DNA of 64,000 nucleotides from assembly GCA_019649675.1 (NCBI GenBank), contig BOWN01000001.1, forward strand, positions 62,001-126,000. The letters are read 5' to 3'. Below are positions 1 through 64,000 of this stretch, piece after piece. How positions within the stretch are numbered: the stretch's first letter is position 1; the number at the start of each line of letters is the position of its first letter. The notes under the pieces were generated by a model that saw only the letters and a program-made list of their open reading frames with translations, made no database searches and was not told where the DNA came from. A program made the translations under genes and the position numbers. This DNA comes from Cryomorphaceae bacterium. GTDB lineage: Bacteria > Bacteroidota > Bacteroidia > Flavobacteriales > UBA7430.

Positions 1-668
1 TCAAGAACAACAGACATATTAGCATCTGAGGATGAAATCTGAGTATGAGTAAACCACAGGTCGCAACTTGCTATACATGAACCATCATCTGCGTTTGCTT
101 CTGTATTATAATTGGATGCTGTCAAATCTGTGCATCCAAATACAACAGGAATACATGAACCATCATCTGAGGTTGCATCTTGGTTATAATTAGAAGATGT
201 TGGATCAGTGCAACCTAATATTGCTGTACAATTTAATTCGGAAGAAGCAGCTATTACAGGCAATTGACCATTAGCTGTAAAAGAATTAATTCCAGCAAAG
301 GTTAATTCTAAATCATATAACGTAGTACCATCTACTAATTGAAAAGTTAACTCTTGACCAGCAGAAGCTCCATCTAATTCAGGTGTTGCAGTATCATCTC
401 CCCAAACTGCTAGGGATTGCTGACCGCCTATTAAATCAGCTGTGGCGACAGATGCACTACCTACTATTAATCCATCAGGAGAAAAAGCAACAAGGTATGG
501 AGCATCAGAATCAATTGGAAGAGCATCAATTGCACCTGAGGTAAAAAACACTGTCATATTAGAACCAGTATTTCCTGTAAATTGATTAGGAAGATCACAC
601 TGAGCAGTAGTTTGCTTGGTCGAGCAAACAAAAATTAATAAAATAAGATATGATATAATTTTTTTCAT
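1..668 (-). CDS. Secreted modular protein (N-terminal part; runs off the window)
   Basis: The start at 668 gives an N-terminal signal peptide (MKKIISYLILLIFVCSTKQT, cleavage near TTAQ|CD). The following ~95 residues contain TGSNMTVFF and SLAVWGDDTATPELDG. They match a domain (module A) repeated in the proteins at 701-1245, 26152-28121 and 33840-35515. Two cysteine modules follow, GCTDPTSSNYN..DDGSC and GCTDLTASNYN..DDGSC. The reading frame is open to base 1, so the C-terminus, where a T9SS sorting signal would be expected, is missing. I infer a type IX secretion substrate on the cell surface. I do not recognise a function. The next gene on the same strand (701-1245) is a relative, so the two may be co-transcribed. 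Confidence 0.75.
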   Translation of the reverse strand, partial: MKKIISYLILLIFVCSTKQTTAQCDLPNQFTGNTGSNMTVFFTSGAIDALPIDSDAPYLVAFSPDGLIVGSASVATADLIGGQQSLAVWGDDTATPELDGASAGQELTFQLVDGTTLYDLELTFAGINSFTANGQLPVIAASSELNCTAILGCTDPTSSNYNQDATSDDGSCIPVVFGCTDLTASNYNTEANADDGSCIASCDLWFTHTQISSSDANMSVVL

Positions 669-700
669 AATCAAACGTGTAAATATTTGAATAATGCCTT

Positions 701-1245
701 TTACTTTTTCAAAGAGCTTGATGGCTTAAGATCTTTTCGCTTTTTGAGCTTCATACCCAAAACAGCCGAGGCTCCGTCCTTAAGATAAATTGCCATAAGT
801 GGCTTTTGATATGAAACTTCGATTTGATAAATGGAATCATCTTTCTTTTGAGCCATCCATATCATTCTTTCCCCAATTTCCATGCCATTATCAGCCCCCG
901 GCGGATACTGTCCCCAAACTGGCAACATATTAAAATCATTTGATCTCCATTCTAAAGAACCTGCGCACTTGTGTTTTTCCTGATTGTCAAGATAAAAAAC
1001 ACCCACTCTATCACCGGATTCTAAAGAATCACCATCAAAACCCAAAACCATTCCAATAGGTAATGAATCTAATTGTTGTAATTCTTTAATAACAGGATGC
1101 CAAACAGGCAAAACCAAAACAGAATGGTTTGGCCCAGTCTTTTCGAACGAAAAATCTATAGAATCTTGACCGTACACGCCTGATTTTGAGTCAATAAAAA
1201 ACTCATAATAATCAAAAGCATATTGAACCAATTAATCCTTTTCAT
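701..1245 (-). CDS. Secreted module-A protein, frameshift in signal peptide
   Basis: The long frame alone would start inside the protein. Reading upstream in another frame gives ATG at 1245 and a good signal peptide (MKRINWFNMLLIIMSFLLTQ). It joins the main frame near 1170 after a single-base indel, giving ..QAYGQDSIDFSFEKTG. The mature part (~155 residues) is one copy of module A: HSVLVLP, then RVGVFYLDNQEKHKCAG, a W-x(8)-LPVWG core, GMEIGERMIW and a beta-rich end. The C-terminus is short and basic (KLKKRKDLKPSSSLKK) and has no sorting domain, so this looks like a stand-alone secreted version of the domain. Function unknown. Confidence 0.65.
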
Positions 1246-1439
1246 AACGGGGGTAATAATTATTTTACTAATCTGCTAATATAAGGAATTTATCCCGAAA
1301 AAACACTAATAAATTCAATGCTGATTTAATAAATCAAATATCTATATTTTAATATGTAAATTTAAACTACAATTGAGACTAAAAATAATTACAAAATTAT
1401 TTTCAAAAAGTAGTAGCTTAGCAAGCTCAAAACTAAAAA
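1246..1439. other. Divergent intergenic region
   Basis: These 194 AT-rich bases lie between the divergent starts at 1245 and 1440 and must hold both promoters. I see no clean TTTG/TAnnTTTG pair, no hairpin and no small gene. Confidence 0.4.
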
Positions 1440-2757
1440 TTGAAAAAAGAAATCAAAATATTAAACTTGATATTCATATCAATATTCTTAAGCTCAAAAG
1501 CTCAAGAAGTTGAGCTCATAAAATCATTTGTTGGTAACAGTCAAAAATCTGAAATAATTACCTTTACTCCACAAGATGAAATTCTATTGAGTGGAGACTT
1601 TTCTGGATACATAAATTACTGGGATATTCCAAACCAAGCATTAATCAGCTCGATAAAAGCACATTTTGGAAAAATTAACAGAATTGAATTTTCAGAAAAT
1701 GGAGAGTACTTTTTAACCTTTTCTAGCGATGATAAAAAAGTTAAAATTTGGAGTTTTTCCAGTCAAGATACGCTCGTTAATTTTAACATACAAAACAGCC
1801 CTTGTTTTGCTATTTTTTATGATGAAAATTCAGTATTAATTGGAGACGAAAATGGCACAATATTTCACAAAGATTTTTTCTACCCTGAAAAAGACTCTAT
1901 ATTTTACAAAAACCCTTTACCAGTATATGATGCAAGCTTAAATAAAACAAATAATAAACTCGTAATTACAGATGAAAATTCTATAAAAATCATCAATTTA
2001 AACAAGGATAAAAAAATAGATTTTGAAATTGAAAATATGTACTCTAGCCGCTTTGTGAAATCTATGTATTATTCACCAGAAATATTAATGACTTGGAGTG
2101 AAAATGGAATCGTTAATTTTTGGAATTTAAACCAACAAAAAATGATTCGGGAATTGCGTGCAAAAAACAATTTTTATGAGCTTTCAATTAATAAATACAG
2201 CAAAATTTTACTAACAGGATATTATGATGAAAAAGCTCTATTATTCGACTTAAAAAATATTGACCTAGAACGAGAACTTGACGAGAATATTCAACTTGTA
2301 AACACCTATTTAACAAATGATTACAATGAATTTATGATTAGCTCTAGTGAAGAAGGAAGACACAGGTTAATGCAGGTTAAAGGTGGATCTGGAATAAAAC
2401 CACTTTCACTTCAAAAAAGAGATGTAGAAGTTCAAAAAGTAATTACTGTAAGCTCAAAAAAAATTAACCTTTCAGTGTGGGATAACGAACGCGTGGATGG
2501 AGACCGAGTCTCTTTAAGCCTCAATGGTAAATGGATATTGCGTAATTATGAAATCGCAAAAGAAAAACATTCATTAGACATAGAATTGATAAAAAACCAA
2601 GTCAATGAATTGGTTTTCTTTGCCGAAAACTTAGGAGAAATACCTCCAAATACAACAGCTATAAACATTCAATACGAAGGACTATAACAAAACACATATT
2701 ATGCGCTCAAACATGGATAAAAGTGCCTCTATAAACTTCTACATTGAAGAAGAATAA
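1440..2757 (+). CDS. Secreted WD40-like beta-propeller protein, frameshift near C-terminus
   Basis: A TTG start at 1440 gives a signal peptide ending ..LSSKAQ|EVEL. The body has several degenerate WD40 blades (SGDFSGYINYWDI, FSSDDKKVKIWSF, TWSENGIVNFWNL, GYYDEKALLFDL). From about residue 335 comes a beta domain with VSLSLNGKWILRNYEI and IPPNTTAINIQYEG. This second domain is a common C-terminal element of Bacteroidota proteins. The frame stops at 2687 just before its last strand. One frame over, the protein continues as MRSNMDKSASINFYIEEE and stops at 2757, which completes the domain. I therefore extend the gene across a single-base indel near 2680. The likely location is periplasm or surface; the substrate is unknown. 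Confidence 0.7.
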
Positions 2758-2772
2758 TCTCATTGCTATTTT

Positions 2773-2780
2773 TATCTTTG
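2773..2780 (+). promoter_or_regulatory. Candidate -7 element for mnmA
   Basis: TATCTTTG matches the Bacteroidota -7 consensus TAnnTTTG and lies 16 bases before the mnmA ATG. No TTTG is visible at the expected -33 position, so support is partial. Confidence 0.45.
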
Positions 2781-2796
2781 TCCGAAACCTTATATT

Positions 2797-3989
2797 ATGA
2801 AAAGAGTTGTGGTTGGCCTCTCTGGTGGAGTCGACTCTAGCGTTGCAGCCTATTTATTACAACAAGAAGGTTATGAAGTGATTGGTCTGTTTATGAAAAA
2901 CTGGCACGACACATCAGTTACCATCTCAAATGAATGCCCATGGATAGAGGACAGTTCAGATGCAATGTCTGTTGCTGATGCTCTTAACATTCCTTACCAA
3001 ATTATTGACTTAAGTAAAGAATACAAAGAACGTATTGTAGACTATATGTTTGCAGAATACCAAAAGGTAGAACACCAAATCCTGATATTTTATGTAATCG
3101 TGAAATAAAATTCGATATATTCTTAAAAGCTGCTATGCAACTGAATGCGAATTATGTTGCGACAGGTCATTACTGTAGAAAAGAAATTATTAATCTTAAT
3201 GGAAAAGAAATTTTTCAACTAAAAGCAGGACTAGACAAAAATAAAGATCAAAGTTATTTCCTGTGTCAGTTAAATCAAGAACAACTTTCAAAAGCCCTCT
3301 TCCCTATTGGTCATCTAGAAAAATCTGAAGTTAGAAAAATTGCCTCTGAAGCCGGATTAAGCACAGCAGAAAAAAAAGACTCCCAAGGTCTTTGTTTTAT
3401 AGGCAAGGTAAAACTCCCTGAATTCCTGCAACTGCAATTAAAACCCAAAAAAGGAGACATTATTGAAATTGATCAAGAACACCCTCTTTTCAATGCCAAC
3501 AAAGAATTTAACAAAGACAACACTTCGCTCGAAGCCCTACAAAGCTTGAGCAAGAATTATATTTACACACCTGAATTAGGTGAAAAAGTAGGCGAACATA
3601 ACGGTGCACATTACTTCACTATTGGCCAACGCAAAGGCATCAATGTCGGAGGAAAAGTAGAGCCACTTTTTGTGATCGACACCGACACAAAAACAAATAC
3701 CATATACGTTGGCCAAGGAACCAATCACAAAGGATTATTCCGACCCGCACTAAAAGTCTCTAACACAGATGTTCATTGGGTTCGCGATGACCTCAGATTA
3801 AACATTGGAGAAACATTACATGTAAAATCTAGAATAAGATATAGGCAACCACTAGAACAGGCCACGCTTTACCAAAAAGAAGACGGTATGTACATCATTT
3901 TTGAGCATGACCAAAGAGGAATTGCACCTGGTCAATTTGTGGCATGGTATTCAGATGATGAACTTTTAGGTTCAGGCATTATATCCTAA
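2797..3989 (+). CDS. mnmA: tRNA-specific 2-thiouridylase MnmA (one frameshift)
   Basis: MnmA forms 2-thiouridine at wobble position 34 of Lys, Glu and Gln tRNAs in the cytoplasm, using ATP and sulfur relayed by a cysteine desulfurase. The PP-loop [10 protein letters not shown] is at residues 9-18. The first catalytic cysteine lies in the [13 protein letters not shown] segment and the second in DSQGLCFIG. The C-terminal beta-barrel includes YFTIGQRKG and [12 protein letters not shown]. The frame breaks at about 3066, in AAAAGGT where AAAAGGGT is needed; restoring one G gives [18 protein letters not shown]. The total length (~397 residues) is normal for the family. The break removes a catalytic cysteine from an essentially universal gene, so I treat it as a sequence error. 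Confidence 0.93.
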
Positions 3990-4022
3990 TAGTTATATCC
4001 ATGACCAATTACATTCAATAAT

Positions 4023-4052
4023 AAAAGGCTTTATCTTTCGATAAAGCCTTTT
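4023..4052. terminator. Bidirectional intrinsic terminator between mnmA and htpG
   Basis: A perfect 13-bp stem, AAAAGGCTTTATC / GATAAAGCCTTTT, with a TTTC loop. A-runs on one side and T-runs on the other allow use by both convergent genes, mnmA (+) and htpG (-). Confidence 0.9.
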
Positions 4053-4078
4053 AGTTTAATTAAAACAAGATTTTATAT

Positions 4079-5956
4079 TTAAACCAAATCTTTATAACGA
4101 TTTTTGATAAATAAAGTAAGATCCTCACCTTTTAACAAACCTTGTGAAAGCTTGGCAAGATCAGTTGCTTCTTTTAACATAGGCTTTCTGATGATCTGCA
4201 TCTTTCTCACCTATGACTTTAGACACCAAAGGATGATTTCCATTTACCACAAGATTATACATTTCAGGCATATTGTTCATTCCAAACATACCACCACCTC
4301 CAGTAGCACTCATTTCTTTCATTCGACGCATAAATTCTGATTGTGTAATCGTAAAAGGAGAAGACGTAGGGCTCATACTTTCAAATTGAACAGTATACTG
4401 CTCTTTAGGTAAAACCCCTTCAATCGTTTCTTTTAAAGACGTTTCGTCAGCCTCAGACAAAACTGAAGGAATCTCTTCACCTTTCTGAATTAATTTATCC
4501 ATTGCGTCAGCATCCACTCGAACAAAAGAAATATTCTCCTTTTCAGTTTCCAATTTTTGAATGAGATGACTAACTATAGGCCCATCCAATACCAAAACAT
4601 CATAAGATTTCTCTTTAGCTTCAGCAATGAAACTGTGTTGAGCTTCTTTGTCGTTGGTATACAGAACAACCGTTTTTCCATCTTTATCTACTTGATTTAC
4701 TTTAATCTTATCAAGATACTCTGCCCAGGTGGAATATACTTCATCTACATTTTGATATAAGGCAAACTTTTCGGCTTTTTCAAAGAATTTTTTCTCAGTA
4801 AGCATTCCATATTCGACAATAACCTTCATATCTTCCCACTTCTCTTCGAAAGCTTTTCGATCACCCTTAAACATCTCATTTAATTTATCAGCAACCTTCT
4901 TTGTAATATGAGAAGAAATCTTCTTAACATTAGCATCAGATTGCAAATACGAACGAGAAACGTTAAGTGGAATGTCTGGAGAATCGATTACACCTTGTAA
5001 CATAGTTAAAAACTCAGGTACAATACCTTCTACCGAGTCTGTCACAAAAACTTGATTACAATACAATTGTATTCGATTTTTATTCATATCAACATTCTGC
5101 TTCAATTTTGGGAAATATAAAATCCCAGTTAAATTGAACGGATAATCTACATTTAAGTGAATATGAAACAATGGCTCCTCAAAGTTCATTGGATACAACT
5201 CTCTATGGAATGACTTGTAATCATCATCTTTAAGACTTGAAGGCGACTTTGTCCATGCAGGAGTAGGATTGTTAATAATATTATCTACTGTCTCCTTTAC
5301 CTCTTTTGCATCATCTCCTTCACCTTCTTTATTGGTAATTTCCTTCGTTCCAAACTTAATTTCAACCGGTAAGAATTTACAATATTTATTAAGTAATTCA
5401 GAAATTCGCGAATCTTCTAAAACTCAACTGAATCCTTAGCAATGTGAAGAACGATATCTGTACCTCGGGTTTCTTTATTAGTCTCGTTTAATTTAAATTT
5501 AGGCGAACCATCACAAGACCACTTAACTGCTGGCTCATCTTGGTAAGATTTTGTATATATTTCGACATTTTCTGCCACCATAAAAGCAGAATAAAAGCCA
5601 AGACCAAAATGACCTATAATACCTGCATCTTCAACCTTATCATCATACTTCTTTACGAACTCCTCTGCACCTGAAAAAGCAACCTGGTTGATGTATTTTT
5701 TAACCTCTTCGGAAGTCATACCAATACCATTATCAGAAATAGTAATAGTCTTTGCTTTTTATCAACCTTAACTTCAACTAATGGAGAACCAACATCCCCT
5801 TTAACTTCCCCCAACGAGGAGAGTGCCTTCAACTTAGAAGTCGCATCAACAGCATTCGACACCAATTCTCTTAAAAGATTTCGTGATCCGAATACAAAAA
5901 CTTTTTATGATCGGAAATATATTTTCCGTTGTCACTTTAATTTTTCCTGTAGCCAT
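4079..5956 (-). CDS. htpG: Molecular chaperone HtpG (Hsp90), several frameshifts
   Basis: HtpG is the cytosolic ATP-dependent Hsp90 chaperone. The start at 5956 reads MATGKIKVTTENIFP. The GHKL nucleotide-binding motifs are visible across frames: RELVSNAVDA, ISDNGIGMTSEE and GHFGLGFYSAFM. The middle domain contains YPMNFEEPLFHIHLNVDYPF and the conserved GIVPEFLTMLQGVIDSPDIPLNVSR region. The C-terminal domain has MSATGGGGMFGMNNMPEMY and ends in LTLFIKNRYKDLV at 4079. Frame breaks occur near 5905-5925 (two), 5757, 5415 and 4185, each explained by an indel in a short homopolymer. The total (~625 residues) fits the family. Upstream is a promoter motif shared with groESL (5994-6032). Confidence 0.93.
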
Positions 5957-5993
5957 AAATTTATTATTTAATTTAAAAATCTAAATAACGATA

Positions 5994-6032
5994 GTCAATT
6001 CTTATGCCATTAGATTTTTCTGTCAAATTGTC
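5994..6032 (-). promoter_or_regulatory. htpG promoter with motif shared with groESL
   Basis: Read on the minus strand, GACAATTTGACA (6032-6021) is followed after about 10 bases by ATGGCATAA and then TGAC (5997-5994). The groES upstream region has the same order and nearly the same spacing. TGGCAT and TGAC form a GG-N10-GA pair, close to the sigma-54 form GG-N10-GC. The TTTG inside the box could instead serve as a -33 element. The predicted RNA start lies about 25-30 bases before the htpG ATG. Confidence 0.55.
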
Positions 6033-6092
6033 GTGAATATGCCATATATACACATCACCCACTCAACAGAAATAAGCTTTAAAGGTATTTTG

Positions 6093-6100
6093 TAACTTTG
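6093..6100 (+). promoter_or_regulatory. Candidate -7 element for the OsmC-like gene
   Basis: TAACTTTG fits the TAnnTTTG consensus and is 25 bases upstream of the ATG at 6126. No convincing -33 TTTG is seen. Confidence 0.4.
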
Positions 6101-6125
6101 TCATCAAGGTCAATCTAAATTGAAA

Positions 6126-6525
6126 ATGACATCAAAAGTAATTTATAAAGGCTCTCTCAGAACTGAGGCCACACATCTTCGCTCTGGAAATAGAATTATT
6201 ACAGATGCACCCACGGACAACAATGGAAAAGGTGAAGCCTTTTCACCAACCGATCTGGTAGCAACAGCATTAGCCTCATGCATGCTTACAATTATGGGAA
6301 TTAAATCAGATGAAATGAATATCAATATTGAAGGTACCTCTGCAGAAGTAAAAAATAATGGGTAGTGTACCGCGAAGAATAGCGCAGGTCATCATTGTTA
6401 TTAATATTCCAATTTCGACTGACGAAAAAACTAAAAATATTCTTAAAAAAGCTGCATTAACTTGTCCTGTAGATAAGTCTCTATCAGACTCCGTGATTCG
6501 AGAGGTAAAATTTATTTGGGGATAG
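6126..6525 (+). CDS. OsmC/Ohr-family peroxiredoxin-like protein (frameshift)
   Basis: OsmC-family proteins reduce organic hydroperoxides through a pair of cysteines. The sequence shows the family's first-half signature GEAFSPTDLVATALASCMLT, with the peroxidatic-type Cys in ALASCM. The frame stops at 6365. One frame over it continues with MGSVPRRIAQV, the family K-x-M-x(3)-PRRI block, and then AALTCPVDKSLS, which carries the second Cys. It ends at 6525. The break is in the A-run near 6355. The total of ~133 residues is normal. ATG 6126 is preferred to the TTG at 6120. It is divergent from htpG. Confidence 0.85.
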
Positions 6526-6539
6526 GAAACAAACTACTT

Positions 6540-7438
6540 TTATGAAGCAGGCATATAGAATCTTCGCCAAATATTTAAACCAAAACCAAGGGTAAGTAAC
6601 CAAACAAAAAGCTCAATCCAATTTGGATTAGAATTGTAACCAAAAAACCTTTTAAGAAAGAACCTATCGAACCCTTGTCATGAAGAATATGAACATATTT
6701 ACCTTTATTTTCATTAAAGTTGTAAATAACTCTGAAGCTCCGGATTCTAACTCAGCTTTAGGCACCAAAACATTCCAGGGTCTTGTAATCTCATTTTTAG
6801 ACTCCATTCCGAAAAATTCTAAATGACCACCTTTTACAACAAACTCTTCCATTTCATGAGTACCATATGCAACCATTCCAGCTGCAAATAACACCAAAAA
6901 CAAAGAGGTCACACTAAAAAGGTCTCAAATTAATTCGCCTTCCCTGAACTACAATAAATAGCCGATGAGACAGGCTAAAATGATTCCGGAAATGAAACCC
7001 AAATAGGAGAAACCCGACTGCAAACTAGAGCCAAATAAAAACATTACTGTTTCAAAGCCCTCTCGAAGGATAGCAAAAAAACCAAAATAAAAATACTCCA
7101 TTTACTTTTACTTTCAGCGGCCTCTGATGCTAATCTCTCAATTGCACCTTTAGATGCCATTGATTTTGAAAGCCAAAAAACAACATACAGCAAAAAAACA
7201 GCAGTAACATACATAAAAATAGACTCTGCTAGTTTAGCAAAAGATTCATTCTGAATACTTGTATTTACATATTCTAATAAAAAGCAACACCAACACTTGC
7301 AATAACAGCAGCAGCTACAGCATACCACATTCTCTTGATTTGCTGATGAAGATTTGATTTTGATAAAAATGTATAAACAATCCCCACAATTAAGGCGGCT
7401 TCTAAACATTCACGAAAAGCAATAATAAATTGATTCAT
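6540..7438 (-). CDS. FTR1/EfeU-type iron permease (multiple frameshifts)
   Basis: FTR1-family permeases move iron across the inner membrane and carry two R-E-x-x-E iron-binding helices. Reconstructed from the ATG at 7438, the protein begins MNQFIIAFRECLEAALIVGI, with the first motif REcLE at residues 9-13. The second motif, LREGFE, is visible near 7060 one frame away. Further helices include ESIFMYVTAVFLLYVVFWLS and VTSLFLVLFAAGMVAYGTHE. The C-terminus reads LTLGFGLNIWRRFYMPAS. Frame breaks lie near 7278, 7070, 6950, 6925 and 6718. The total is ~299 residues. It is the last gene of the minus-strand iron operon, starting just downstream of the TonB receptor. The imelysin gene upstream strengthens an EfeUO-like reading. 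Confidence 0.85.
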
Positions 7439-7440
7439 AA

Positions 7441-9845
7441 CTAAATTTTAATTTGCAAACATAAATAATAATTTCGTTTATCCGAAGGTATAATTCCAGG
7501 TCCTGGATATCCTGATGCTCGGCGAGTAAAATACGATCGATTGAGTAAGTTGTTGATTCCTGCTTCAATTACAATACGCTCTTTTTCGTACTTTGTAGAT
7601 AAATCGACTACTGAATAAGAAGGTATTTCACCAAACAAAGCATTTTGAGTAGGACTAATAGTATTTTGTGCATCTGAAAATTGACGACTGATGTAAGAAT
7701 AGAGTAAAGTACTCGTAAAACTTTTATATTGGTATTGTAGTCCAAATTTTAAATTCATATCAGGGTTATACTCTACCCTATTCCCAAGTATTGAAGACTC
7801 ATCAGACCTAACATAAGTTCCTTTCTGTAATGATGTATTCCAAAAGACGTTTAAAGCTTGTATTTCATTTAAAGATTTAAAGACATTCAATGACAAATAT
7901 GATTCAATTCCTAAAGTTTTAGAGTCTCCAATATTGGTACTTAATCGGTAAGACTTCCACACAAGATCAGGGGTCGGTGCTGAAGACTCATTATAATACG
8001 ACAACAAATAACCTATTCTGTTTGAATAATTTAGATAGAAGACACTTAAATCATATTCTAATATACCCCAAGCTAATCCCCTTAAACCCAAGTCTATGTT
8101 AAAACCTTTTTCGTCTTCAAGATCAGGATCAATGACTACATTAGAATTAATCACCTGCATGTCGTTAAAATTTATAGCTCTGTAGTTTTGAGAAAAATTG
8201 GCATAGACTTCACCACCGACAAAACATTTATAACTAGCACCTAATCCTGAAAGAAAAATACCTCTCTCTAACTTTTTTTGATTATTTGTGTAATATAAAC
8301 TGTCATTAACCAAGGCATGAAAAAAACCATCAGACTCAGTTTCAATTCGGTCGTATCTAAAGCCTGGCGTTATAGAAATACAATCATTTATTCGCACTAA
8401 ATTTTCTACGAAAACAGCCTTATTAAGGCTCGAAACTCAAAATATGAACCGTAATGATCTAGTTTATTATCAAAAGAAAAATTTGGATTTGAGCCAGAGT
8501 CAGCAAGACCTTGTTCTTTAACTGTGAATCCGCGGTACCATCGAATTCCAAACAAAAAACAGATTCAGATTTACCAATTAAATAACGATGTATAAGCCTT
8601 GTTTCATTACCAAAATTATTAAATTTAGCAAGTAACAAATCACGTTGTTGTCCAGTTTCCGGCCAATCAATCCGATCTAATAGTCCCAAAGCATCTCGGC
8701 TTGACCAGAGCCCAAAGGTTCTCGAATTCAATTTAGTTCTCTGATTGAATTTATAGTCTAAATTAAATGCAGCTATATTCCAGTTAACCCTGAACCAATT
8801 TCTAGATCGAAATGAGGTGTCTGGGTTTGATAAAAGTAGCATCATCAAGCCCTCCGGGTTGCTGTGCTAGATAATCCATATGAGTAATCTCTAGACTAAA
8901 CTCTAAGCGATCATTGGCTTGATAATGAACAGATGAGAATGCTGTTTGAGATTTGGAAATTGAATTAGGTCGCCAACCATTTCTAGATTTTTTCTGATAA
9001 AAACTATAATAATTCCATTTCCCTTTTGAGCCACCTACACTAACAAAAGTATTTTGTAATTTAAAAGAACCTAAAGTTTGTCTAGCGATAATTTCTATCG
9101 GTTTATTTACACCTTTTTTTAATCTAAAGTTCAACAAACCTCCAAACTGTGTCCCATACTGTAAGGATGCAGCACCTCGAACAATTTCAATCTTTTGAAT
9201 CGCTTCTGATGGAGGTGTGTAGTATGATTCAGGGTAACCCAGGGCATCTGCACTAATGTCATAGCCATTTTGCCGGGTATTAAAATTAGAAGTACGATGT
9301 GGACTTAATCCTCGCGCACCAATTTCTAGCTGAAGACCCAATCCATCACTCTCCCAGATATTCAGTCCAGGAACTTTAGCATAAACCTGTCGAGAATTAT
9401 TCGTGGATTTATTGGCAAGTGTTGACCCCATTAATATCACCTCATTTTTTTTCGATGAATAAATCGATGTCCCTTCAATAGATCGTAAACGAGTAATGTT
9501 TGTCAATCGTTCATTTTGTCCTAAAACATCAACTTGAGAAAGCTCGAATATATCAGGCTGTAATTCAACATCAAAATAAAGCACTTTTTGGTTATACTAA
9601 TTTGTCTTTTAAAACTTTTAAATCCTAAACATGAAACTTCTAAAAGTAAGTTCCGGAGGAAAGCCCAGAAAGTTCAAATCGTCCATTATTATCGCACACT
9701 ACACCAATATTTTCATTCAATTTAATATGTGCATTTGAAATAGGTACCGAGCTTATTGCATCAACTACAGTACCTTTAAATAAATGTTGAGCATGAGATG
9801 TAAAAACACAACAAAACAAAATAATATGTAAAAACCTTTGAGCAT
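7441..9845 (-). CDS. TonB-dependent receptor, FecA-like (frameshifts)
   Basis: An outer-membrane receptor for an iron complex. The start at 9845 touches the stop of the HTTM gene (9846), which suggests translational coupling. The order is a signal peptide (MLKGFYILFCFVV), a CarboxypepD_reg-like domain (GTVVDAISSVPISNAHI), a plug domain (RQVYAKVPGLNIWESDGLG, NGYDISADALGYPESYYTPP, EIVRGAASLQYGTQFGG) and a long beta-barrel ending in a conserved YYLCLQIKI strand at 7441. Frame breaks lie near 9800, 9590, 8840 and 8430. The reconstructed length is ~800 residues. The NGYDISADALGYPESYYTPP stretch is typical of FecA-type siderophore/ferric citrate receptors; the exact ligand cannot be told. Confidence 0.9.
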
Positions 9846-11215
9846 TTAATTATCTAAAATCCAATCTTTTGAATTAAAATCGTCATGTAATGTTGTTAAG
9901 TCAACTTCAGGATCTATAAAAAGTTTACTCCGAGAACCATTTAAAGTAACATAGATCTCTGCATTAATAACGGGATTCTTTATACCCCTTGATTTAACTT
10001 CTTCTTCTATGATGTGAGCATACTGCAAAATCAAATCCGGCTGTGTGGCCATCATTTTTTCTTGATTAGGCGTTAAAAAATCACAATTATTTACCTCACC
10101 TCTTTTTCCTGTCTCTGGATCGGTAACATAAAAAAATGCAGTACCTGCTTTCTCCATCAGCATTACACGCCAACTAAATCTATAACCTTGTTCGGTCCAA
10201 AACAAATCTCCGGGATAAAATAAATACCGGATAGGAAGTATGATCTGAATGAAAACGTAAATCAATAAAAAAACACTTAAAAGCTTTCTTTTAATTCCTT
10301 TCGAAACTAAGATGTCTAGTAAAATTTTGCTCTTTTGCTTTGATGTTAAATATTTGACTAATAAAAGCAATAATACTCTCATGAAAATCGGATGAAAAAA
10401 AGATCAAAGTTGCTGAGATCATAATCCAAGGAAACATCCCAATTGGAAACATCAAACCAGTAATAACATGAAAAATCACTAAAACAAAATATGCTATTGG
10501 TCTATACCGCTTAGAAAAAAGAAAAAAGGCAACTGTAAGATCAAAAACACAAGCTGCCCAACTACAACTATAAGCAACCCATTTTTCGGTAAATAAACCT
10601 CCTAATATTGGCCAATGCGTTTTTGCTTGCAACCATATACTCATAGGCATCGCATCAAACAACCAATCATAATTTAATTTGGCAATACCAGCAAAAAAAT
10701 AAACCAAACCCAATTGAAATTTAAGAATAGCTAAGGTCCAATTCGGAACCCTTTTAAGAGGCTTTACACGATTGAAAAATCATATCTATAGAGAAAGAAC
10801 GATTGGCTGGCAGAAAACACATTAAAAAAGAAACCAAGCTTATAAAATAATAGTGATTTAAATAGTTAGTCACATCAATAAGCTCAACGTAGGTAAAAAG
10901 AAGAAAAAACAGAATACTAGATGTCCTATAATAAAAGCCTAAAACTATGAATAATGAAGAGATTAATAAAAGACAAAATATGGTATACATTCCAAACTCT
11001 CCCATGGGTTTGACCCATTCAAATCCGTAATAATGAAAAAAATGATCTGGTTTAATAAAGAAATCATGAATCCAGCCTTTAAGCCAAAAACGAAGAATTC
11101 CAACAAACATCATTAACCCAAAAATAATACGAAAAACAACTAATGGAGCTATACTTGTTTCAGCATAACTCCATTGATTTATTTTTGAAATATTAAAATT
11201 TGGATTAATCGCCAT
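9846..11215 (-). CDS. HTTM-domain membrane protein (vitamin K gamma-carboxylase-like)
   Basis: Reconstructed across frame breaks near 10740 and 10310, this is a ~456-residue protein. It has an HTTM domain of about four to six membrane helices (VVFRIIFGLMMFVGILRFWL, NHYYFISLVSFLMCFLPAN, LGLVYFFAGIAKLNYDWL, HVITGLMFPIGMFPW) and a soluble C-terminal part (YPGDLFWTEQGYRFSWRVML, then EVDLTTLHDDF). The motif spacing matches the Bacteroidota HTTM proteins distantly related to vitamin K-dependent gamma-carboxylase. The gene overlaps the imelysin gene upstream by 11 bases and abuts the TonB receptor downstream. In Bacteroidota this family often sits in iron-uptake operons. Its reaction is not established; a role in maturing an iron carrier or cofactor is inference. 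Confidence 0.85.
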
Positions 11216-12302
11216 CGGAATCGCCCAGTGTAACAGTTACAGAAAAATAAGATCGCATGTCATTTTTAATCATCGGCACCATTTTTTGAAGTTCATTTGA
11301 TGTTTCTTGAACCTGAGAAATATTATTTAAAATTTCATAGGCTAATTCATTAGAAAACTGATTTACTAGTTCTTTACAAATAAGGAACTGATTTGCTATG
11401 GCTTCAGATAAATCTCCTTCTACAACTGTAGAAACAGCATTATATTCTTTTAACATTTCATAAATCCCAATACCGTCAACACCATTTTCTCCCATACCCA
11501 TAAAAACACTTTCTAATGCAGTTAAATTTGCATAAATTAACTCAAATGACTTTCCAGAATAGAAACCTTCAACTTTAGATGGATCAGAAGAAATAGGTAT
11601 ACCATAACTTGATGCAAAACCAGCCGGCAAGGCAAATTTATTTCGTTTTAACTGTTCATAATCGAAAAGAAAATGATTAAAAAGTAAGCTAAGAGAACTA
11701 CTCTGATCATTACCCTCAGACTCAACAAAAACATTTCTATATGTATCCCAACCATTGATTACATAATCAAGTTTTGATTGCATATCAATCAAGCAATTTT
11801 TCATATAGTTTATTCGTGATTCATTCATTAATTCAATCAACAATTCGCTTTGAGAGGTATGAAAAAGTAAATAATCTAATGCAGGAAACCCTTTAGCACT
11901 AAAATTAGAAGCTGCTTCTAAATTGTAATCGTTATTTTGAATATTCGACTCTATCTTAGTGGAATTTGTAGGAAAAGTATTGATATTTGATCTTAACAAA
12001 GCACTTGTTTCACCGGCAGGACCAAATTCAAATGCAGAGACTTTTTGCCATGAAAGGTAAGCATTTATGAATTTTTCTTGAAGAATTTCAAGACTTGACA
12101 ATTCTGTTGAATCAAAATTGTTCAACTCTGAAATCAAATCAGAAAGAGACTCATCAAAGTTACTGTAACGTGGGATAATAATATTATCTGCAACATTCTG
12201 AAATAAATCAGAATATTGAGTTTCTTCATTTTCATCTGAAGAACAAGAACCAATAAATAAGAGAGATATTACTGTTGTTAAATAGAATAAAAATTGTTTC
12301 AT
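11205..12302 (-). CDS. Imelysin-family lipoprotein
   Basis: The start at 12302 is preferred because it places a lipoprotein signal peptide at the N-terminus (MKQFLFYLTTVISLLFIGSC, lipobox IGSC). The imelysin (M75-like) domain shows FINAYLSWQKVSAFEFGPAG near residue 95, KGFPALDYLLF near residue 155 and a long helical C-terminal half. The domain is the one found in EfeO and algal iron-binding proteins and is thought to bind iron at the cell envelope. It is ~365 residues with no frame break. The gene sits between the DUF4856 lipoprotein and the HTTM protein, with a strong hairpin (12314-12333) just before its start. Confidence 0.88.
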   Translation of the reverse strand: MKQFLFYLTTVISLLFIGSCSSDENEETQYSDLFQNVADNIIIPRYSNFDESLSDLISELNNFDSTELSSLEILQEKFINAYLSWQKVSAFEFGPAGETSALLRSNINTFPTNSTKIESNIQNNDYNLEAASNFSAKGFPALDYLLFHTSQSELLIELMNESRINYMKNCLIDMQSKLDYVINGWDTYRNVFVESEGNDQSSSLSLLFNHFLFDYEQLKRNKFALPAGFASSYGIPISSDPSKVEGFYSGKSFELIYANLTALESVFMGMGENGVDGIGIYEMLKEYNAVSTVVEGDLSEAIANQFLICKELVNQFSNELAYEILNNISQVQETSNELQKMVPMIKNDMRSYFSVTVTLGDSDGD

Positions 12303-12313
12303 AAGTAATAAAA

Positions 12314-12333
12314 GCCACCTGCAAGCAGGTGGC
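12314..12333 (-). terminator. Strong intercistronic hairpin before the imelysin gene
   Basis: A perfect 9-bp GC-rich stem, GCCACCTGC / GCAGGTGGC, with an AA loop. On the minus strand it is followed by TTTTATTA. It lies between the DUF4856 stop (12355) and the imelysin ATG (12302), so it may attenuate or partly terminate the operon, or stabilise the upstream message. Confidence 0.75.
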
Positions 12334-12354
12334 CAAATTAAATCATTTAAAAAT

Positions 12355-13496
12355 TTAAAATTCACTAGGATTTGAAATTCCATATGCACTTGCTAGTGCG
12401 TTTCTTGTATCTGAAATCATCACTGCAGTTATATTAAATAGATTATCTCCAAGCATAGCAATCATATCATCGACTTGACTAGGAGTAACCAAAGCATTTG
12501 AATTCCACTTTAAAGCTGACATAAATGCAATTGCTTCAGAAAGTGCATGATTTCTAACTGCATCATCCGCAATAGCGGCTTCAGCAGAATTTAAGTAGTA
12601 CAATGCAGAAGCTACGGGAATCATCTCCCATTCAGACTGTATAACAGCTATTGCCTGATCACGAGTATCATAATCCATATTATTTATAGCATGACGACCT
12701 GCAATGAAACCATCTTGCATGATATTATCAATTGTAGTTAAACTACCAACTAAAGTTTTCTTTGCATATTTACCCCAGTAAGAACCACCATCAGGATTTG
12801 CAACTGACATGTCGATTGGAGCACCTAAGTAACCAAAAGACTCATCAAAGTGATGCTGCATATCAGTATACTCTATATCACTTGTAAGAGAGGCAACATC
12901 ATTATCAACATTCATTTTAGCTTCACTTAAATAAACAGAAGTTCCTTGATAGTAAAAACAAGAACCCATAATTCCTTTGACAATTAACTGAACAGGTTCA
13001 AATCCATTTGCATTGAACATATAACCACCTGTTAAGTGTCCCATTGACAGATAAATCAGCTAACTCATCAATTAATGCCTCAACATTAGATTGTTCAGAC
13101 TCAAATGTTTTATTTTTAAGTTGTTTAGCTGTTTTGTTGGCTGACCATTAGCAAAAGCATCAGAAGTCCAAGTATAACCATCATTTGCATACATAGACTT
13201 TGCTAAAGAAGCATCAATAACCGCACCATCATTTACGGTTTTCAAATAAGTTTCTAACTCTTTCAACATGTTTAGTCGATCAATTTGACCACCATAACTA
13301 GCATTAGAGAAGTTGTAAGTTGTTGGTGCAGTACTAACATCATATGTGCAAGAACCATCATCTTCAGTAGCTGAAGCATTAAAATTTGTTGCTGAAGAGT
13401 CTGTACAACCCATTACATCTTCATCTTTATCACATGAGGTGAAAAAGAAGTAACTGATAAGGAGATTAAAATTGTTAAAAGTTTGTAATTTCTCAT
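12355..13496 (-). CDS. DUF4856 lipoprotein with an N-terminal cysteine module
   Basis: The start at 13496 gives a lipoprotein signal (MRNYKLLTILISLSVTSF, then FTSC) after one frame correction near 13440. Directly behind the lipidated Cys is DKDEDV and then one cysteine module, GCTDSSATNFN..A..DDGSC (13410-13348). The DUF4856 domain then runs from TYNFSNASYGGQIDRLNML to the end (..AYGISNPSEF). A second frame break is near 13030 (DLSVNGTLTGGYMFNANG) and another near 13110. The total is ~380 residues. DUF4856 proteins commonly precede imelysin genes in Bacteroidota iron loci, as here. It is probably an outer-membrane-anchored iron-binding or scaffold protein. First gene of the iron operon. Confidence 0.85.
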
Positions 13497-13507
13497 AATT
13501 AATTATT

Positions 13508-13530
13508 TTTATTTAGACTATTTTTAAATA
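13508..13530. promoter_or_regulatory. Candidate operator 1 of the iron operon
   Basis: The segment begins TTTATTTAGACT, a 12-base string repeated exactly at 13581, and ends TTTTTAAATA, giving a rough inverted repeat with arms TATTTA/TAAATA. It covers the likely RNA start of the DUF4856 operon. This would suit an iron-responsive repressor of the Fur or DtxR type; that identity is inference. Confidence 0.4.
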
Positions 13531-13536
13531 ACAGTG

Positions 13537-13544
13537 CAAACATA
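13537..13544 (-). promoter_or_regulatory. -7 promoter element of the iron operon
   Basis: On the minus strand the sequence reads TATGTTTG, an exact match to TAnnTTTG. Transcription would start near 13530, about 34 bases before the DUF4856 ATG at 13496. No exact -33 TTTG is visible, as often seen for regulated promoters. Confidence 0.55.
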
Positions 13545-13580
13545 AACTAAAAAGTAATTAAGTTCGCAATAAATATTAGA

Positions 13581-13603
13581 TTTATTTAGACTTAGTTTAA
13601 ATT
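13581..13603. promoter_or_regulatory. Candidate operator 2 of the iron operon
   Basis: It repeats TTTATTTAGACT and contains TTTAGACTTAGTTTAAA (13585-13601), a near-palindrome with 14 of 17 positions symmetric. It lies upstream of the -7 element, so together with operator 1 it flanks the promoter. Confidence 0.45.
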
Positions 13604-13664
13604 AAAATAGATTACAAATATACTAAGGAAAAGAGTATTAAAAGAAATTCTTTTTAGGAAATTT

Positions 13665-14219
13665 TTAAAAAATTTTGGGATTGTATTTGTTTGGGAATTT
13701 TCCATTCTTATTTTCGAAAAATGCTTGAATTTTGCTCATATCCTTTTCAAAGTCCCCACAAACTTTAAACATTGGACCAAATCCAACTTCCTTCACTTTA
13801 AAATCGACAAATCCCATGATAATGGGGACATTAGCAGATTTTGCAATATGATAAAATCCGGTCTTCCACTTTGACACCCAAGAACGTGTTCCTTCGGCAG
13901 GAACTGCAATAATCATTTCATTACTTTCTTCAAGTAATAAAGTCATTGAATCGACTAAACCGTGATTCTTAGAACGATCTACTGGGATACCTCCAGTAGC
14001 TTTGAATAGAAAATTCATTGGAAAAAAAAACCAACTTTTCTTTATAAAGTAATTGACTTTTAAATCTGCTAAAGCAAAAGACGCTAAAGCAAGTGGAAAG
14101 TCCCAATTAGAAGTATGTGGAGCACAGACTAATACAGCTTTTTTGACCTCTTTTGGAACCTCTCCTACTAACTTCCAACCTATTGACTTAAGAAATAATT
14201 TACTCAATATTTTTTTCAT
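13665..14219 (-). CDS. PlsC-type lysophospholipid acyltransferase family protein
   Basis: A member of the 1-acyl-glycerol-3-phosphate acyltransferase-like family, which transfers acyl chains to phospholipid precursors at the inner membrane. The catalytic H-x4-D motif is HTSNWD (residues ~35-40) and the second block is PAEGTRS (~108-114). At 184 residues it is a short member, of the type found widely in Bacteroidota, and its true acceptor is uncertain. Its ATG overlaps the stop of the upstream helicase gene in an ATGA arrangement (14216-14219), so translation is probably coupled. Confidence 0.85.
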   Translation of the reverse strand: MKKILSKLFLKSIGWKLVGEVPKEVKKAVLVCAPHTSNWDFPLALASFALADLKVNYFIKKSWFFFPMNFLFKATGGIPVDRSKNHGLVDSMTLLLEESNEMIIAVPAEGTRSWVSKWKTGFYHIAKSANVPIIMGFVDFKVKEVGFGPMFKVCGDFEKDMSKIQAFFENKNGKFPNKYNPKIF

Positions 14220-15656
14220 TTGTAAAAATTTGATTTGAATCCTATTAAATAGACTTTATCGACAGCCCTGGTTAAAGCAGTATAAAGCCATCTTAAATAC
14301 TCTTTATCAACAGTATTGTCTGGTAAATAACCCTGTTCTATAAAAACATTTTTCCATTGACCACCTTGCGCTTTATGACAAGTAATTGCATAAGCAAACT
14401 TTACCTGAAGTGCATTAAAATAGGGATCTGCCTTTATAGCCTGAAAACGTTTATACTTCGTTTTTATATAGCATACTCTCGTTCTAAAGATTTATACAAT
14501 CTATTACCATCACTATAAGTCATTGAAGGTCCATCCAAATGAATACAATCTAGGAGCAGTAAAGTTTCAAACTCAGGCTCATCAGAATAATCTACTAGAT
14601 TAGCTTCAACTTTTGCAAAGCGGAAACTGTGACGTTCCTGAATACTTAATATTCGTTTAATAACAATCTGATCTCCATTTGCAATGAACCCAGCCTTTGA
14701 TTCTTTTGGCAAAGCAAAATAATTATTCTTAACAACCATCAAGTGATCTCCGGAAGTAATCTCATCTTCATACCATAGGATACGATTACGAATTTGCTGA
14801 TTGTAAATATTTGCCCTTTTATTTGAACGCAAAATTACAACCGAATCTTCGATAGAATAATCCAAAAAAGCTGAATTTAATGCCTCTTCAAGATCATTTT
14901 TCTCGGTCAACCTAACAAGATCCGGATAAAGATCAAAAACAGGAGAATATTTAACTTGATCAAGCTCTAATAACCTTCTTAATACTGTTGCATTACTCAG
15001 AATACCTGACTCTTGAGCTTGACGTACTACCTCCTTCAATTCTACTTGAAAAATCTCTTTGAAATAACGCATTTTCAACTCTTCAGGAACCAATGCAGGA
15101 CTTACTGATAAACCTACAGGAGGAAGCTGAGCAACATCTCCAATCAAAAGTACTTTACAATTGATTCCTTGATCAACATATCGTATCAAATCGTCTAACA
15201 AAGCATTGCCTCCAAAAGTAGAATCAGTTTGATTTCCAATCATTGATGCCTCATCTACGATATAAACCGTATTACTTTCTTTATTCTTTTGGAGTTCAAA
15301 ATGAAGATGTCCAGACTTTAATTTTGGATAGTATATATGTTTATGGATGGTATAAGCTTTTCGCTTTGTGTAAGAGCTAATTACTTTTGCCGCTCGACCG
15401 TTGGAGCGAGTAAAACAGACTTACGATTGTATTTTACAATAGATCGTATTATAGATTGAATAAGTGTTGTCTTACCAGTTCCTGCATAACCTTTTAATAT
15501 AAATAGTTGATGTGGATCTTTATCCAATAAAAAAGAGGCAATTTCAGTAATAAACTCAATTTGATCTGAAGTGGCTTGATGAGGAAAATTACGTAATAGA
15601 TCTCCTCGGAGTTCCTGTATTTTTATAGCTGAAGTCAACACTTCAAAGATATACAT
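14216..15656 (-). CDS. RecD/Pif1-like superfamily 1B DNA helicase (two frameshifts)
   Basis: An ATP-dependent DNA helicase of the small RecD-like type common in Bacteroidota. Walker A is GYAGTGKTT (residues ~55-63), motif Ia LLAPTGRAAKVI, Walker B VYIVDEASM, motif III LLIGDVAQLPPVG, and near the C-terminus ITCHKAQGGQW and LRWLYTALTRA (UvrD-like motifs V/VI). The frame breaks at about 15395, where ACGGTCG needs one more G to restore PTGRAAK, and again near 14468. The reconstructed length is ~480 residues. It is the first gene of a two-gene unit with the acyltransferase. A role in DNA repair is inferred from the family. Confidence 0.88.
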
Positions 15657-15697
15657 TCAGAACAATGAAAAAAAATTAGATTAAAGCAAAAAAATTG

Positions 15698-15705
15698 TAG
15701 ATTTG
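15698..15705 (+). promoter_or_regulatory. -7 element for the gene at 15732
   Basis: TAGATTTG matches TAnnTTTG and is 26 bases before the ATG at 15732. The divergent helicase starts at 15656, so this 75-base gap holds both promoters. Confidence 0.5.
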
Positions 15706-15731
15706 CCATAATATAAAGATCAAAATAAAAG

Positions 15732-16319
15732 ATGGAAAAACGTATTCGCATTGGACTATGGATTTAGTTATTGGACTAAGTTACGCTCTCTACTCAGCTA
15801 TTATGAATCCCATAAGATTCAATAAAGAAAAATACACGATCTGCAGACGTAATTGAAAGACTTAAAGATGTTCGAAAAGCACAATTAGCTTTTAAAGAAG
15901 TTAATCGCTACTACGCTTCAAATTTTGATGAATTAATTCCCTTAATTGATACTGGTTTATTTACCATTGTTCAACGACGTGATGAAGAACTAAAATTTTA
16001 CAATAAAATCTACAGAGAATACCAACTTAAAGACACTACTTACATAGACACACTAGGCTTTGCTAGTATAAAAGACTCAATTTTTGGAGAAAATTACAAC
16101 ACTCAAAACTTGCGTCTTATTCCACATGCACAAGGAACTGAACTAGAGCTCAAAGCAGGAAAAATAAAATCGGGAAGCTTAACTGTTCAGGTATTCGAAG
16201 CAAAAGCACCTAAAGAAGAATATCTTAAAGGATTAGATGAAGATTTGGTTAAAAATGCAGCTAAAGATCTTTTAGTGGGCTCCATGACTTCTGCAAAGAT
16301 TAACGGTAATTGGGAGTAA
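15732..16319 (+). CDS. Hypothetical membrane-anchored protein upstream of DUF3822 (frameshifts)
   Basis: From ATG 15732 the protein begins MEKRIRIGLWI and continues after a one-base correction near 15760 as LVIGLSYALYSAIMNPIRF, an N-terminal membrane helix. A second correction near 15832 leads into ADVIERLKDVRKAQLAFKEV and a soluble domain ending KINGNWE. It is ~195 residues. The gene overlaps the DUF3822 gene and is conserved in this position in Bacteroidota as far as I can recall. The N-terminal helix followed by a charged helical segment and a small beta domain faintly resembles a pseudopilin layout. No function is known to me. Confidence 0.7.
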
Positions 16320-17179
16320 AAATAAAAGCTACAACTAGCCATATTGACCCTAATTTAGATCTAAACAGAGCTAAATCATTTCACTTATCAATTCAAGTTA
16401 ATTTGGATGAATTTTCTTTTGCTATTCTCAACCTTCATGAGCAAAAATATATTGCACTTGAACATTACGACATAATAAATAACTCCTCATACAGCAATCT
16501 AGCGGAACAAATTGATCTGATAATTAACAAACAAAAGTTGCTTAAACAAAACTTTGTTTCAACATCTGTTGGTATTGCACATACTTTTAACACTATTACT
16601 CCAAAAGCACTATATGAGAAAGAAAATGGAAAAGATATTTTATCTTTCAACCATATTCTTTTGCAAAATGAAATAGAAACAAGAGATTGGATTCAAGCAA
16701 TTCAAGCATTCAACTCATACTTTATTCCTGAAGAATTAGAGCGTTGTTTCGACAAACATTTTAAAAACATTTTGTGGAAACACAACAGTAGCATACTAAT
16801 CGAAAGTCTTATCCACCAATTTAAACTTCAAGAAGGTGAAAGAATATACATATCCATACAAAACAAATCATTTGATGTCACAGTGTTAGAAAGCAAGTAC
16901 CTTAAATTCTTCAACAGTTTTTCATATAGAGCTGCTGAAGACTTAATCTACTATCTTCTGTTTACCTTCGAACAACTTCAACTGAATCCAAATCAGACCC
17001 CTCTTGTAATATCTGGTGAAATTGAAGAAAATTCTGATGTCTATAAATTACTATACAAATACATAAGAAACATTAGTTTTGCAAAAAGAAACCCAAACTA
17101 CAACTACAGCTTTGTATTAGATCAGATCAAAGAACATTTTTACTATAAACTACTCAACCAGCACCTATGCGTATCATAA
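16310..17179 (+). CDS. DUF3822 family protein
   Basis: A 289-residue Bacteroidota protein whose layout (LSIQVNLDEFSFAILNLHEQ, later YISIQNKSFDVTVLESKYL and TPLVISGEIEENSDVYKLL) fits DUF3822, an actin-like ATPase-fold family of unknown role. It starts with TTG at 16310, overlapping the previous stop by 10 bases. Its end overlaps rsmD by 13 bases, so the three genes are translationally linked. The fixed neighbourhood with rsmD suggests a housekeeping role, but nothing specific can be said. Confidence 0.82.
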   Translation: MGVKIKATTSHIDPNLDLNRAKSFHLSIQVNLDEFSFAILNLHEQKYIALEHYDIINNSSYSNLAEQIDLIINKQKLLKQNFVSTSVGIAHTFNTITPKALYEKENGKDILSFNHILLQNEIETRDWIQAIQAFNSYFIPEELERCFDKHFKNILWKHNSSILIESLIHQFKLQEGERIYISIQNKSFDVTVLESKYLKFFNSFSYRAAEDLIYYLLFTFEQLQLNPNQTPLVISGEIEENSDVYKLLYKYIRNISFAKRNPNYNYSFVLDQIKEHFYYKLLNQHLCVS

Positions 17180-17718
17180 GTGGTTCTCATAAAAGTAAAA
17201 GAATTACCGCACCAAAGAACCTACCAGTTCGTCCAACAACTGATATGGCAAAAGAAGGACTCTTTAACATATTGAATAATCGATACTATTTTGACGAAAT
17301 TAGAGTGCTTGACTTATTCAGTGGCACAGGTAATATTGCATATGAATTTGCATCTCGAGGTTCAGAACAAATTTTTTGTGTAGATAAAAACCATAACTGT
17401 ATTCGTTTCATTCAACAAACTTCTCAAAAATTGAATTTTGATGCCATTTCAGCTATTCAAGCAGATGTATTTGAATTTCTGGATCAACACAATAGGGAAC
17501 ATGACATAATATTTGCTGACCCACCATATGAATTAACGGATTTAAGTAAAGTTATAGAGTCGATTTTTGATAAAAAACTTCTTTCTAAAGAAGGTGTTTT
17601 AATTTTAGAACATTCTAAAATGAAAGATTTCTCCAAACACTCTTCTTTTAAAAACATAAGACGCTACGGAAATGTCAACTTTAGTTTTTTTGAATGGACA
17701 AATACTATTGATGCCTAA
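17167..17718 (+). CDS. rsmD: 16S rRNA (guanine-966 N2) methyltransferase RsmD
   Basis: Methylates G966 of 16S rRNA during 30S assembly, using S-adenosylmethionine. The N-terminus MRIISGSHKSKRI and PTTDMAKEGLFNIL are family hallmarks. Motif I is VLDLFSGTGNIAYEFASRG, and the catalytic motif IV is DPPYE (residues ~118-122). The length of 183 residues is standard and the frame is intact. It overlaps the DUF3822 gene and is followed 72 bases later by coaD. Confidence 0.95.
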   Translation: MRIISGSHKSKRITAPKNLPVRPTTDMAKEGLFNILNNRYYFDEIRVLDLFSGTGNIAYEFASRGSEQIFCVDKNHNCIRFIQQTSQKLNFDAISAIQADVFEFLDQHNREHDIIFADPPYELTDLSKVIESIFDKKLLSKEGVLILEHSKMKDFSKHSSFKNIRRYGNVNFSFFEWTNTIDA

Positions 17719-17790
17719 AAATTAGATTATTTATCACCTGCTAATCCTGTCTCCTAATTATTCTTTAACTTGCAGTTTCAATAGTAAAAC

Positions 17791-18249
17791 ATGAGACGAA
17801 TCGCATTTTTCCCTGGTTCATTTGACCCTATAACTAAGGGACATGAAGACATTGTTCGAAGGGCACTTCCAATGTTTGACAAAATTATAGTAGCTGTTGG
17901 TGTAAACAGTTCAAAAAATGAAATGTTCCCACTAGATCAAAGACAAAATTGGATTGAAAAAACCTTTTCAGAATGTCCTTCAGTTGAAGTAATAAATTAC
18001 AAAGGATTAACTACAGAAGCCTGTATCAAACACCAAGCAAAATTCATTTTAAGAGGACTCCGTAATTCGAACGATTACGAATATGAAAAAAGCATTGCGA
18101 TGATGAATCAAGCTATGGAACCAAATATTGAAACTATATATTTAAACACTCATCCAGAATGGGCTGCAATTTCCTCTACCATAGTGAGAGATATTATCAA
18201 GAACAAAGGTAATGCACAACCTTTTCTTGCTTCAGGAGTTCAACTATAG
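17791..18249 (+). CDS. coaD: Phosphopantetheine adenylyltransferase CoaD
   Basis: Catalyses the penultimate step of coenzyme A synthesis (4'-phosphopantetheine + ATP to dephospho-CoA). It shows the nucleotidylyltransferase T/H-x-G-H motif as TKGH (residues 16-19) in FFPGSFDPITKGHEDIV, the LRGLRNSNDYEYE substrate loop and the ISSTIVRDI signature. It is 152 residues, normal for the family, with an intact frame. Its last two codons, CTA TAG, are shared on the opposite strand with the end of the NUDIX gene. Confidence 0.96.
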   Translation: MRRIAFFPGSFDPITKGHEDIVRRALPMFDKIIVAVGVNSSKNEMFPLDQRQNWIEKTFSECPSVEVINYKGLTTEACIKHQAKFILRGLRNSNDYEYEKSIAMMNQAMEPNIETIYLNTHPEWAAISSTIVRDIIKNKGNAQPFLASGVQL

Positions 18250-18825
18250 AGGTGAAAGTATTTGATAAACACGAAAAATGTTTCTTCTTGTCTGCCCAAA
18301 CTACTTCGGTAATACCTTCTTCTAACTGAGGCTTAAGAACTTGTTTTGAAGAACAAGTCATTTACATACCAATAAGTTTTTTTAAGAATTGCTTTACTCA
18401 TGTATGAATAAGTATGATACGTTACTCCTAAAAGTGCTCCCCGGCTAATACCTCGAACAGTACACTCTTCTTCAACCTCCCGAACGGCAGCATCTTCAAC
18501 TTTTTCACCAGACTCAACCTTACCTTTGGGTAAATCCCATTTACCATTTCTTTTTATCCACAAAACTTCTCTTTTCGAATTAACAACTACCCCACCAGCA
18601 GCCTCAATTAATTGATAATAAGAACAGAAATGACGCCACATATATTCAACATCATTCCCCTCGCAAAATTAAAGATTTACAAAGCCCATTTTGAACTTTA
18701 TTTATAGCACTATTCATTGAATAATCACATGAATAAATTTGAATTTCAGACTGCTCATCAAATTCTAAAACAGATTCAAGACTACTTAAAATTAATACAC
18801 TATCGTTTATAAAAATTGTATACAT
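18244..18825 (-). CDS. NUDIX hydrolase (frameshifts)
   Basis: The Nudix box is nearly complete: GKVESGEKVEDAAVREVEEE (G-x5-E-x7-REUxEE). It is preceded by AAGGVVVNSKREVLWIKR and WDLPKG. The N-terminal ~60 residues (MYTIFINDSVLILSS) are a small extra domain seen in Bacteroidota homologues. The frame breaks near 18655 and 18360; after the second, the protein reads LKPQLEEGITEVVWADKKK and stops at 18244 in TAG. The reconstructed length is ~194 residues. The substrate is unknown, and a house-cleaning nucleotide pyrophosphatase is likely. The start codon lies only 7 bases from the divergent pyrE start. Confidence 0.85.
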
Positions 18826-18832
18826 TTGCTCA

Positions 18833-19466
18833 ATGATTTTAAACAAGGATACAGCGAAAAAAACCGCCGAATTTCTATTGCAAATTAAAGCAATAAAATT
18901 ACAACCTAACAATCCTTTTACTTGGGCTTCTGGATGGAACTCTCCAATATACTGTGATAATCGTATAACGCTTTCTCATCATGCTACTCGAACCTACATT
19001 CGAGAACAACTGGCTCATGCTGTTACAGAAAGTTTTGGAAAACCGGATGTCATTGCTGGTGTTGCAACAGGCGCAATTCCACATGGTATTCTTGTAGCTC
19101 AAGAACTTGGATTACCTTTTGTATATGTTCGTCCTGAACCTAAAACACATGGACGAAAAAACCAAATTGAGGGGCATATTGAAAATGGTCAAACTGTTGT
19201 TGTTATAGAAGACTTAATCAGTACTGGAGGCAGCTCATTAAAAGCAGTTAAAGCTCTCAAAGAAGAAGGTTGTTACGTAAAGGTATGGCTGCCATTTTCA
19301 CTTATGACTTCGATCTTTCTGTCGAAAACTTCAAAAATGCCAAATGCGATCTGGTTACCCTAAGTAACTACGACAACCTTATTGAACAAGCAGTGGATAC
19401 TGGATATGTATCTAATAAAGAAGTTAATACCCTAAAAAATGGCGCATTGCACCAGAAAAGTGGTAA
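18833..19466 (+). CDS. pyrE: Orotate phosphoribosyltransferase PyrE (frameshifts)
   Basis: Converts orotate and PRPP to orotidine monophosphate in pyrimidine synthesis. Seen are FTWASGWNSPIYCDNR (orotate binding), VAGVATGAIPHGIL, YVRPEPKTHGRKNQIEG (catalytic Lys loop) and the PRPP-binding VVVIEDLISTGGSS. The frame breaks near 19285, continuing as MAAIFTYDFDLSVENF, and near 19440. The end is WRIAPEKW with the stop at 19466, a typical PyrE C-terminus. The total is ~211 residues. TACATTTG at 18821-18828 fits a -7 element only 4 bases before the ATG, which would give a leaderless message. Confidence 0.92.
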
Positions 19467-19691
19467 AATAAGCTCAAAAATCTGATATAAGTCGTTTTTG
19501 ATTACGTTAAACTTTCTCTAAATTGAAATTTTATTTTTAAACAAATTGAGATTATAACATTCACAAATCTGTTGGATTTAAAAGTATAAGGCAAAAAAGA
19601 GCCATTTCCTGAAACTCTTAAACCGCTCCTTGAATCATGTAAACCTCATTATAAATACCTTATCAAGTTATCTTTAAAATAAGAATCGATC
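19467..19691 (+). other. Intergenic region between pyrE and the TspO-like gene
   Basis: These 225 bases are AT-rich. I see no hairpin terminator, no tRNA and no convincing small gene. TTATCTTTAAAA near 19670 might be a degenerate -7 element for the next gene. Confidence 0.35.
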
Positions 19692-20151
19692 ATGCTTAAA
19701 AAAATCATTTTATTTATCATACTCAACTTTGGAGCACTTGCCATTAGTAGTTACTTTACAGATAGTGGTGCTTCATCTGATTGGTATCAAAATCTAAATA
19801 AAGCACCATGGACTCCTGCCGGTTGGGTATTTGGTGCAGCATGGACTTCAATCATGATTTGCTACTCTGTATACATGGCTTATCTCTTCAAAATAAATCA
19901 CAACACAAAAAAAATCATATTACTTTATAGCGTTCAATGGATACTTAACGTTTGCATGGAATCCGATTTTCTTTAAATTACAACTAATTATTCATGGACT
20001 AATTGAAATCTGTTTATTAACAACTATTATCTTATACTTATTTATTTACTTTTGGAAAGACCTAAAGACTAAAACATTACTCTTATTTCCTTATCTCATT
20101 TGGTTATTTATTGCATCTTCATTAAATGCTTACATTGCTATTTACAATTAA
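19692..20151 (+). CDS. TspO/MBR family membrane protein (frameshift)
   Basis: A small polytopic membrane protein of the tryptophan-rich sensory/translocator family. The signature is in SSDWYQNLNKAPWTPAGWVF (residues ~27-46), followed by YSVQWILNVAWNPIFF after correcting an extra T near 19957, and SSLNAYIAIYN at the end. Five membrane helices fit the ~153 residues. TspO proteins bind porphyrin-like ligands in other bacteria; the ligand here is unknown. Its stop shares TTAA (20148-20151) with the stop of convergent birA. Confidence 0.85.
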
Positions 20152-20903
20152 TTTCTTTTATTTAAAAACTTAATTTCTTTGATATCATAATCACGGATTT
20201 CTCCATCTTCTAATTCGATTTGTAAAAGCCCGTTACGAAGAACATTTATGATTTTACCATTCCATTTTTTATTGTGAACCATAAAATATTGCAATTGATT
20301 AAGACCATAAAGATTAGACATATAAGCCTTCTTTAACACCTTAAAATATCCTGAACGGAGCATTAAATAACGAGCTTCCAAACTCTCACAAATATGTTCC
20401 ATTACCTTTACTAATGGAAATTCTATGCCTATGATTTGTTTGAGCGAAATCGCATTAGATAAATCATCGAAATGGAGTTGATTAACATTCAAACCAATGC
20501 CTACCACTGCATTCTGGTATTTAAATCGACTCATCTGATTTTCTATAAGAATGCCTGCAATCTTTTTATCTTCAAAATAAATATCATTAGGCCATTTGAT
20601 TTTAAATCCTGAGCGTAATTTATTTAAACTATCAGATAATGCTAATGCAACACAAATACTTAAATCAAATGCATGTTTTGGAGACAAAAAGCTTGGCTTT
20701 AATAATACACTAAATGTTAAAGATTTGTGAGGTTGAGAAAACCATTTCGAACCACGCTGCCCCTTCCCATTAGTTTGTACTGATGCAAAAACCACTGTAC
20801 CTTCATGAAATTTCTGTTTTGATATCCGCGTTAACAACCAATCATTGGTAGAGCTTATTTCATTTAACTTAAAGCATTTTTTTCCAACAAAAAGTGTATT
20901 CAT
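20148..20903 (-). CDS. birA: Biotin--[acetyl-CoA-carboxylase] ligase BirA (catalytic domain only)
   Basis: Attaches biotin to the carboxyl-carrier protein of acetyl-CoA carboxylase. Visible motifs are STNDWLL (ATP/biotin site), VQTNGKGQRGSKW (the GxGRxG-type adenylate loop, here GKGQRG), KWPNDIYF and KIAGILIEN, followed by VVGIGLNVNQ. It lacks the N-terminal helix-turn-helix of E. coli BirA, so it is a monofunctional ligase of 251 residues. It is divergent from rsfS. Confidence 0.93.
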   Translation of the reverse strand: MNTLFVGKKCFKLNEISSTNDWLLTRISKQKFHEGTVVFASVQTNGKGQRGSKWFSQPHKSLTFSVLLKPSFLSPKHAFDLSICVALALSDSLNKLRSGFKIKWPNDIYFEDKKIAGILIENQMSRFKYQNAVVGIGLNVNQLHFDDLSNAISLKQIIGIEFPLVKVMEHICESLEARYLMLRSGYFKVLKKAYMSNLYGLNQLQYFMVHNKKWNGKIINVLRNGLLQIELEDGEIRDYDIKEIKFLNKRN

Positions 20904-20937
20904 TAATAAAAAGAAAAGGATATAATTACCATTGAAT

Positions 20938-20945
20938 TAACTTTG
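20938..20945 (+). promoter_or_regulatory. Candidate -7 element for the rsfS-ftsH operon
   Basis: TAACTTTG matches TAnnTTTG, 77 bases before the rsfS start, in the divergent gap to birA. No clear -33 TTTG is seen. Confidence 0.4.
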
Positions 20946-21021
20946 CGTAATTTACTACCTTTATGAGAATTAAAATCCGTTTAAAAGCATTATTTTTGCT
21001 TATTAAATTAGTGATTACTTA

Positions 21022-21393
21022 ATGAAAGAAAACAATAGTTTAAAAATTAAAAGTCTAGTAGATGTAATTGTTAAAGGCATGCAGGAAAAAAAAGCCGAAA
21101 ATGTTACGGTGGTAGATTTAAGAAATATAGACAATGCAGTGTGCGACTTTTTTGTCATTAGCAATGCAAAATCGAACACACAAGTAAACGCAATTGCTAA
21201 TTCAGTTCAAAAAAAAACACTTGAAATTTTAGGCGACAAAGCTTGGCAAAAAGAAGGAACTGAAACTGCTGAATGGATATTAATGGATTACGTAAATGTA
21301 GTGGCTCACATATTTCAGACACCCACCAGAGAGTTTTATGCATTAGAAGAATTATGGGGAGATGCTGAAATAACAAAAATTAAAGCAATTTAA
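21022..21393 (+). CDS. rsfS: Ribosomal silencing factor RsfS
   Basis: Binds ribosomal protein L14 (uL14) and blocks subunit joining when nutrients are short. At 123 residues it shows the family signature NAVCDFFVISNAKSNTQVNA and WILMDYVNVVAHIFQTPTRE (DUF143/Iojap). The frame is intact. It starts the cluster rsfS-ftsH-LUD-cdsA-psd and its stop is two bases before the ftsH ATG. Confidence 0.95.
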   Translation: MKENNSLKIKSLVDVIVKGMQEKKAENVTVVDLRNIDNAVCDFFVISNAKSNTQVNAIANSVQKKTLEILGDKAWQKEGTETAEWILMDYVNVVAHIFQTPTREFYALEELWGDAEITKIKAI

Positions 21394-21395
21394 TA

Positions 21396-23453
21396 ATGGC
21401 AAAGACACAAAATATAAATAAAAAAACATCCAAAAAAAGGGGTAAAAAAACACAAAAGAAAAAAAATAAACTACCAAAATTTAATCTATATTGGATTTAT
21501 GGAATCATCGCTTTATTTATGATTTCTTTGCTATTCACAAATGAAATTGGAACATTAAGTATTGAAACTAATGAACAAACATTAATTTATGATTACATTA
21601 AAAATAAGGACGTTGAGAAAATTGAAATCATTCAAAACAAAAACATTGCGCGAATATTCATCAAGAAAGAATCACTATCTGAACATCGTCATGAAGCCGT
21701 AAGAAAGCCTCTTTTTGGAGATGACATAAACAGAGGACCTCACTATTTTCTCAAAATTGGAACTTCTCAAGAATTTAGAGATAGACTTGATGAAGCTCAA
21801 GAAAATTTTCGTTTAAACAAAAATGAATGGGTGCAAATATTTTACAACAATGAACAAAGTATTTGGGACAGTTTTTGGGCATGGATGCCATTCATATTCT
21901 TAATATTTATTTGGATTTTTTTTATGCGAAGAATGAGTGGTGGTGGACCCGGTGGTGGAGCTGGTTCACAAATTTTCAACATTGGAAAATCTCAAGCACA
22001 ACTCTTTGACAAAGAATCTGAAGTTAAAACTACTTTCAGTGATATAGCTGGTCTAGAAGGTGCTAAAGAAGAGGTTCAAGAAATAGTTAACTTCTTAAAA
22101 AACCCAGAAAAATACACAAAACTCGGTGGTAAAATACCTCGAGGCGCATTACTTGTAGGGCCTCCTGGAACAGGTAAAACCCTTTTAGCAAAAGCAGTAG
22201 CAGGTGAAGCTCAAGTACCCTTCTTTTCACTATCAGGATCTGACTTTGTTGAAATGTTTGTAGGCGTTGGTGCGTCTAGAGTTAGAGATTTATTTAAAAA
22301 AGCAAAAAATAAAGCACCTGCCATCATATTTATTGATGAAATTGATGCAATTGGAAGGGCTCGTGGTAAAAATCAAATGACAGGATCTAACGATGAGCGA
22401 GAGAACACGCTGAATCAACTTCTTACAGAAATGGATGGTTTTGGTACTAATGATCATGTAATTGTTATAGCAGCTACTAACAGAGCTGATATTTTAGATA
22501 GAGCGTTAGTTAGGGCAGGACGATTTGATCGACAAATTTATGTTGATTTACCTGAACTTAACGAACGGAAAGAAATATTTGAAGTACACCTTAAACCACT
22601 AAAAATAGATAAGGAATTAGACCTAAACTTCTTAGCAAAACAAACACCAGGTTTTTCTGGAGCAGACATTGCTAACATGTGTAATGAAGCAGCACTAATT
22701 GCTGCTCGAAACGACAAAAAATTTGTTGAAAAACAAGACTTTCTAGATGCTGTAGACCGAATTATCGGAGGATTAGAGAAGAAAAACAAAATAATTTCAA
22801 AAAATGAAAGAGAAGTCATAGCTTTTCATGAAGCTGGCCATGCGACAGTAAGTTGGATTCTCGAACATGCTGCACCGCTAGTGAAAGTTACTATTGTTCC
22901 TCGCGGGAAGTCGCTTGGTGCTGCATGGTATCTCCCAGAGGAACGGCAAATTACAACCAAAGAACAAATGATGGATGAAATGTGTGCCGCATTAGGAGGA
23001 AGAGCAGCAGAACAAATTATTTTCGGTAAAGTATCTACGGGAGCATTAAGCGACTTGGAAAAAGTGACACGTCAAGCTACAGCAATGGTAACTGTTTATG
23101 GATTAAGCGATAAAATAGGAAATATATCTTATTACGATTCTTCGGGCCAAAATTCTGGATTTAATAAACCCTACAGTGAACAAACTGCTCGTAAAATTGA
23201 TGAGGAAGTAAAAGATTTAACGGAAACTGCTTATAAAAAAGCACTCATACTATTAGAGAAAAATAAAAATTCCTTAACTAAACTAGCACATGAACTTTTA
23301 AACAAAGAGGTCATTTTTAAGGAAGATCTTGAAAACATTTTCGGGAAGAGACAGTGGGATAAAGATGATAAAGTAACTTTAAATCCCAGCAAATCCAATA
23401 AAAAAGTTCAGGTCAAAGATCAAGTAATAAAGAATGAAGAAAAACCTGTTTAA
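21396..23453 (+). CDS. ftsH: ATP-dependent zinc metalloprotease FtsH
   Basis: A membrane-bound AAA+ protease that degrades misfolded and regulatory membrane and cytosolic proteins. The order is a Lys-rich N-tail, a first helix (~residues 31-48), a periplasmic domain, a second helix near [20 protein letters not shown], Walker A GPPGTGKT (~255-262), Walker [12 protein letters not shown], the second region of homology ([18 protein letters not shown]) and the zinc site HEAGH (~478-482). It is 685 residues with an intact frame. The final 20 bases overlap the next gene. Confidence 0.97.
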
Positions 23454-24063
23454 CAAATTTATTACAAAGGTAATTCCCTCTCTAGCTGAAAAATCAGCTA
23501 ATTTAAGTAAAGAGGAACAGGAAGAACAAGAAAAATTTAAACCTGACCCTGATGATCCTTCAGATGTTACTTTTGCAAAAGTCTTTACTAGCAATGGGGG
23601 TAATTTTTTTTATTGTGAAAATGTCGAAAATTTTTATGACCACTTAAAAAAATTAGTTCAAGAAAATAAATGGAAATCAACTTATTGTAGTAATGATAAG
23701 CTTAAGGAACTACTAAAACCTACAAAATTATCATTTGAAATAGATCACAAAATTGCAGATTCAAGTGTAAATACTTGCGAGTTTTTAATTGCATTTAATG
23801 GATCCGTAATGGTATCAGGAGAACAAACAAAAAATCTTAAAATTGAACATCTCCCTGAGGTAATGATTATTGTTGCATATACATCTCAAATTGTTAAAAA
23901 TATAAGTGAAGGATTAAGAGGAATTCAAAATAAATACGGCAAATCTAGACCTTCTCTGGTGACTACAATCCGTACAAAAGAATCTATCACAACCATGAGC
24001 GATAGTGATAGAGCCAAAAATCTGTACATTTTTCTTATTGAAGACTTCAAAGAACATAGATGA
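23434..24063 (+). CDS. LUD-domain protein (LutC/YkgG-like)
   Basis: A 209-residue protein with a C-terminal LUD (lactate utilization) domain: FNGSVMVSGEQTKNLKIEHL, VMIIVAYTSQIV and LVTTIRTKESITTMSDSDRA. It starts inside ftsH and overlaps cdsA by 4 bases, so it is translated as part of the operon. LUD proteins elsewhere act with iron-sulfur subunits in lactate oxidation, but no lutA/lutB partner is here. In Bacteroidota this stand-alone form routinely follows ftsH, so its role may differ. Confidence 0.85.
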   Translation: MKKNLFNKFITKVIPSLAEKSANLSKEEQEEQEKFKPDPDDPSDVTFAKVFTSNGGNFFYCENVENFYDHLKKLVQENKWKSTYCSNDKLKELLKPTKLSFEIDHKIADSSVNTCEFLIAFNGSVMVSGEQTKNLKIEHLPEVMIIVAYTSQIVKNISEGLRGIQNKYGKSRPSLVTTIRTKESITTMSDSDRAKNLYIFLIEDFKEHR

Positions 24064-24864
24064 GTGATCTAACTAAACGAATACTTACTGGATCTGCATA
24101 CGTGGCACTTATGTTGTTTGTACTCATGCAATCAATTTCTGTAATAGTAATATTCTTACTAGTTGCAATATTAGCAACATTAGAGCTTAAAAAAATATTC
24201 AAAAAACAAGACCTAGATTTCCACACCTGGCCTACAATAATTATAGGTACAACATCCTATCTGGCCGTAATTTTTAGTGAGATTAAATTTATTTTATTTC
24301 TAGAAATTATTATTTACTTTTATTAGTTTACTATTCCAAACTCGAAAAAATACTTTACTGCTTGCAGGTGCAACTTTGTTCAGTATTATTTATATTTTTA
24401 TCCCTTTATCATTAGTGATACCAATTGGTTGTTTTGAAAATGAAATTTATAATTACAAATTACTTTTTGGGTTGCTTTTCTTAATTTGGTCATCTGATTC
24501 ATGGGCCTTTGTTGGAGGTAAATTATTTGGAAGACACAAATTATTTGAAAGGATATCACCAAATAAAACTTGGGAAGGTTTTATTTTCTCAATTATTTTA
24601 ACAACAACATCAGGTTATATAATATCAAACTATGGTTTTGGATTATCACAGGCTAAATGGATGACTTTAGGTGCAATTACTGCTATTTCTGCCAGTGTAG
24701 GTGACCTATTTCAGTCAATGCTAAAACGTAAATCAAACATTAAAGACTCAGGAAACATCCTTCCAGGGCATGGTGGCATATTGGACAGATTTGATTCCAT
24801 GCTCCTATGTTTTCCTATATTTTATCTTTACTTATTTTATATAATTCCTATAGTTAATAATTAA
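24060..24864 (+). CDS. cdsA: Phosphatidate cytidylyltransferase CdsA (frameshift)
   Basis: Makes CDP-diacylglycerol from phosphatidic acid and CTP in the inner membrane. The C-terminal signature is complete: ASVGDLFQSMLKRKSNIKDS, then PGHGGILDRFDS. The N-terminal part has several helices, starting MSDLTKRILTGSAYVALMLF. The frame breaks near 24310 and resumes with SLLFQTRKNTLLLAGATLFS. The total is ~268 residues. It overlaps the LUD gene by ATGA and precedes psd, so both ends of phosphatidylethanolamine synthesis lie together. Confidence 0.93.
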
Positions 24865-24874
24865 AAAATCGTTT

Positions 24875-25525
24875 ATGTTTCACAAAGAAGGATTTAAAAT
24901 AATTAGAAATACCATTATAACATTACTTATTATTAATGGTATTGGATGGTATTTTTTTAGTGAATCCAACCTAATAAAGATTGTAAGTTTCTCCTCAATC
25001 GTATTTATTATTTTAATCTTACAATTTTTCAGAAATCCAAAGAGAATTTCACCTGATAACTATCATCAGATAATCGCCCCAGCTGATGGAAAAATAGTTG
25101 TACTTGAAAAAACTATAGAACACGAATACTTTGAGGATAATAGAATCCAAGTATCTATTTTTATGTCACCATTTAACGTTCATGTAAATCGCTATCCAAT
25201 CTCAGGTGAAGTTAAATTCACGAAATATCATCCTGGAAAATTCTTGGTAGCCTGGCACCCAAAATCTTCAACTGAAAATGAAAGAACTACAATTGTAGTT
25301 GAGAATGAAAAAACAGGACCTATATTACTGAGACAAATTGCTGGAGCTGTTGCCAAAAGAATCATCTTATACGCTAAAAAAGGCGAAAAATGTTCGCAGG
25401 GACATGATATGGGATTTATTAAGTTTGGTTCTCGAGTTGATTTATTCTTACCCTTAGATGCAAAAATGAACATCAAGCTGAACGATATTGTAAAGGGTGG
25501 TCAAACCATAATAGCAAGTTTCTAA
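24875..25525 (+). CDS. psd: Phosphatidylserine decarboxylase proenzyme (short form)
   Basis: Converts phosphatidylserine to phosphatidylethanolamine. The 216-residue protein has a membrane hairpin at the N-terminus (TLLIINGIGWYFFSESNLIK), PADGKIVVLEKT, MSPFNVHVNRYPISGEV and the self-cleavage region FIKFGSRVDLFLP. The Gly-Ser is expected to yield the pyruvoyl group on the small subunit. The frame is intact. It closes the rsfS-psd operon. Confidence 0.93.
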   Translation: MFHKEGFKIIRNTIITLLIINGIGWYFFSESNLIKIVSFSSIVFIILILQFFRNPKRISPDNYHQIIAPADGKIVVLEKTIEHEYFEDNRIQVSIFMSPFNVHVNRYPISGEVKFTKYHPGKFLVAWHPKSSTENERTTIVVENEKTGPILLRQIAGAVAKRIILYAKKGEKCSQGHDMGFIKFGSRVDLFLPLDAKMNIKLNDIVKGGQTIIASF

Positions 25526-25538
25526 ATTTTTTAACCAT

Positions 25539-25557
25539 AAAAAAACCGCTTAAAGCG
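25539..25557 (-). terminator. Intrinsic terminator of the lipoprotein gene
   Basis: On the minus strand the short stem CGCT-TTA-AGCG is followed by G and seven T. It is 8 bases after the stop at 25565. The stem is small, so efficiency is uncertain. Confidence 0.55.
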
Positions 25558-25564
25558 ACTTATT

Positions 25565-26092
25565 TTATTTAGCTGGTTTCAAAACATCAGTAGGAAGTCT
25601 AACTGGTTTTCTTGGTTTACCGTCCTGCCCAACAACCTTGTCAATTGAGGCTATATTGCCAGATATTTTAGTTATAATACCGCTACCTTTTCCAGCCTTA
25701 GGATGACTCCAAGTAACCTTCATTCCTTCTTTAAACTTAAATTTATCTTTAGATAACTGACCGTTAGGCTTTTTGTACTTATCTAAATTTAATCCTGGAT
25801 TTTTTTCTGGCTGCTTTTTTGCTAATGACCAAACATCAGCAACAATTGTTACTTTTTTCCCTTTGGAACTCACCTTAGCATTTTTTAAATAAACAGAATT
25901 AGGAATCGATTTAAGAGCTAAATCAACACACGCTTCAAGTGAATTAGCTGTGTAGGTTTGTTGCTTTAGTGCTAACTCATAATTCTGATTCATTTTATAT
26001 TCTTGTGTAGTGATACTTGATAAACTTCCTAAATCCTGAGTACAACTTACAAAGATAAAACTTAAGGAAAGACTAAATAATATCTTCTTCAT
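25565..26092 (-). CDS. Hypothetical basic lipoprotein
   Basis: A lipoprotein signal peptide, MKKILFSLSLSFIFVSC (lipobox FVSC), precedes ~158 residues. After a helical stretch (QEYKMNQNYELALKQQTYTA) comes a Lys-rich beta domain with VTIVADVWSLAKKQ and KVTWSHPKAGKGSGIITKIS. The latter resembles a small SH3-like or KOW-like barrel, but I cannot assign a family. The frame is intact. It has its own promoter element and terminator, so it appears to be a single-gene unit. Confidence 0.75.
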   Translation of the reverse strand: MKKILFSLSLSFIFVSCTQDLGSLSSITTQEYKMNQNYELALKQQTYTANSLEACVDLALKSIPNSVYLKNAKVSSKGKKVTIVADVWSLAKKQPEKNPGLNLDKYKKPNGQLSKDKFKFKEGMKVTWSHPKAGKGSGIITKISGNIASIDKVVGQDGKPRKPVRLPTDVLKPAK

Positions 26093-26119
26093 ATTCTATT
26101 AATTTTAAAAGCGAATTTA

Positions 26120-26127
26120 CAAAAATA
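26120..26127 (-). promoter_or_regulatory. -7 element of the lipoprotein gene
   Basis: The minus strand reads TATTTTTG (TAnnTTTG), 28 bases upstream of the ATG at 26092. It sits in a string, TTTGTAAACATGAGTATTTT, very like the one before the LRR gene at 32533. Confidence 0.45.
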
Positions 26128-26151
26128 CTCATGTTTACAAAATCTATTTTT

Positions 26152-28121
26152 TTAATATTGGAGAATACACTCAAAAAAAGTTTTTACTTGATACCCACGA
26201 CCTGGTTCCATGTTACCAATAGCATTGAAGGACCATTCTGGAAGATAAATATTACCCTCAAAATCTTTTACTAATCTTATTGCATCTTGAGTAACCAAAT
26301 CATTGAAAATAATTTCGACTGACTCAGATTCTTCTCTTAAATAACCAACCATATTCCAACCAGATACTAATGAAATTGGATGAAGTTCTCCTTTTGCAAA
26401 AACACCTTCTGCAAAAATATTGCAAGCTTGAGTAGTCTTAACAATATACCCTTGACCTACTTCTAAATCTCCAATAGCGTTAAATTGATATTCTACAAGG
26501 TAAGCTGCACCTTCCCCATTTTTAACAATAATGATATCGTCACTAATTGGTTCAATAATTGAAGCAATATCCATATCTTCTACAATAATATGAGAGGAAA
26601 ACATTGACCAACCAAGAGGAAGATCTATTTGCTGCACCGTAATAGGATTAAGATTGTTCATTGATAAAATACCACTTTGCCCATTTTCTTCAAACTCTCC
26701 TAAAGAAGAAAAATTAGTGTTGTATGAAACTTCCATAGGCCAAACAATACCAGTAGATGCGTCCCAAACTTTCCAAACAAAGCTTGAGTCTACCACAAAA
26801 CCTTCTTGAAAAATTTTCAGCATAATCAGGTGCAATAAAATTTATATTTTGATTTTGCCATTCATAATATGCAACACAAATGTATCCCTCTTCCGTTTCA
26901 TAAAAAAGACCAATAAAGTCTCCTGAACTTATAAATTCGTTATTTATTTCAATTTCTGTATCAGTAGAGATAAAAATTGAATGAGTTGTTGAAGAACTCA
27001 AAGAGAAATTCCAATCTGGAATTGGATACAAAACACAAGTGCCATTGTCCACATTAGCAACATCATCAAAATTTAATGCATTAGTATTTGTACACCCAGG
27101 AATATCTCCTTCAACAACATAATGAACTGTTGCACAAATACTATCACTATAATTCATGTCTGAAAAAAAACAATACTCAATATCATAGAATCCACCAGAA
27201 ATCTCTGGAACTAAATAAGCACTAAATTCATTTGAATATGAACCAGCCTGAATTTCTGAACTATAAGAGCTAACATCAGTACTTGGTAAATAACATAGAT
27301 CCCAACAAAACCAATTTTCAGGTACACTATCGTTAAGTATATTTCTAAGTACATAGACTTCTAAATCTGAGTCTGAATTATTATGTACGGTAAGATTTAC
27401 TTCTAATTCCTGATCTAAAATATTACCATTAATAATTAATGAATCGTATGATAAACTTAAAGAAGATCCCGATGAAAAGGATTCATACAAACAAGTAGCG
27501 TCTTCTACAGTAGCTTGTTGATTAAAGTTAATGGCCTCTGAATCTAGACAACCTAATATTGGTGCTGCAAAAGATTGGGATGTCGACAAAACATGATCAT
27601 CAATACCCACGATACTATTACCTGACAATAATACTGATGTGTAAACTGATATTTCTCCTTGAACAGTTAACGGAGCCCTCCAATAAAAACTCCATGATTT
27701 AGAACCGAAGCCATCCAAGCCGTTAGAGGTATGAGTAATATAATTTCCGCTTGAAAGAAGTTGTGTCTGTATAGAATCAGCTAAAATAATTTCGCCTACT
27801 TTTTGCCCTTCCTCATTTTCAAAACAGGTTTGAAATCCAAACTTATCTATTCCAGATCCAGAAACATCAATTGAAAAATTATACAAATGTCCAGGTATGT
27901 AATATTCACCTATATCGGATATTAAGCTCAATGAATGAGGCATTAAACTTTGAGAGGAATTTACACCGTGACAAGAAACACAGGTATTTAAATTATCACC
28001 CGGTGAACCAGTATAACCAGATGGAGAACCAGCAGAATAAGTTAATGAGTTTTGAGACACTAAAGAAAAAAAATGATCAGCCCAAAAAACTAGTAAAAAA
28101 ATGTGACAGTTGCTTAATCAA
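26152..28121 (-). CDS. Large surface protein: choice-of-anchor V, Cys modules, modules A and B
   Basis: Domains in order: a signal peptide broken by indels near 28060-28100 (probable TTG start at 28121, MIKQLSHFFTSFLG..FFSLVSQ); a choice-of-anchor V domain beginning TYSAGSPSGYTGSPGDN with a CVSCH (CxxCH) motif; a cysteine module (GCLDSEAINFN); a beta domain; a second cysteine module (GCTNTNALNFDD); module A (HSIFISTDTEIE, DFIGLFYETEEGYICV); and two copies of module B (LPLGWSMFSS..GQGYIVK and VSGWNMVGYL..GRGYQVK). The frame breaks at about 26820 in a T-run. The total is ~655 residues. It ends right after the second module B, without a classical sorting domain. Probably exported by the T9SS. 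Confidence 0.8.
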
Positions 28122-28150
28122 TTTATTTTAAAAAAAAAATTATTGAATAA

Positions 28151-28172
28151 AAATGTCAAATAATATGCCAAA
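28151..28172 (-). promoter_or_regulatory. Candidate GG-N10-GA promoter of the surface-protein gene
   Basis: On the minus strand TTTGGCATATTATTTGACAT repeats the TGGCAT..TTGACA layout of the htpG and groES promoters, with GG and GA ten bases apart. It lies ~30 bases before the proposed start. Confidence 0.35.
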
Positions 28173-28213
28173 TTTAATAAAACTATGCCCTATTATATAT
28201 ACAACAAAAAATG

Positions 28214-28253
28214 AAACAAAAAACCTCTACAAACACCTGATTCATAGAGGTTT
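28214..28253 (-). terminator. Intrinsic terminator of the initiator tRNA gene
   Basis: A 9-bp stem AAACCTCTA / TAGAGGTTT with a 15-base loop. On the minus strand the 3' arm runs into TTTTTTGTTT. It starts 7 bases after the tRNA 3' end. Confidence 0.8.
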
Positions 28254-28259
28254 AATTAG

Positions 28260-28332
<73 letters not shown>

Positions 28333-28470
28333 CTACAAATATAAGGTAAAGTAATTCTAGAAAACAAAAATTATAAATCAATTTTTTTCATCTTTTTCAT
28401 TTACTGTTTGATAATCATTAATGTATATCATAACTTATAAGAATACCTGACAAGTCTGCTGAAATATTCA

Positions 28471-28499
28471 TTTGTAGGGGCATATTTATTGTATCTTTG
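28471..28499 (+). promoter_or_regulatory. Complete Bacteroidota-type promoter of era
   Basis: TTTG (28471-28474), 17 bases, then TATCTTTG (28492-28499) match both -33 and -7 elements exactly. Transcription should start near 28506, while the era ATG is at 28507, so the message may be leaderless. Confidence 0.75.
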
Positions 28500-28506
28500 T
28501 CGAGAA

Positions 28507-29392
28507 ATGAAAAAAAAATTTAAATCAGGTTTTGTAAACATCATTGGTAATCCAAATGTTGGAAAATCTACTTTAATGAATAAACTCATTGGAGAGCGCT
28601 TATCGATTATTACATCAAAAGCACAAACAACTCGACACAGAATCCTTGGAATTGTTAATGATGAAAATTACCAAATTGTATTTTCTGACACCCCAGGAGT
28701 CATTCAACCAAATTATAATCTGCAAACTAGTATGATGAAGTTTGTACGCTCTGCATTTCAAGATGCAGATATATTTCTTTACATGGTCGAAATAGGTGAG
28801 AAGTCTTTAAAGGATAGCAGTTTTTTTGAACGTCTAAAAAACACGATATACCATTTTATTACTCATTAATAAAATTGATAAATCAAATCAAGAAGGTGTA
28901 GAAAAAGCAATTATTCATTGGGAATCACAATTACCCAAAGCTAAAATAATACCCATTTCTGCCATTGAAGGCTTTGGTGTTGACAAAATTATGTCGGAAA
29001 TAACAGCTATGCTTCCAATCGGAACTCCATACTTTCCTACCGATGCCTTAACTGACAAACCCGAACGATTTTTTGTTTCTGAAATCATTCGTGAAAAAAT
29101 CTTACTAAATTACCAAAAGGAAATCCCTTATTCTGTTGAGGTTGTCATTGAAACATTTAAAGAAGAAGATGAAATTATTAGTATAGAAGCAATCATAAAT
29201 GTAGCACGTGAAACTCAAAAAGGAATCATCATTGGTCATCAAGGAAAAGCACTCAAAAAAGTAGGGATAAAGGCTCGAAAAGACTTAGAAACTTTTTTCG
29301 GAAAGAAAATATTTATAAAACTATTTGTTAAAGTAACGAAGAACTGGCGCGATAATGACCGAGATTTAAAGCGCTTCGGATACTTCACATAA
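28507..29392 (+). CDS. era: GTPase Era (one frameshift)
   Basis: An essential GTPase that binds the 3' end of 16S rRNA during 30S maturation. G1 is [10 protein letters not shown]2 AQTTRHR and G3 DTPG. After the frame break near 28850, G4 reads [12 protein letters not shown] (NKID). The C-terminal KH domain contains [19 protein letters not shown]. Start 28507 ([12 protein letters not shown]) matches family length, ~295 residues. It is followed 8 bases after its stop by der. Confidence 0.94.
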
Positions 29393-29400
29393 ACCAAAAA

Positions 29401-30705
29401 ATGAGAAATATTGTAGCTATTGTTGGCCGTCCAAATGTAGGAAAATCAACACTTTTCAACCGACTTACGAAACGTCGCCAAGCGATTGTTGATTCTGTAA
29501 GTGGTGTAACACGCGACCGTCATTACGGCCTATCCGATTGGAATGGTAGAGATTTTACTGTAATTGATACTGGTGGCTACATAACAGGATCTGAAGATAT
29601 TTTTGAAGCTGAAATCAGAAAACAAGTTAAAATTGCTGTAGAAGAATCTGACTGTATCATTTTTGTGGTTGATGTTGAAACCGGAACAACAGACCTAGAT
29701 ATGGATGTTGCCCAAATTCTGCGTAAAGCAAATAAACCAGTTTTTATTGCTGTAAATAAAGTAGATAATGCCATGAGAATGGATGATGCTATGGAATTTT
29801 ACAACCTTGGACTAGGCGAATACTTCCCGATTTCATCAATTAATGGAAGCGGAACCGGGGATCTACTGATGCTGTTTTACTTGTTTCTCAAAAGAAGACG
29901 AACCAAAAACAGACGAATTACCAAAATTTGCTATTGTTGGACGCCCAATGCAGGCAAATCATCCCTGGTTAATGCCTTGATGGGGAAAAACAAAAACATC
30001 GTCACCAGCATTGCGGGCACCACACGTGATTCTATAGACACTCACTACAATCAATTTGGTCATGAATTTACACTTGTAGATACTGCAGGACTTAGAAAAA
30101 AGGCTAAAGTTCATGAAAATCTCGAGTTTTACTCAGTTATGAGAACCATTAGAGCTATTGAACACAGTGACGTTTGTATTGTTATGGTTGATGCCACTAT
30201 TGGGTTTGACGCTCAAGACCTTAATATTTTTCATCTAGCAGAAAAGAATAACAAAGGCATTGTTGTTCTGGTAAATAAATGGGACCTCATAGAAAATAAG
30301 GAAACCATGACTATGGAACATTACCGAAAAATGATTCTTACTAAAACTGCACCATTTACAGATTATCCTATTATCTTCATTTCAGCTGTAACGAAACAGC
30401 GAATTTTTAAAGCAGTAGAGATGGCAGTTGAAGTGTACAATAGAAAAAATACGAAAATTTCTACATCAGAATTAAACAATAGTTTTTTACCTATTACAGA
30501 AAAAACACCTCCACCTTCTTACAAAGGCAAATACGTTAAAATTAAGTACATCACGCAAATACCTACAATGGTTCCCTCATTTGCATTCTTTTGTAATCTA
30601 CCCCAATACGTTAAAGATCCATACAAACGTTTTATCGAAAATAAATTAAGAGATACATACGATCTTCATGGAGTTCCTATTCGAATTTATTTTAGAAAAA
30701 AATAA
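29401..30705 (+). CDS. der: GTPase Der (EngA), three hidden compensating indels
   Basis: A double-GTPase needed for 50S assembly. The first G domain has GRPNVGKST, DTGGY and NKVD; the second has DTAGLRKK and NKWD; a KH-like C-terminal domain includes TPPPSYKGKYVKIKY. The frame is open throughout (434 residues). However, about 28 residues between GSGTGDL and NAGKSSLVNA are nonsense (FLKRRRTKNRRITKICYCWT). Three single-base deletions near 29867 (G), 29897 (A) and 29949 (A) restore DAVLLVSQKEDEP and FAIVGRPNAGKSS. The second Walker A is therefore intact in the real gene. Confidence 0.94.
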   Translation: MRNIVAIVGRPNVGKSTLFNRLTKRRQAIVDSVSGVTRDRHYGLSDWNGRDFTVIDTGGYITGSEDIFEAEIRKQVKIAVEESDCIIFVVDVETGTTDLDMDVAQILRKANKPVFIAVNKVDNAMRMDDAMEFYNLGLGEYFPISSINGSGTGDLLMLFYLFLKRRRTKNRRITKICYCWTPNAGKSSLVNALMGKNKNIVTSIAGTTRDSIDTHYNQFGHEFTLVDTAGLRKKAKVHENLEFYSVMRTIRAIEHSDVCIVMVDATIGFDAQDLNIFHLAEKNNKGIVVLVNKWDLIENKETMTMEHYRKMILTKTAPFTDYPIIFISAVTKQRIFKAVEMAVEVYNRKNTKISTSELNNSFLPITEKTPPPSYKGKYVKIKYITQIPTMVPSFAFFCNLPQYVKDPYKRFIENKLRDTYDLHGVPIRIYFRKK

Positions 30706-30821
30706 TACAAATTCAACCTTTACTTATTAGATGAAAATTGAGTTTTTAATTTCTCTAAATTATCTATATTGGAAGTAGGAACTAATAAACCAATGCATGT
30801 TAAACAAACCTCCTGATTAAT

Positions 30822-32438
30822 ATGACCGGAATTTTAAATAAACAAGAAAGAGTAGAAATTAGAAAAAGAATATTCCTCCATCTAGATGGTTGGGCTTTAA
30901 TACCGTCAATTTATGCACTTCATAAACTCAATATACTTTCATATTTCATAGAAAAAAATAAATGGAGTTTAAATGATCTAAATAAAATTACCAAAACTAA
31001 TGAAGGGTATTTAAATGTTGCACTTAGGATTTTGGCTTCTCAGGGTTACCTTTTAAGAAAGGTAGATAATGTCCATGATAAAATACACCTGGAACTCACA
31101 ACTATTGGAATTCAAGCAATTGAACTTGTAACGCACTACAAAACTTTTTACAATTTAATTCAATCCTACACCATTCGACCTAAGAATCTAATGTCTGATG
31201 CAGCAAATATGGATTTACTTGAAGAAGCTTGGAATCAAATTAAATGCTTCAAAATCATAATAATAATAATAATAATGAACTTAGAAATAGAATGGCTTTC
31301 CACATGGAAGGAATTCTCTTAGGACCAATTATGGTTGGCTTAGGGATTAATAACAAATTAGAAAATCTAAATGAAAATTATATTCTTTCCTCTAAAAAAC
31401 TAGGAATTAACAAAAGAACATTTAATTGGATAATCGACATTTTTGAACATCTGAACTTTATCTCGACAACAAATTCAGAGAAGCGATTTAACAATAAAGG
31501 CATCTTTTATGCAAAAAGAGCCAGTGCCTATGGTGTGACGGTATCTTATCTTCCAACTTTTGCTCAATTAGAAACCTTACTCATAGGCGATCCAAATAAA
31601 CTATGGGAAAAAACTGCTGATGGAGATGAAAGCCATGTATACAGATATATGAATGTTTGGGGAAGTGGCGGGGCACATAGCACTTACTTCAAAAAGATTG
31701 ATGAAATCATTATCGAAATCTTTAACAGACCTATAAATGAGCAACCCAAAGGTATTATTGATATTGGCTGTGGAGATGGCACATTTATTCACCATGTTTA
31801 CAGCATCATTAGTGAAAAAACAGCAAGAGGTAAAATATTATCTAAACACCCAATACTTATTGTTGGTGCAGACTACAATAAGAAAGCTAGAATAGCCACA
31901 AGAAACAAAATGAGTGCTGAAAATATATCTGCAGAAATCGTATTTGGCGACATAAGTGACCCTGAAAACCTAAATAAAATGCTTATTGAAAAGCTTGGTA
32001 TAAGATTAGGTGACTTACTGAATACTAGAACCTTTTTAGATCACAATCGTATCTATCAAAAACCAACTAAAACTGAATTAACAACTAAATCAGAGGGTGC
32101 TTTTGCATATAGAGGAAGAAGAATACCTAATAATGAGTTATTCCAAAATCTAAAAAATCACTTTGAAATCTTGGGCTCCCTACCTTAAAAAGTTTGGTCT
32201 ATTAATTGTGGAACTACATTCTATTAAATCAAAAGATACTGCATCTAATATCGGTAAATCACTTGCTACACCTTATGATGCAACTCATGGATACACAGAC
32301 CAATATATTATAGAACACTCTTGCTTCATAAATGCTGCAAAACATGCAGGTCTCGCTCCTGTAGAAAAATACAGCTTTAAATTTCCCAACAACCAAACAA
32401 CAACTGTTAGTATTGAACTTTTAAAAACAATTCAATAA
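30822..32438 (+). CDS. SAM-dependent methyltransferase-like protein (frameshifts)
   Basis: A ~539-residue protein. The N-terminal ~150 residues look like a winged-helix/dimerisation region (WALIPSIYALHKLNILSYF, EGYLNVALRILASQGYLL). A second similar region follows (GILLGPIMVGLGINNKLENL), then a Rossmann methyltransferase core with motif I GIIDIGCGDGTFIHHVY and ILIVGADYNKKAR. LLNTRTFLDHNRIYQ resembles a motif in the AprA-type methyltransferases of polyketide enzymes; that link is tentative. Frame breaks lie near 31241 (ATTAAATG, needs one A) and 32165. An Asn run (HNNNNNN) sits between the two N-terminal regions. No biosynthetic neighbours are seen. Confidence 0.7.
31257..31276 (+). repeat. (AAT)6 microsatellite in the methyltransferase gene
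   Basis: Six AAT units encode part of an HNNNNNN linker once the upstream frame is corrected. As a trinucleotide repeat, changes in copy number would alter linker length without breaking the frame. Confidence 0.85.
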
Positions 32439-32488
32439 ATTTAATCAAAACACTACGTTATAGTATTTTTTTATTTGTTAACCTTAAG

Positions 32489-32496
32489 TATTTTTG
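32489..32496 (+). promoter_or_regulatory. -7 element for the LRR surface-protein gene
   Basis: TATTTTTG (TAnnTTTG) lies 37 bases before the proposed start. It belongs to TTTGTTAACCTTAAGTATTT, very similar to the promoter region of the lipoprotein gene at 26092. Confidence 0.45.
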
Positions 32497-32532
32497 AAAT
32501 TATTTAAGTATAAAATATTAAATTTGTAATAG

Positions 32533-33765
32533 GTGAAAATAATAATCTTCATAATATCTCTCTCATAGTGAGTTCTTGCATTGGTCAAGTTGAAAACTTT
32601 ATGGTTAATGATTTAAACTTTAGAGCGTTTCTTCAAGAAAACTACTCTGAAATTTTCATTAATGACTCTGTATTTGATGTCAACTCATGTGATAATATTA
32701 CATCTATCGACTGTTCATCTTCTGATATTATTAGATATAGATGGCATTCAGTATTTTGAAAATTTAACGTATTTAAATTGTAGCTATAATCAAATTACCC
32801 AACTACCTAATCTTCCTCCTAATTTAAATTACTTGAATACAAGTCACTGCGTAAATCTGAGTTTAATTGAATCATTTCCTCACAGTCTTGAATTTATAGA
32901 TTGTAGTTACAATCAAATTAATAATTTACCAAACTTACCTTCAAACCTAAAACAACTTTATTGTGCTTTTAATACGCTTAATACTTTACCCAATTTACCC
33001 TACAACTTAACACATATTGATTGTAGTTTTAACAACCTTACGTCACTTCCTTATCTTCCTGAAAATCTTGCACATATCAACTGTAGTTATAATGAATTAA
33101 CTTCTCTTCCAGATTTACCATCTGAATTGGGATTACTGTACAATAACTCCATTAAATATATTCAATAATGAAATCGAGTGTGTGGGAGATTATCCCAGTA
33201 TTTTTGATGATCTTCTTGGCATTTACCCCATCTGTGTTGATTCAAATGATTTAATTACTCAAAACATATACTTACCTGAAGGTTGGTCGATGTTTTCTAT
33301 ATACGGACTAACTTCAAATATGAATCTTGATAACATACTAATTCCTGTTTCATCTGATATAATTATGGCAAAAGATAATAATGGGGCTGTTTATTTATCT
33401 GAGTATGGTTATAATGGGGTTGGTGAGATAGCTCTTGGAGAGGCTTATCAAATAAAACATCTAATGCTACATCTCTTTCGGTAAATATTGAGTACATAGA
33501 ACCAGAAACGTTCCCTATAATTTTAAATACTGGATGGAATATGATGGGTTATATTAGAAATCAATCTGCTCCTGCAGATTTAGTTTTAAGTAACCTGATA
33601 GAATGCAATATCTTAGTTATGGCAAAAGATGAATATGGTAATGTACTAATTCCATCATGGAACTATAACGGAATTGGTAATATGGTGCCAGGGAAAGGCT
33701 ATCAAATTAAGGTAGCAGAAAACACATTGTTACACTTTTACCAAACAATATTAATTACTGAATAA
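32533..33765 (+). CDS. Secreted LPX-type leucine-rich-repeat protein with module B pair
   Basis: A GTG at 32533 begins a signal peptide (MKIIIFIISLS) that, after one frame correction near 32568, continues IVSSCIGQ|VENF. Next come LRRs of the short LPX type (32760-33140), with units such as LTYLNCSYNQITQLPNLPPN, LEFIDCSYNQINNLPNLPSN and LTHIDCSFNNLTSLPYLPEN. Two module B copies follow: LPEGWSMFSI..GEAYQIK and LNTGWNMMGYI..GKGYQIKV. Frame breaks also lie near 32735, 33145 and 33462. The total is ~410 residues. The same module B pair ends the protein at 26152. Probably T9SS-exported and involved in binding; the target is unknown. Confidence 0.78.
32760..33145 (+). repeat. LPX leucine-rich repeat array
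   Basis: About six 20-21-residue units with the pattern L-x-x-(L/I)-x-C-S-(Y/F)-N-x-(I/L)-x-x-L-P-x-L-P-x-(N/S)-L. The spacing equals the LPX subclass known from IpaH/SspH effectors and from Bacteroidota surface proteins. Confidence 0.85.
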
Positions 33766-33789
33766 ACTTTAACACATAACTAGCTTATC

Positions 33790-33803
33790 GGCATCATTTT
33801 TGT
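33790..33803 (+). promoter_or_regulatory. Weak GG-N10-G promoter-like site
   Basis: CGGCATCATTTTTGTTT has GG at 33790-33791 and G at 33802 ten bases later, 37 bases before the ATG at 33840. It resembles the TGGCAT..TTGAC sites but ends GT. Confidence 0.2.
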
Positions 33804-33839
33804 TTAAACTTTTAGCAAAACTATCTAAGCACTACTTTC

Positions 33840-35515
33840 ATGAAAAATTTTACAACCTTTCTACTTGGACTATTTATCACACATTGCTCTATTGCTCAAA
33901 TTAGCCCAAATCAATTTTATACACCTGTAAATACAGGCTCTAATATGACTCTTGGTATAAATACAGATGATTTAGATGATTTTATTGGAAGCTCCATAGC
34001 AGCTTTTAATGCTGGGGAACCTTATTGGGTTAGAAATTATCCAAAATCAATTTTTCTCCATGGCAATATGGGGTGATGACACAGGGACGAGAAATAGATG
34101 GATTACAAGATGGAGAGAGTGCAACTTTGCAGTGCTGACTACTGATGGTCGTTATCACGATTGCAGAAATAGCAAACTTTAATGGCTATGTAACAAACTC
34201 ACTTGTAGTGACAAATTCGATATCACTTTCTGGATGTACCAATGATGGATTTTTAGAGTTCCATACGCAAGGTTATTCAGCAGACGTAGACAATGGATCT
34301 TGCTCAACAACTATATACAACCTAGATCTTACCCCAGAACTATTTTTTCCTATTTCACAAACAGATAATAGCATGAACATAGGAATGAATGTTCCTTCAA
34401 TCAACCTATTTGAAGGGGGAATACTAGGAACATTTTTTGATTTTAACCAAGATGGTACCTCTGAATGTATAAGTACAACTGAAATTCAGGGAACAGATAA
34501 CGGATCAAATGGATTTTTCACCATTGCAATATGGGAGACGATGCAATAACTGACCCAATTGATGGATTGTTAGAAGGTCAAGTCCCTACCTTTGCAATTC
34601 TAACAAATCAAAACTACGTTATTGCTTTTGAAGCAGTCCCTGATTTTGAGGGGTACATTGCAAATTCATTTCTCACATTTACTGAAATTAATTTTGACCT
34701 CACCATATACGGTTGTACGGATCAGCTTTCTGTAACTATAATCCAGATGCAGAAGAAGATGATGGATCATGTGAAGGAACTCCTGGATGTACAGATGATC
34801 ATTATGTTGAATTCAGTGCTGATGCTGCCTGTCAACTTGAAGGGTCGTGTGAAACAACTTGGCAAGAAGCATACGACCAATTAGAAAATGAATTAGATGC
34901 AGTAAATTTAGAATGCGCTGCCAATGCTCGCTGCCGCCGCTGCTGCTGAACAATTATATAACATTGAATTAGATTATCAGAATCAAATTGCTGCTATTAA
35001 TGATAATTTCGCTTCTACAGAAGCGAATTACCTTGCACAAATTGCAAACCTTGAAGATTCTATTGCAAACTACTCATCACCTATATCCATTGACATCCTT
35101 ACAGGTTGGAATCTTATTGGTTATACATTAGATGAATCACAAGATGCTGTTGCTACGTTTGCAGAAATTGTAGACTATATAGAAATTGTTAAAAACAATG
35201 CGGCTGATGTTTACTGGCCTGAATTTAGTTTTAATGGAATTGGAGACCTAATTCCAGGTCAAGGCTACCAAATTAAAGTAACCAAGCGATTGAAGGCTTT
35301 ATGTATCCCGACACAAATGGCCAAAGAATAGAACTCAGCCCAACAATTCCTCAATGGGTAATTGACATGCCTACTGAGCTTCATCCGAATGATATAAGAT
35401 CGCTTGTTAGAACATTAAACTTATTAGGACAAGAAGTTGAATTAAACGATTCCACAAAGGCTCTACAATAATTTACCTTTACAGTGATGGAACAGTTGAA
35501 AAGAAAATTTATTAA
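33840..35515 (+). CDS. Secreted protein: two module A, Cys modules, coiled coil, module B, T9SS-like tail
   Basis: Signal peptide MKNFTTFLLGLFITHCSIAQ. Module A copy 1 starts NTGSNMTLGINTDDLDDFIG; copy 2 has DNSMNIGMNVPSINLFEGG and FFTIAIWGDD. Degenerate and regular cysteine modules follow (FCNYNPDAEEDDGSC, GCTDDHYVEFSADAAC). An Ala/Glu-rich coiled coil comes next (EAYDQLENELDAVNL to LAQIANLEDSIANY), then one module B (LTGWNLIGYTLDESQ..GQGYQIKV). The tail PNDIRSLVRTLNLLGQEVEL..DGTVEKKIY resembles a Bacteroidota T9SS C-terminal domain. Frame breaks lie near 34060, 34130, 34240, 34537, 34725, 34925, 35285 and 35465. The total is ~559 residues. Function unknown; surface location inferred. Confidence 0.78.
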
Positions 35516-35567
35516 ACATTAAACAAATAGCAACTAATAAATTAACACTTTCTATTTTACAATTAGA

Positions 35568-38247
35568 ATGAGAACAATTAAACTCTGTTTACTATTTTTA
35601 TTTATTCCTTTGTATCATTGGGGCAAGGAAACTGTTCTAATAGTCAAACTGAAATATTTATAGAAATTTGGCAAATTGGTGGAACAGGTCTTGGTACATA
35701 TACATTTGAAATTCAAAATATTAGTGGTACGGAGTATTTTGGTCCTGTTCAATTTAGTGGAGCTCCCACCTACTCTTATTACGCATGTTTAGACTACACT
35801 GCATTTCCTTATACTTGGTTTGTTGAAACTTATGACACAAGCAATCCATTTAATGGTACTATTGATATTTATTTAGATGACTCAAATGGACCTTTACTAT
35901 TCGTAGGTGTTACTGGTCAAACAAACCAAACATTCTATTAGACCCTCCAATATATGGCTGTACCAATCCAGACGCTGTTAATTATGATTCTGATGCAAAT
36001 TCAGATGATGGTAGTTGTCAGATTTTGGGTTGTACACAATACGATGCTTTTGGTTACAACCCTAATGCTAACATAGATGATGGTAGTTGTATACCTTTTA
36101 TGCTGGATGTATCGATAATGGTTCTATGATAAACGGCTCGGACAAGTAAATGATCTTGATAATGATGGATTACCTGCCTTAAATTACGATCCATTAGCGA
36201 ATATCGATGATGGTTCTTGTGTTACTGTTGTAATAGGATGCATGAACAATGCTGCATGTAATTATAATTCTTCTGTAAATACTGATGATGCTTCCTGTAT
36301 TTTCCCATCAGATGTAAGTGCTTGTGCAATTTTTTTCTGGAGAGACTGATGGTTCTGGAACTATTTTAGAAAATGATTCTGACGGTGATGGTGTTTGTAA
36401 TGAAAGTGAGGTAGAGGGTTGTATGGATGAAATTGCCCTGAACTATAATCCTGGTGCAACAGATGACAACGGGTCATGTGCCTATCCAGATATTTTTTTG
36501 GGTGTATGGATTCAACGCATGTAACTTAATCTAAATGCTAACCAAGATAATAATTTATGTTTTTTCCTAATGAGTGCGATAGTTGTTCAGGTGAAAAGAT
36601 GGGACAGGAACTGTTATAAATAATGACATAGACAACGACGGCATTTGTGATTCAAATGAAATCCTTGGATGTACTGATAATTTGGCATGTGATTATAACC
36701 AAAATGCTACAGATGATGATGGTTCATGCATTTACCCAGAGCATATTACAACTGTAATGGAGAATGTGTTAATGATAATAATAATAACCAAATATGTGAT
36801 GAATTAGAAATATTTGGCTGTATGACAAATTCTGCATGCAACTATAATGAATATGCAAATATTAACGATGGAGTTGCTATTTTGCACAACAGTATTATGA
36901 TTGTGATGGTGATTGTTTATATGATATAGATAATGATGGGATATGTGACCAACTTGAAAGTGAGGGATGTACTGATGTTTCAGCATGTAACTTTAATCCA
37001 TTTGTGACCGAGAAGATGGTAGTTGTGAAAATATCTCATGTTATGGTTGTATTGATGTAAACGCCTGTAACTATAATGCAATGACCATATATCCTGTCGA
37101 AAATTGCATTTATGCATCTAATGTTAAGTGATTGTGCATCTTGTTCAGGAGAAACTGATGGTTCTGGAACTATTTTAGAAAATGATTCAGATGGTGATGG
37201 TGTATGCAATTATGATGAGATTACTAGGTTGTACTGATGATTTACCCTGTAATTATGATGCAAATCCAACTACTGATACTGATAATTCACTTTTGTAACT
37301 ACTCTACAGATCTGGATGATTGCGCAACTTGTTCTGGTGAAACAGATGGAACCGGAACGATTGTGGATAATGATACCGATAATGATGGTGTTTGTAATTC
37401 TAATGAAATAATTGGATGTAATGATGTTTTAGCCTGCAATTACAATCCTTTATCTACAGATGAAGGTGCATGTAATTTCGCATTAGAATACTACGATTGT
37501 GATGGAAATTGTCTGAATGACAGTGACGACAATTCAATTTGTGACGAATTTCAAGTTGATGGTTGTTCAGATCCAGATGCATGCAACTATAACGAAGATG
37601 CAAATGTAAACGATGGCAGCTGTGAATTTCCTCAAGAATACTACGATTGCTTTGGAAACTGTATAAACGACTCAGACCTAAATGGAATTTGTGATGAATT
37701 AGAAGTAAGCGGATGTACAGACTCAGAAGCCTGTAACTATAACGCCAATGCTACAATGGATAACGGAACTTGTGAGTACTTAGAAGTTACATTAGAATAC
37801 AATAATTTATCATCATCATTAGAAGCTATTTCTAACGCTTCATTAGCAACATACCAATGGAATGTCAACGGAGAAAATACCAATATCAACTCTAATCGAT
37901 TAAATCCTTTTATAAATGGTCTTTACACAGTAAGTGTTTATGATGAAGAAAACGATTGCTGGGGTGTAGCATCATATAACATAAATGACGTATCTATTAA
38001 TGTAGTTAGCTCCGACATAAAGATATTCCCAAATCCAGCGCACAACACTCTACACATTAAATCAAAACTAAACAACCATAACAAAACAATAGAAGTCTAT
38101 AATTACTTAGGAAAATTGCTTGATGTATTACAAAATGAGAATTCACACTATACGCAAATTGATGTCTCAAAATTATCCTCGGGGATTTACATTATAAAAC
38201 TTAAATCAGAAGATTTTATTTTACAAAAAGAATTTATAAAATATTAA
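35568..38247 (+). CDS. Giant Cys-repeat surface protein with T9SS type A sorting domain
   Basis: ATG 35568 gives MRTIKLCLLFLFIPLVSLGQ|G after a frame correction near 35615. An N-terminal beta domain (~100 residues, GTYTFEIQNISGTEYFGP) is followed by about a dozen cysteine modules (35946-37770). These alternate with spacers of two types: CATCSGETDGTGTI..DTDNDGVCNSNE and EYYDCDGNCLNDSDDNSICD. A short Ig-like part (YQWNVNGENTN) leads to a T9SS type A sorting domain: IFPNPAHNTLHIKS, IEVYNYLGKLL, DVSKLSSGIYIIKL. At least ten indels break the frame before 37240; the last 336 residues are open. The total is ~893 residues. Probably an extended, disulfide- or Ca-stabilised stalk or adhesin. Confidence 0.82.
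35946..37770 (+). repeat. Tandem cysteine modules with CSGETDG and YYDCDGNC spacers
   Basis: About 12-13 modules of the form G-C-x-(D/N)-x3-(A/L)-x-N-Y-(N/D)-x2-A-x2-(D/N)-(D/N)-G-(S/T)-C. Spacers contain DNDGVC or DNDGIC, like Ca-binding thrombospondin-3 motifs. At DNA level, 36336-36401 and 37144-37210 are nearly identical (about six differences in 66 bases). Confidence 0.85.
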
Positions 38248-38248
38248 T

Positions 38249-40181
38249 TCATCGTTGTTTTAACAAGACTTCCATTTTAGACTGCAAAGATTCCCATTCA
38301 TACATCTGTTCATCTAATTCACCTTTTATCTTCTCGTATTTAGCAAAAAAATCTGAATCAGACATAAAAGTATCAGCCTTAATCGGATTCTGGAGGTCTT
38401 GATCATATTGTTCAATAAAGCCTTCTAACTCTTCAATTCTTCGCTCTATTTTAGAAATTTGATTGCTCATTTTTTTGATTTCCTTCTCAAGACGTTTTTT
38501 ATCTGACCTATCCATAGGTGTTTTAAGCTCTTTTTCATGAGATCTTGAGCGAATTTCCACATCACGCATGGATTCTGTCTTTCTAAATCTTAAATAATCA
38601 TTAATATCACCTAAATGCGTTTTAATCTGTCCATCTCTAAATTCAACAACCTTATTGGTTAAACCTATTAAGAAATCTCTGTCATGAGATACGATAATAA
38701 CTGTTCCTTTATACAACTTCAATGCATTTTTCAATACTTCTTTTGACACCATATCCAAATGATTAGTTGGCTCATCAAGAATTAAAAAATTCGAAGATTG
38801 CAATAACATTTTACAAAGTGCCAATCTTGATCGCTCACCTCCAGATAATACTGCTACCTTTTTTTCCACATCATCGCCACTAAATAAAAAAGAACCCAAC
38901 ATATCTCTAGATCTTAGTCTCAATTCGTCATCAGCAACATCTTCAATGACATCAATAACTCTTTTTTTGAGGATCTAATAACTCAGCTTGATCTTGAGCA
39001 AAATAACTCATATCAACATTATGACCAAGTTTAATTAATCCCTGATAAGATACGGTTTCAGTTAAGCATTTCAACAAAGTTGTTTTTCCCTGACCATTCT
39101 GACCCACGAAAGCTAAGCGATCGCCACGATCAATTTGAAAATCAAAATTTTGAATTACTTTTTTGTCACCATAAGATTTTGATAACTGTTCAATCTCTAC
39201 AATTATTTTTCCGGGTTTTTTTGACTCTGGGAAAGAAAAGTGTATCTTTTTAGCTAATACAGCATCCACTTCTACACGTTCCATTTTATCGAGTTTCTTA
39301 ATTAAGCTTTGTGCAAATGCTGCTTTACTTGCTTTATATCGAAATTTATCAATAAGATCTACTGTTTGTTTAATTTCTTTATCTTGATTTTTTTTAATAG
39401 CGATTTGTTGCTCTACCCTTTCCTTTCGTAAGTCCAGGTATTTGGTATAAGAAGCCTTATAATCATAGACTTTACTATTTGCAATTTCTATGGTTCTATT
39501 GGTCACCTGATCAAGGAATATCCGATCGTGCGAAACCAAAATAACTGCACCAGAATAACTTTTTAAGAAATTCTCTAACCAAACAATCGACTCAATATCA
39601 AGATGGTTAGTAGGCTCATCAAGAAGTAAAATATCTGGATTACTCAATAGCACTTTAGCCAATTCTATTCGCATGCGCCATCCACCACTAAACGTATCTG
39701 TGAGTTTATTTAAATCATCGGATTTAAATCCCAACCCATAAAGAACTTTCTCGATATGAGAATGAAAGGTATAACCACCAATTAAATTCAATTCATGCTC
39801 ATATTCGCTAGATATATTTATCAGTTCAAGGTAAGATTCCGATTCATAATCTGTTCTTTTCACAAGTTCTGATTGAAGGGAATAAAGTTCAGATTGAAGA
39901 TGCTTAATACGTTCAAATGCTTTTTCAGTTTCCTCAATAACTGTATTGCCTTTAACAAAATCTATATCTTGAGACAAATAGCCTACTTTCATCTCTTTTT
40001 GTAGATTCACAGAACCTGAATCAAAACCACTATTTGAATGAATAATTTTTAATAGAGTAGACTTCCCTGCCCCATTCTTTCCAACAAGCCCAATTCGATC
40101 TCCTTTATTTACCATAAAGTTCATGTCGGAAAATAAAACTCTACCACCAAACTGAACACTAATATCTTGAATTGCTAGCAT
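38249..40181 (-). CDS. ABC-F family ATP-binding protein (Uup/YdiF-like), one frameshift
   Basis: A cytoplasmic ABC-F protein with two ATPase domains and no membrane part; such proteins act on the ribosome. Domain 1 has GKNGAGKSTLLK, SGGWRMRIELAKVLL and LLLDEPTNHLD. Domain 2 has GQNGQGKTTLLK, LSGGERSRLALCKML and LILDEPTNHLD. A C-terminal coiled coil (RLEKEIKKMSNQISKIERRI) follows. The frame breaks near 38960, after LLDPQK, and continues RVIDVIEDVADDELR. The total is ~644 residues. It overlaps the stop of the FAD oxidoreductase gene by 7 bases (same strand). Confidence 0.93.
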
Positions 40182-41236
40182 GGTATCTCATTTTTATATC
40201 GTTTTATATCAACTTCAGGATCTAAAGGAACACCTTTCTCCATAAATTCAATGAGTTGTAATGCTAAGTATGGACTCATTAACAATCCTCTTGTACCCAA
40301 ACCATTAAACACAAATATATTTTCATGATTGGGATTTGAACCTAGTAAAGCTCTTCTGTCTTTTACAGTGGGTCTGAGTCCAGCATACTGATTGATTACA
40401 ACTGGATTAATATTAACAAGTTCTTTGAGTTTATCTAATAACTCTTGTCTTGCTTTCACCGAACATAATTCATTTTTATCATTCCAATTAAAAGTAGCAC
40501 CCACCTTATAAACATCATTACCTAAAGGAAGTAATGTTATATTACTTTTAATCAATTCTTCTACATTCAATCCATCTAACTTAACAGTAATCAATTCGCC
40601 CTTAGTTCTCATTAAAGGTAAGTAGTTAAAAAAGGGATTATTGGTTAATCTATGTCCTTCACAAAAAATAATTTTTTGAGCAGAAATAGATTTATAAATC
40701 AACGATCTTTGTTTTATTGTCATAGAATTATAATCAAATTCTTCATCTAAAAAACAACCTTCACTTATAAGCCTTTTCTTAAATATTGAAATCAATTTTA
40801 AAAAATCAACCCAACCTGATTTTTTTACTTCACCAAAACCAAAATCTGCATTTAGATCTTCATGAGGGTTAGAAATAAAAGAAGGATTCATGAACGGCAT
40901 AAGCCGATCATGATCAGATTTTTCAAGCCATAAATTTTGTTCCTGAATAGACGTAAACTTTCTCCATAATTTTAGGGGTACATGAATGGAAGTATTAAAT
41001 GATGTTTCAAAGGCATCTAAGAAATCATACAATGGTGTTAATTGATCTTCAACCTTCCAACAGGGCGTAAATCTTTTAAGTACCATCGGGTTATAAGTAC
41101 CAGGAGCAATTTTAGATGATGTATCATCTCTATGCTTATCGATTACGAATACTCGTTTACCTTTTAATCGAAGCTGGAAAGCCAAAACAGTTCCGGCAAT
41201 ACCTTGCCCTACAATTATATAATCAAATACTTTCAT
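40175..41236 (-). CDS. FAD-dependent oxidoreductase (DAO family, MnmC-C-like)
   Basis: A D-amino-acid-oxidase fold protein of 353 residues. The FAD-binding motif is IIVGQGIAGTVLAFQL (residues ~6-21), ending with VIDKHRDDTSSKIAPGTYNP. The C-terminal FAD-contact motif is NIFVFNGLGTRGLLMSPYLA, and NQYAGLRPTVKDRRALLG precedes it. The last two resemble the oxidase half of MnmC and glycine/D-amino-acid oxidases. The substrate is unknown. Start 41236 is chosen because it begins right at the FAD motif and follows the gldN terminator. The frame is intact. Confidence 0.85.
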   Translation of the reverse strand: MKVFDYIIVGQGIAGTVLAFQLRLKGKRVFVIDKHRDDTSSKIAPGTYNPMVLKRFTPCWKVEDQLTPLYDFLDAFETSFNTSIHVPLKLWRKFTSIQEQNLWLEKSDHDRLMPFMNPSFISNPHEDLNADFGFGEVKKSGWVDFLKLISIFKKRLISEGCFLDEEFDYNSMTIKQRSLIYKSISAQKIIFCEGHRLTNNPFFNYLPLMRTKGELITVKLDGLNVEELIKSNITLLPLGNDVYKVGATFNWNDKNELCSVKARQELLDKLKELVNINPVVINQYAGLRPTVKDRRALLGSNPNHENIFVFNGLGTRGLLMSPYLALQLIEFMEKGVPLDPEVDIKRYKNEIPC

Positions 41237-41238
41237 AA

Positions 41239-41266
41239 GAAAAAAGCCCCCAATGGGAGCTTTATT
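41239..41266 (-). terminator. Intrinsic terminator after gldN
   Basis: The minus strand reads AAAGCTCCCATTGGGGGCTT followed by TTTTCTTATG. The GC-rich stem has one mismatch and an ATT loop. It ends the gldK-N operon 20 bases after the gldN stop. Its T-run reaches almost to the start codon of the next gene. Confidence 0.75.
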
Positions 41267-41285
41267 TAAATATTTGGGAAAAATT

Positions 41286-42157
41286 TTAATACTCCCAAAG
41301 ATCACTTTCAAAACTACGGATATCCTGTTTTATTTGATCTGCCTCTAACAACTGATGAATACCAGCTGCTTTGTAATCAACAATTGCTCGATCATACATG
41401 TTAGTTTCCCTTTTTTGATAACACCTGCAAATAATCTTTTGAAAGTATTCGTCGAATGTAATAGTTTGAGATGTATTGTGGGGATTAAAGGTATAATTAT
41501 TAGCTAAAAGTTGTCTTGCCTCAGGATACCACACCCAAAAAATTTGCTTAGCTTCTAATAAATCTGTTTCGGCATTTCTTGTTTCAAAACAGGACATATA
41601 TAATTAATTCGTACATCCATAACACCTCGCTTTTTGTCAAAAATCTATCTTCAACAATCAGAAATTCTTTTAAATCTTTATAAGAAGAGTTTCAATATAT
41701 GTAGTATCAATCATTTCATATGTTTCAGGATCTCTATATTTCCTTTGACCTCTTCAGATAATGCAGCTGCGACTTCTTCCTTAGTCATTTTACATCAATT
41801 TACCTGGCTTGTAGACAGTAATATCTCCCAAATCCCTTTCAGCTGCCTCAAGCAATCTGTATAAATTTTTATATGTATTTCCTGAACCATATCTTACTCC
41901 AGCACTATCTTCAGGAAAAACAATACTTGATTTGCTTTAATTTTAGGTTAAGAGACTGTGTATATGTCTTGTACCAAAAGAATATCATCAGGACGAACAT
42001 ATGAGTAATCAAGAACTCTATTAGGAAATTTGGGGTAATGAAGCATATGCTGATCATCATGAGAATTTGAACTCATAATCTGATTATATTTGTTCGATTG
42101 TGCAATAATGCAAGTTTGAGTAAATATAATTAAACCAAAAAGTAAACGATATTTCAT
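41286..42157 (-). CDS. gldN: Gliding motility/T9SS protein GldN (frameshifts)
   Basis: GldN (PorN) is a periplasmic partner of the GldK outer-membrane ring of the type IX secretion system. The N-terminus (42157) is a signal peptide, MKYRLLFGLIIFTQTCIIAQ. The middle, one frame away, reads RYGSGNTYKNLYRLLEAAER and MTKEEVAAALSEEV. Then come FFDKKRGVMDVRI and the conserved end FWVWYPEARQLLANNYTFNP, MYDRAIVDYKAAGIHQLLEA and FESDLWEY. Frame breaks lie near 41945, 41785, 41735, 41690 and 41595. The total is ~290 residues. It is the last gene of the porP-gldKLMN run. Confidence 0.9.
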
Positions 42158-42164
42158 AATAATT

Positions 42165-43746
42165 TTATTTAATAGTTAATACAATGGAACTACAACTCAC
42201 TGTATTTTGATATTCTTTTGATGTTCCTTTAGCAATGATATTTGTAAATGCAATATCTTGTCCGGATCTAAGGTTTGAGATTAAGTCTCTTACGTCGCTA
42301 GTTATTTCATCTGAGTTAACTTTTATAACCGTTGTATATTCCCCTTCTTGACGAACTTCATAAGAAACTACTTTATACTTTAGATCAAATGGAAAATTAG
42401 GGAGAAATGCAGCAACAAAATTAGCTCTTTTGAGTCTTCCTTTTGGGATTTTCCCTGACTTTGTCCATCAATATCAGCAATTGGCGGTGGTACTGATTTA
42501 ATACGAAACTCAATTGGTTTTCCAATAGCTTGACCATTAGCTTTGACTATAACTTGGGCAACACCTTTTGCACGTTTGGCAACTGTTGCAAGATACTGTC
42601 CAGGTTTTACCTTTTTAATGATACTTTTGAGCCAACAACCTCGAGATCTTCAGGAGAAAAACCAGGAACCGAAACATCAATAGGATTAGGAACACCTCTA
42701 TAAAAAACGTTCATTTTAGTAGGTGATACTACAGCCATAGCCTTAGCAACTTGATATTCAAATATTTTCTCATAAGGCACATTACCTTTATCAGTTGCTA
42801 AAATGATTTTAGCAGCACGCTTTTGAGTTCCTATACCAGAGGCAGGAACATTATAAAACCCTTTACCATTATATATTTGATTCTCTGGAATAGTATCTGC
42901 AAAGTTATAATCAGGAATAGTATCGTTTATAAAACGATCTGTAACTAAAATCATGGGCTTTGAAGTACTATCAAAGGCAGCGATCGAAATTGCTGCTCTA
43001 AAACTATCTCCCTCCATAACATAATTTTTTGATGAAACAACTTGTGCAACAGCTGTAGTCATTTTTATGTCGTCAGCAGATACACTTGCAAATAGATTTT
43101 CAACAATTTTCGACTCTATTGTAGAGGCATCAACTTGGTATTGAGATAAAAAAGTAAGTACTGCTATTAGTGGAACATTATTAAAAGTTCCGTATTCCCA
43201 ATCAACCTTCTTACCATCTTTCAAAAAATCATCAGTTTTGAAGCTAGACTTTATTATATTTTTAAGTTCATCATTGTTTGAAACAATATCCAGACTTAAA
43301 AGATAATTCTTGTAATTATTAATTTTTTCTCGAAACTCTTTTCCCTTAAAATTAGGTTTAACAAGCATAAGATTAGAAACTACAGATTTATTATCTGCAC
43401 CAGCTAATTCTATACCATCATCTTTATATCCACCTGTTATTTCTATCAATGTATCATTAAGCGATTGAACATATTGTCTAAAGTCATAGGCAGATTCTTT
43501 TACTGATTTAGCAACTTCAAACTGAGGTCCAACTTTAGTAGGAGCATTGTCAGCAGCATCACTAAATTTAGAATACAACACGTTAGACTGATCATTAATA
43601 TTTGACAAGTTAGACTTTAAAGAATTATTGACCTTAGCAAAAGCCTTCAACATATCCTTTGAAATATTAAGTGCCAGTAGAGCTGTTAACACGAGATACA
43701 TCATGTTAATCATTTTCTGCCTAGGTGAAATTTTTCCTCCAGCCAT
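42165..43746 (-). CDS. gldM: Gliding motility/T9SS motor protein GldM (frameshifts)
   Basis: GldM (PorM) spans the periplasm and, with GldL, forms the proton-driven T9SS motor. The N-terminus MAGGKISPRQKMINMMYLVL is diagnostic, and its single membrane helix is MINMMYLVLTALLALNIS. Periplasmic domains D1-D4 follow, including VSPTKMNVFYRGVPNPIDVS. The frame breaks near 42618 and 42445, then runs through KRANFVAAFLPNFPFDLKY to ..SSIVLTIK at 42165. The total is ~527 residues, normal for the family. The start codon is 32 bases after the gldL stop. Confidence 0.96.
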
Positions 43747-43778
43747 TTTATTATCTTTTAGTGATGATTACTTGTAAA

Positions 43779-44409
43779 TTATTTATTACTGTTCATAGCA
43801 TTTAGCATATTTCCATAAACGCTATTCAACTCACTTAAATTAGTTTTGAGCATTTCCAGCTCGATTCTCATCTGCTCTGCATTATCAAGAGATGATGTCA
43901 TATTAGCTGCCATTCTTTTAGTCGCGTCAGCTTGCTCAGCAGATGATCTAATTTGATCTTCATAAAGGTATTGATATTCTGGAGTTTTCTGCAGCCGCAG
44001 ATACTTGTTCACTATATTGTTTAGTACTATCAGCTATGTCAACAACAGAACCTATTCCGTTAGCAGCTTGATTTACTTTTCTTAGACCATCACCTAAACT
44101 TTGAATTAAATCTCATCAACCTTAGCTTTTTCGAGCATATTATCTAATTCTCTCACAGGACTCTTTTGTCATCATCATCCATACTAGCTAACTCAGGATA
44201 TACAAGAGACCAATCGTATCTGCATGTGGTTTTCGAAAGCAGAGATAAAGAATATAACAGCTTCAGTTGTTAAACCAACAGTTAACATGATATCTGCCCA
44301 GGCCAATGAAGTATTTTAAACATTGCACCTAGTATTACAACTGATGCACCTATACCTATAATTTGGCCATAAAATTTTGACCTGCTTTAGTTTGAAAAAA
44401 TTTAAACAT
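43779..44409 (-). CDS. gldL: Gliding motility/T9SS motor protein GldL (frameshifts)
   Basis: GldL (PorL) is the inner-membrane proton-channel subunit of the T9SS motor. From ATG 44409: MFKFFQTKAGQNFMAK, helix 1 IGIGASVVILGAMFKILHWP, and helix 2 LTVGLTTEAVIFFISAFE with the conserved membrane Glu. The cytoplasmic part (VRELDNMLEKAKV, LIQSLGDGLRKVNQAANGIG) ends NSVYGNMLNAMNSNK. At least five indels break the frame between 44000 and 44360. The total is ~211 residues. Confidence 0.93.
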
Positions 44410-44436
44410 ATCTATCTTCCTTTTATGATTTTAAAA

Positions 44437-45806
44437 TTAGTACCCGAAATCTACTGTTTCAACACCTGAGTAAGTCTTTACACAACGAAAACCAATATAA
44501 CACTTTGAAGTATCTTGATATTCATAATCTTTGGCTGCAACCTGCAAAAATGCACCAACATCTTTCCATGAGCCGCCTTTAATAACTTTTCTTTTCAACA
44601 TTGGATGAGAATCTCATCAGCATCATATGTGTAAAAAGGATTGATATCTGAAACAAACATACTGGCTGTAGGCTCAAAAGGTGTTGAGGTCCATTCTGAG
44701 ACATTTCCTGACATATTATAAAGACCATAATCATTCGCCCAATACGAAACTGCTGGAGCTGTAAATGCGAATCCATCTGCAATGTAATTACCTCGAACTG
44801 GTTTAAAGTTAGCTAAAAAACAACCCTTACTATTGCGAGAGTATGGACCACCCCATGGATAAATTGAATTCTCTTTATTACCTCTGGCAGCATATTCCCA
44901 CTCAGTTTCTGTAGGAAGGCGGTATTCTGTTTCAAATTTACGCTGATAAGGAGTTAGAAGTTTTAACCGGAAATCTGTTCTCCAGTTACAAAATGCTGTT
45001 GCCTGTTCCCAATTTACACCTACAACTGGGTATTCCCCATATGCAGGATGCCAAAAATAGGTGTCAAACATGGGTTCATTGAATGTGTAAGAGAAATCAT
45101 GTAACCAAGCTAGTGTATCAGGATAAACATAAACCTCAGCTTCTCTAACTAATGCTTCTCTGGAAAAACCTTCACGATAAGTTCGTGAATCTCGGTCGAA
45201 TCGGTTAGCTTTTTGTCCTGCTTGAGATTTATCTACCCAAGTATAATTATATTTCCAGATACGAGTATCAAAATCTCTAGTTCCATATAACGCTTCTTCA
45301 GCATCATAGAAAACACCATTATCGTAGAGAACACTTAGTATTTCATTATTTCCCCAATCAATATCATTATTGTATTGAAGTCGTTCATCGTCAGGAAGTA
45401 TCCATGGAGGAGTTTCAGATGGAGATTCTTCTTCAGGTTCTTCATAACCATCTGAATCTGATAAATATTCATAACCTTCAACACCATCTTCAGCCAAGAT
45501 AGTTCTTATGATAGAATCTCTAACCCAATGAACAAATTGACGGTACTCATTATTTGTAATTTCAGTTTGATCCATGTAAAATGAATGCATCGTAACTCGT
45601 TTCTTTGGCGTAGTATGAGCATATGGGACATCACCGTCATTAGCGCCCATAGTATGAGTACCCCTAGGAATATGAACCATACCATAAGGTTCGGTAGGAT
45701 AAAATTCACTTAAATCGTTAACTCCGACTAATTCACCTGATGGGGGAGTTCCGCAGCTACTAAAAAGTACTCCGACAAGGGTACCAAATAAAAGTATCTT
45801 TTTCAT
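44437..45806 (-). CDS. gldK: Gliding motility/T9SS lipoprotein GldK (frameshift)
   Basis: GldK (PorK) is an outer-membrane lipoprotein that forms the periplasmic ring of the T9SS with GldN. Start 45806 gives MKKILLFGTLVGVLFSSC (lipobox FSSC). The FGE-sulfatase-like domain shows GMVHIPRGTHTMGANDGDVP, SFYMDQTEITNNEYRQFV, RLPTETEWEYAARG and YNMSGNVSEWTSTPF. The frame breaks near 44608 and continues SHPMLKRKVIKGGSWKDVGA to CYIGFRCVKTY. The total is ~456 residues. Confidence 0.96.
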
Positions 45807-45844
45807 TTTATTTTGCTTCAATTTACTAATAAAAGTCATTAACT

Positions 45845-46784
45845 TTAGTTATAACGAATATTTCTGTAATGCGTAGGCATCTTGCCTGGTGGACGCATTC
45901 TGAAAGAATATCGCAACAATATTTCATGTGAACCACTCGATTCAGACTTTAGATCTGAAGTGGTTATGTCATAAGCATAGCCAAATTTAAGGTTTTCATT
46001 TATGTTGTAACCTGCAATCAGGACTACTGCATCATCCAATCTATAAGTCACACCTCCCCATAAATGATCAGCATACATAACATTAATATTAAAATCAATT
46101 TGAGTAGAAACCTCATCCGTTTTAACAAACATTGAAGGACGCATTAGTAACTCGCTTGACACTTCATGCATCCAACCCATTGTAAAATAGTGATGCTTCC
46201 TGAACTCAAAATCAGTATCATCATTATTTCCATAAACTGCCGTACGCCTGATTAAGGTGAGTAACTGAATAACCTATGTAAAGCTCCTTCATCCTGTAAT
46301 AAAGACCAAGACCTAAATCAGGAACTATATCGTTTTCCCCTATTGCGGGAATAGACGGATCATCAGCACCAGAATTATTACCTGGAGTCAACCATTCACC
46401 TTCAAAACCAACATCCATAAAACCAAGGCTCAAACCTACACCTAACTCAGACTTTTTTGAAAGCTTTGTTTGGTAAGCATAAGATAGGTTTACACCTCTA
46501 GTATACTCATTTCCAATTTTATCATTCAACAAACTCACCCCAGCACCTCCGTGCAAAAAATACACAGGGGCCTCTACACTCACATGCTGAGTGACGGGTG
46601 CACCAGAACCAAATCCAACCCATTGGCTTCTGTGTATTGCCAAAGCATTAAACTGGTCATAGCTACCCGAAAAAGCCGGGTTAACAGAATATATGTTAAA
46701 CATATTTAACGAGAACTGAGGATCTTGTTGTGCTTTTAAAAATGTACTCAGCATCACGAAAAATAGTATCAAAACCTTTTTCAT
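45845..46784 (-). CDS. PorP/SprF family T9SS outer-membrane protein (frameshift)
   Basis: The signal peptide MKKVLILFFVMLSTFLKAQQ precedes DPQFSLNMFNIYSVNPAFSG, the hallmark N-terminus of the PorP/SprF family. These outer-membrane beta-barrel proteins attach to the T9SS translocon or to secreted partners. Later strands include GAGVSLLNDKIGNEYTRG and LKFGYAYDITTSDL. The end is LRYSFRMRPPGKMPTHYRNI. The frame breaks near 46225. The total is ~313 residues. It is first in the run porP-gldK-gldL-gldM-gldN, so a role with this motor is likely. Confidence 0.92.
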
Positions 46785-46918
46785 AAAATGCATTATCCGT
46801 TAGTTGCATCTATTTTAAGAGGGCTAAAGATAAAAAAAAAAACAAAAAATAGATGATTTATTAACAAACCTTTGTGAACTTTGAACAATGAGCTAATTAT
46901 TAACCAAATTAATTCATA

Positions 46919-48052
46919 TTATTTAAATCTAATATACTTTAATATTCTTCCGGAAAGCTTTCCATCAACAGCTTTTAAATAATCTAAATAGGAGCATGGC
47001 AGTAAATTTTCAGCAGAACCTATTTGATTAGAAAAATCTACCCACCATTTATCGCTGACCAAACTTTTATAAAAAACTAGCTCATTCAACTCAGAATTAA
47101 CATGAAACACCTTCAAATCACTAAACTTCTCAGTCAATAAATCACCTTGTCTTAAATGCAAACCCTCAAGAAAATACCAAATGGCCTGAGCATAAACTTT
47201 TGCACTCTGACTATTTTTATCAAGTCGAGGATTCAACTCTGAAAAAAGAACTGACTTAACTCTATTACTTAATCCCGCATAACGCAACATCACACACAAA
47301 CCCTCAGCAGTCATTCCATTAGGAGAAGAATAAGTATTTGCAGGGGCTTCAGAGGCTTTAATTACTGAAATATCAATACTTAAATGATCTAAACTTCTAA
47401 TGAAAGGTTCCATCTCATTTAAATCAGAATTGACCTCACCCAACCTAATCAGATTAAAATCCATTTGATTTAATAAATGTACTTCCTTAGGATTACATAA
47501 ATAAGTTTGATAGCCAAAAAGATTATAATTTGACAACATTGATTCTTCAGATGATATCAAATGAGATAAAAATGATCTAGAATGATAAGTATCGCCATCC
47601 TGAAAATCTAAATAAGCATCAGCCGAAGCTAAATTAAGAGGTTTTCCCAAAGCAGAATGGCCTTTAAAAATAGGAATCATTAAATCATGCCCTCCACCTA
47701 AAACCAACAAAACGCCTCTTCTATCAATTAAATAAGTGGAAAGCTGCTGTAATATCGCATGAGTATCTTTTACAGTTTGACCGATTCTTAAATTTCCTAA
47801 ATCTAAAATCTTTAAACCCCACTCTCCTTCGAACAACTCATATAAAGAAGATCTAATTTCATTAGGAGCTAAATCACAACTCTCATTACCTAAAGATAAT
47901 CGACCTTCAGGCACACCAATAATGAATACATCATAACTCGATAAATCATCATTAAAACTATCATCTAAAAAGTCCAAACAACACCCCAAAAGACTTTCAT
48001 CTAATCTTGTAGAATCAAATTGATAAGCATCAAAATATTGCTTCAAATCCAT
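46919..48052 (-). CDS. Ureohydrolase (arginase/formimidoylglutamase)-like protein with altered metal site
   Basis: A 377-residue protein with the arginase fold. The first metal motif GGGHDLMIPIF is intact. The second, normally DAHxD, reads SADAYLDFQDG, with the metal-ligand His replaced by Tyr. The third, normally SxDxDxxDP, reads SIDISVIKASEAP, with the second Asp replaced by Ser and DP lost. Two of six Mn ligands are therefore changed. The C-terminus has PNGMTAEGLCVMLRYAG, a family element. Such proteins sit beside gld genes and topA in Bacteroidota and are usually annotated as formimidoylglutamase. Here catalysis is doubtful. The frame is intact. Confidence 0.82.
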   Translation of the reverse strand: MDLKQYFDAYQFDSTRLDESLLGCCLDFLDDSFNDDLSSYDVFIIGVPEGRLSLGNESCDLAPNEIRSSLYELFEGEWGLKILDLGNLRIGQTVKDTHAILQQLSTYLIDRRGVLLVLGGGHDLMIPIFKGHSALGKPLNLASADAYLDFQDGDTYHSRSFLSHLISSEESMLSNYNLFGYQTYLCNPKEVHLLNQMDFNLIRLGEVNSDLNEMEPFIRSLDHLSIDISVIKASEAPANTYSSPNGMTAEGLCVMLRYAGLSNRVKSVLFSELNPRLDKNSQSAKVYAQAIWYFLEGLHLRQGDLLTEKFSDLKVFHVNSELNELVFYKSLVSDKWWVDFSNQIGSAENLLPCSYLDYLKAVDGKLSGRILKYIRFK

Positions 48053-48106
48053 GGTTTAAATTTAAAAAATGATTCATGAATAGCTATATTTATAACAAAG
48101 TATTAC

Positions 48107-48135
48107 AAAAAAAATCCTTGTGCTTAACAAGGATT
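48107..48135 (-). terminator. Intrinsic terminator of topA
   Basis: On the minus strand the 9-bp stem AATCCTTGT / ACAAGGATT with a TAAGC-like loop is followed by six T. It starts 16 bases after the topA stop and separates topA from the ureohydrolase-like gene. Confidence 0.88.
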
Positions 48136-48150
48136 CAAATATTTAATCAT

Positions 48151-50474
48151 TTATTTTTTTTGTTTGGTTTTACCCTTTGCTTTTACTTTTTTTTTTCTTA
48201 GGCTGATTCTCTATAATATAAAGACATTTATCTCGGTCTAAACCTTCTGCATCTATATCTTTTGGAATTTTATAATTCTTCTTTTCCATCTTGATATAAG
48301 GACCCCACCTTCCATGGAGAACCTGTATAGTCGGCTCATCATCGTCAAAAGTATGAATTGCTTCTCTGCATCCGATTTTCGCTTAGCAAGAATTAATTCA
48401 ACACATGTATCCAATTCTATAATCATGGGGTCATAGTCTCCCAGAGATACAAACTTTCCATCATGACGAACATAAGGACCAAATCTCCAACAGCAACTGT
48501 AACTAATTTATCTTCAAACTGCCCAACTTGACGAGGTAATTTGAATAATTCAATAACTTCATTTAAGGTAATAGACTCGATTGACTGTCCTTTCCGTAAA
48601 CTTGCAAATTTAGGTTTCTCTACTTCTGACTGACTACCTAATTGAGCCATGGGACCATAACGACCTATCCTAACCAAAGACTTAAGCCAGTTTTGGGGTC
48701 TACACCGAGAATTCGCTCTCCAACTGCACGATCTGAATTTTCTTTAACATCTACTAACTTTTGCATGAAAATCTCCATAAAACTTTTGAAGTACATCGTT
48801 CCAAATTTTATCACCAGATGCAATTTGATCAAATTCTTCTTCAACATTTGCTGTAAAATGAAAATCAAGAATAGAATTAAAGTTTAAAACTAAGAAGTCA
48901 TTTACTACAATCCGATATCAGTAGGACACAGTTTTCCTTTATTTGAACCTGACATCTCTTCTAAAACATTCGTTACTACTTCATCATTGATAACTCTAAG
49001 GAATGATAGGAGCGTAATTTACCTTCTCCATCTCCTTTTCAACATAACCTCTTCTTTGTAACTGTAGAAATTGTGGGTGCATATGTTGACGGCCTCCCTA
49101 TCCCTAATTCTTCAAGTTTTTTAACTAAACTAGCTTCAGTAAACCTCGCTGGTGCTTTAGTAAACCTCTCTCTAGAACTAATTTTTTTATAATCAACAGT
49201 TTCTCCCACATCAAGCTTAGGAAGAATTCCATCTTGTTCTTCATCTCCATCTTCGTCAGTCCCCCTCCATATAAACTTTCAAAAATCCATCAAAAACAAT
49301 AACCTCTCCTTTGGCAATAAAATTCTTTTCATGATTAGAACTGTCAATTGTAATGGTTGTTCTCTCTAATTTTGCATTTGACATTTGTGAAGCTATAGCT
49401 CGCTTCCATATAAGATCGTATAATTTTTGTTGGCCAAGATCATCACTTACAGTTCTATTCTCAACATAGGTAGGCCGTATAGCTTCATGCGCCTCTTGTG
49501 CCCCTTTGGATTTGGTTGAATATGATCGAGGGCTAGAATATGACTCACCGTATTCCTTTTTCTATCTCATTCTTAATTGATGACATAGCATCATTTGAAA
49601 GATTCATAGAGTCTGTTCTCATATAAGTAATTAAACCCGCTTCGTATAAACGTTGAGCAATTGTCATTGTTTGAGAAACAGAGAACCCCAACTTCCGAGC
49701 AGCTTCCTGCTGAAGTGTTGAGGTTGTAAATGGTGCAGCAGGGGTTTTAACAGCGGACTTTTTCTCAAGATCTGCAATACTAAAACGAGCATCGACACAT
49801 TTCTGCAAAAAAAGTTGAGCATCTTCCAAAGTATCTAAACGAGAATTAATCTCTGCCTTAAAAGTTCGACCTTCTTTATTAGTAAACTGACCAACTACTT
49901 TATAATACACTTTAGATTCAAAAGAATTTATTTGACGCTCTCGCTCAACTATAAGACGCACCACAACAGATTGCACACGCCCAGCAGATAATCCTTGTTT
50001 TACTTTTCTCCATAAAATCGGGGACAACTCAAAACCTACCAAACGATCTAAAACACGTCTAGCTTGTTGTGCATTTACTAAATTATAATCAATATCACGA
50101 GGATTCTCAACAGCTTTTGTAATAGCCGATTTAGTAATCTCATGAAACACGATTCGCCTTGTTTCTTTATTCTGTAAGCCTAAAGTTTCTGAAAGATGCC
50201 AAGCTATAGCTTCTCCTTCACGATCTTCATCAGTTGCTAACCAAACAACCTCGGAACTTTTCACTTCCTTCTTTAAAACCTTAACAGTATCTTTTTTATC
50301 AGTGGAAATTTCATAATTCGGAATAAATCCGCTTGAAATATCAACACCCATATCTTTATGTGATAAATCACGAATATGACCAAAACTTGACAAAACCTTG
50401 AAGTCTTTACCTAAAAAACCTTCAATTGTTTTTGCCTTTGCAGGCGACTCTACTATAACTAGATTCTTTGCCAT
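48151..50474 (-). CDS. topA: DNA topoisomerase I (many frameshifts)
   Basis: Relaxes negative supercoils. The TOPRIM domain is MAKNLVIVESPAKAKTIEGF with SFGHIRDL and ATDEDREGEAIAWH. The active-site segment is LITYMRTDSMNLS (Tyr at residue ~288). Downstream, after a frame break near 49548, GAQEAHEAIRPTYV is seen. C-terminal zinc-ribbon-like repeats (FGPYVRHDGKFVSLGDYD-type and GRWGPYIK-type) are present in several frames, ending in a Lys-rich tail at 48151. At least eight indels lie between 48180 and 49550. The total is ~775 residues. A Lys-rich basic C-terminus is common in Bacteroidota TopA. Confidence 0.92.
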
Positions 50475-50647
50475 ACTAATTCAAAAATTTGCTGCAAAAT
50501 TATGACAAGTTTTTTCAAATTACCAAATTACAGGACGAATATATGTTGACTTATATTTCCCCCTTTTAATTTTTATTAAAAGAATTTCTAAAAACAATTA
50601 ATCTAAAATCTAATTCTGTAAATTACTAGTTTTTTCACCTTTCATTC
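50475..50647. other. Divergent topA-miaB intergenic region
   Basis: An AT-rich gap that must hold the topA promoter. I see no hairpin and no clear -33/-7 pair for topA. The miaB promoter occupies the right edge. Confidence 0.35.
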
Positions 50648-50685
50648 ATGACATTTTGTCATAATTATATCATTTTGTAATTTTG
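50648..50685 (+). promoter_or_regulatory. miaB promoter with palindrome over the -33 element
   Basis: TTTG (50655-50658), exactly 19 bases, then TAATTTTG (50678-50685): a full Bacteroidota promoter. The -33 TTTG lies inside the perfect inverted repeat ATGACA-TTT-TGTCAT (50648-50662). That repeat resembles the GACATTTTGACA box of groES, so a shared regulator could bind over the promoter. Confidence 0.7.
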
Positions 50686-50706
50686 TGAGACAAAAACAAC
50701 GATTTA

Positions 50707-52155
50707 ATGGAACAATACCATACAGGAAATAAAGTAATTGATGAAGGTAAACAAGGAGAAGCCCTTGTATTGGAGACTCCAAAACTTGGAGAAAGAAAAC
50801 TTTATATTGAAAGCTACGGTTGCCAAATGAACTTTTCTGATAGTGAAATTGTTGCATCAATTTTAACAGAACATGGTTTTCAAACAACTAGGGACATTGA
50901 AGAAGCTGATCTTATCTTTGTAAACACCTGCTCGATCCGAGAAAAAGCTGAACAAACAGTTAGAAAACGTTTAAGAACTTTTCACAAATTAAAAGAAAAT
51001 AAAAAAGAAATGACAATTGGAGTACTAGGCTGTATGGCAGAGCGCTTAAAATCAAAATTCTTAGAAGAAGAAAAACTTGTCGACATTGTTGTAGGCCCAG
51101 ATGCATATAGAGATTTACCTAACCTAATTAATACTGTAGACTATGGAAAAAAAGCAGTTAATGTCCAACTTTCTAAAGAAGAAACATATGCAGATATTAG
51201 TCCTGTTCGATTAAACAGCAATGGGGTTACTGCTTTTGTTTCAATTATGCGTGGATGCGACAATATGTGTTCATTTTGTGTCGTTCCGTTTACAAGAGGA
51301 AGAGAACGAAGTAGAGATGCTGAAAGTATTGTAAAAGAAGTTCGCGAACTTCATGAAAAAGGATATAAAGAAGTAACACTATTAGGTCAAAATGTAGACT
51401 CATATTTATGGTATGGTGGCGGACCTAAAATGGATTTCAAAAAACTATCAGACATCCAAAAAGCAAGTTCAATCAATTTTGCTCAATTACTTGAAAAAGT
51501 TGCATTAGTAAGTCCAGAAATAAGAATTCGTTTTTCAACATCACATCCTCAAGATATGACAGATCAAGTTTTGAAAACGATGGCTAAATACGAAAATATC
51601 TGTGATTACATTCACCTACCAGTTCAATCTGGTAGCTCTAGAATTCTTAAATTAATGAATAGAGGTTACACTAGAGATTGGTACATGGAACGTATTGATG
51701 CAATCAAAAGAATAATCCCCGGATGCGCGATTTCTCAAGATATTATTTCTAGCTTCTGTTCTGAAACTGAAGAAGACCACAAAGATACACTAAGTCTTAT
51801 GGATTATGTCAAGTTCGACTATGGATTCATGTTTAAATATTCGGAAAGACCGAACACTAAAGCTGCTCGAAAATTTGAAGACGATGTTCCAGAAGAAATT
51901 AAATCTAGAAGGCTAACCGAAATTATTGAAAAACAACGAGCACATTCTATGATGCACAATCAATCAAGGGTTGGTAAAACATATAAAGTACTGGTGGAAG
52001 GATTATCTAAACGTTCTAACATGCACCTATTTGGTCGAACTACACACAACTCAGTAGCCGTATTCCCAAAGAAACAATACAAACCTGGTGATTATGTCAT
52101 GGTTAAAATAACAGATTGCAACTCTGCAACCTTAATCGGTGAAAGTGTAGAGTAA
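50707..52155 (+). CDS. miaB: tRNA-2-methylthio-N6-dimethylallyladenosine synthase MiaB
   Basis: A radical-SAM enzyme that adds the 2-methylthio group to i6A37 of tRNAs. The UPF0004 domain carries the three auxiliary-cluster cysteines ([32 protein letters not shown]). The radical SAM motif C-x3-C-x2-C is [25 protein letters not shown] domain closes the protein ([20 protein letters not shown]). It is 482 residues with an intact frame. First gene of miaB-sigma-54 activator-lptE-TPR-secG. Confidence 0.97.
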
Positions 52156-52168
52156 TAAAAAAATTATA

Positions 52169-53392
52169 ATGTTGTCAATACAAGATATAAAACAACGCTT
52201 TGGAATTATAGGTTCTGCAACTGGGCTAGATCGCGCTATATCTAAAGCAATGAGAGTTGCTCCTACGGATATTTCTGTGATGGTTTCAGGCGAAAGTGGT
52301 ACAGGTAAAGAAGTTATTCCAAAAATTATACACCAAATGTCAGCACGTAAACACGGACCCTACATCGCTGTTAACTGTGGTGCTATTCCTGAAGGAACGA
52401 TTGATAGTGAACTTTTTGGTCATGAAAAAGGTTCCTTTACTGGAGCGACTTCAAACAGAAAAGGCTACTTTGAAGTAGCTGATGGCGGAACCATCTTTCT
52501 TGATGAAGTTGGAGAACTACCTTTAGCAACACAAGTTCGCTTATTACGTGTTTTAGAAACCGGAGAATTCATTAAAGTAGGCTCATCTAAAGCAGAAAAA
52601 ACTGATGTTAGAATTGTTGCTGCTACCAATGTAAACATGGAAGAAGCAATTCATAAAAATCAGTTTAGAGAAGACCTATTTTATAGACTTAATACGGTAC
52701 AAGTAGACTTACCTCCACTTAGAGATCGAAAAGATGATATTCATTTAATTTTCCGCAAATTTGCAATGGACTTTGCTGAGAAATATCATATGCCTTCTGT
52801 TCGCCTTGACGAAGATGCCATAAAACTTATCTCGACCTACCATTGGCCAGGAAACATTCGTCAACTCAGAAATATTACCGAACAACTATCTGTAGTAGAA
52901 GAAAGTAGGATGATCAATGCAATCACATTAAAAAATTACCTTCCTACTCACAACACTAAAACACTTCCTGTACTTTACAATAATGGGAAAGACTCCGAAA
53001 AGGACTTCACTGAAAGAGAAATTTTATATAAAGTTCTCTTTGAAATGAAAAAAGACGTTAACGATCTAAAGAAATTGACTCAAAAAATTATGAATGGAGA
53101 TGTCAATTTTAATGAAAAAAATACTGACTTGACTAATAAAATTTATCAATACGATGAAATACAAAGCAATCAAACCGTAATAATTCCATCTCACCCAGAA
53201 TCTAATATCGAACCTCGAACCATTCTAGCTCAAGAAATAGAGGCCCAGGAATCATTATCACTTCAGGACAAAGAAATTGAAATGATTAAAAATGCACTTG
53301 AAAAACATCGAGGCAAAAGAAAAGGAGCTGCCAAAGAGCTTGGAATTTCTGAGCGTACTTTATACAGAAAAATAAAACAATACGATTTATAA
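52169..53392 (+). CDS. Sigma-54-type transcriptional activator without a receiver domain
   Basis: A bacterial enhancer-binding protein of 407 residues. It begins almost directly with the AAA+ domain: Walker A GESGTGKE (41-48), the sigma-54 contact loop as GSFTGA (88-93, GAFTGA in most), Walker B GGTIFLDEVGE and the R-finger region FREDLFYRLNTVQVDLPPLR. A Fis-type helix-turn-helix ends it (KRKGAAKELGISERTLYRKI). There is no N-terminal sensor, so activity is probably set by expression or partners. It lies 13 bases after miaB and upstream of lptE, in a fixed Bacteroidota neighbourhood that leads to groESL. Confidence 0.92.
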   Translation: MLSIQDIKQRFGIIGSATGLDRAISKAMRVAPTDISVMVSGESGTGKEVIPKIIHQMSARKHGPYIAVNCGAIPEGTIDSELFGHEKGSFTGATSNRKGYFEVADGGTIFLDEVGELPLATQVRLLRVLETGEFIKVGSSKAEKTDVRIVAATNVNMEEAIHKNQFREDLFYRLNTVQVDLPPLRDRKDDIHLIFRKFAMDFAEKYHMPSVRLDEDAIKLISTYHWPGNIRQLRNITEQLSVVEESRMINAITLKNYLPTHNTKTLPVLYNNGKDSEKDFTEREILYKVLFEMKKDVNDLKKLTQKIMNGDVNFNEKNTDLTNKIYQYDEIQSNQTVIIPSHPESNIEPRTILAQEIEAQESLSLQDKEIEMIKNALEKHRGKRKGAAKELGISERTLYRKIKQYDL

Positions 53393-53393
53393 T

Positions 53394-53891
53394 ATGTTCA
53401 AATACATTTATATTACAGTATTTACAATCTTTATTAACAGCTGTGGAGTTTATACTTTTACAGGTGCAGATATACATCCTGACGCTAAAACAATTTCTGT
53501 TACTTACTTTCAAAATCAAGCAACTCAAGTACAACCTATTTTGAGTCAAAAATTTACTGATGCACTCCAAGATCATTTTATCCAACAAACATCTCTTATT
53601 TTAACTCGATCAAATGGAGATCTTCAATTTGAAGGTTATATAAGTGATTATCAAATAACTCCAATTAGCATAAGCTCCAACGATCAAGCAAATCAAAACA
53701 GACTAAGTATCAAAGTTTTTGTTCGTTTTAACAACTTTATAGAAAATGATAAATCCTTCGAAAAAAGCTTTAATCGTTTTGCTGATTTTGATAGTAACAT
53801 AGAACTCTCTACCATTGAAGAAGACTTAATGGATGAAATAATTATCGAACTTATAAATGATATATTTAACACAGCAGTTGTAAATTGGTAA
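53394..53891 (+). CDS. LptE-family LPS assembly lipoprotein
   Basis: A 165-residue lipoprotein: MFKYIYITVFTIFINSC (lipobox INSC) followed by GVYTFTGADIHPDAKTISVT, the start of the Bacteroidota LptE family. Later parts include LSQKFTDALQDHFIQQTSL and LQFEGYISDYQITPISI. LptE plugs the LptD barrel that inserts lipopolysaccharide into the outer membrane. The start is one base after the activator stop and the end one base before the next gene. Confidence 0.85.
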   Translation: MFKYIYITVFTIFINSCGVYTFTGADIHPDAKTISVTYFQNQATQVQPILSQKFTDALQDHFIQQTSLILTRSNGDLQFEGYISDYQITPISISSNDQANQNRLSIKVFVRFNNFIENDKSFEKSFNRFADFDSNIELSTIEEDLMDEIIIELINDIFNTAVVNW

Positions 53892-53892
53892 A

Positions 53893-54580
53893 ATGCAAAG
53901 TTCACAATTCATAAAACACATTCGAAATCCTCATAACATTCATAAAGAAGACCTATTTGGACTAAACAACTTATGTCAAGAATATCCTTATTGCGCCTCA
54001 TTACATAAGTTAAGGCTAAAAGCACTGAAACAAGCTGGAAGTGAAAAGTATAATAACGAGTTGAAAATGACTGCGGCAATATCAGGAAATAGAACTCTTC
54101 TATTTGAATATATTACTCAAAATTCTATTTCATCACATAAAAATGAATTCGTAAAACAAATAATTACAAAACCAAAGGAGATTCTTCAACTTGGAAAACC
54201 TCTCAAATTTGATAAATCAGAAAAACACTCTTTTAACGAATGGTTAAAGTTAACTCATTTTAAACCTATTGATAGAAATGACAATTTAGATGAAAAGACA
54301 AAACTAAAACCCACACAAAAACAACTAAAATTGTTAACTTTATTACGGCATCTAAAAACAAAAAACTACCAAAAAAGAATTCTTTTCTCCAACTACCTCT
54401 GCACTTGAAAGCTTAAGCGAAAACACCAACTTAATGACTGAAACATTAGCAAAAGTTTATTTAGAACAAGGGCATTATGAAAAAGCAATTACTGCTTACG
54501 AAATTTTAAGTTTGAAATATCCACAAAAAAGTAGTTTATTTGCAAACCAAATTAAAGCCATTAAACAAATAAAGCTATAG
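53893..54580 (+). CDS. TPR-like helical protein before secG (frameshifts)
   Basis: A ~229-residue cytoplasmic protein with no signal peptide (MQSSQFIKHIRNPHNIHKED). It ends with a tetratricopeptide-like unit (LAKVYLEQGHYEKAITAYEI, LSLKYPQKSSLFANQI). The middle is Lys-rich and low in complexity. Frame breaks near 54325-54345 and 54385 are needed to join the two halves. It is conserved between lptE and secG in Bacteroidota. Function unknown. Confidence 0.7.
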
Positions 54581-54582
54581 AT

Positions 54583-54903
54583 ATGTACGGACTTTTTTCT
54601 ATTTTAATACTTATTACTTGCGCATTACTATTATTAGTAATTTTAGTTCAAAACCCTAAAGGCGGTGGGCTTTCTTCTACCTTTGGTGATGGAAACCAAT
54701 TTATGGGTGTTAAAAAGACTTCAGACTTTCTCGAAAAAAGTACTTGGACTCTAGCATTAGCTTTAGTTGCACTTACATTACTCTCTAATTTTGCAATTAA
54801 CAGAGATGATGTCCAGGATCAATCAGACATTCTTGAACAAGTAGAAGACAGTGCTGAAGACTTTACACCAACAGAAACTGGAAAGCCAGAAACAACAGAA
54901 TAA
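54583..54903 (+). CDS. secG: Preprotein translocase subunit SecG
   Basis: A small membrane subunit of the Sec translocon. Its 106 residues contain two helices (FSILILITCALLLLVILVQN and TWTLALALVALTLLSNFAIN) joined by NPKGGGLSSTFGDGNQFMGV, the SecG family loop. The acidic C-tail is typical of Bacteroidota SecG. The frame is intact. It is followed by a strong terminator. Confidence 0.94.
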   Translation: MYGLFSILILITCALLLLVILVQNPKGGGLSSTFGDGNQFMGVKKTSDFLEKSTWTLALALVALTLLSNFAINRDDVQDQSDILEQVEDSAEDFTPTETGKPETTE

Positions 54904-54918
54904 ACAAAATTGAATACA

Positions 54919-54952
54919 AAAATGCCAAACTGACCTGTTTGGCATTTTTTTT
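54919..54952 (+). terminator. Intrinsic terminator of the miaB-secG operon
   Basis: The stem AAATGCCAAAC / GTTTGGCATTT with a TGACCT loop is followed by eight T. It separates the operon from groESL. Confidence 0.93.
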
Positions 54953-54975
54953 AACGTTATTTTAATTCAATTAGG

Positions 54976-55015
54976 GACATTTTGACATAAAAAATATAAT
55001 GGCATAATTTCTGAC
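54976..55015 (+). promoter_or_regulatory. groESL promoter with motif shared with htpG
   Basis: GACATTTTGACA (54976-54987), 11-12 bases, ATGGCATAA (54999-55007), then TGAC (55012-55015). The same layout precedes htpG. GG (55001-55002) and GA (55013-55014) are ten bases apart, as in sigma-54 promoters, but with GA for GC. No CIRCE element is present, so HrcA-type control is not indicated. Confidence 0.6.
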
Positions 55016-55055
55016 ATATTTAAGCTAAAATTTAAAAATTATAATTCATTTTAAA

Positions 55056-55334
55056 ATGGCTAAACTAAAAATTAAACCACTCGCCGATAGAGTACTTATT
55101 GAGCCTGCTAAAGCTGAAACAACTACTGTTTCTGGAATTATCATTCCGGACACCGCACAAGAAAAACCACAAAAAGGAATTGTAGTAGCAGTGGGTAATG
55201 GGACTAAAGATCATGAAATGAGTGTTAAAATTGGAGACCAAGTATTATATGGAAAATACTCTGGTACAGAATTAAAATTTGAAGGTACAGACTACTTAAT
55301 GATGCGAGAATCTGACCTATTAGCAATAATCTAA
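55056..55334 (+). CDS. groES: Co-chaperonin GroES
   Basis: The 92-residue lid of the GroEL chamber. It shows the family start [20 protein letters not shown], the mobile loop [17 protein letters not shown] and the end [13 protein letters not shown]. The frame is intact. It is 11 bases upstream of groEL. Confidence 0.98.
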
Positions 55335-55339
55335 ACTAA

Positions 55340-56983
<1,644 letters not shown>

Positions 56984-57002
56984 AACATCAATTACTAACA
57001 CA

Positions 57003-57041
57003 AAAAGCCCCATATAAATTATTTATATGGGGCTTATTTGA
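57003..57041 (+). terminator. Intrinsic terminator after groEL
   Basis: A perfect 13-bp stem AGCCCCATATAAA / TTTATATGGGGCT with a TTA loop, preceded by an A-run and followed by TATTTG. Confidence 0.9.
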
Positions 57042-57317
57042 TCTAAATATATAATAAATACAAAAATAACTTATGAAGAGTTTCCAGTGCCCACCGTAAA
57101 TCTTTTTAAAATTAAAACTATTATTGTTAACTGAATATAATTAATTAAACAGATTTACAATTTTATTTAACTCAAATGAATGAGTCATGCTAATCAAATA
57201 ATATGTATAATCACCTAATTAAAATCTTAAATAAATGATGGAAACAGGAATAAAGGAAATGATTCTGTATAAATATATAGTCGAAGATATCGACTAATAG
57301 TATCTTTTTTAATTATA
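57042..57317. other. Intergenic region between groEL and yqeY
   Basis: This AT-rich gap between convergent genes holds no gene I can support. A weak inverted repeat AGTCGA-AGATA-TCGACT near 57279-57295 could serve the minus-strand yqeY transcript. Confidence 0.35.
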
Positions 57318-57773
57318 CTATTTTTTTGCTAATAACATTTTAACAGTTGCTGCAATTGCCCTACCATCTGCCTTACCTGAAAGCTCTTTAGAAGCAACAC
57401 CCATAACCTTACCCATATCTGATGGACTAGATGCACCTAACTTTTCAATAACTGCAGCTACAGCAATTTCTAATTCAGATGAAGTCATTTGCTTTGGAAG
57501 AAACTTTGCTAAAACTTTTATTTGAGCAAGTTCCTCTGATGCTAGATCTTTACGTCCTTGCTCTTCATAGATAGTAAATGCATCTTTTCGCTGCTTTTGC
57601 ATTTTCTGAAGTAATTTAATTTCATCCGCTCTACTTATTTCGCCTGAAGCACCCGAGGCCGTTTGAATTTTTAACAACTCAGCCTTAACAGCTCTAAGTG
57701 TCTCTAATGTGACCTTATCTTTTAACTTCATAGCCTCCTTCATGGCTAACATTATTTCTGATTGCAACCCCAT
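57318..57773 (-). CDS. GatB/YqeY domain-containing protein
   Basis: A 151-residue helical protein of the YqeY family, related to the tail domain of the GatB amidotransferase subunit. It starts MGLQSEIMLAMKEAMKLKDK and has LETLRAVKAELLKIQTASG and the C-terminal block MGKVMGVASKELSGKADGRA. Its molecular role is not established; it may bind tRNA. The frame is intact. It follows ftsZ by 9 bases and closes the division operon. Confidence 0.93.
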   Translation of the reverse strand: MGLQSEIMLAMKEAMKLKDKVTLETLRAVKAELLKIQTASGASGEISRADEIKLLQKMQKQRKDAFTIYEEQGRKDLASEELAQIKVLAKFLPKQMTSSELEIAVAAVIEKLGASSPSDMGKVMGVASKELSGKADGRAIAATVKMLLAKK

Positions 57774-57782
57774 ATCTTAATT

Positions 57783-59849
57783 TTAGTCAACATTATCATG
57801 TAAAAATGAATTTTTACTTTTCAACTCTAACTCTCCATCCTGATTTTGACTCAAATTAAGATTTGATACAGTCTCCTCAGATGAATGTTGGATATCATTT
57901 AATTCAACACCCTGTCGTTTATAAGCAGGCTCATTTTCTGCTAATTCAACTCCAGTGTTATTTCTAAAACGGTAATTAAACTTTTGAAGCCTTTCCTTTC
58001 GCTTTTGCGCTCGATTTATTTGTTCTTGAACTGCTTTACTATTTGTAGTAGATTGAGCAATAGAATTTTCCTCATAATCAACAGAACTTTTCACACCTTC
58101 ATTAGGAGCCTCGTCCAAAATAGATGATGAATTAGAATCAAACTGATTAGACTTCTGTTCATTTATTTCAGATATTAACCTAGAATCCTCTGTTACATGT
58201 TCCATGATACTAGAATTAGCATCAGGCAATTCCTCATCTTCAACACTCAGTGTGTGAATTATCTTTTGATGAGATTCATCATTCTCTTCAGTGTAACTTT
58301 CAGTAAAATCAGGAGACACCTTTTCTTTGTTTTTCTGATTATCGGTATCAATTTCAAAAGAAATATCCTCTTCTATTATAGAATCATCTGCTTCATTTGG
58401 CACAAAAGAATCATTAATTACATTATCATCCTCTTCAACGGATCTAACAACCTTATTTGACATTTCATTTAGACTAAGTTCTTCAGCAACAGTATCTTCC
58501 TCAAGGTTAAATACTACTTTAGAATCTTCAGAGAAATTCTCTTCAGATGATGAATCAATCTCAGAAACATTCAAATCAAAAGTCATAGACACCTGTTGTT
58601 TCTGATCAGAAGATTTAAATAAATCTAAAGTTTCACTGAATTGATCAACTTCCTCAGGATGACCGTTTACAGGTATATCTGAAGACGATAAGTCTAAATG
58701 ATCCGAATCAATTAAGTTGTGCTTAACTTTAACAGAAGACTCTTGAACATTTAAATCTGCTTCAGTAGAAGAGTTATTAGTTTCTTTATCCTCTTTTGTT
58801 ATTGTTTGAGTTTTAGCCTCAAGATCGTGAACAACCTTTTCTGGAATTCCTGTTAGCGGATTCACAACTGCCCCTTCATAAAAACCAGTCGCTACGACTG
58901 TTACATTAATTGAAGATTCAAGATCTTCATCTTCTGCAACTCCCATAATAATATCTGCTGGGGAACCTCCTTCAGTCATTACTTGATCTTGAATAAAACT
59001 TGATATTTCATCCATCTCTTCAAATGTAACTTCCTCTGAGCCAGAAACAATTAGTAGTAAAACTTTCTTTGCACCACGAATATGATTATTATCTAATAAT
59101 GGTGATTCTATAGCACCTTTAACAGCTTTTATTGCTCTTCCGTCACCTAACGCTGTTCCGGATCCCATGATTGCAGTTCCACTATTTGACAAAACTGTTT
59201 TAGCATCATTAAGATCTATATTTAAATGTCCTTTTTGTGTTATCACTTCAGCTATACCTCTAGAGGCAGTTGCTAATATTTCGTCTGCCTTTGCAAAACC
59301 GGATTTAAATCCTAAATTCCCATAAATCTCAATTAGCTTATTATTATTAATTATAATTAAAGAATCTACATACTTTTTAATCTCCTCAATACCCTCCTTA
59401 GCTTGAGACATTCTAAGTTCACCTTCAAAAACAAAAGGAATGGTAACTATAGCTACTGTAAGAATATCTAAATCTTTTGCGGCCTTAGCAATGACTGGTG
59501 CTGCACCTGTACCTGTTCCCCCACCCATTCCAGCATTTAAAAAAACCATTTTTGTATTACACTCAAGAACCTCAATTACATCATTAATATTCTCTTCTGC
59601 GGCCATTCTACCCCTAACTGGCCAAGCACCTGCCCCTAAGCCTTCTGTTAAAGAAACTCCTAACTGAATTTTTGTTGGAACAGGACTGTCATCTAATGCC
59701 TGTTGATCTGTATTACAAACCACAAAATCTACACCTTTAATTCCTTTGTGATACATATAATTTACAGCATTACTACCTCCTCCGCCTATTCCAATAACCT
59801 TAATTGCAGAGGATTGATTTTGTGGCATGTCGAAATCTAAATTTGGCAT
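57783..59849 (-). CDS. ftsZ: Cell division protein FtsZ with long acidic linker
   Basis: The tubulin-like GTPase that forms the Z ring. The GTPase domain is residues ~15-335, with IGIGGGGSNAVNYM, the tubulin signature GGGTGTG (109-115) and SLIIINNNKLIEIYG. The T3-loop region reads GLGAGAWPVRGRMAAEEN (70-87), unlike the usual GAGA(N/R)PEVG. An acidic, Ser/Asp/Glu-rich linker of ~300 residues follows, then the Bacteroidota tail AENEPAYKRQGVEL and the terminal SKNSFLHDNVD. At 688 residues it is long. The frame is intact. Confidence 0.96.
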   Translation of the reverse strand: MPNLDFDMPQNQSSAIKVIGIGGGGSNAVNYMYHKGIKGVDFVVCNTDQQALDDSPVPTKIQLGVSLTEGLGAGAWPVRGRMAAEENINDVIEVLECNTKMVFLNAGMGGGTGTGAAPVIAKAAKDLDILTVAIVTIPFVFEGELRMSQAKEGIEEIKKYVDSLIIINNNKLIEIYGNLGFKSGFAKADEILATASRGIAEVITQKGHLNIDLNDAKTVLSNSGTAIMGSGTALGDGRAIKAVKGAIESPLLDNNHIRGAKKVLLLIVSGSEEVTFEEMDEISSFIQDQVMTEGGSPADIIMGVAEDEDLESSINVTVVATGFYEGAVVNPLTGIPEKVVHDLEAKTQTITKEDKETNNSSTEADLNVQESSVKVKHNLIDSDHLDLSSSDIPVNGHPEEVDQFSETLDLFKSSDQKQQVSMTFDLNVSEIDSSSEENFSEDSKVVFNLEEDTVAEELSLNEMSNKVVRSVEEDDNVINDSFVPNEADDSIIEEDISFEIDTDNQKNKEKVSPDFTESYTEENDESHQKIIHTLSVEDEELPDANSSIMEHVTEDSRLISEINEQKSNQFDSNSSSILDEAPNEGVKSSVDYEENSIAQSTTNSKAVQEQINRAQKRKERLQKFNYRFRNNTGVELAENEPAYKRQGVELNDIQHSSEETVSNLNLSQNQDGELELKSKNSFLHDNVD

Positions 59850-59858
59850 AACTCAGTT

Positions 59859-61208
59859 TTATTTGTCATTAGATAAAAATTTTAAAAGTGCTGCTGCCCA
59901 TTTATCGAAGTATGGTTCTTTAGGGTTTGCGTCTGTTTCTTTTTGATTTTGGTTTTCATCAATTGATTTGTCCTTGACATCATCTAGAGGATTATCTGTA
60001 GGATCTTTTTCAATAATCGGTGGAACTTTTACTTTCAGATTTCGTTCATTAAGCTCGAAACCCTTCATAACCAAACCGACAGCAGTTGCATACATTGGAC
60101 TTTCTATGTCTGAACGAGAACCATTTGCTAAATGTTCATTTGGAAAACCAACTCGAGTATCCATTCCTGTCTCATACTCAAACAATTGTTTAATGTGCTT
60201 TAGTTGAGATCCACCACCAGTTAAAACAATTCCGGCAATTAATTTTTTCTTTCCTTCTTCATGTCCATAATTCTTAATTTCAATGAAAACTTGATCAATA
60301 ATTTCAACTAAACGCGCATGAATAATTTTCGACAACATTTTTAACGAAATCTCCTTGGGATCTCTTCCTCTTAGTCCTGGAATAGATACAATTTCATTTT
60401 CACTATTTTCGCCTGGCCATGCTGAACCAAACTTAATTTTTAAGAGCTCTGACTGTTTTTCTATGATAGAACAACCCTCCTTAATATCTTCAGTAATGAC
60501 ATTACCTCCAAAAGGAATCACAGCTGTATGACGAATAATTCCATCTTTAAAGATCGCTACATCTGTTGTACCTCCTCCAATATCTACTAAACACACACCA
60601 GCTTCTTTTTCCTCTTCACTCAAAACTGCTTCAGATGACGCAAGGGGCTCGAGTGTGATACCCGAAACCTCTACATTAGACTGTTTTACACATGAAAAAA
60701 TATTTCCTATGGCTGCTTTCTGCCCTACTACAATATGAAGATTTGCCTCTAAACGACGACCTAACATACCAATAGGTTCATGAATATTTGGCTCTCCATC
60801 TATTTTATATTCTTGAGGTAAAACATGAATTATTTCCTCACCTGGTAACATGACTAATTTGTGAACATTTTTCTCAAGTTTATCAATATCATCTTGAGTT
60901 ATGACTTCTTGAGCATCCTCTCTAAGAATGTAGTCACTATGTTGAAGAGAACGAATATGTTGTCCTGCTATTCCTACAACACAACTCGACAAACTCAGTC
61001 CAGAATCAACTTCTGCTTCATTTATGGCATAACGAATTGATTCGATGGTTTGAGTAATATTAGAAACAACACCACGCTGTACTCCCAAAGATTTTGCTTT
61101 ACCAAAACCTAATATCTCCATCTTACCATACTCATTTTTATGACCAACAATAGCAACAATTTTTGTTGTCCCAATATCTAAACCTATGGCTATTTCTCGC
61201 TGTTCCAT
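59859..61208 (-). CDS. ftsA: Cell division protein FtsA
   Basis: An actin-like ATPase that tethers FtsZ filaments to the membrane. It begins REIAIGLDIGTTKIVAIVGH (phosphate 1). The SHS2-type insertion lies near residues 85-165. CLVDIGGGTTDVAIFKDG (phosphate 2) and IVLTGGGSQLKHIKQLFEYE (adenosine) follow. The C-terminal amphipathic helix is FDKWAAALLKFLSND. It is 449 residues with an intact frame. It starts 4 bases before ftsQ ends. Confidence 0.96.
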   Translation of the reverse strand: MEQREIAIGLDIGTTKIVAIVGHKNEYGKMEILGFGKAKSLGVQRGVVSNITQTIESIRYAINEAEVDSGLSLSSCVVGIAGQHIRSLQHSDYILREDAQEVITQDDIDKLEKNVHKLVMLPGEEIIHVLPQEYKIDGEPNIHEPIGMLGRRLEANLHIVVGQKAAIGNIFSCVKQSNVEVSGITLEPLASSEAVLSEEEKEAGVCLVDIGGGTTDVAIFKDGIIRHTAVIPFGGNVITEDIKEGCSIIEKQSELLKIKFGSAWPGENSENEIVSIPGLRGRDPKEISLKMLSKIIHARLVEIIDQVFIEIKNYGHEEGKKKLIAGIVLTGGGSQLKHIKQLFEYETGMDTRVGFPNEHLANGSRSDIESPMYATAVGLVMKGFELNERNLKVKVPPIIEKDPTDNPLDDVKDKSIDENQNQKETDANPKEPYFDKWAAALLKFLSNDK

Positions 61209-61212
61209 TACT

Positions 61213-61941
61213 TTATCTTTTTGTACAGACTACCTGATTATGATACTTTAGATTTATCATAGAATACCTATCCCAACCTACTTTTCCCAATCCTTGACGA
61301 TAAAAAACCTTTAACTTTTCAAACTTATTTCTAAAATCTTCTGCTTCACCCAAGATAATTTTATGACCTCCAACTCTAGGATAAAGAATAATTTCATTGT
61401 TTTCATCAAATGCAATCGCTGTAATTTGAGCTTTCAAAAATTTATCCGAATCAATCAAATCAATCAACGGGTCTAATATCGCAATCCTAGACTCTGTAAT
61501 CTCATCCCAATAAACCTGTAAAACTCTTGCACTATATTGATCAGAAAGTGCGAAATGATTCATTTCTTCATCCAAATAATAAGATTCATTTCCTTCAAAA
61601 ACTCGAACCAAAGGTTCACGCTGTTTCACATCAACAGACAAGGTTCCATCTAATGTTAAATATAATTCTGCTTTTTTAATGTTAGGATGCTCATTAACGA
61701 ATTCTTCTAACAAATAAATGTTTATATCTTCATATGCTTTTCCAATTAAAGAATCCTCTTTTGAAAATATCATTTCTTCCACCATTTCAGTATTAATAAA
61801 AAACAAATCACCTTCTGTATCTACTTGGATTTGCACTTTACTACACTTTTGTAAATCCAAATAAAATAGACTGGACCATGATATGTAAAAAAGTACCGTT
61901 ACAATCAAAAACAAATAACTGATATTTAAAAAACTTCTCAC
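61213..61941 (-). CDS. ftsQ: Cell division protein FtsQ
   Basis: A divisome protein with one membrane helix (LFLIVTVLFYISWSSLFYL) and a periplasmic part. The POTRA-like domain is VDTEGDLFFINTEMVEEMIF to HPNIKKAELYLTLDGTLSVD; the C-terminal part has ILYPRVGGHKIILGEAEDFR and MINLKYHNQVVCTKR. Its 242 residues fit Bacteroidota FtsQ. It overlaps murC by ATGA. Confidence 0.92.
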   Translation of the reverse strand: MRSFLNISYLFLIVTVLFYISWSSLFYLDLQKCSKVQIQVDTEGDLFFINTEMVEEMIFSKEDSLIGKAYEDINIYLLEEFVNEHPNIKKAELYLTLDGTLSVDVKQREPLVRVFEGNESYYLDEEMNHFALSDQYSARVLQVYWDEITESRIAILDPLIDLIDSDKFLKAQITAIAFDENNEIILYPRVGGHKIILGEAEDFRNKFEKLKVFYRQGLGKVGWDRYSMINLKYHNQVVCTKR

Positions 61942-63284
61942 GATACTAAATACGCTTTAATAGGTTGAATTAATTCATCAATATCTCCCGCACCAAGGGT
62001 CATTATAACAGGTGACTTAACAATAGCTTCAGGAAATTTAGACTTGTCATAAAGCCCTTTATTTTTTACTGTGATTTTATTTAATAGAACACTAGAATTA
62101 ACACCATCTATAGGGAGTTCTCTGGCCGGATAAACATCAAGTAACATAACATTATCTGCACATGACAATGCCTTTGCAAAATCATCCATAAAATCGCGTG
62201 TACGGGAAAATAAATGTGGTTGAAAAACAACAGTTAATTCTTTATTTGGATACAAATCCCTAACAGAACGAATAGCCACCTCAATCTCTTTTGGATGGTG
62301 TGCATAATCATCAATATAAATCTGATCATCAGTTTTTACATGATATTCAAAGCGTCTTTTTACACCTGAAAAAGAAGCAACGGAATCTACTATACCACTT
62401 ACAGAAAGACCCTGAATATAGGCCATAGAAAATGCAGCTAAAGCATTTTCTACATTATGAATTCCCGGCAATCCGCTAATAATATTCTCACAAACACCTT
62501 TTGGGTAAACGAGATCAAAATAATAAGCACCACCTTCTACCCGAATATTTTTAGCAGAAAAATCTGCCGTATCAGAACTTAATGCATACGTATACTTCGA
62601 TGGTATATCTAACCCCTCCTTAACAATTAGATTACCATCTTCTACCTTATCCGAAAACAAACGAAAAGATTCTACAAGGTGATGAGCGGTACCATAAATA
62701 TCTAAATGATCCGCATCCATGGAACTAATTAGTGCCCAATTTGGTGAAAGTTTTAGAAATGAACGATCAAACTCATCAGCTTCTACAACAGCGATATCTG
62801 CAGACCCGATTCTTAAATTTGAATCAAAATCAGTAGCAATACCTCCCAAGAATGCTGAACAATCAATAAGGTTATCACTTAAAATATATGCCAAAAGACT
62901 AGAAATAGTCGTTTTACCATGCGTTCCTGCAATAGCCAAACATTCTAAATTTTCAGTGATCATTCCCAAAATTTCGGCACGCTTACACAATAAATAATCC
63001 TGATCTTTAAAATATTTTATCAGCTTGTTTTCTTCAGGAATTGCTGGGGTATATACCACCAAAGTTGCTGTTTTTTCTCTAAATAAAGGTGGAATCAAAG
63101 TAGGATCATCATCAAAAGAAACCTCACATGAATCCTTTTTTAAAGAAATACAAATCTCAGACTGATCTCTATCATAGCCAGCAACTTTAAAGTGCTTAGC
63201 CATAAAATAACGAGCCAATGCGCTCATACCTATCCCTCCGATTCCGAGAAAATAAATACGTTTTATGTCATCAAGCTTAATCAT
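61938..63284 (-). CDS. murC: UDP-N-acetylmuramate--L-alanine ligase MurC
   Basis: Adds L-Ala to UDP-MurNAc, the first peptide step of peptidoglycan synthesis. The N-terminal Rossmann motif is IYFLGIGGIGMSALARYF, the ATP site IAGTHGKTTISSLLAYIL and the Mur-ligase signature VVEADEFDRSFLKLSP. YIDDYAHHPKEIEVAI and FQPHLFSRTRDF are in the C-terminal domain. Start 63284 (MIKLDDIKRIYF) is chosen over an upstream ATG because it sits directly before the Rossmann motif. It overlaps murG by 8 bases. Confidence 0.96.
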   Translation of the reverse strand: MIKLDDIKRIYFLGIGGIGMSALARYFMAKHFKVAGYDRDQSEICISLKKDSCEVSFDDDPTLIPPLFREKTATLVVYTPAIPEENKLIKYFKDQDYLLCKRAEILGMITENLECLAIAGTHGKTTISSLLAYILSDNLIDCSAFLGGIATDFDSNLRIGSADIAVVEADEFDRSFLKLSPNWALISSMDADHLDIYGTAHHLVESFRLFSDKVEDGNLIVKEGLDIPSKYTYALSSDTADFSAKNIRVEGGAYYFDLVYPKGVCENIISGLPGIHNVENALAAFSMAYIQGLSVSGIVDSVASFSGVKRRFEYHVKTDDQIYIDDYAHHPKEIEVAIRSVRDLYPNKELTVVFQPHLFSRTRDFMDDFAKALSCADNVMLLDVYPARELPIDGVNSSVLLNKITVKNKGLYDKSKFPEAIVKSPVIMTLGAGDIDELIQPIKAYLVS

Positions 63285-64000
63285 GAATAAGTTCTTCAAT
63301 AATATCTACAATTCTTTCTGCGGCTTTAGGCTTATCCATTTTCTTACAATTAACCCCTAATTTCTTTTGCATATCAACATCCTTTACCAGTAGATTTATC
63401 GATTCGAAAAGTTCCGTATCAATATTCTTTTCTTCTACTAAAATGGCTGCATCATTTTTAGATAATGCCTGAGCATTTTTCTTCTGATGATCTTCTGCAA
63501 CATTTGGAGATGGAACTAAAACACATGCCTTTCCTAAAGAGCAAAACTCAGATAAAGCAATAGCTCCAGCTCTAGAAACAACTACATCTACAGCAGCTAA
63601 AGCCGGCCCCATTTCGGTAATAAATGCCTGTATTATACCTGATTGCCCCAAATCCATTTGAGCAGCCTTACACCTGTCATAGTACAACATCCCTGTTTGC
63701 CAGATCAACTGCACATCATTCTCTTTAAACCAGGAAATATTATCGAGTACTGTTTCATTTATTCGTTTCGAACCCAGGCTTCCTCCAAGAACTAGAACCG
63801 TTGGTTTATCTTTTACAAAACCAAAAGAACTCAATACTTCATCACTATTGTAAACCTCTAACTCAATTTCTGCACGAATTGGATTTCCTGTAAGATTTAG
63901 CTTCTCTTTAGGAAAAAATCTTTCTAAACCAGGATAAGCAACACAAATCTGACTCACCTTTGAAGATAAGATCTTATTAGTAATTCCTGGATAAGAATTT
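63277..64000 (-). CDS. murG: UDP-GlcNAc transferase MurG (C-terminal part; runs off the window)
   Basis: Makes lipid II by transferring GlcNAc to lipid I at the inner membrane. The frame is open to the window edge. It begins NSYPGITNKILSSKVSQICV, then TGNPIRAEIE, VLVLGGSLGSKRINETV, AAVDVVVSRAGAIALSEFCS and LVPSPNVAEDHQKKNAQAL, which bind UDP-GlcNAc. About 240 C-terminal residues are present, and the N-terminal membrane-binding domain lies outside. Confidence 0.95.
   Translation of the reverse strand, partial: NSYPGITNKILSSKVSQICVAYPGLERFFPKEKLNLTGNPIRAEIELEVYNSDEVLSSFGFVKDKPTVLVLGGSLGSKRINETVLDNISWFKENDVQLIWQTGMLYYDRCKAAQMDLGQSGIIQAFITEMGPALAAVDVVVSRAGAIALSEFCSLGKACVLVPSPNVAEDHQKKNAQALSKNDAAILVEEKNIDTELFESINLLVKDVDMQKKLGVNCKKMDKPKAAERIVDIIEELIHD

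Follow-up and report, generated by a model that had tools for sequence, protein, structure and literature searches.

The type IX secretion system (T9SS) is widespread in Bacteroidota, and its type A C-terminal tail has been described as both necessary and sufficient for crossing the outer membrane (PMC10202324). Type A tails direct export via SprA and PorV, and the secreted proteins can be as large as adhesins of several hundred kilodaltons (PMC10994853, PMC10202324). The proteins described here, which carry a repeated domain that we call module A, resemble T9SS cargo with a type A sorting domain (TIGR04183 / PF18962; RemA-like adhesins) in that they combine a signal peptide, a long modular surface protein and a C-terminal tail, in a genome that has SprA. 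Module A itself differs from the sorting domain (hhalign probability <2%). None of the T9SS papers found describes it, and searches of open-access papers, judged by title and abstract, turned up no account of module A or of the surface proteins of the clade that carries it.

Other well-known modules are comparable in kind. Bacterial Ig-like, PKD and FlgD-Ig modules are likewise extracellular beta-sandwich repeats that are mixed with other modules, but Pfam places none of them inside module A, and FlgD appears among the insignificant Foldseek matches with TM-scores of up to 0.34. Cohesin (PF00963) is a similar beta-sandwich of ~140 residues in modular secreted proteins and co-occurs with module A in one protein; however, the two occupy separate stretches there, and Pfam recognizes the cohesin only. 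Carbohydrate-binding modules and lectins are also accessory beta domains on secreted enzymes. A comparison with carbohydrate-binding folds had been suggested for this domain; such a fold is not supported, with no significant match in the PDB by sequence profile or by fold. As a kind, module A is one more extracellular beta-sandwich module, and hence of limited surprise.

The stretch of DNA analyzed here (the window, 64 kb, G000:C1:62001-126000) belongs to an assembly of 1.74 Mb that is 71% complete. The original prediction described an unnamed secreted domain occurring five times in four proteins. Five homologous copies of module A were confirmed in the window, near the places given earlier (Table 1). 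All five match one profile built without them, that is, without the window row and without the row for the small protein's ortholog, at E-values of 1.7e-33 to 3.5e-11, compared to 0.14 for the best of 1,000 shuffled control sequences. In pairwise comparisons, copies 1, 4 and 5 match one another, as do copies 2 and 3 (E 1e-5 to 1e-11), and these two sets connect solely via the family profile. The motifs named in advance proved to be genuine conserved alignment columns, namely G-D-x-I-G-x-F, C-x5-W, xVWGD and G-xxx-GE. With the copies aligning significantly, module A is confirmed, at the level of sequence, as one homologous domain family.

Table 1. Features of the window that carry or accompany module A.
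Feature	Position	Strand	Description
Start of large secreted protein	1-668	-	ATG at 668; signal peptide, module A copy 1, two cysteine-rich 25-aa repeats
Module A copy 1	about 225-608	-	N-terminal subtype, flanking cysteines; E 1.7e-33 against profile without it
Stand-alone gene	701-1245	-	Signal peptide and one module A, no T9SS tail; one frameshift between signal peptide and domain
Module A copy 2	734-1144	-	Divergent, inside the 701-1245 gene; E 2.9e-13
Module A copy 3	about 26653-27019	-	Split by frameshift, then two B modules; E 1.1e-11
Broken gene	33840-35515	+	Signal peptide - A - A - cysteine-rich repeats - Ala-rich coil - B - short T9SS-like C-terminus; ~6 frameshifts
Module A copy 4	about 33903-34230	+	Frameshifted; E 1.3e-16
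Module A copy 5	about 34319-34713	+	One frameshift; E 3.5e-11
B module	35080-35290	+	WNLIGY...IVKNNAADVYWPEFSFNGIGDLIPGQGYQIK; module A's partner in many proteins; no Pfam hit
Short T9SS-like C-terminus	35370-35515	+	LNLLGQEVELND...IIYLYSDGTVEKKIY; weakly related to canonical sorting domain

The count of five in four proteins therefore stands for the window, but not as the extent of the domain, and the earlier observation was correct but understated. A search of the whole genome with copy 1 as sole query gave 45 places at E <=1, and the profile of alignment A1 (26 members) gave 42 copies at E <=0.001. Among 99 relatives searched, each of the 11 others in the GTDB family of the window carries 13-33 copies. 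Within the order, the range is 10-35 in all searched members of family f7 and 2-3 in two genomes of family f14, and no copy was found in the remaining thirteen families. When sampled Bacteroidota genomes were searched with A2, a deeper profile of 82 members, module A was present in 38 of 396 (~10%), with 1-8 copies each outside the own genome, leaving 358 without any copy. Named carriers include Bacteroidetes bacterium MED-G21 and Flavobacteriales MAGs or single-cell genomes such as UBA6772, UBA7430, MED1094, CPC1469 and AG-903-K14. No module A was found in viral contigs, nor in plasmids when a distant copy was used as the query. The window's own family, for which MED-G21 is the nearest named assembly, is uncultured and marine with small genomes of 13 to about 45 copies each; a single domain is present there up to about 45 times in 1.7 Mb.

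Scanned singly against Pfam and NCBIfam, the 26 members of A1 gave a best E-value of about 0.02, scattered over unrelated families. Scans of the window copies likewise gave no hit over module A. The same databases recognize known domains elsewhere in the distant host proteins and none over module A; domains beside it in hosts from other families include the T9SS tail, cohesin, dockerin, BNR, PKD and lysyl oxidase, among others. The suspicion that no named family fits was borne out by this profile check, as near and distant members alike fall in no Pfam or NCBIfam model. A profile search of the PDB with A1 returned solved lectins at a weak E-value of 0.024 over 53 residues; this hit is gone with the deeper A2 profile. 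A match to titin repeats was rejected, because its E-value of 0.0011 adds up two single domains of 7.5 each. Comparison by hhalign further rejected an identity with the T9SS sorting domain (probability 0.7%, E 0.08) and any relation to the B modules or cysteine-rich repeats described below.

Modeling of copy 1 by AlphaFold2 with alignment A2 predicts an all-beta domain with a mean pLDDT of 96.6 and a pTM of 0.89, in which strands at residues 18-23, 39-43, 49-54, 64-71, 89-94, 97-105 and 116-129 are accompanied by a short helix at 25-29. The stand-alone protein has 15-30% identity to the other copies in its alignment, and its domain (window copy 2) is modeled with the same order of strands and elements (pLDDT 89.3, pTM 0.85). 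Foldseek searches of the PDB with these two models gave nothing at E <=0.001; the best values were 0.037 and 0.034, and TM-scores were at most 0.35 among the matches listed. A search of viral structures with copy 1 also gave nothing at E <=0.001, the top match having an E-value of 0.0027, a TM-score of 0.36 and an rmsd of 15. Although small beta-sandwiches can escape Foldseek, the combination of a confident model with no significant match to a solved structure suggests that the predicted structural arrangement of module A is an unsolved one. These results support the view of module A as an unnamed, autonomously folding secreted domain.

The strongest motif, WGDDxxTxExDG, lies in an ordered 17-residue loop between strands 4 and 5 of the copy 1 model. 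In each of the multi-domain subtypes, and among distant relatives, about 70-100% of copies retain its aspartates and threonine; its second glycine is present in 100% of copies, and the motif persists down to 15-30% identity across the phylum. From its likeness to a metal-binding turn, we infer that the loop is a candidate metal site, most likely of the calcium type, that would stiffen the domain. The stand-alone proteins replace the WGDDxxT region by WG(Q/I)YPPGADNG or close variants (WGQYPPGADNG in window copy 2), and because the DD...D motif is lost there, it is not needed for the fold. Cysteines are located near each end of the domain in N-terminal and internal copies, and these paired cysteines probably form a disulfide.

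Secretion of the hosts is supported by their termini, in line with the description of the domain as secreted. Signal peptides can be read directly in the N-termini of intact hosts (e.g. L056, L121, L122 and L027), and most hosts that reach a natural C-terminus end in PF18962 or TIGR04183, and others have a short variant tail. Such sorting tails also occur on host proteins of relatives and on distant hosts. The own genome contains 42 sorting-tail matches together with SprA (TIGR04189, 1303 bits), which is split by frameshifts. Delivery of module A hosts by the T9SS is well supported, and module A is therefore read as an extracellular building block. Many module A proteins end in a short C-terminal tail of ~38 aa (VINVLGQEVNLDD...VLFNVYDDGSVERFID; window 35370-35515; L034, L030, L050), of which an iterated search collected 29. 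Its similarity to the canonical sorting domain is weak (hhalign 57% over 13 columns), and it may be a reduced T9SS signal.

Module A is found in three main architectures. In one, a signal peptide is followed by one or two A modules, cysteine-rich 25-aa repeats, another A, a coil, a B module and a short tail. The gene at 33840-35515 is assembled from these parts. In a second architecture, a varied N-terminal cargo precedes (A)-B-B-A and a sorting tail; among the cargo are lysyl oxidase, a BD-FAE-type esterase, CotH with a lamin-tail domain (LTD), Kazal, PKD, and a C-type lectin with laminin-G (LamG). The A copies after B-B form one clade (SH-aLRT 99) that spans families f1 and f7, and the position label changes 2 times on the tree compared to 13.4 in shuffles. 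The single row that is labeled otherwise is the frameshifted half of a B-B-A protein. The third architecture is that of giant proteins, exemplified in genome G008 by A-A-repeats-A-20 repeat units-A-96 repeat units and more, in an open frame of 7,517 aa that terminates in a canonical type A sorting tail. The giant protein of G007 has 7,059 aa, and that of G006 has 4,897 aa by the point where the stretch ends. Most module A copies are N-terminal or internal rather than C-terminal, and tandem near-identical copies are present.

The two companions of module A are themselves abundant. The 25-aa repeat (GCTDxxAxNYNxxANxDDGSC; window 1-200 and 36000-38250; L141, L144, L145) gave nearly 1,000 matches to its profile in the fetched loci, each covering about two repeats, with about 90-120 matches per giant protein, and no Pfam hit in the window protein that was scanned. 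The B module, of ~60-70 aa (WNMIGY...IVKDxxGxxYLPEWxFNGIGDxxPGQGYQIK; window 26152-26650 and 35080-35290; L034, L060), is often paired ahead of a C-terminal module A and has no hit in Pfam or NCBIfam.

Within the window, frameshifts disrupt copies 3, 4 and 5 as well as the part of the 701-1245 gene that encodes the signal peptide. Such stretches entered the searches in pieces, with an X at each frame change and no frame mended. Frames broken several times, as those of copies 3, 4 and 5 are, could be read as pseudogene remains without present function, but we find this extremely improbable. The SprA gene of the same genome (G000:C1:156291-163444) is likewise split over several frames, and relatives carry intact homologues that include the parts of the broken gene (e.g. 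L050, L051 and L054); the frameshifts are therefore likely to be sequencing indels, which explain the pattern better. Many other genes across the window have indel-type frameshifts, consistent with an uncorrected long-read assembly, and reading frames in this assembly need care.

The gene at 1-668 extends past the left edge of the window, where two further module A copies and many repeats follow; it is the beginning of a giant module A protein as in relatives. Its neighbor at 701-1245 had been described as little more than the domain plus a signal peptide and as probably able to fold alone. Orthologs of this small protein are found in five other genomes (G001, G006, G007, G008 and G009; 63-71% identity to the G008 protein), all of them consisting of a signal peptide and one module A, and the window copy is predicted to fold by itself, which supports both statements. 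The small gene lies immediately upstream of the giant gene and shares its strand in the own genome, G006, G007 and G008, which are the four neighborhoods that can be read (4/4); the contigs of G001 and G009 are too short to read the neighbor. The near-complete genomes G002 and G003 have no small gene, and their longest module-bearing frames of 1,689 and 1,328 aa indicate no giant. On small numbers, this supports a two-gene unit. We infer from the four neighborhoods that the small one-domain protein may act as a dedicated partner of the adjacent giant protein.

Our preferred explanation, to which we give about an even chance, is that module A is a self-standing extracellular beta-sandwich delivered by the T9SS, used for contact at the tip and in a cargo cassette, with a metal-stiffened loop and a one-domain partner for the giant protein. 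Module A would be a building block of ~120 residues in proteins that reach the surface of the outer membrane, or the space outside it, by way of the T9SS. N-terminal copies, which sit on the tips of long stalks rich in cysteine, would most likely make outward contact, in adhesion or capture, and the C-terminal subtype, in its fixed B-B-A-sorting-tail cassette, would hold varied cargo, several enzymes included, at the surface. Counting against this explanation, repetition and varied cargo would equally suit a spacer or stalk unit that is structural and inert and binds no ligand, comparable to many Ig-like repeats in the surface proteins of bacteria. Such a unit would fit the high copy number, the near-identical copies in tandem, and the mixing with repeats and B modules. 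We nevertheless consider it unlikely, since the loop motif is kept at such low identity across the phylum, copies form position-specific clades, and a conserved single-domain protein spaces nothing. A more far-reaching reading would make module A a beta-sandwich family of new topology, with subtypes tied to their positions that make up a surface-display kit of tip modules, a B-B-A docking cassette with interchangeable cargo, and a separately secreted one-domain partner that binds the adjacent giant T9SS protein; this also strikes us as rather improbable.

It is doubtful that module A serves as a carbohydrate-binding module or lectin by which secreted enzymes and adhesins are directed to algal or detrital polysaccharides. 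The domain is joined to enzymes and adjoins lectin-type domains, one distant host has both cohesin and dockerin, and the weak profile hit to solved lectins points in the same direction. However, that hit was lost with the deeper profile and no fold match is significant; moreover, the strongest conservation is in acidic and glycine residues of the loop, the conserved aromatics lie in or adjoin strands and may belong to the core, and many copies have no enzyme partner. A role for the C-terminal copies in T9SS export, through folding beside the sorting tail or contacting the translocon or PorV, with the other copies derived from them, would accommodate the one clade found between B-B and the sorting tail in two families. 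This seems very unlikely, given that 358 of 396 sampled genomes have no copy in a phylum where the T9SS is widespread (PMC10202324), that the type A tail is described as necessary and sufficient for outer-membrane crossing (PMC10202324), and that most copies are N-terminal or internal.

Module A stands out by its scale in small genomes, by a confident fold that lacks a solved relative, by the clade tied to one position and by the conservation of the gene pair. With a named profile, hundreds of surface proteins now called ‘hypothetical’ would be annotated and the cargo enzymes tied to a common display cassette, and the domain is a compact, well-folding target for structure determination. It is also relevant to the attachment of small marine Bacteroidota to particles and cells.

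Several individual host proteins deserve mention. One frame (L028:2507-5401) contains two near-identical esterase-like stretches (IRRATALGNNDCFAGLSTTLVDATYGNGDGAANAAAAGHEDMPGLFPLVTPTPS), which reflect a true duplication within the protein or else an artefact of the assembly. In a small marine genome, a T9SS-secreted B-B-A cassette protein carries a lysyl-oxidase domain (L026:4617-9386). Finally, a protein from a distant member of the Bacteroidota (L079) combines two module A copies with a cohesin, a dockerin and a T9SS tail, placing a cellulosome-type pair inside T9SS cargo.

Follow-up and report, generated by a model that had tools for sequence, protein, structure and literature searches.

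The gene analyzed here lies on the minus strand of a 64,000-nucleotide stretch of Cryomorphaceae DNA (hereafter, the window), between topA, encoding DNA topoisomerase I, and a porP-gldKLMN cluster (Table 1). This is the location given in the original prediction, and it is borne out by the ORFs of the window and by the corresponding loci of relatives. The gene consists of an intact open reading frame for an arginase-fold protein of 377 aa, with an ATG start and no internal stops. The clean frame that had been claimed for it was recovered, but it does not extend to its surroundings: between positions 42380 and 50480, frameshifts interrupt each of topA, porP, gldK, gldL and gldM, and the arginase-like ORF alone is whole. 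The splitting of topA, an essential gene, over several frames is a sign of indel errors in this metagenome-assembled genome.

Table 1. Features of the topA-gld region of the window.
Feature	Position	Strand	Basis or remarks
topA (DNA topoisomerase I), upstream neighbor	48170..50480	-	broken into several frames
Putative pseudo-ureohydrolase (arginase-fold protein), 377 aa	46919..48052	-	ORF, Pfam, AF2 model and PDB match
Motif 1, GGGHD, residues 119-123	47684..47698	-	MnA His H122 retained
Motif 2, DAYLD, residues 145-149	47606..47620	-	D145 and D149 retained; Y147 replaces MnB His
Motif 3, SIDISVIKA, residues 225-233	47354..47380	-	D227 retained; S229 replaces MnB Asp
C-terminal extension, residues 300-377	46922..47155	-	W336 (72/72), W337, C353 (72/72), D357, Y358
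porP/sprF-like gene, downstream neighbor	45845..46799	-	frameshift-split
gldK	44437..45848	-	frameshift-split; order confirmed in same-genus locus L149
gldL	43779..44315	-	fragmented; three TIGR03513 matches in G000 and ORF pieces
gldM	42380..43767	-	frameshift-split; ORF pieces, order in relatives

The window protein belongs to the arginase/ureohydrolase fold superfamily both by profile (Pfam Arginase, PF00491; E 1.5e-24, 87.4 bits against a curated cut-off of 22) and by predicted structure. Its AF2 model (pLDDT 93.1, pTM 0.93) matches PDB ureohydrolases generally with Z scores of about 29-37, the best match being the T. cruzi formiminoglutamase 4myn (Z 37.4, rmsd 2.0), on which residues 17-302 superimpose with 278 aligned positions and 22% identity. 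With HutG (TIGR01227; T. cruzi 4mxr, 4myn and 2a0m, B. subtilis 3m1r) the protein shares this fold as well as elements of motif context, namely Q182, present in 6 of 7 canonical relatives, and an S-A-P stretch following the third metal motif. It differs from HutG in the absence of the MnB ligands, in the presence of an extra C-terminal domain and in its score against the HutG equivalog model, which reaches 72.5 bits where the cut-off is 229.15. The identity of an active formimidoylglutamase was rejected on the basis of this score; a relative within the window's own family (G009, locus L146) bears a HutG at 288.3 bits. The protein is probably cytoplasmic, as judged from the lack of a visible signal sequence, and a search of a plasmid collection for relatives of its gene returned no matches.

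The three metal-binding motifs read in the 377-aa protein are those described in the original prediction. Using the numbering of human ARG1, for which we take the equivalences to be H101=H122, D124=D145, H126=Y147, D128=D149, D232=D227 and D234=S229, exactly two of the six metal ligands are replaced, both of them in the MnB site, and all four MnA ligands are present. The protein hence holds four of the six binuclear-cluster ligands by which a catalytic ureohydrolase is recognized. As laid out in PMC6988801, the MnA ion of ureohydrolases has as its ligands the first-motif His, the Asp pair of DAHxD and the leading Asp of SxDxD, and the second metal is bound by the two bridging Asp residues, the DAHxD His and the second SxDxD Asp; the same source has the DSHPD His and the later Asp of motif 3 serving the second metal only. 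With no pair of metals there is no bridging hydroxide, and normal ureohydrolase chemistry would therefore not be expected. A same-genus relative (L149), 75% identical to the window protein, likewise has DAYLD, together with SIDMS. The dN of 0.14 obtained for this gene pair is well below the dS of 0.63 (NG86), which indicates that the gene is under purifying selection.

The loss of these ligands was followed in a 72-row alignment comprising the window protein and 71 of 80 regions chosen for their spread over families; seven canonical ureohydrolases were set aside, as were L122 and L124, which are partial or weak members. None of the 72 family members, the window protein included, has a complete MnB site. 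The H126 position is occupied by His in a single member and the D234 position by Asp in four, all four belonging to the divergent family f5. An alignment of homologs from the gldK locus had been proposed as a check on the substitutions; they are family-wide, occurring at this locus as well as away from it, and the outcome that would have refuted the prediction, retention of all six ligands by homologs at the locus, was not seen. An MnA-like [HQN]DDD set is found in 59 of the 72 members (26 with strict HDDD). The first-motif residue of this set is labile (Q in 34 members, H in 28, N in 7, D in 2 and S in 1, with 12 switches between H and non-H on the tree), and the GGGHD of the window protein is therefore nothing special. 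When the 377 columns are ranked by conservation, D124, D232 and D128 take ranks 24, 30 and 48, against 267 and 252 for the lost ligands H126 and D234; by these ranks, the decay of the ligands is selective and not random. Both MnB ligands are present in all seven canonical ureohydrolases, whose canonical status was judged from near-intact motifs (N stands at the first motif in one protein and at D128 in one) and among which only L146 exceeds the hutG cut-off. Set against these seven proteins, the family forms a single clade (SH-aLRT 100). The hutG model matches 71 of the 72 members, with a best E of 2.6e-28, and no NCBIfam model specific to the family turned up. The f5 loci (L102-L105) carry a highly divergent version of the protein, on a tree branch of 2.46, in which the DAHxD region reads ISNIIS or ISNVVS.

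Common to the family and absent from the seven canonical ureohydrolases is a C-terminal domain of about 75 aa, corresponding to the last 78 residues of the window protein. Predicted on its own, this extension reaches a pLDDT of 82.7 and adopts the same secondary structure as within the whole-protein model. A Pfam scan of the domain from five members yielded nothing above cut-off (SH3b_P2 appeared weakly, with an E of 0.0022, below its cut-off), and PDB fold searches returned lists with no recognized fold (best E 0.78, best Z 4.3). Fifteen columns are invariant across the 72 rows; W292, W336, C353, E215 and R219 are conserved in every family member and unconserved in the seven canonical proteins. 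One of the family matches (G067:C1:2219784-2220779) is embedded in an open frame of 694 aa, which may represent a fusion or merely a long upstream frame.

Relatives of the gene were identified in 10 of the 12 genomes of the window's family, its own included, and in 228 of 296 genomes of the same order. Across the class, taken as Bacteroidia (three named loci being assigned to Flavobacteriales or Bacteroidetes MAGs by a single-sequence contig scan), the family profile matches 235 of 246 sampled genomes at an E threshold of 0.001, a figure that may include cross-hits to canonical enzymes (G602, 6.6e-4; G712, 3.1e-20). Scored against GldL in these 246 genomes, the gene and GldL are both present in 233, both absent in 5 and discordant in 8 (233/6/2/5). 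This co-occurrence is non-random by a Fisher test that ignores kinship (p 1.3e-6), and the five genomes with neither gene include three from a single family, f24.

Gene order around the family was compared in the loci retrieved. All 32 fetched Flavobacteriales loci outside f1 and f5 (L070-L101) present topA, the gene, and then porP and/or gldK, and the eight f1 loci agree with this order as far as their contigs extend. Several of these and other loci (L071, L080, L086, L088, L100, L141, L142, L145 and L149, among others) display a wider block in which a sigma-54-type regulator and miaB are divergent from topA and an FAD oxidoreductase often follows gldN. In one locus (L101; G283, f15), topA and the arginase-like gene are followed by four consecutive gldK-like ORFs and then by gldM, with a marginal GldL match (5.2e-4).

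Given the MnB loss and the extra tail domain observed in relatives across the class, it is very likely that the window protein performs a non-enzymatic job, and the proposal that it is a non-catalytic relative recruited for another function draws further support from the purifying selection on its gene. Judged from sequence, the family is apparently an undescribed, class-wide pseudo-ureohydrolase, and not an active arginase or formimidoylglutamase. We consider it probable that this family, which has lost MnB and keeps the MnA half-site and the C-terminal domain, is related to formimidoylglutamase and acts as a binding module. The loss of the MnB site, and hence of the metal-bridging hydroxide, would predate the diversification of the window's class. 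The MnA half-site still has its three carboxylates, and the small additional domain at the C terminus carries invariant Trp and Cys residues. Hydrolysis of guanidino or formimino compounds would thereby have been abandoned, and the old pocket, perhaps occupied by one metal or by a cationic ligand, would together with the C-terminal domain constitute a binding module, sensor or scaffold. The Trp/Cys tail domain may contact a partner, and the process in which that partner takes part would most likely be a non-essential accessory one, related to the envelope and the T9SS or linked to topA.

A role in the T9SS and gliding, suggested by gene position, would be a more specific version of this reading. 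The protein would act in the cytosol, regulating the GldLM motor or its biogenesis or serving in its assembly, with the dead pocket as its sensor for a small cation or metal. We regard this as possible, and hold it tentatively. Among the 113 genomes of the 246 for which positions of both the gene and gldL are listed, matched by hand, 75, representing 23 of 31 families, have the gene upstream of gldL, on its strand and no more than 7 kb away, and its presence and absence track those of GldL as described above. The linkage is nevertheless missing in the remaining 38 genomes (e.g. in f16, f17, f21, f22, f79, f100 and f108) and was never seen in 8 of the 31 families, where a scan of nine neighboring proteins revealed housekeeping genes and none of the T9SS. 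In two genomes, G020 (L167) and G022 (L168), topA is directly beside gldK or porP, the gene is cleanly missing and gldKLMN is intact; a search of both genomes for a relative of the gene found none, and they are in effect natural knock-outs. G001, from the window's own family, has GldL, and no arginase-family gene was found in it. The core T9SS genes hence persist without this gene. The evidence on the link to gliding or secretion that had been proposed is divided: adjacency and co-occurrence with GldL speak for it, and the unlinked families, the two losses and a tighter coupling with topA speak against it. A still more specific version appears rather unlikely: the protein would be a class-wide regulator of the T9SS motor derived from a dead arginase, in which the half-site would sense cations or metals of the cytosol and the Trp/Cys domain would relay this to GldL or to some other protein on the motor side, linking gliding and secretion to cell physiology.

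The coupling with topA is the basis of the alternative that the protein is a housekeeping factor tied to topA or to general physiology, its nearness to gldKLMN being inherited gene order; this, the other specific version, is about as probable as the gliding role and is likewise to be entertained with some doubt. The gap between topA and the gene has a median of 7 bp and is at most 30 bp in 30 of 40 cases, against a median of 126 bp for the gap to porP or gldK, which is at most 30 bp in none of 42. The TAnnTTTG sequence, which we take to be the Bacteroidota -7 promoter motif, occurs in 8 of 41 of these downstream gaps, compared to a mean of 5.3 in shuffled sequence. In three of its four loci, family f5 keeps topA on the strand of the gene and no more than 4 kb away, with the gld operon located elsewhere. 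Against a constant tie to topA, the f16, f17, f21 and f22 loci, in which the gene is away from gldK, have no topA within about 8 kb, and in the family of the window about 95 bp separate the gene from topA.

It is unlikely that the protein is still an enzyme, catalyzing a different reaction with one metal at MnA. The four MnA ligands of the window protein would allow such one-metal chemistry, and the pervasiveness of the [HQN]DDD set and the rank of its three Asp residues among the more conserved columns are in line with it. The first ligand, however, varies among H, Q, N, D and S and has changed repeatedly on the tree, and the bridging-hydroxide site is gone from the family. The position equivalent to E277, the Glu to which the guanidino group binds in arginase, is E in 41 of the 72 members, the window protein included, and G in 18. 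Substitution of the first motif alone leaves activity in the Z. mobilis dimeric arginase, which has Cys there and so also departs from the first metal motif; unlike the window protein, according to PMC6988801, that enzyme keeps both metals.

Metformin hydrolase offers a precedent for an inactive subunit that requires an active arginase-family partner. The AF2 model finds some of its best structural matches in chains of this enzyme (Z 33-34), and the window protein resembles MetCb/MfmB (8ryi, 8snf, 8x3g) in being a ureohydrolase-fold pseudoenzyme that has lost metal ligands. As described in PMC11271267, MetCb has lost five of the six ligands, compared with two in the window protein, and forms a hexamer with MetCa, its adjacent active paralog; no such paralog was seen in many of the genomes searched here. 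A single weak PF00491 match (E above 1e-30), read as the pseudo-ureohydrolase alone, was obtained in 18 of 118 genomes searched, including that of the window (71% complete) and its relatives G010 (98%) and G011 (96%), and no second family-profile match was detected within sixty-odd bases to a few kb of the gene in Flavobacteriales loci. A MetCb-type pair was therefore rejected for lineages with a single arginase-family match, and we consider it very unlikely in general. Finally, an artifact or a decaying pseudogene, a reading encouraged by the many frameshifts in adjoining genes of this assembly, is scarcely credible, since a same-genus relative has the same replaced residues, as the original prediction had anticipated in doubting sequencing error, dN is well below dS and the protein is conserved family-wide.

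Dead ureohydrolases are already known. The arginase-like protein of T. brucei has an arginase fold without the binuclear cluster, as in the window family, although it is eukaryotic and restricted to a single lineage; to our knowledge, it has no C-terminal domain of the kind found here. An orthologous family that spans a class, has a C-terminal domain of its own and frequently occupies the topA-gldK junction was not found in the open-access papers searched, where titles and the beginnings of abstracts yielded no paper on it. The terms arginase and formimi- were also searched for in individual T9SS papers, together with Fjoh_185, our guess at the locus-tag stem of the F. johnsoniae homolog. None of these terms occurs in PMC8986121, PMC10994853, PMC10936215, PMC12239597 or PMC11885536, and the family was not found in the available part of the T9SS paper PMC12635249.

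Among curated names, the one that fits the family best is that of an enzyme whose chemistry has probably been lost, and annotation from the hutG match would assign histidine or arginine breakdown to these genomes in error. As a conserved and apparently dead enzyme beside the genes of the T9SS motor, the protein would constitute a cheap and direct target for study.
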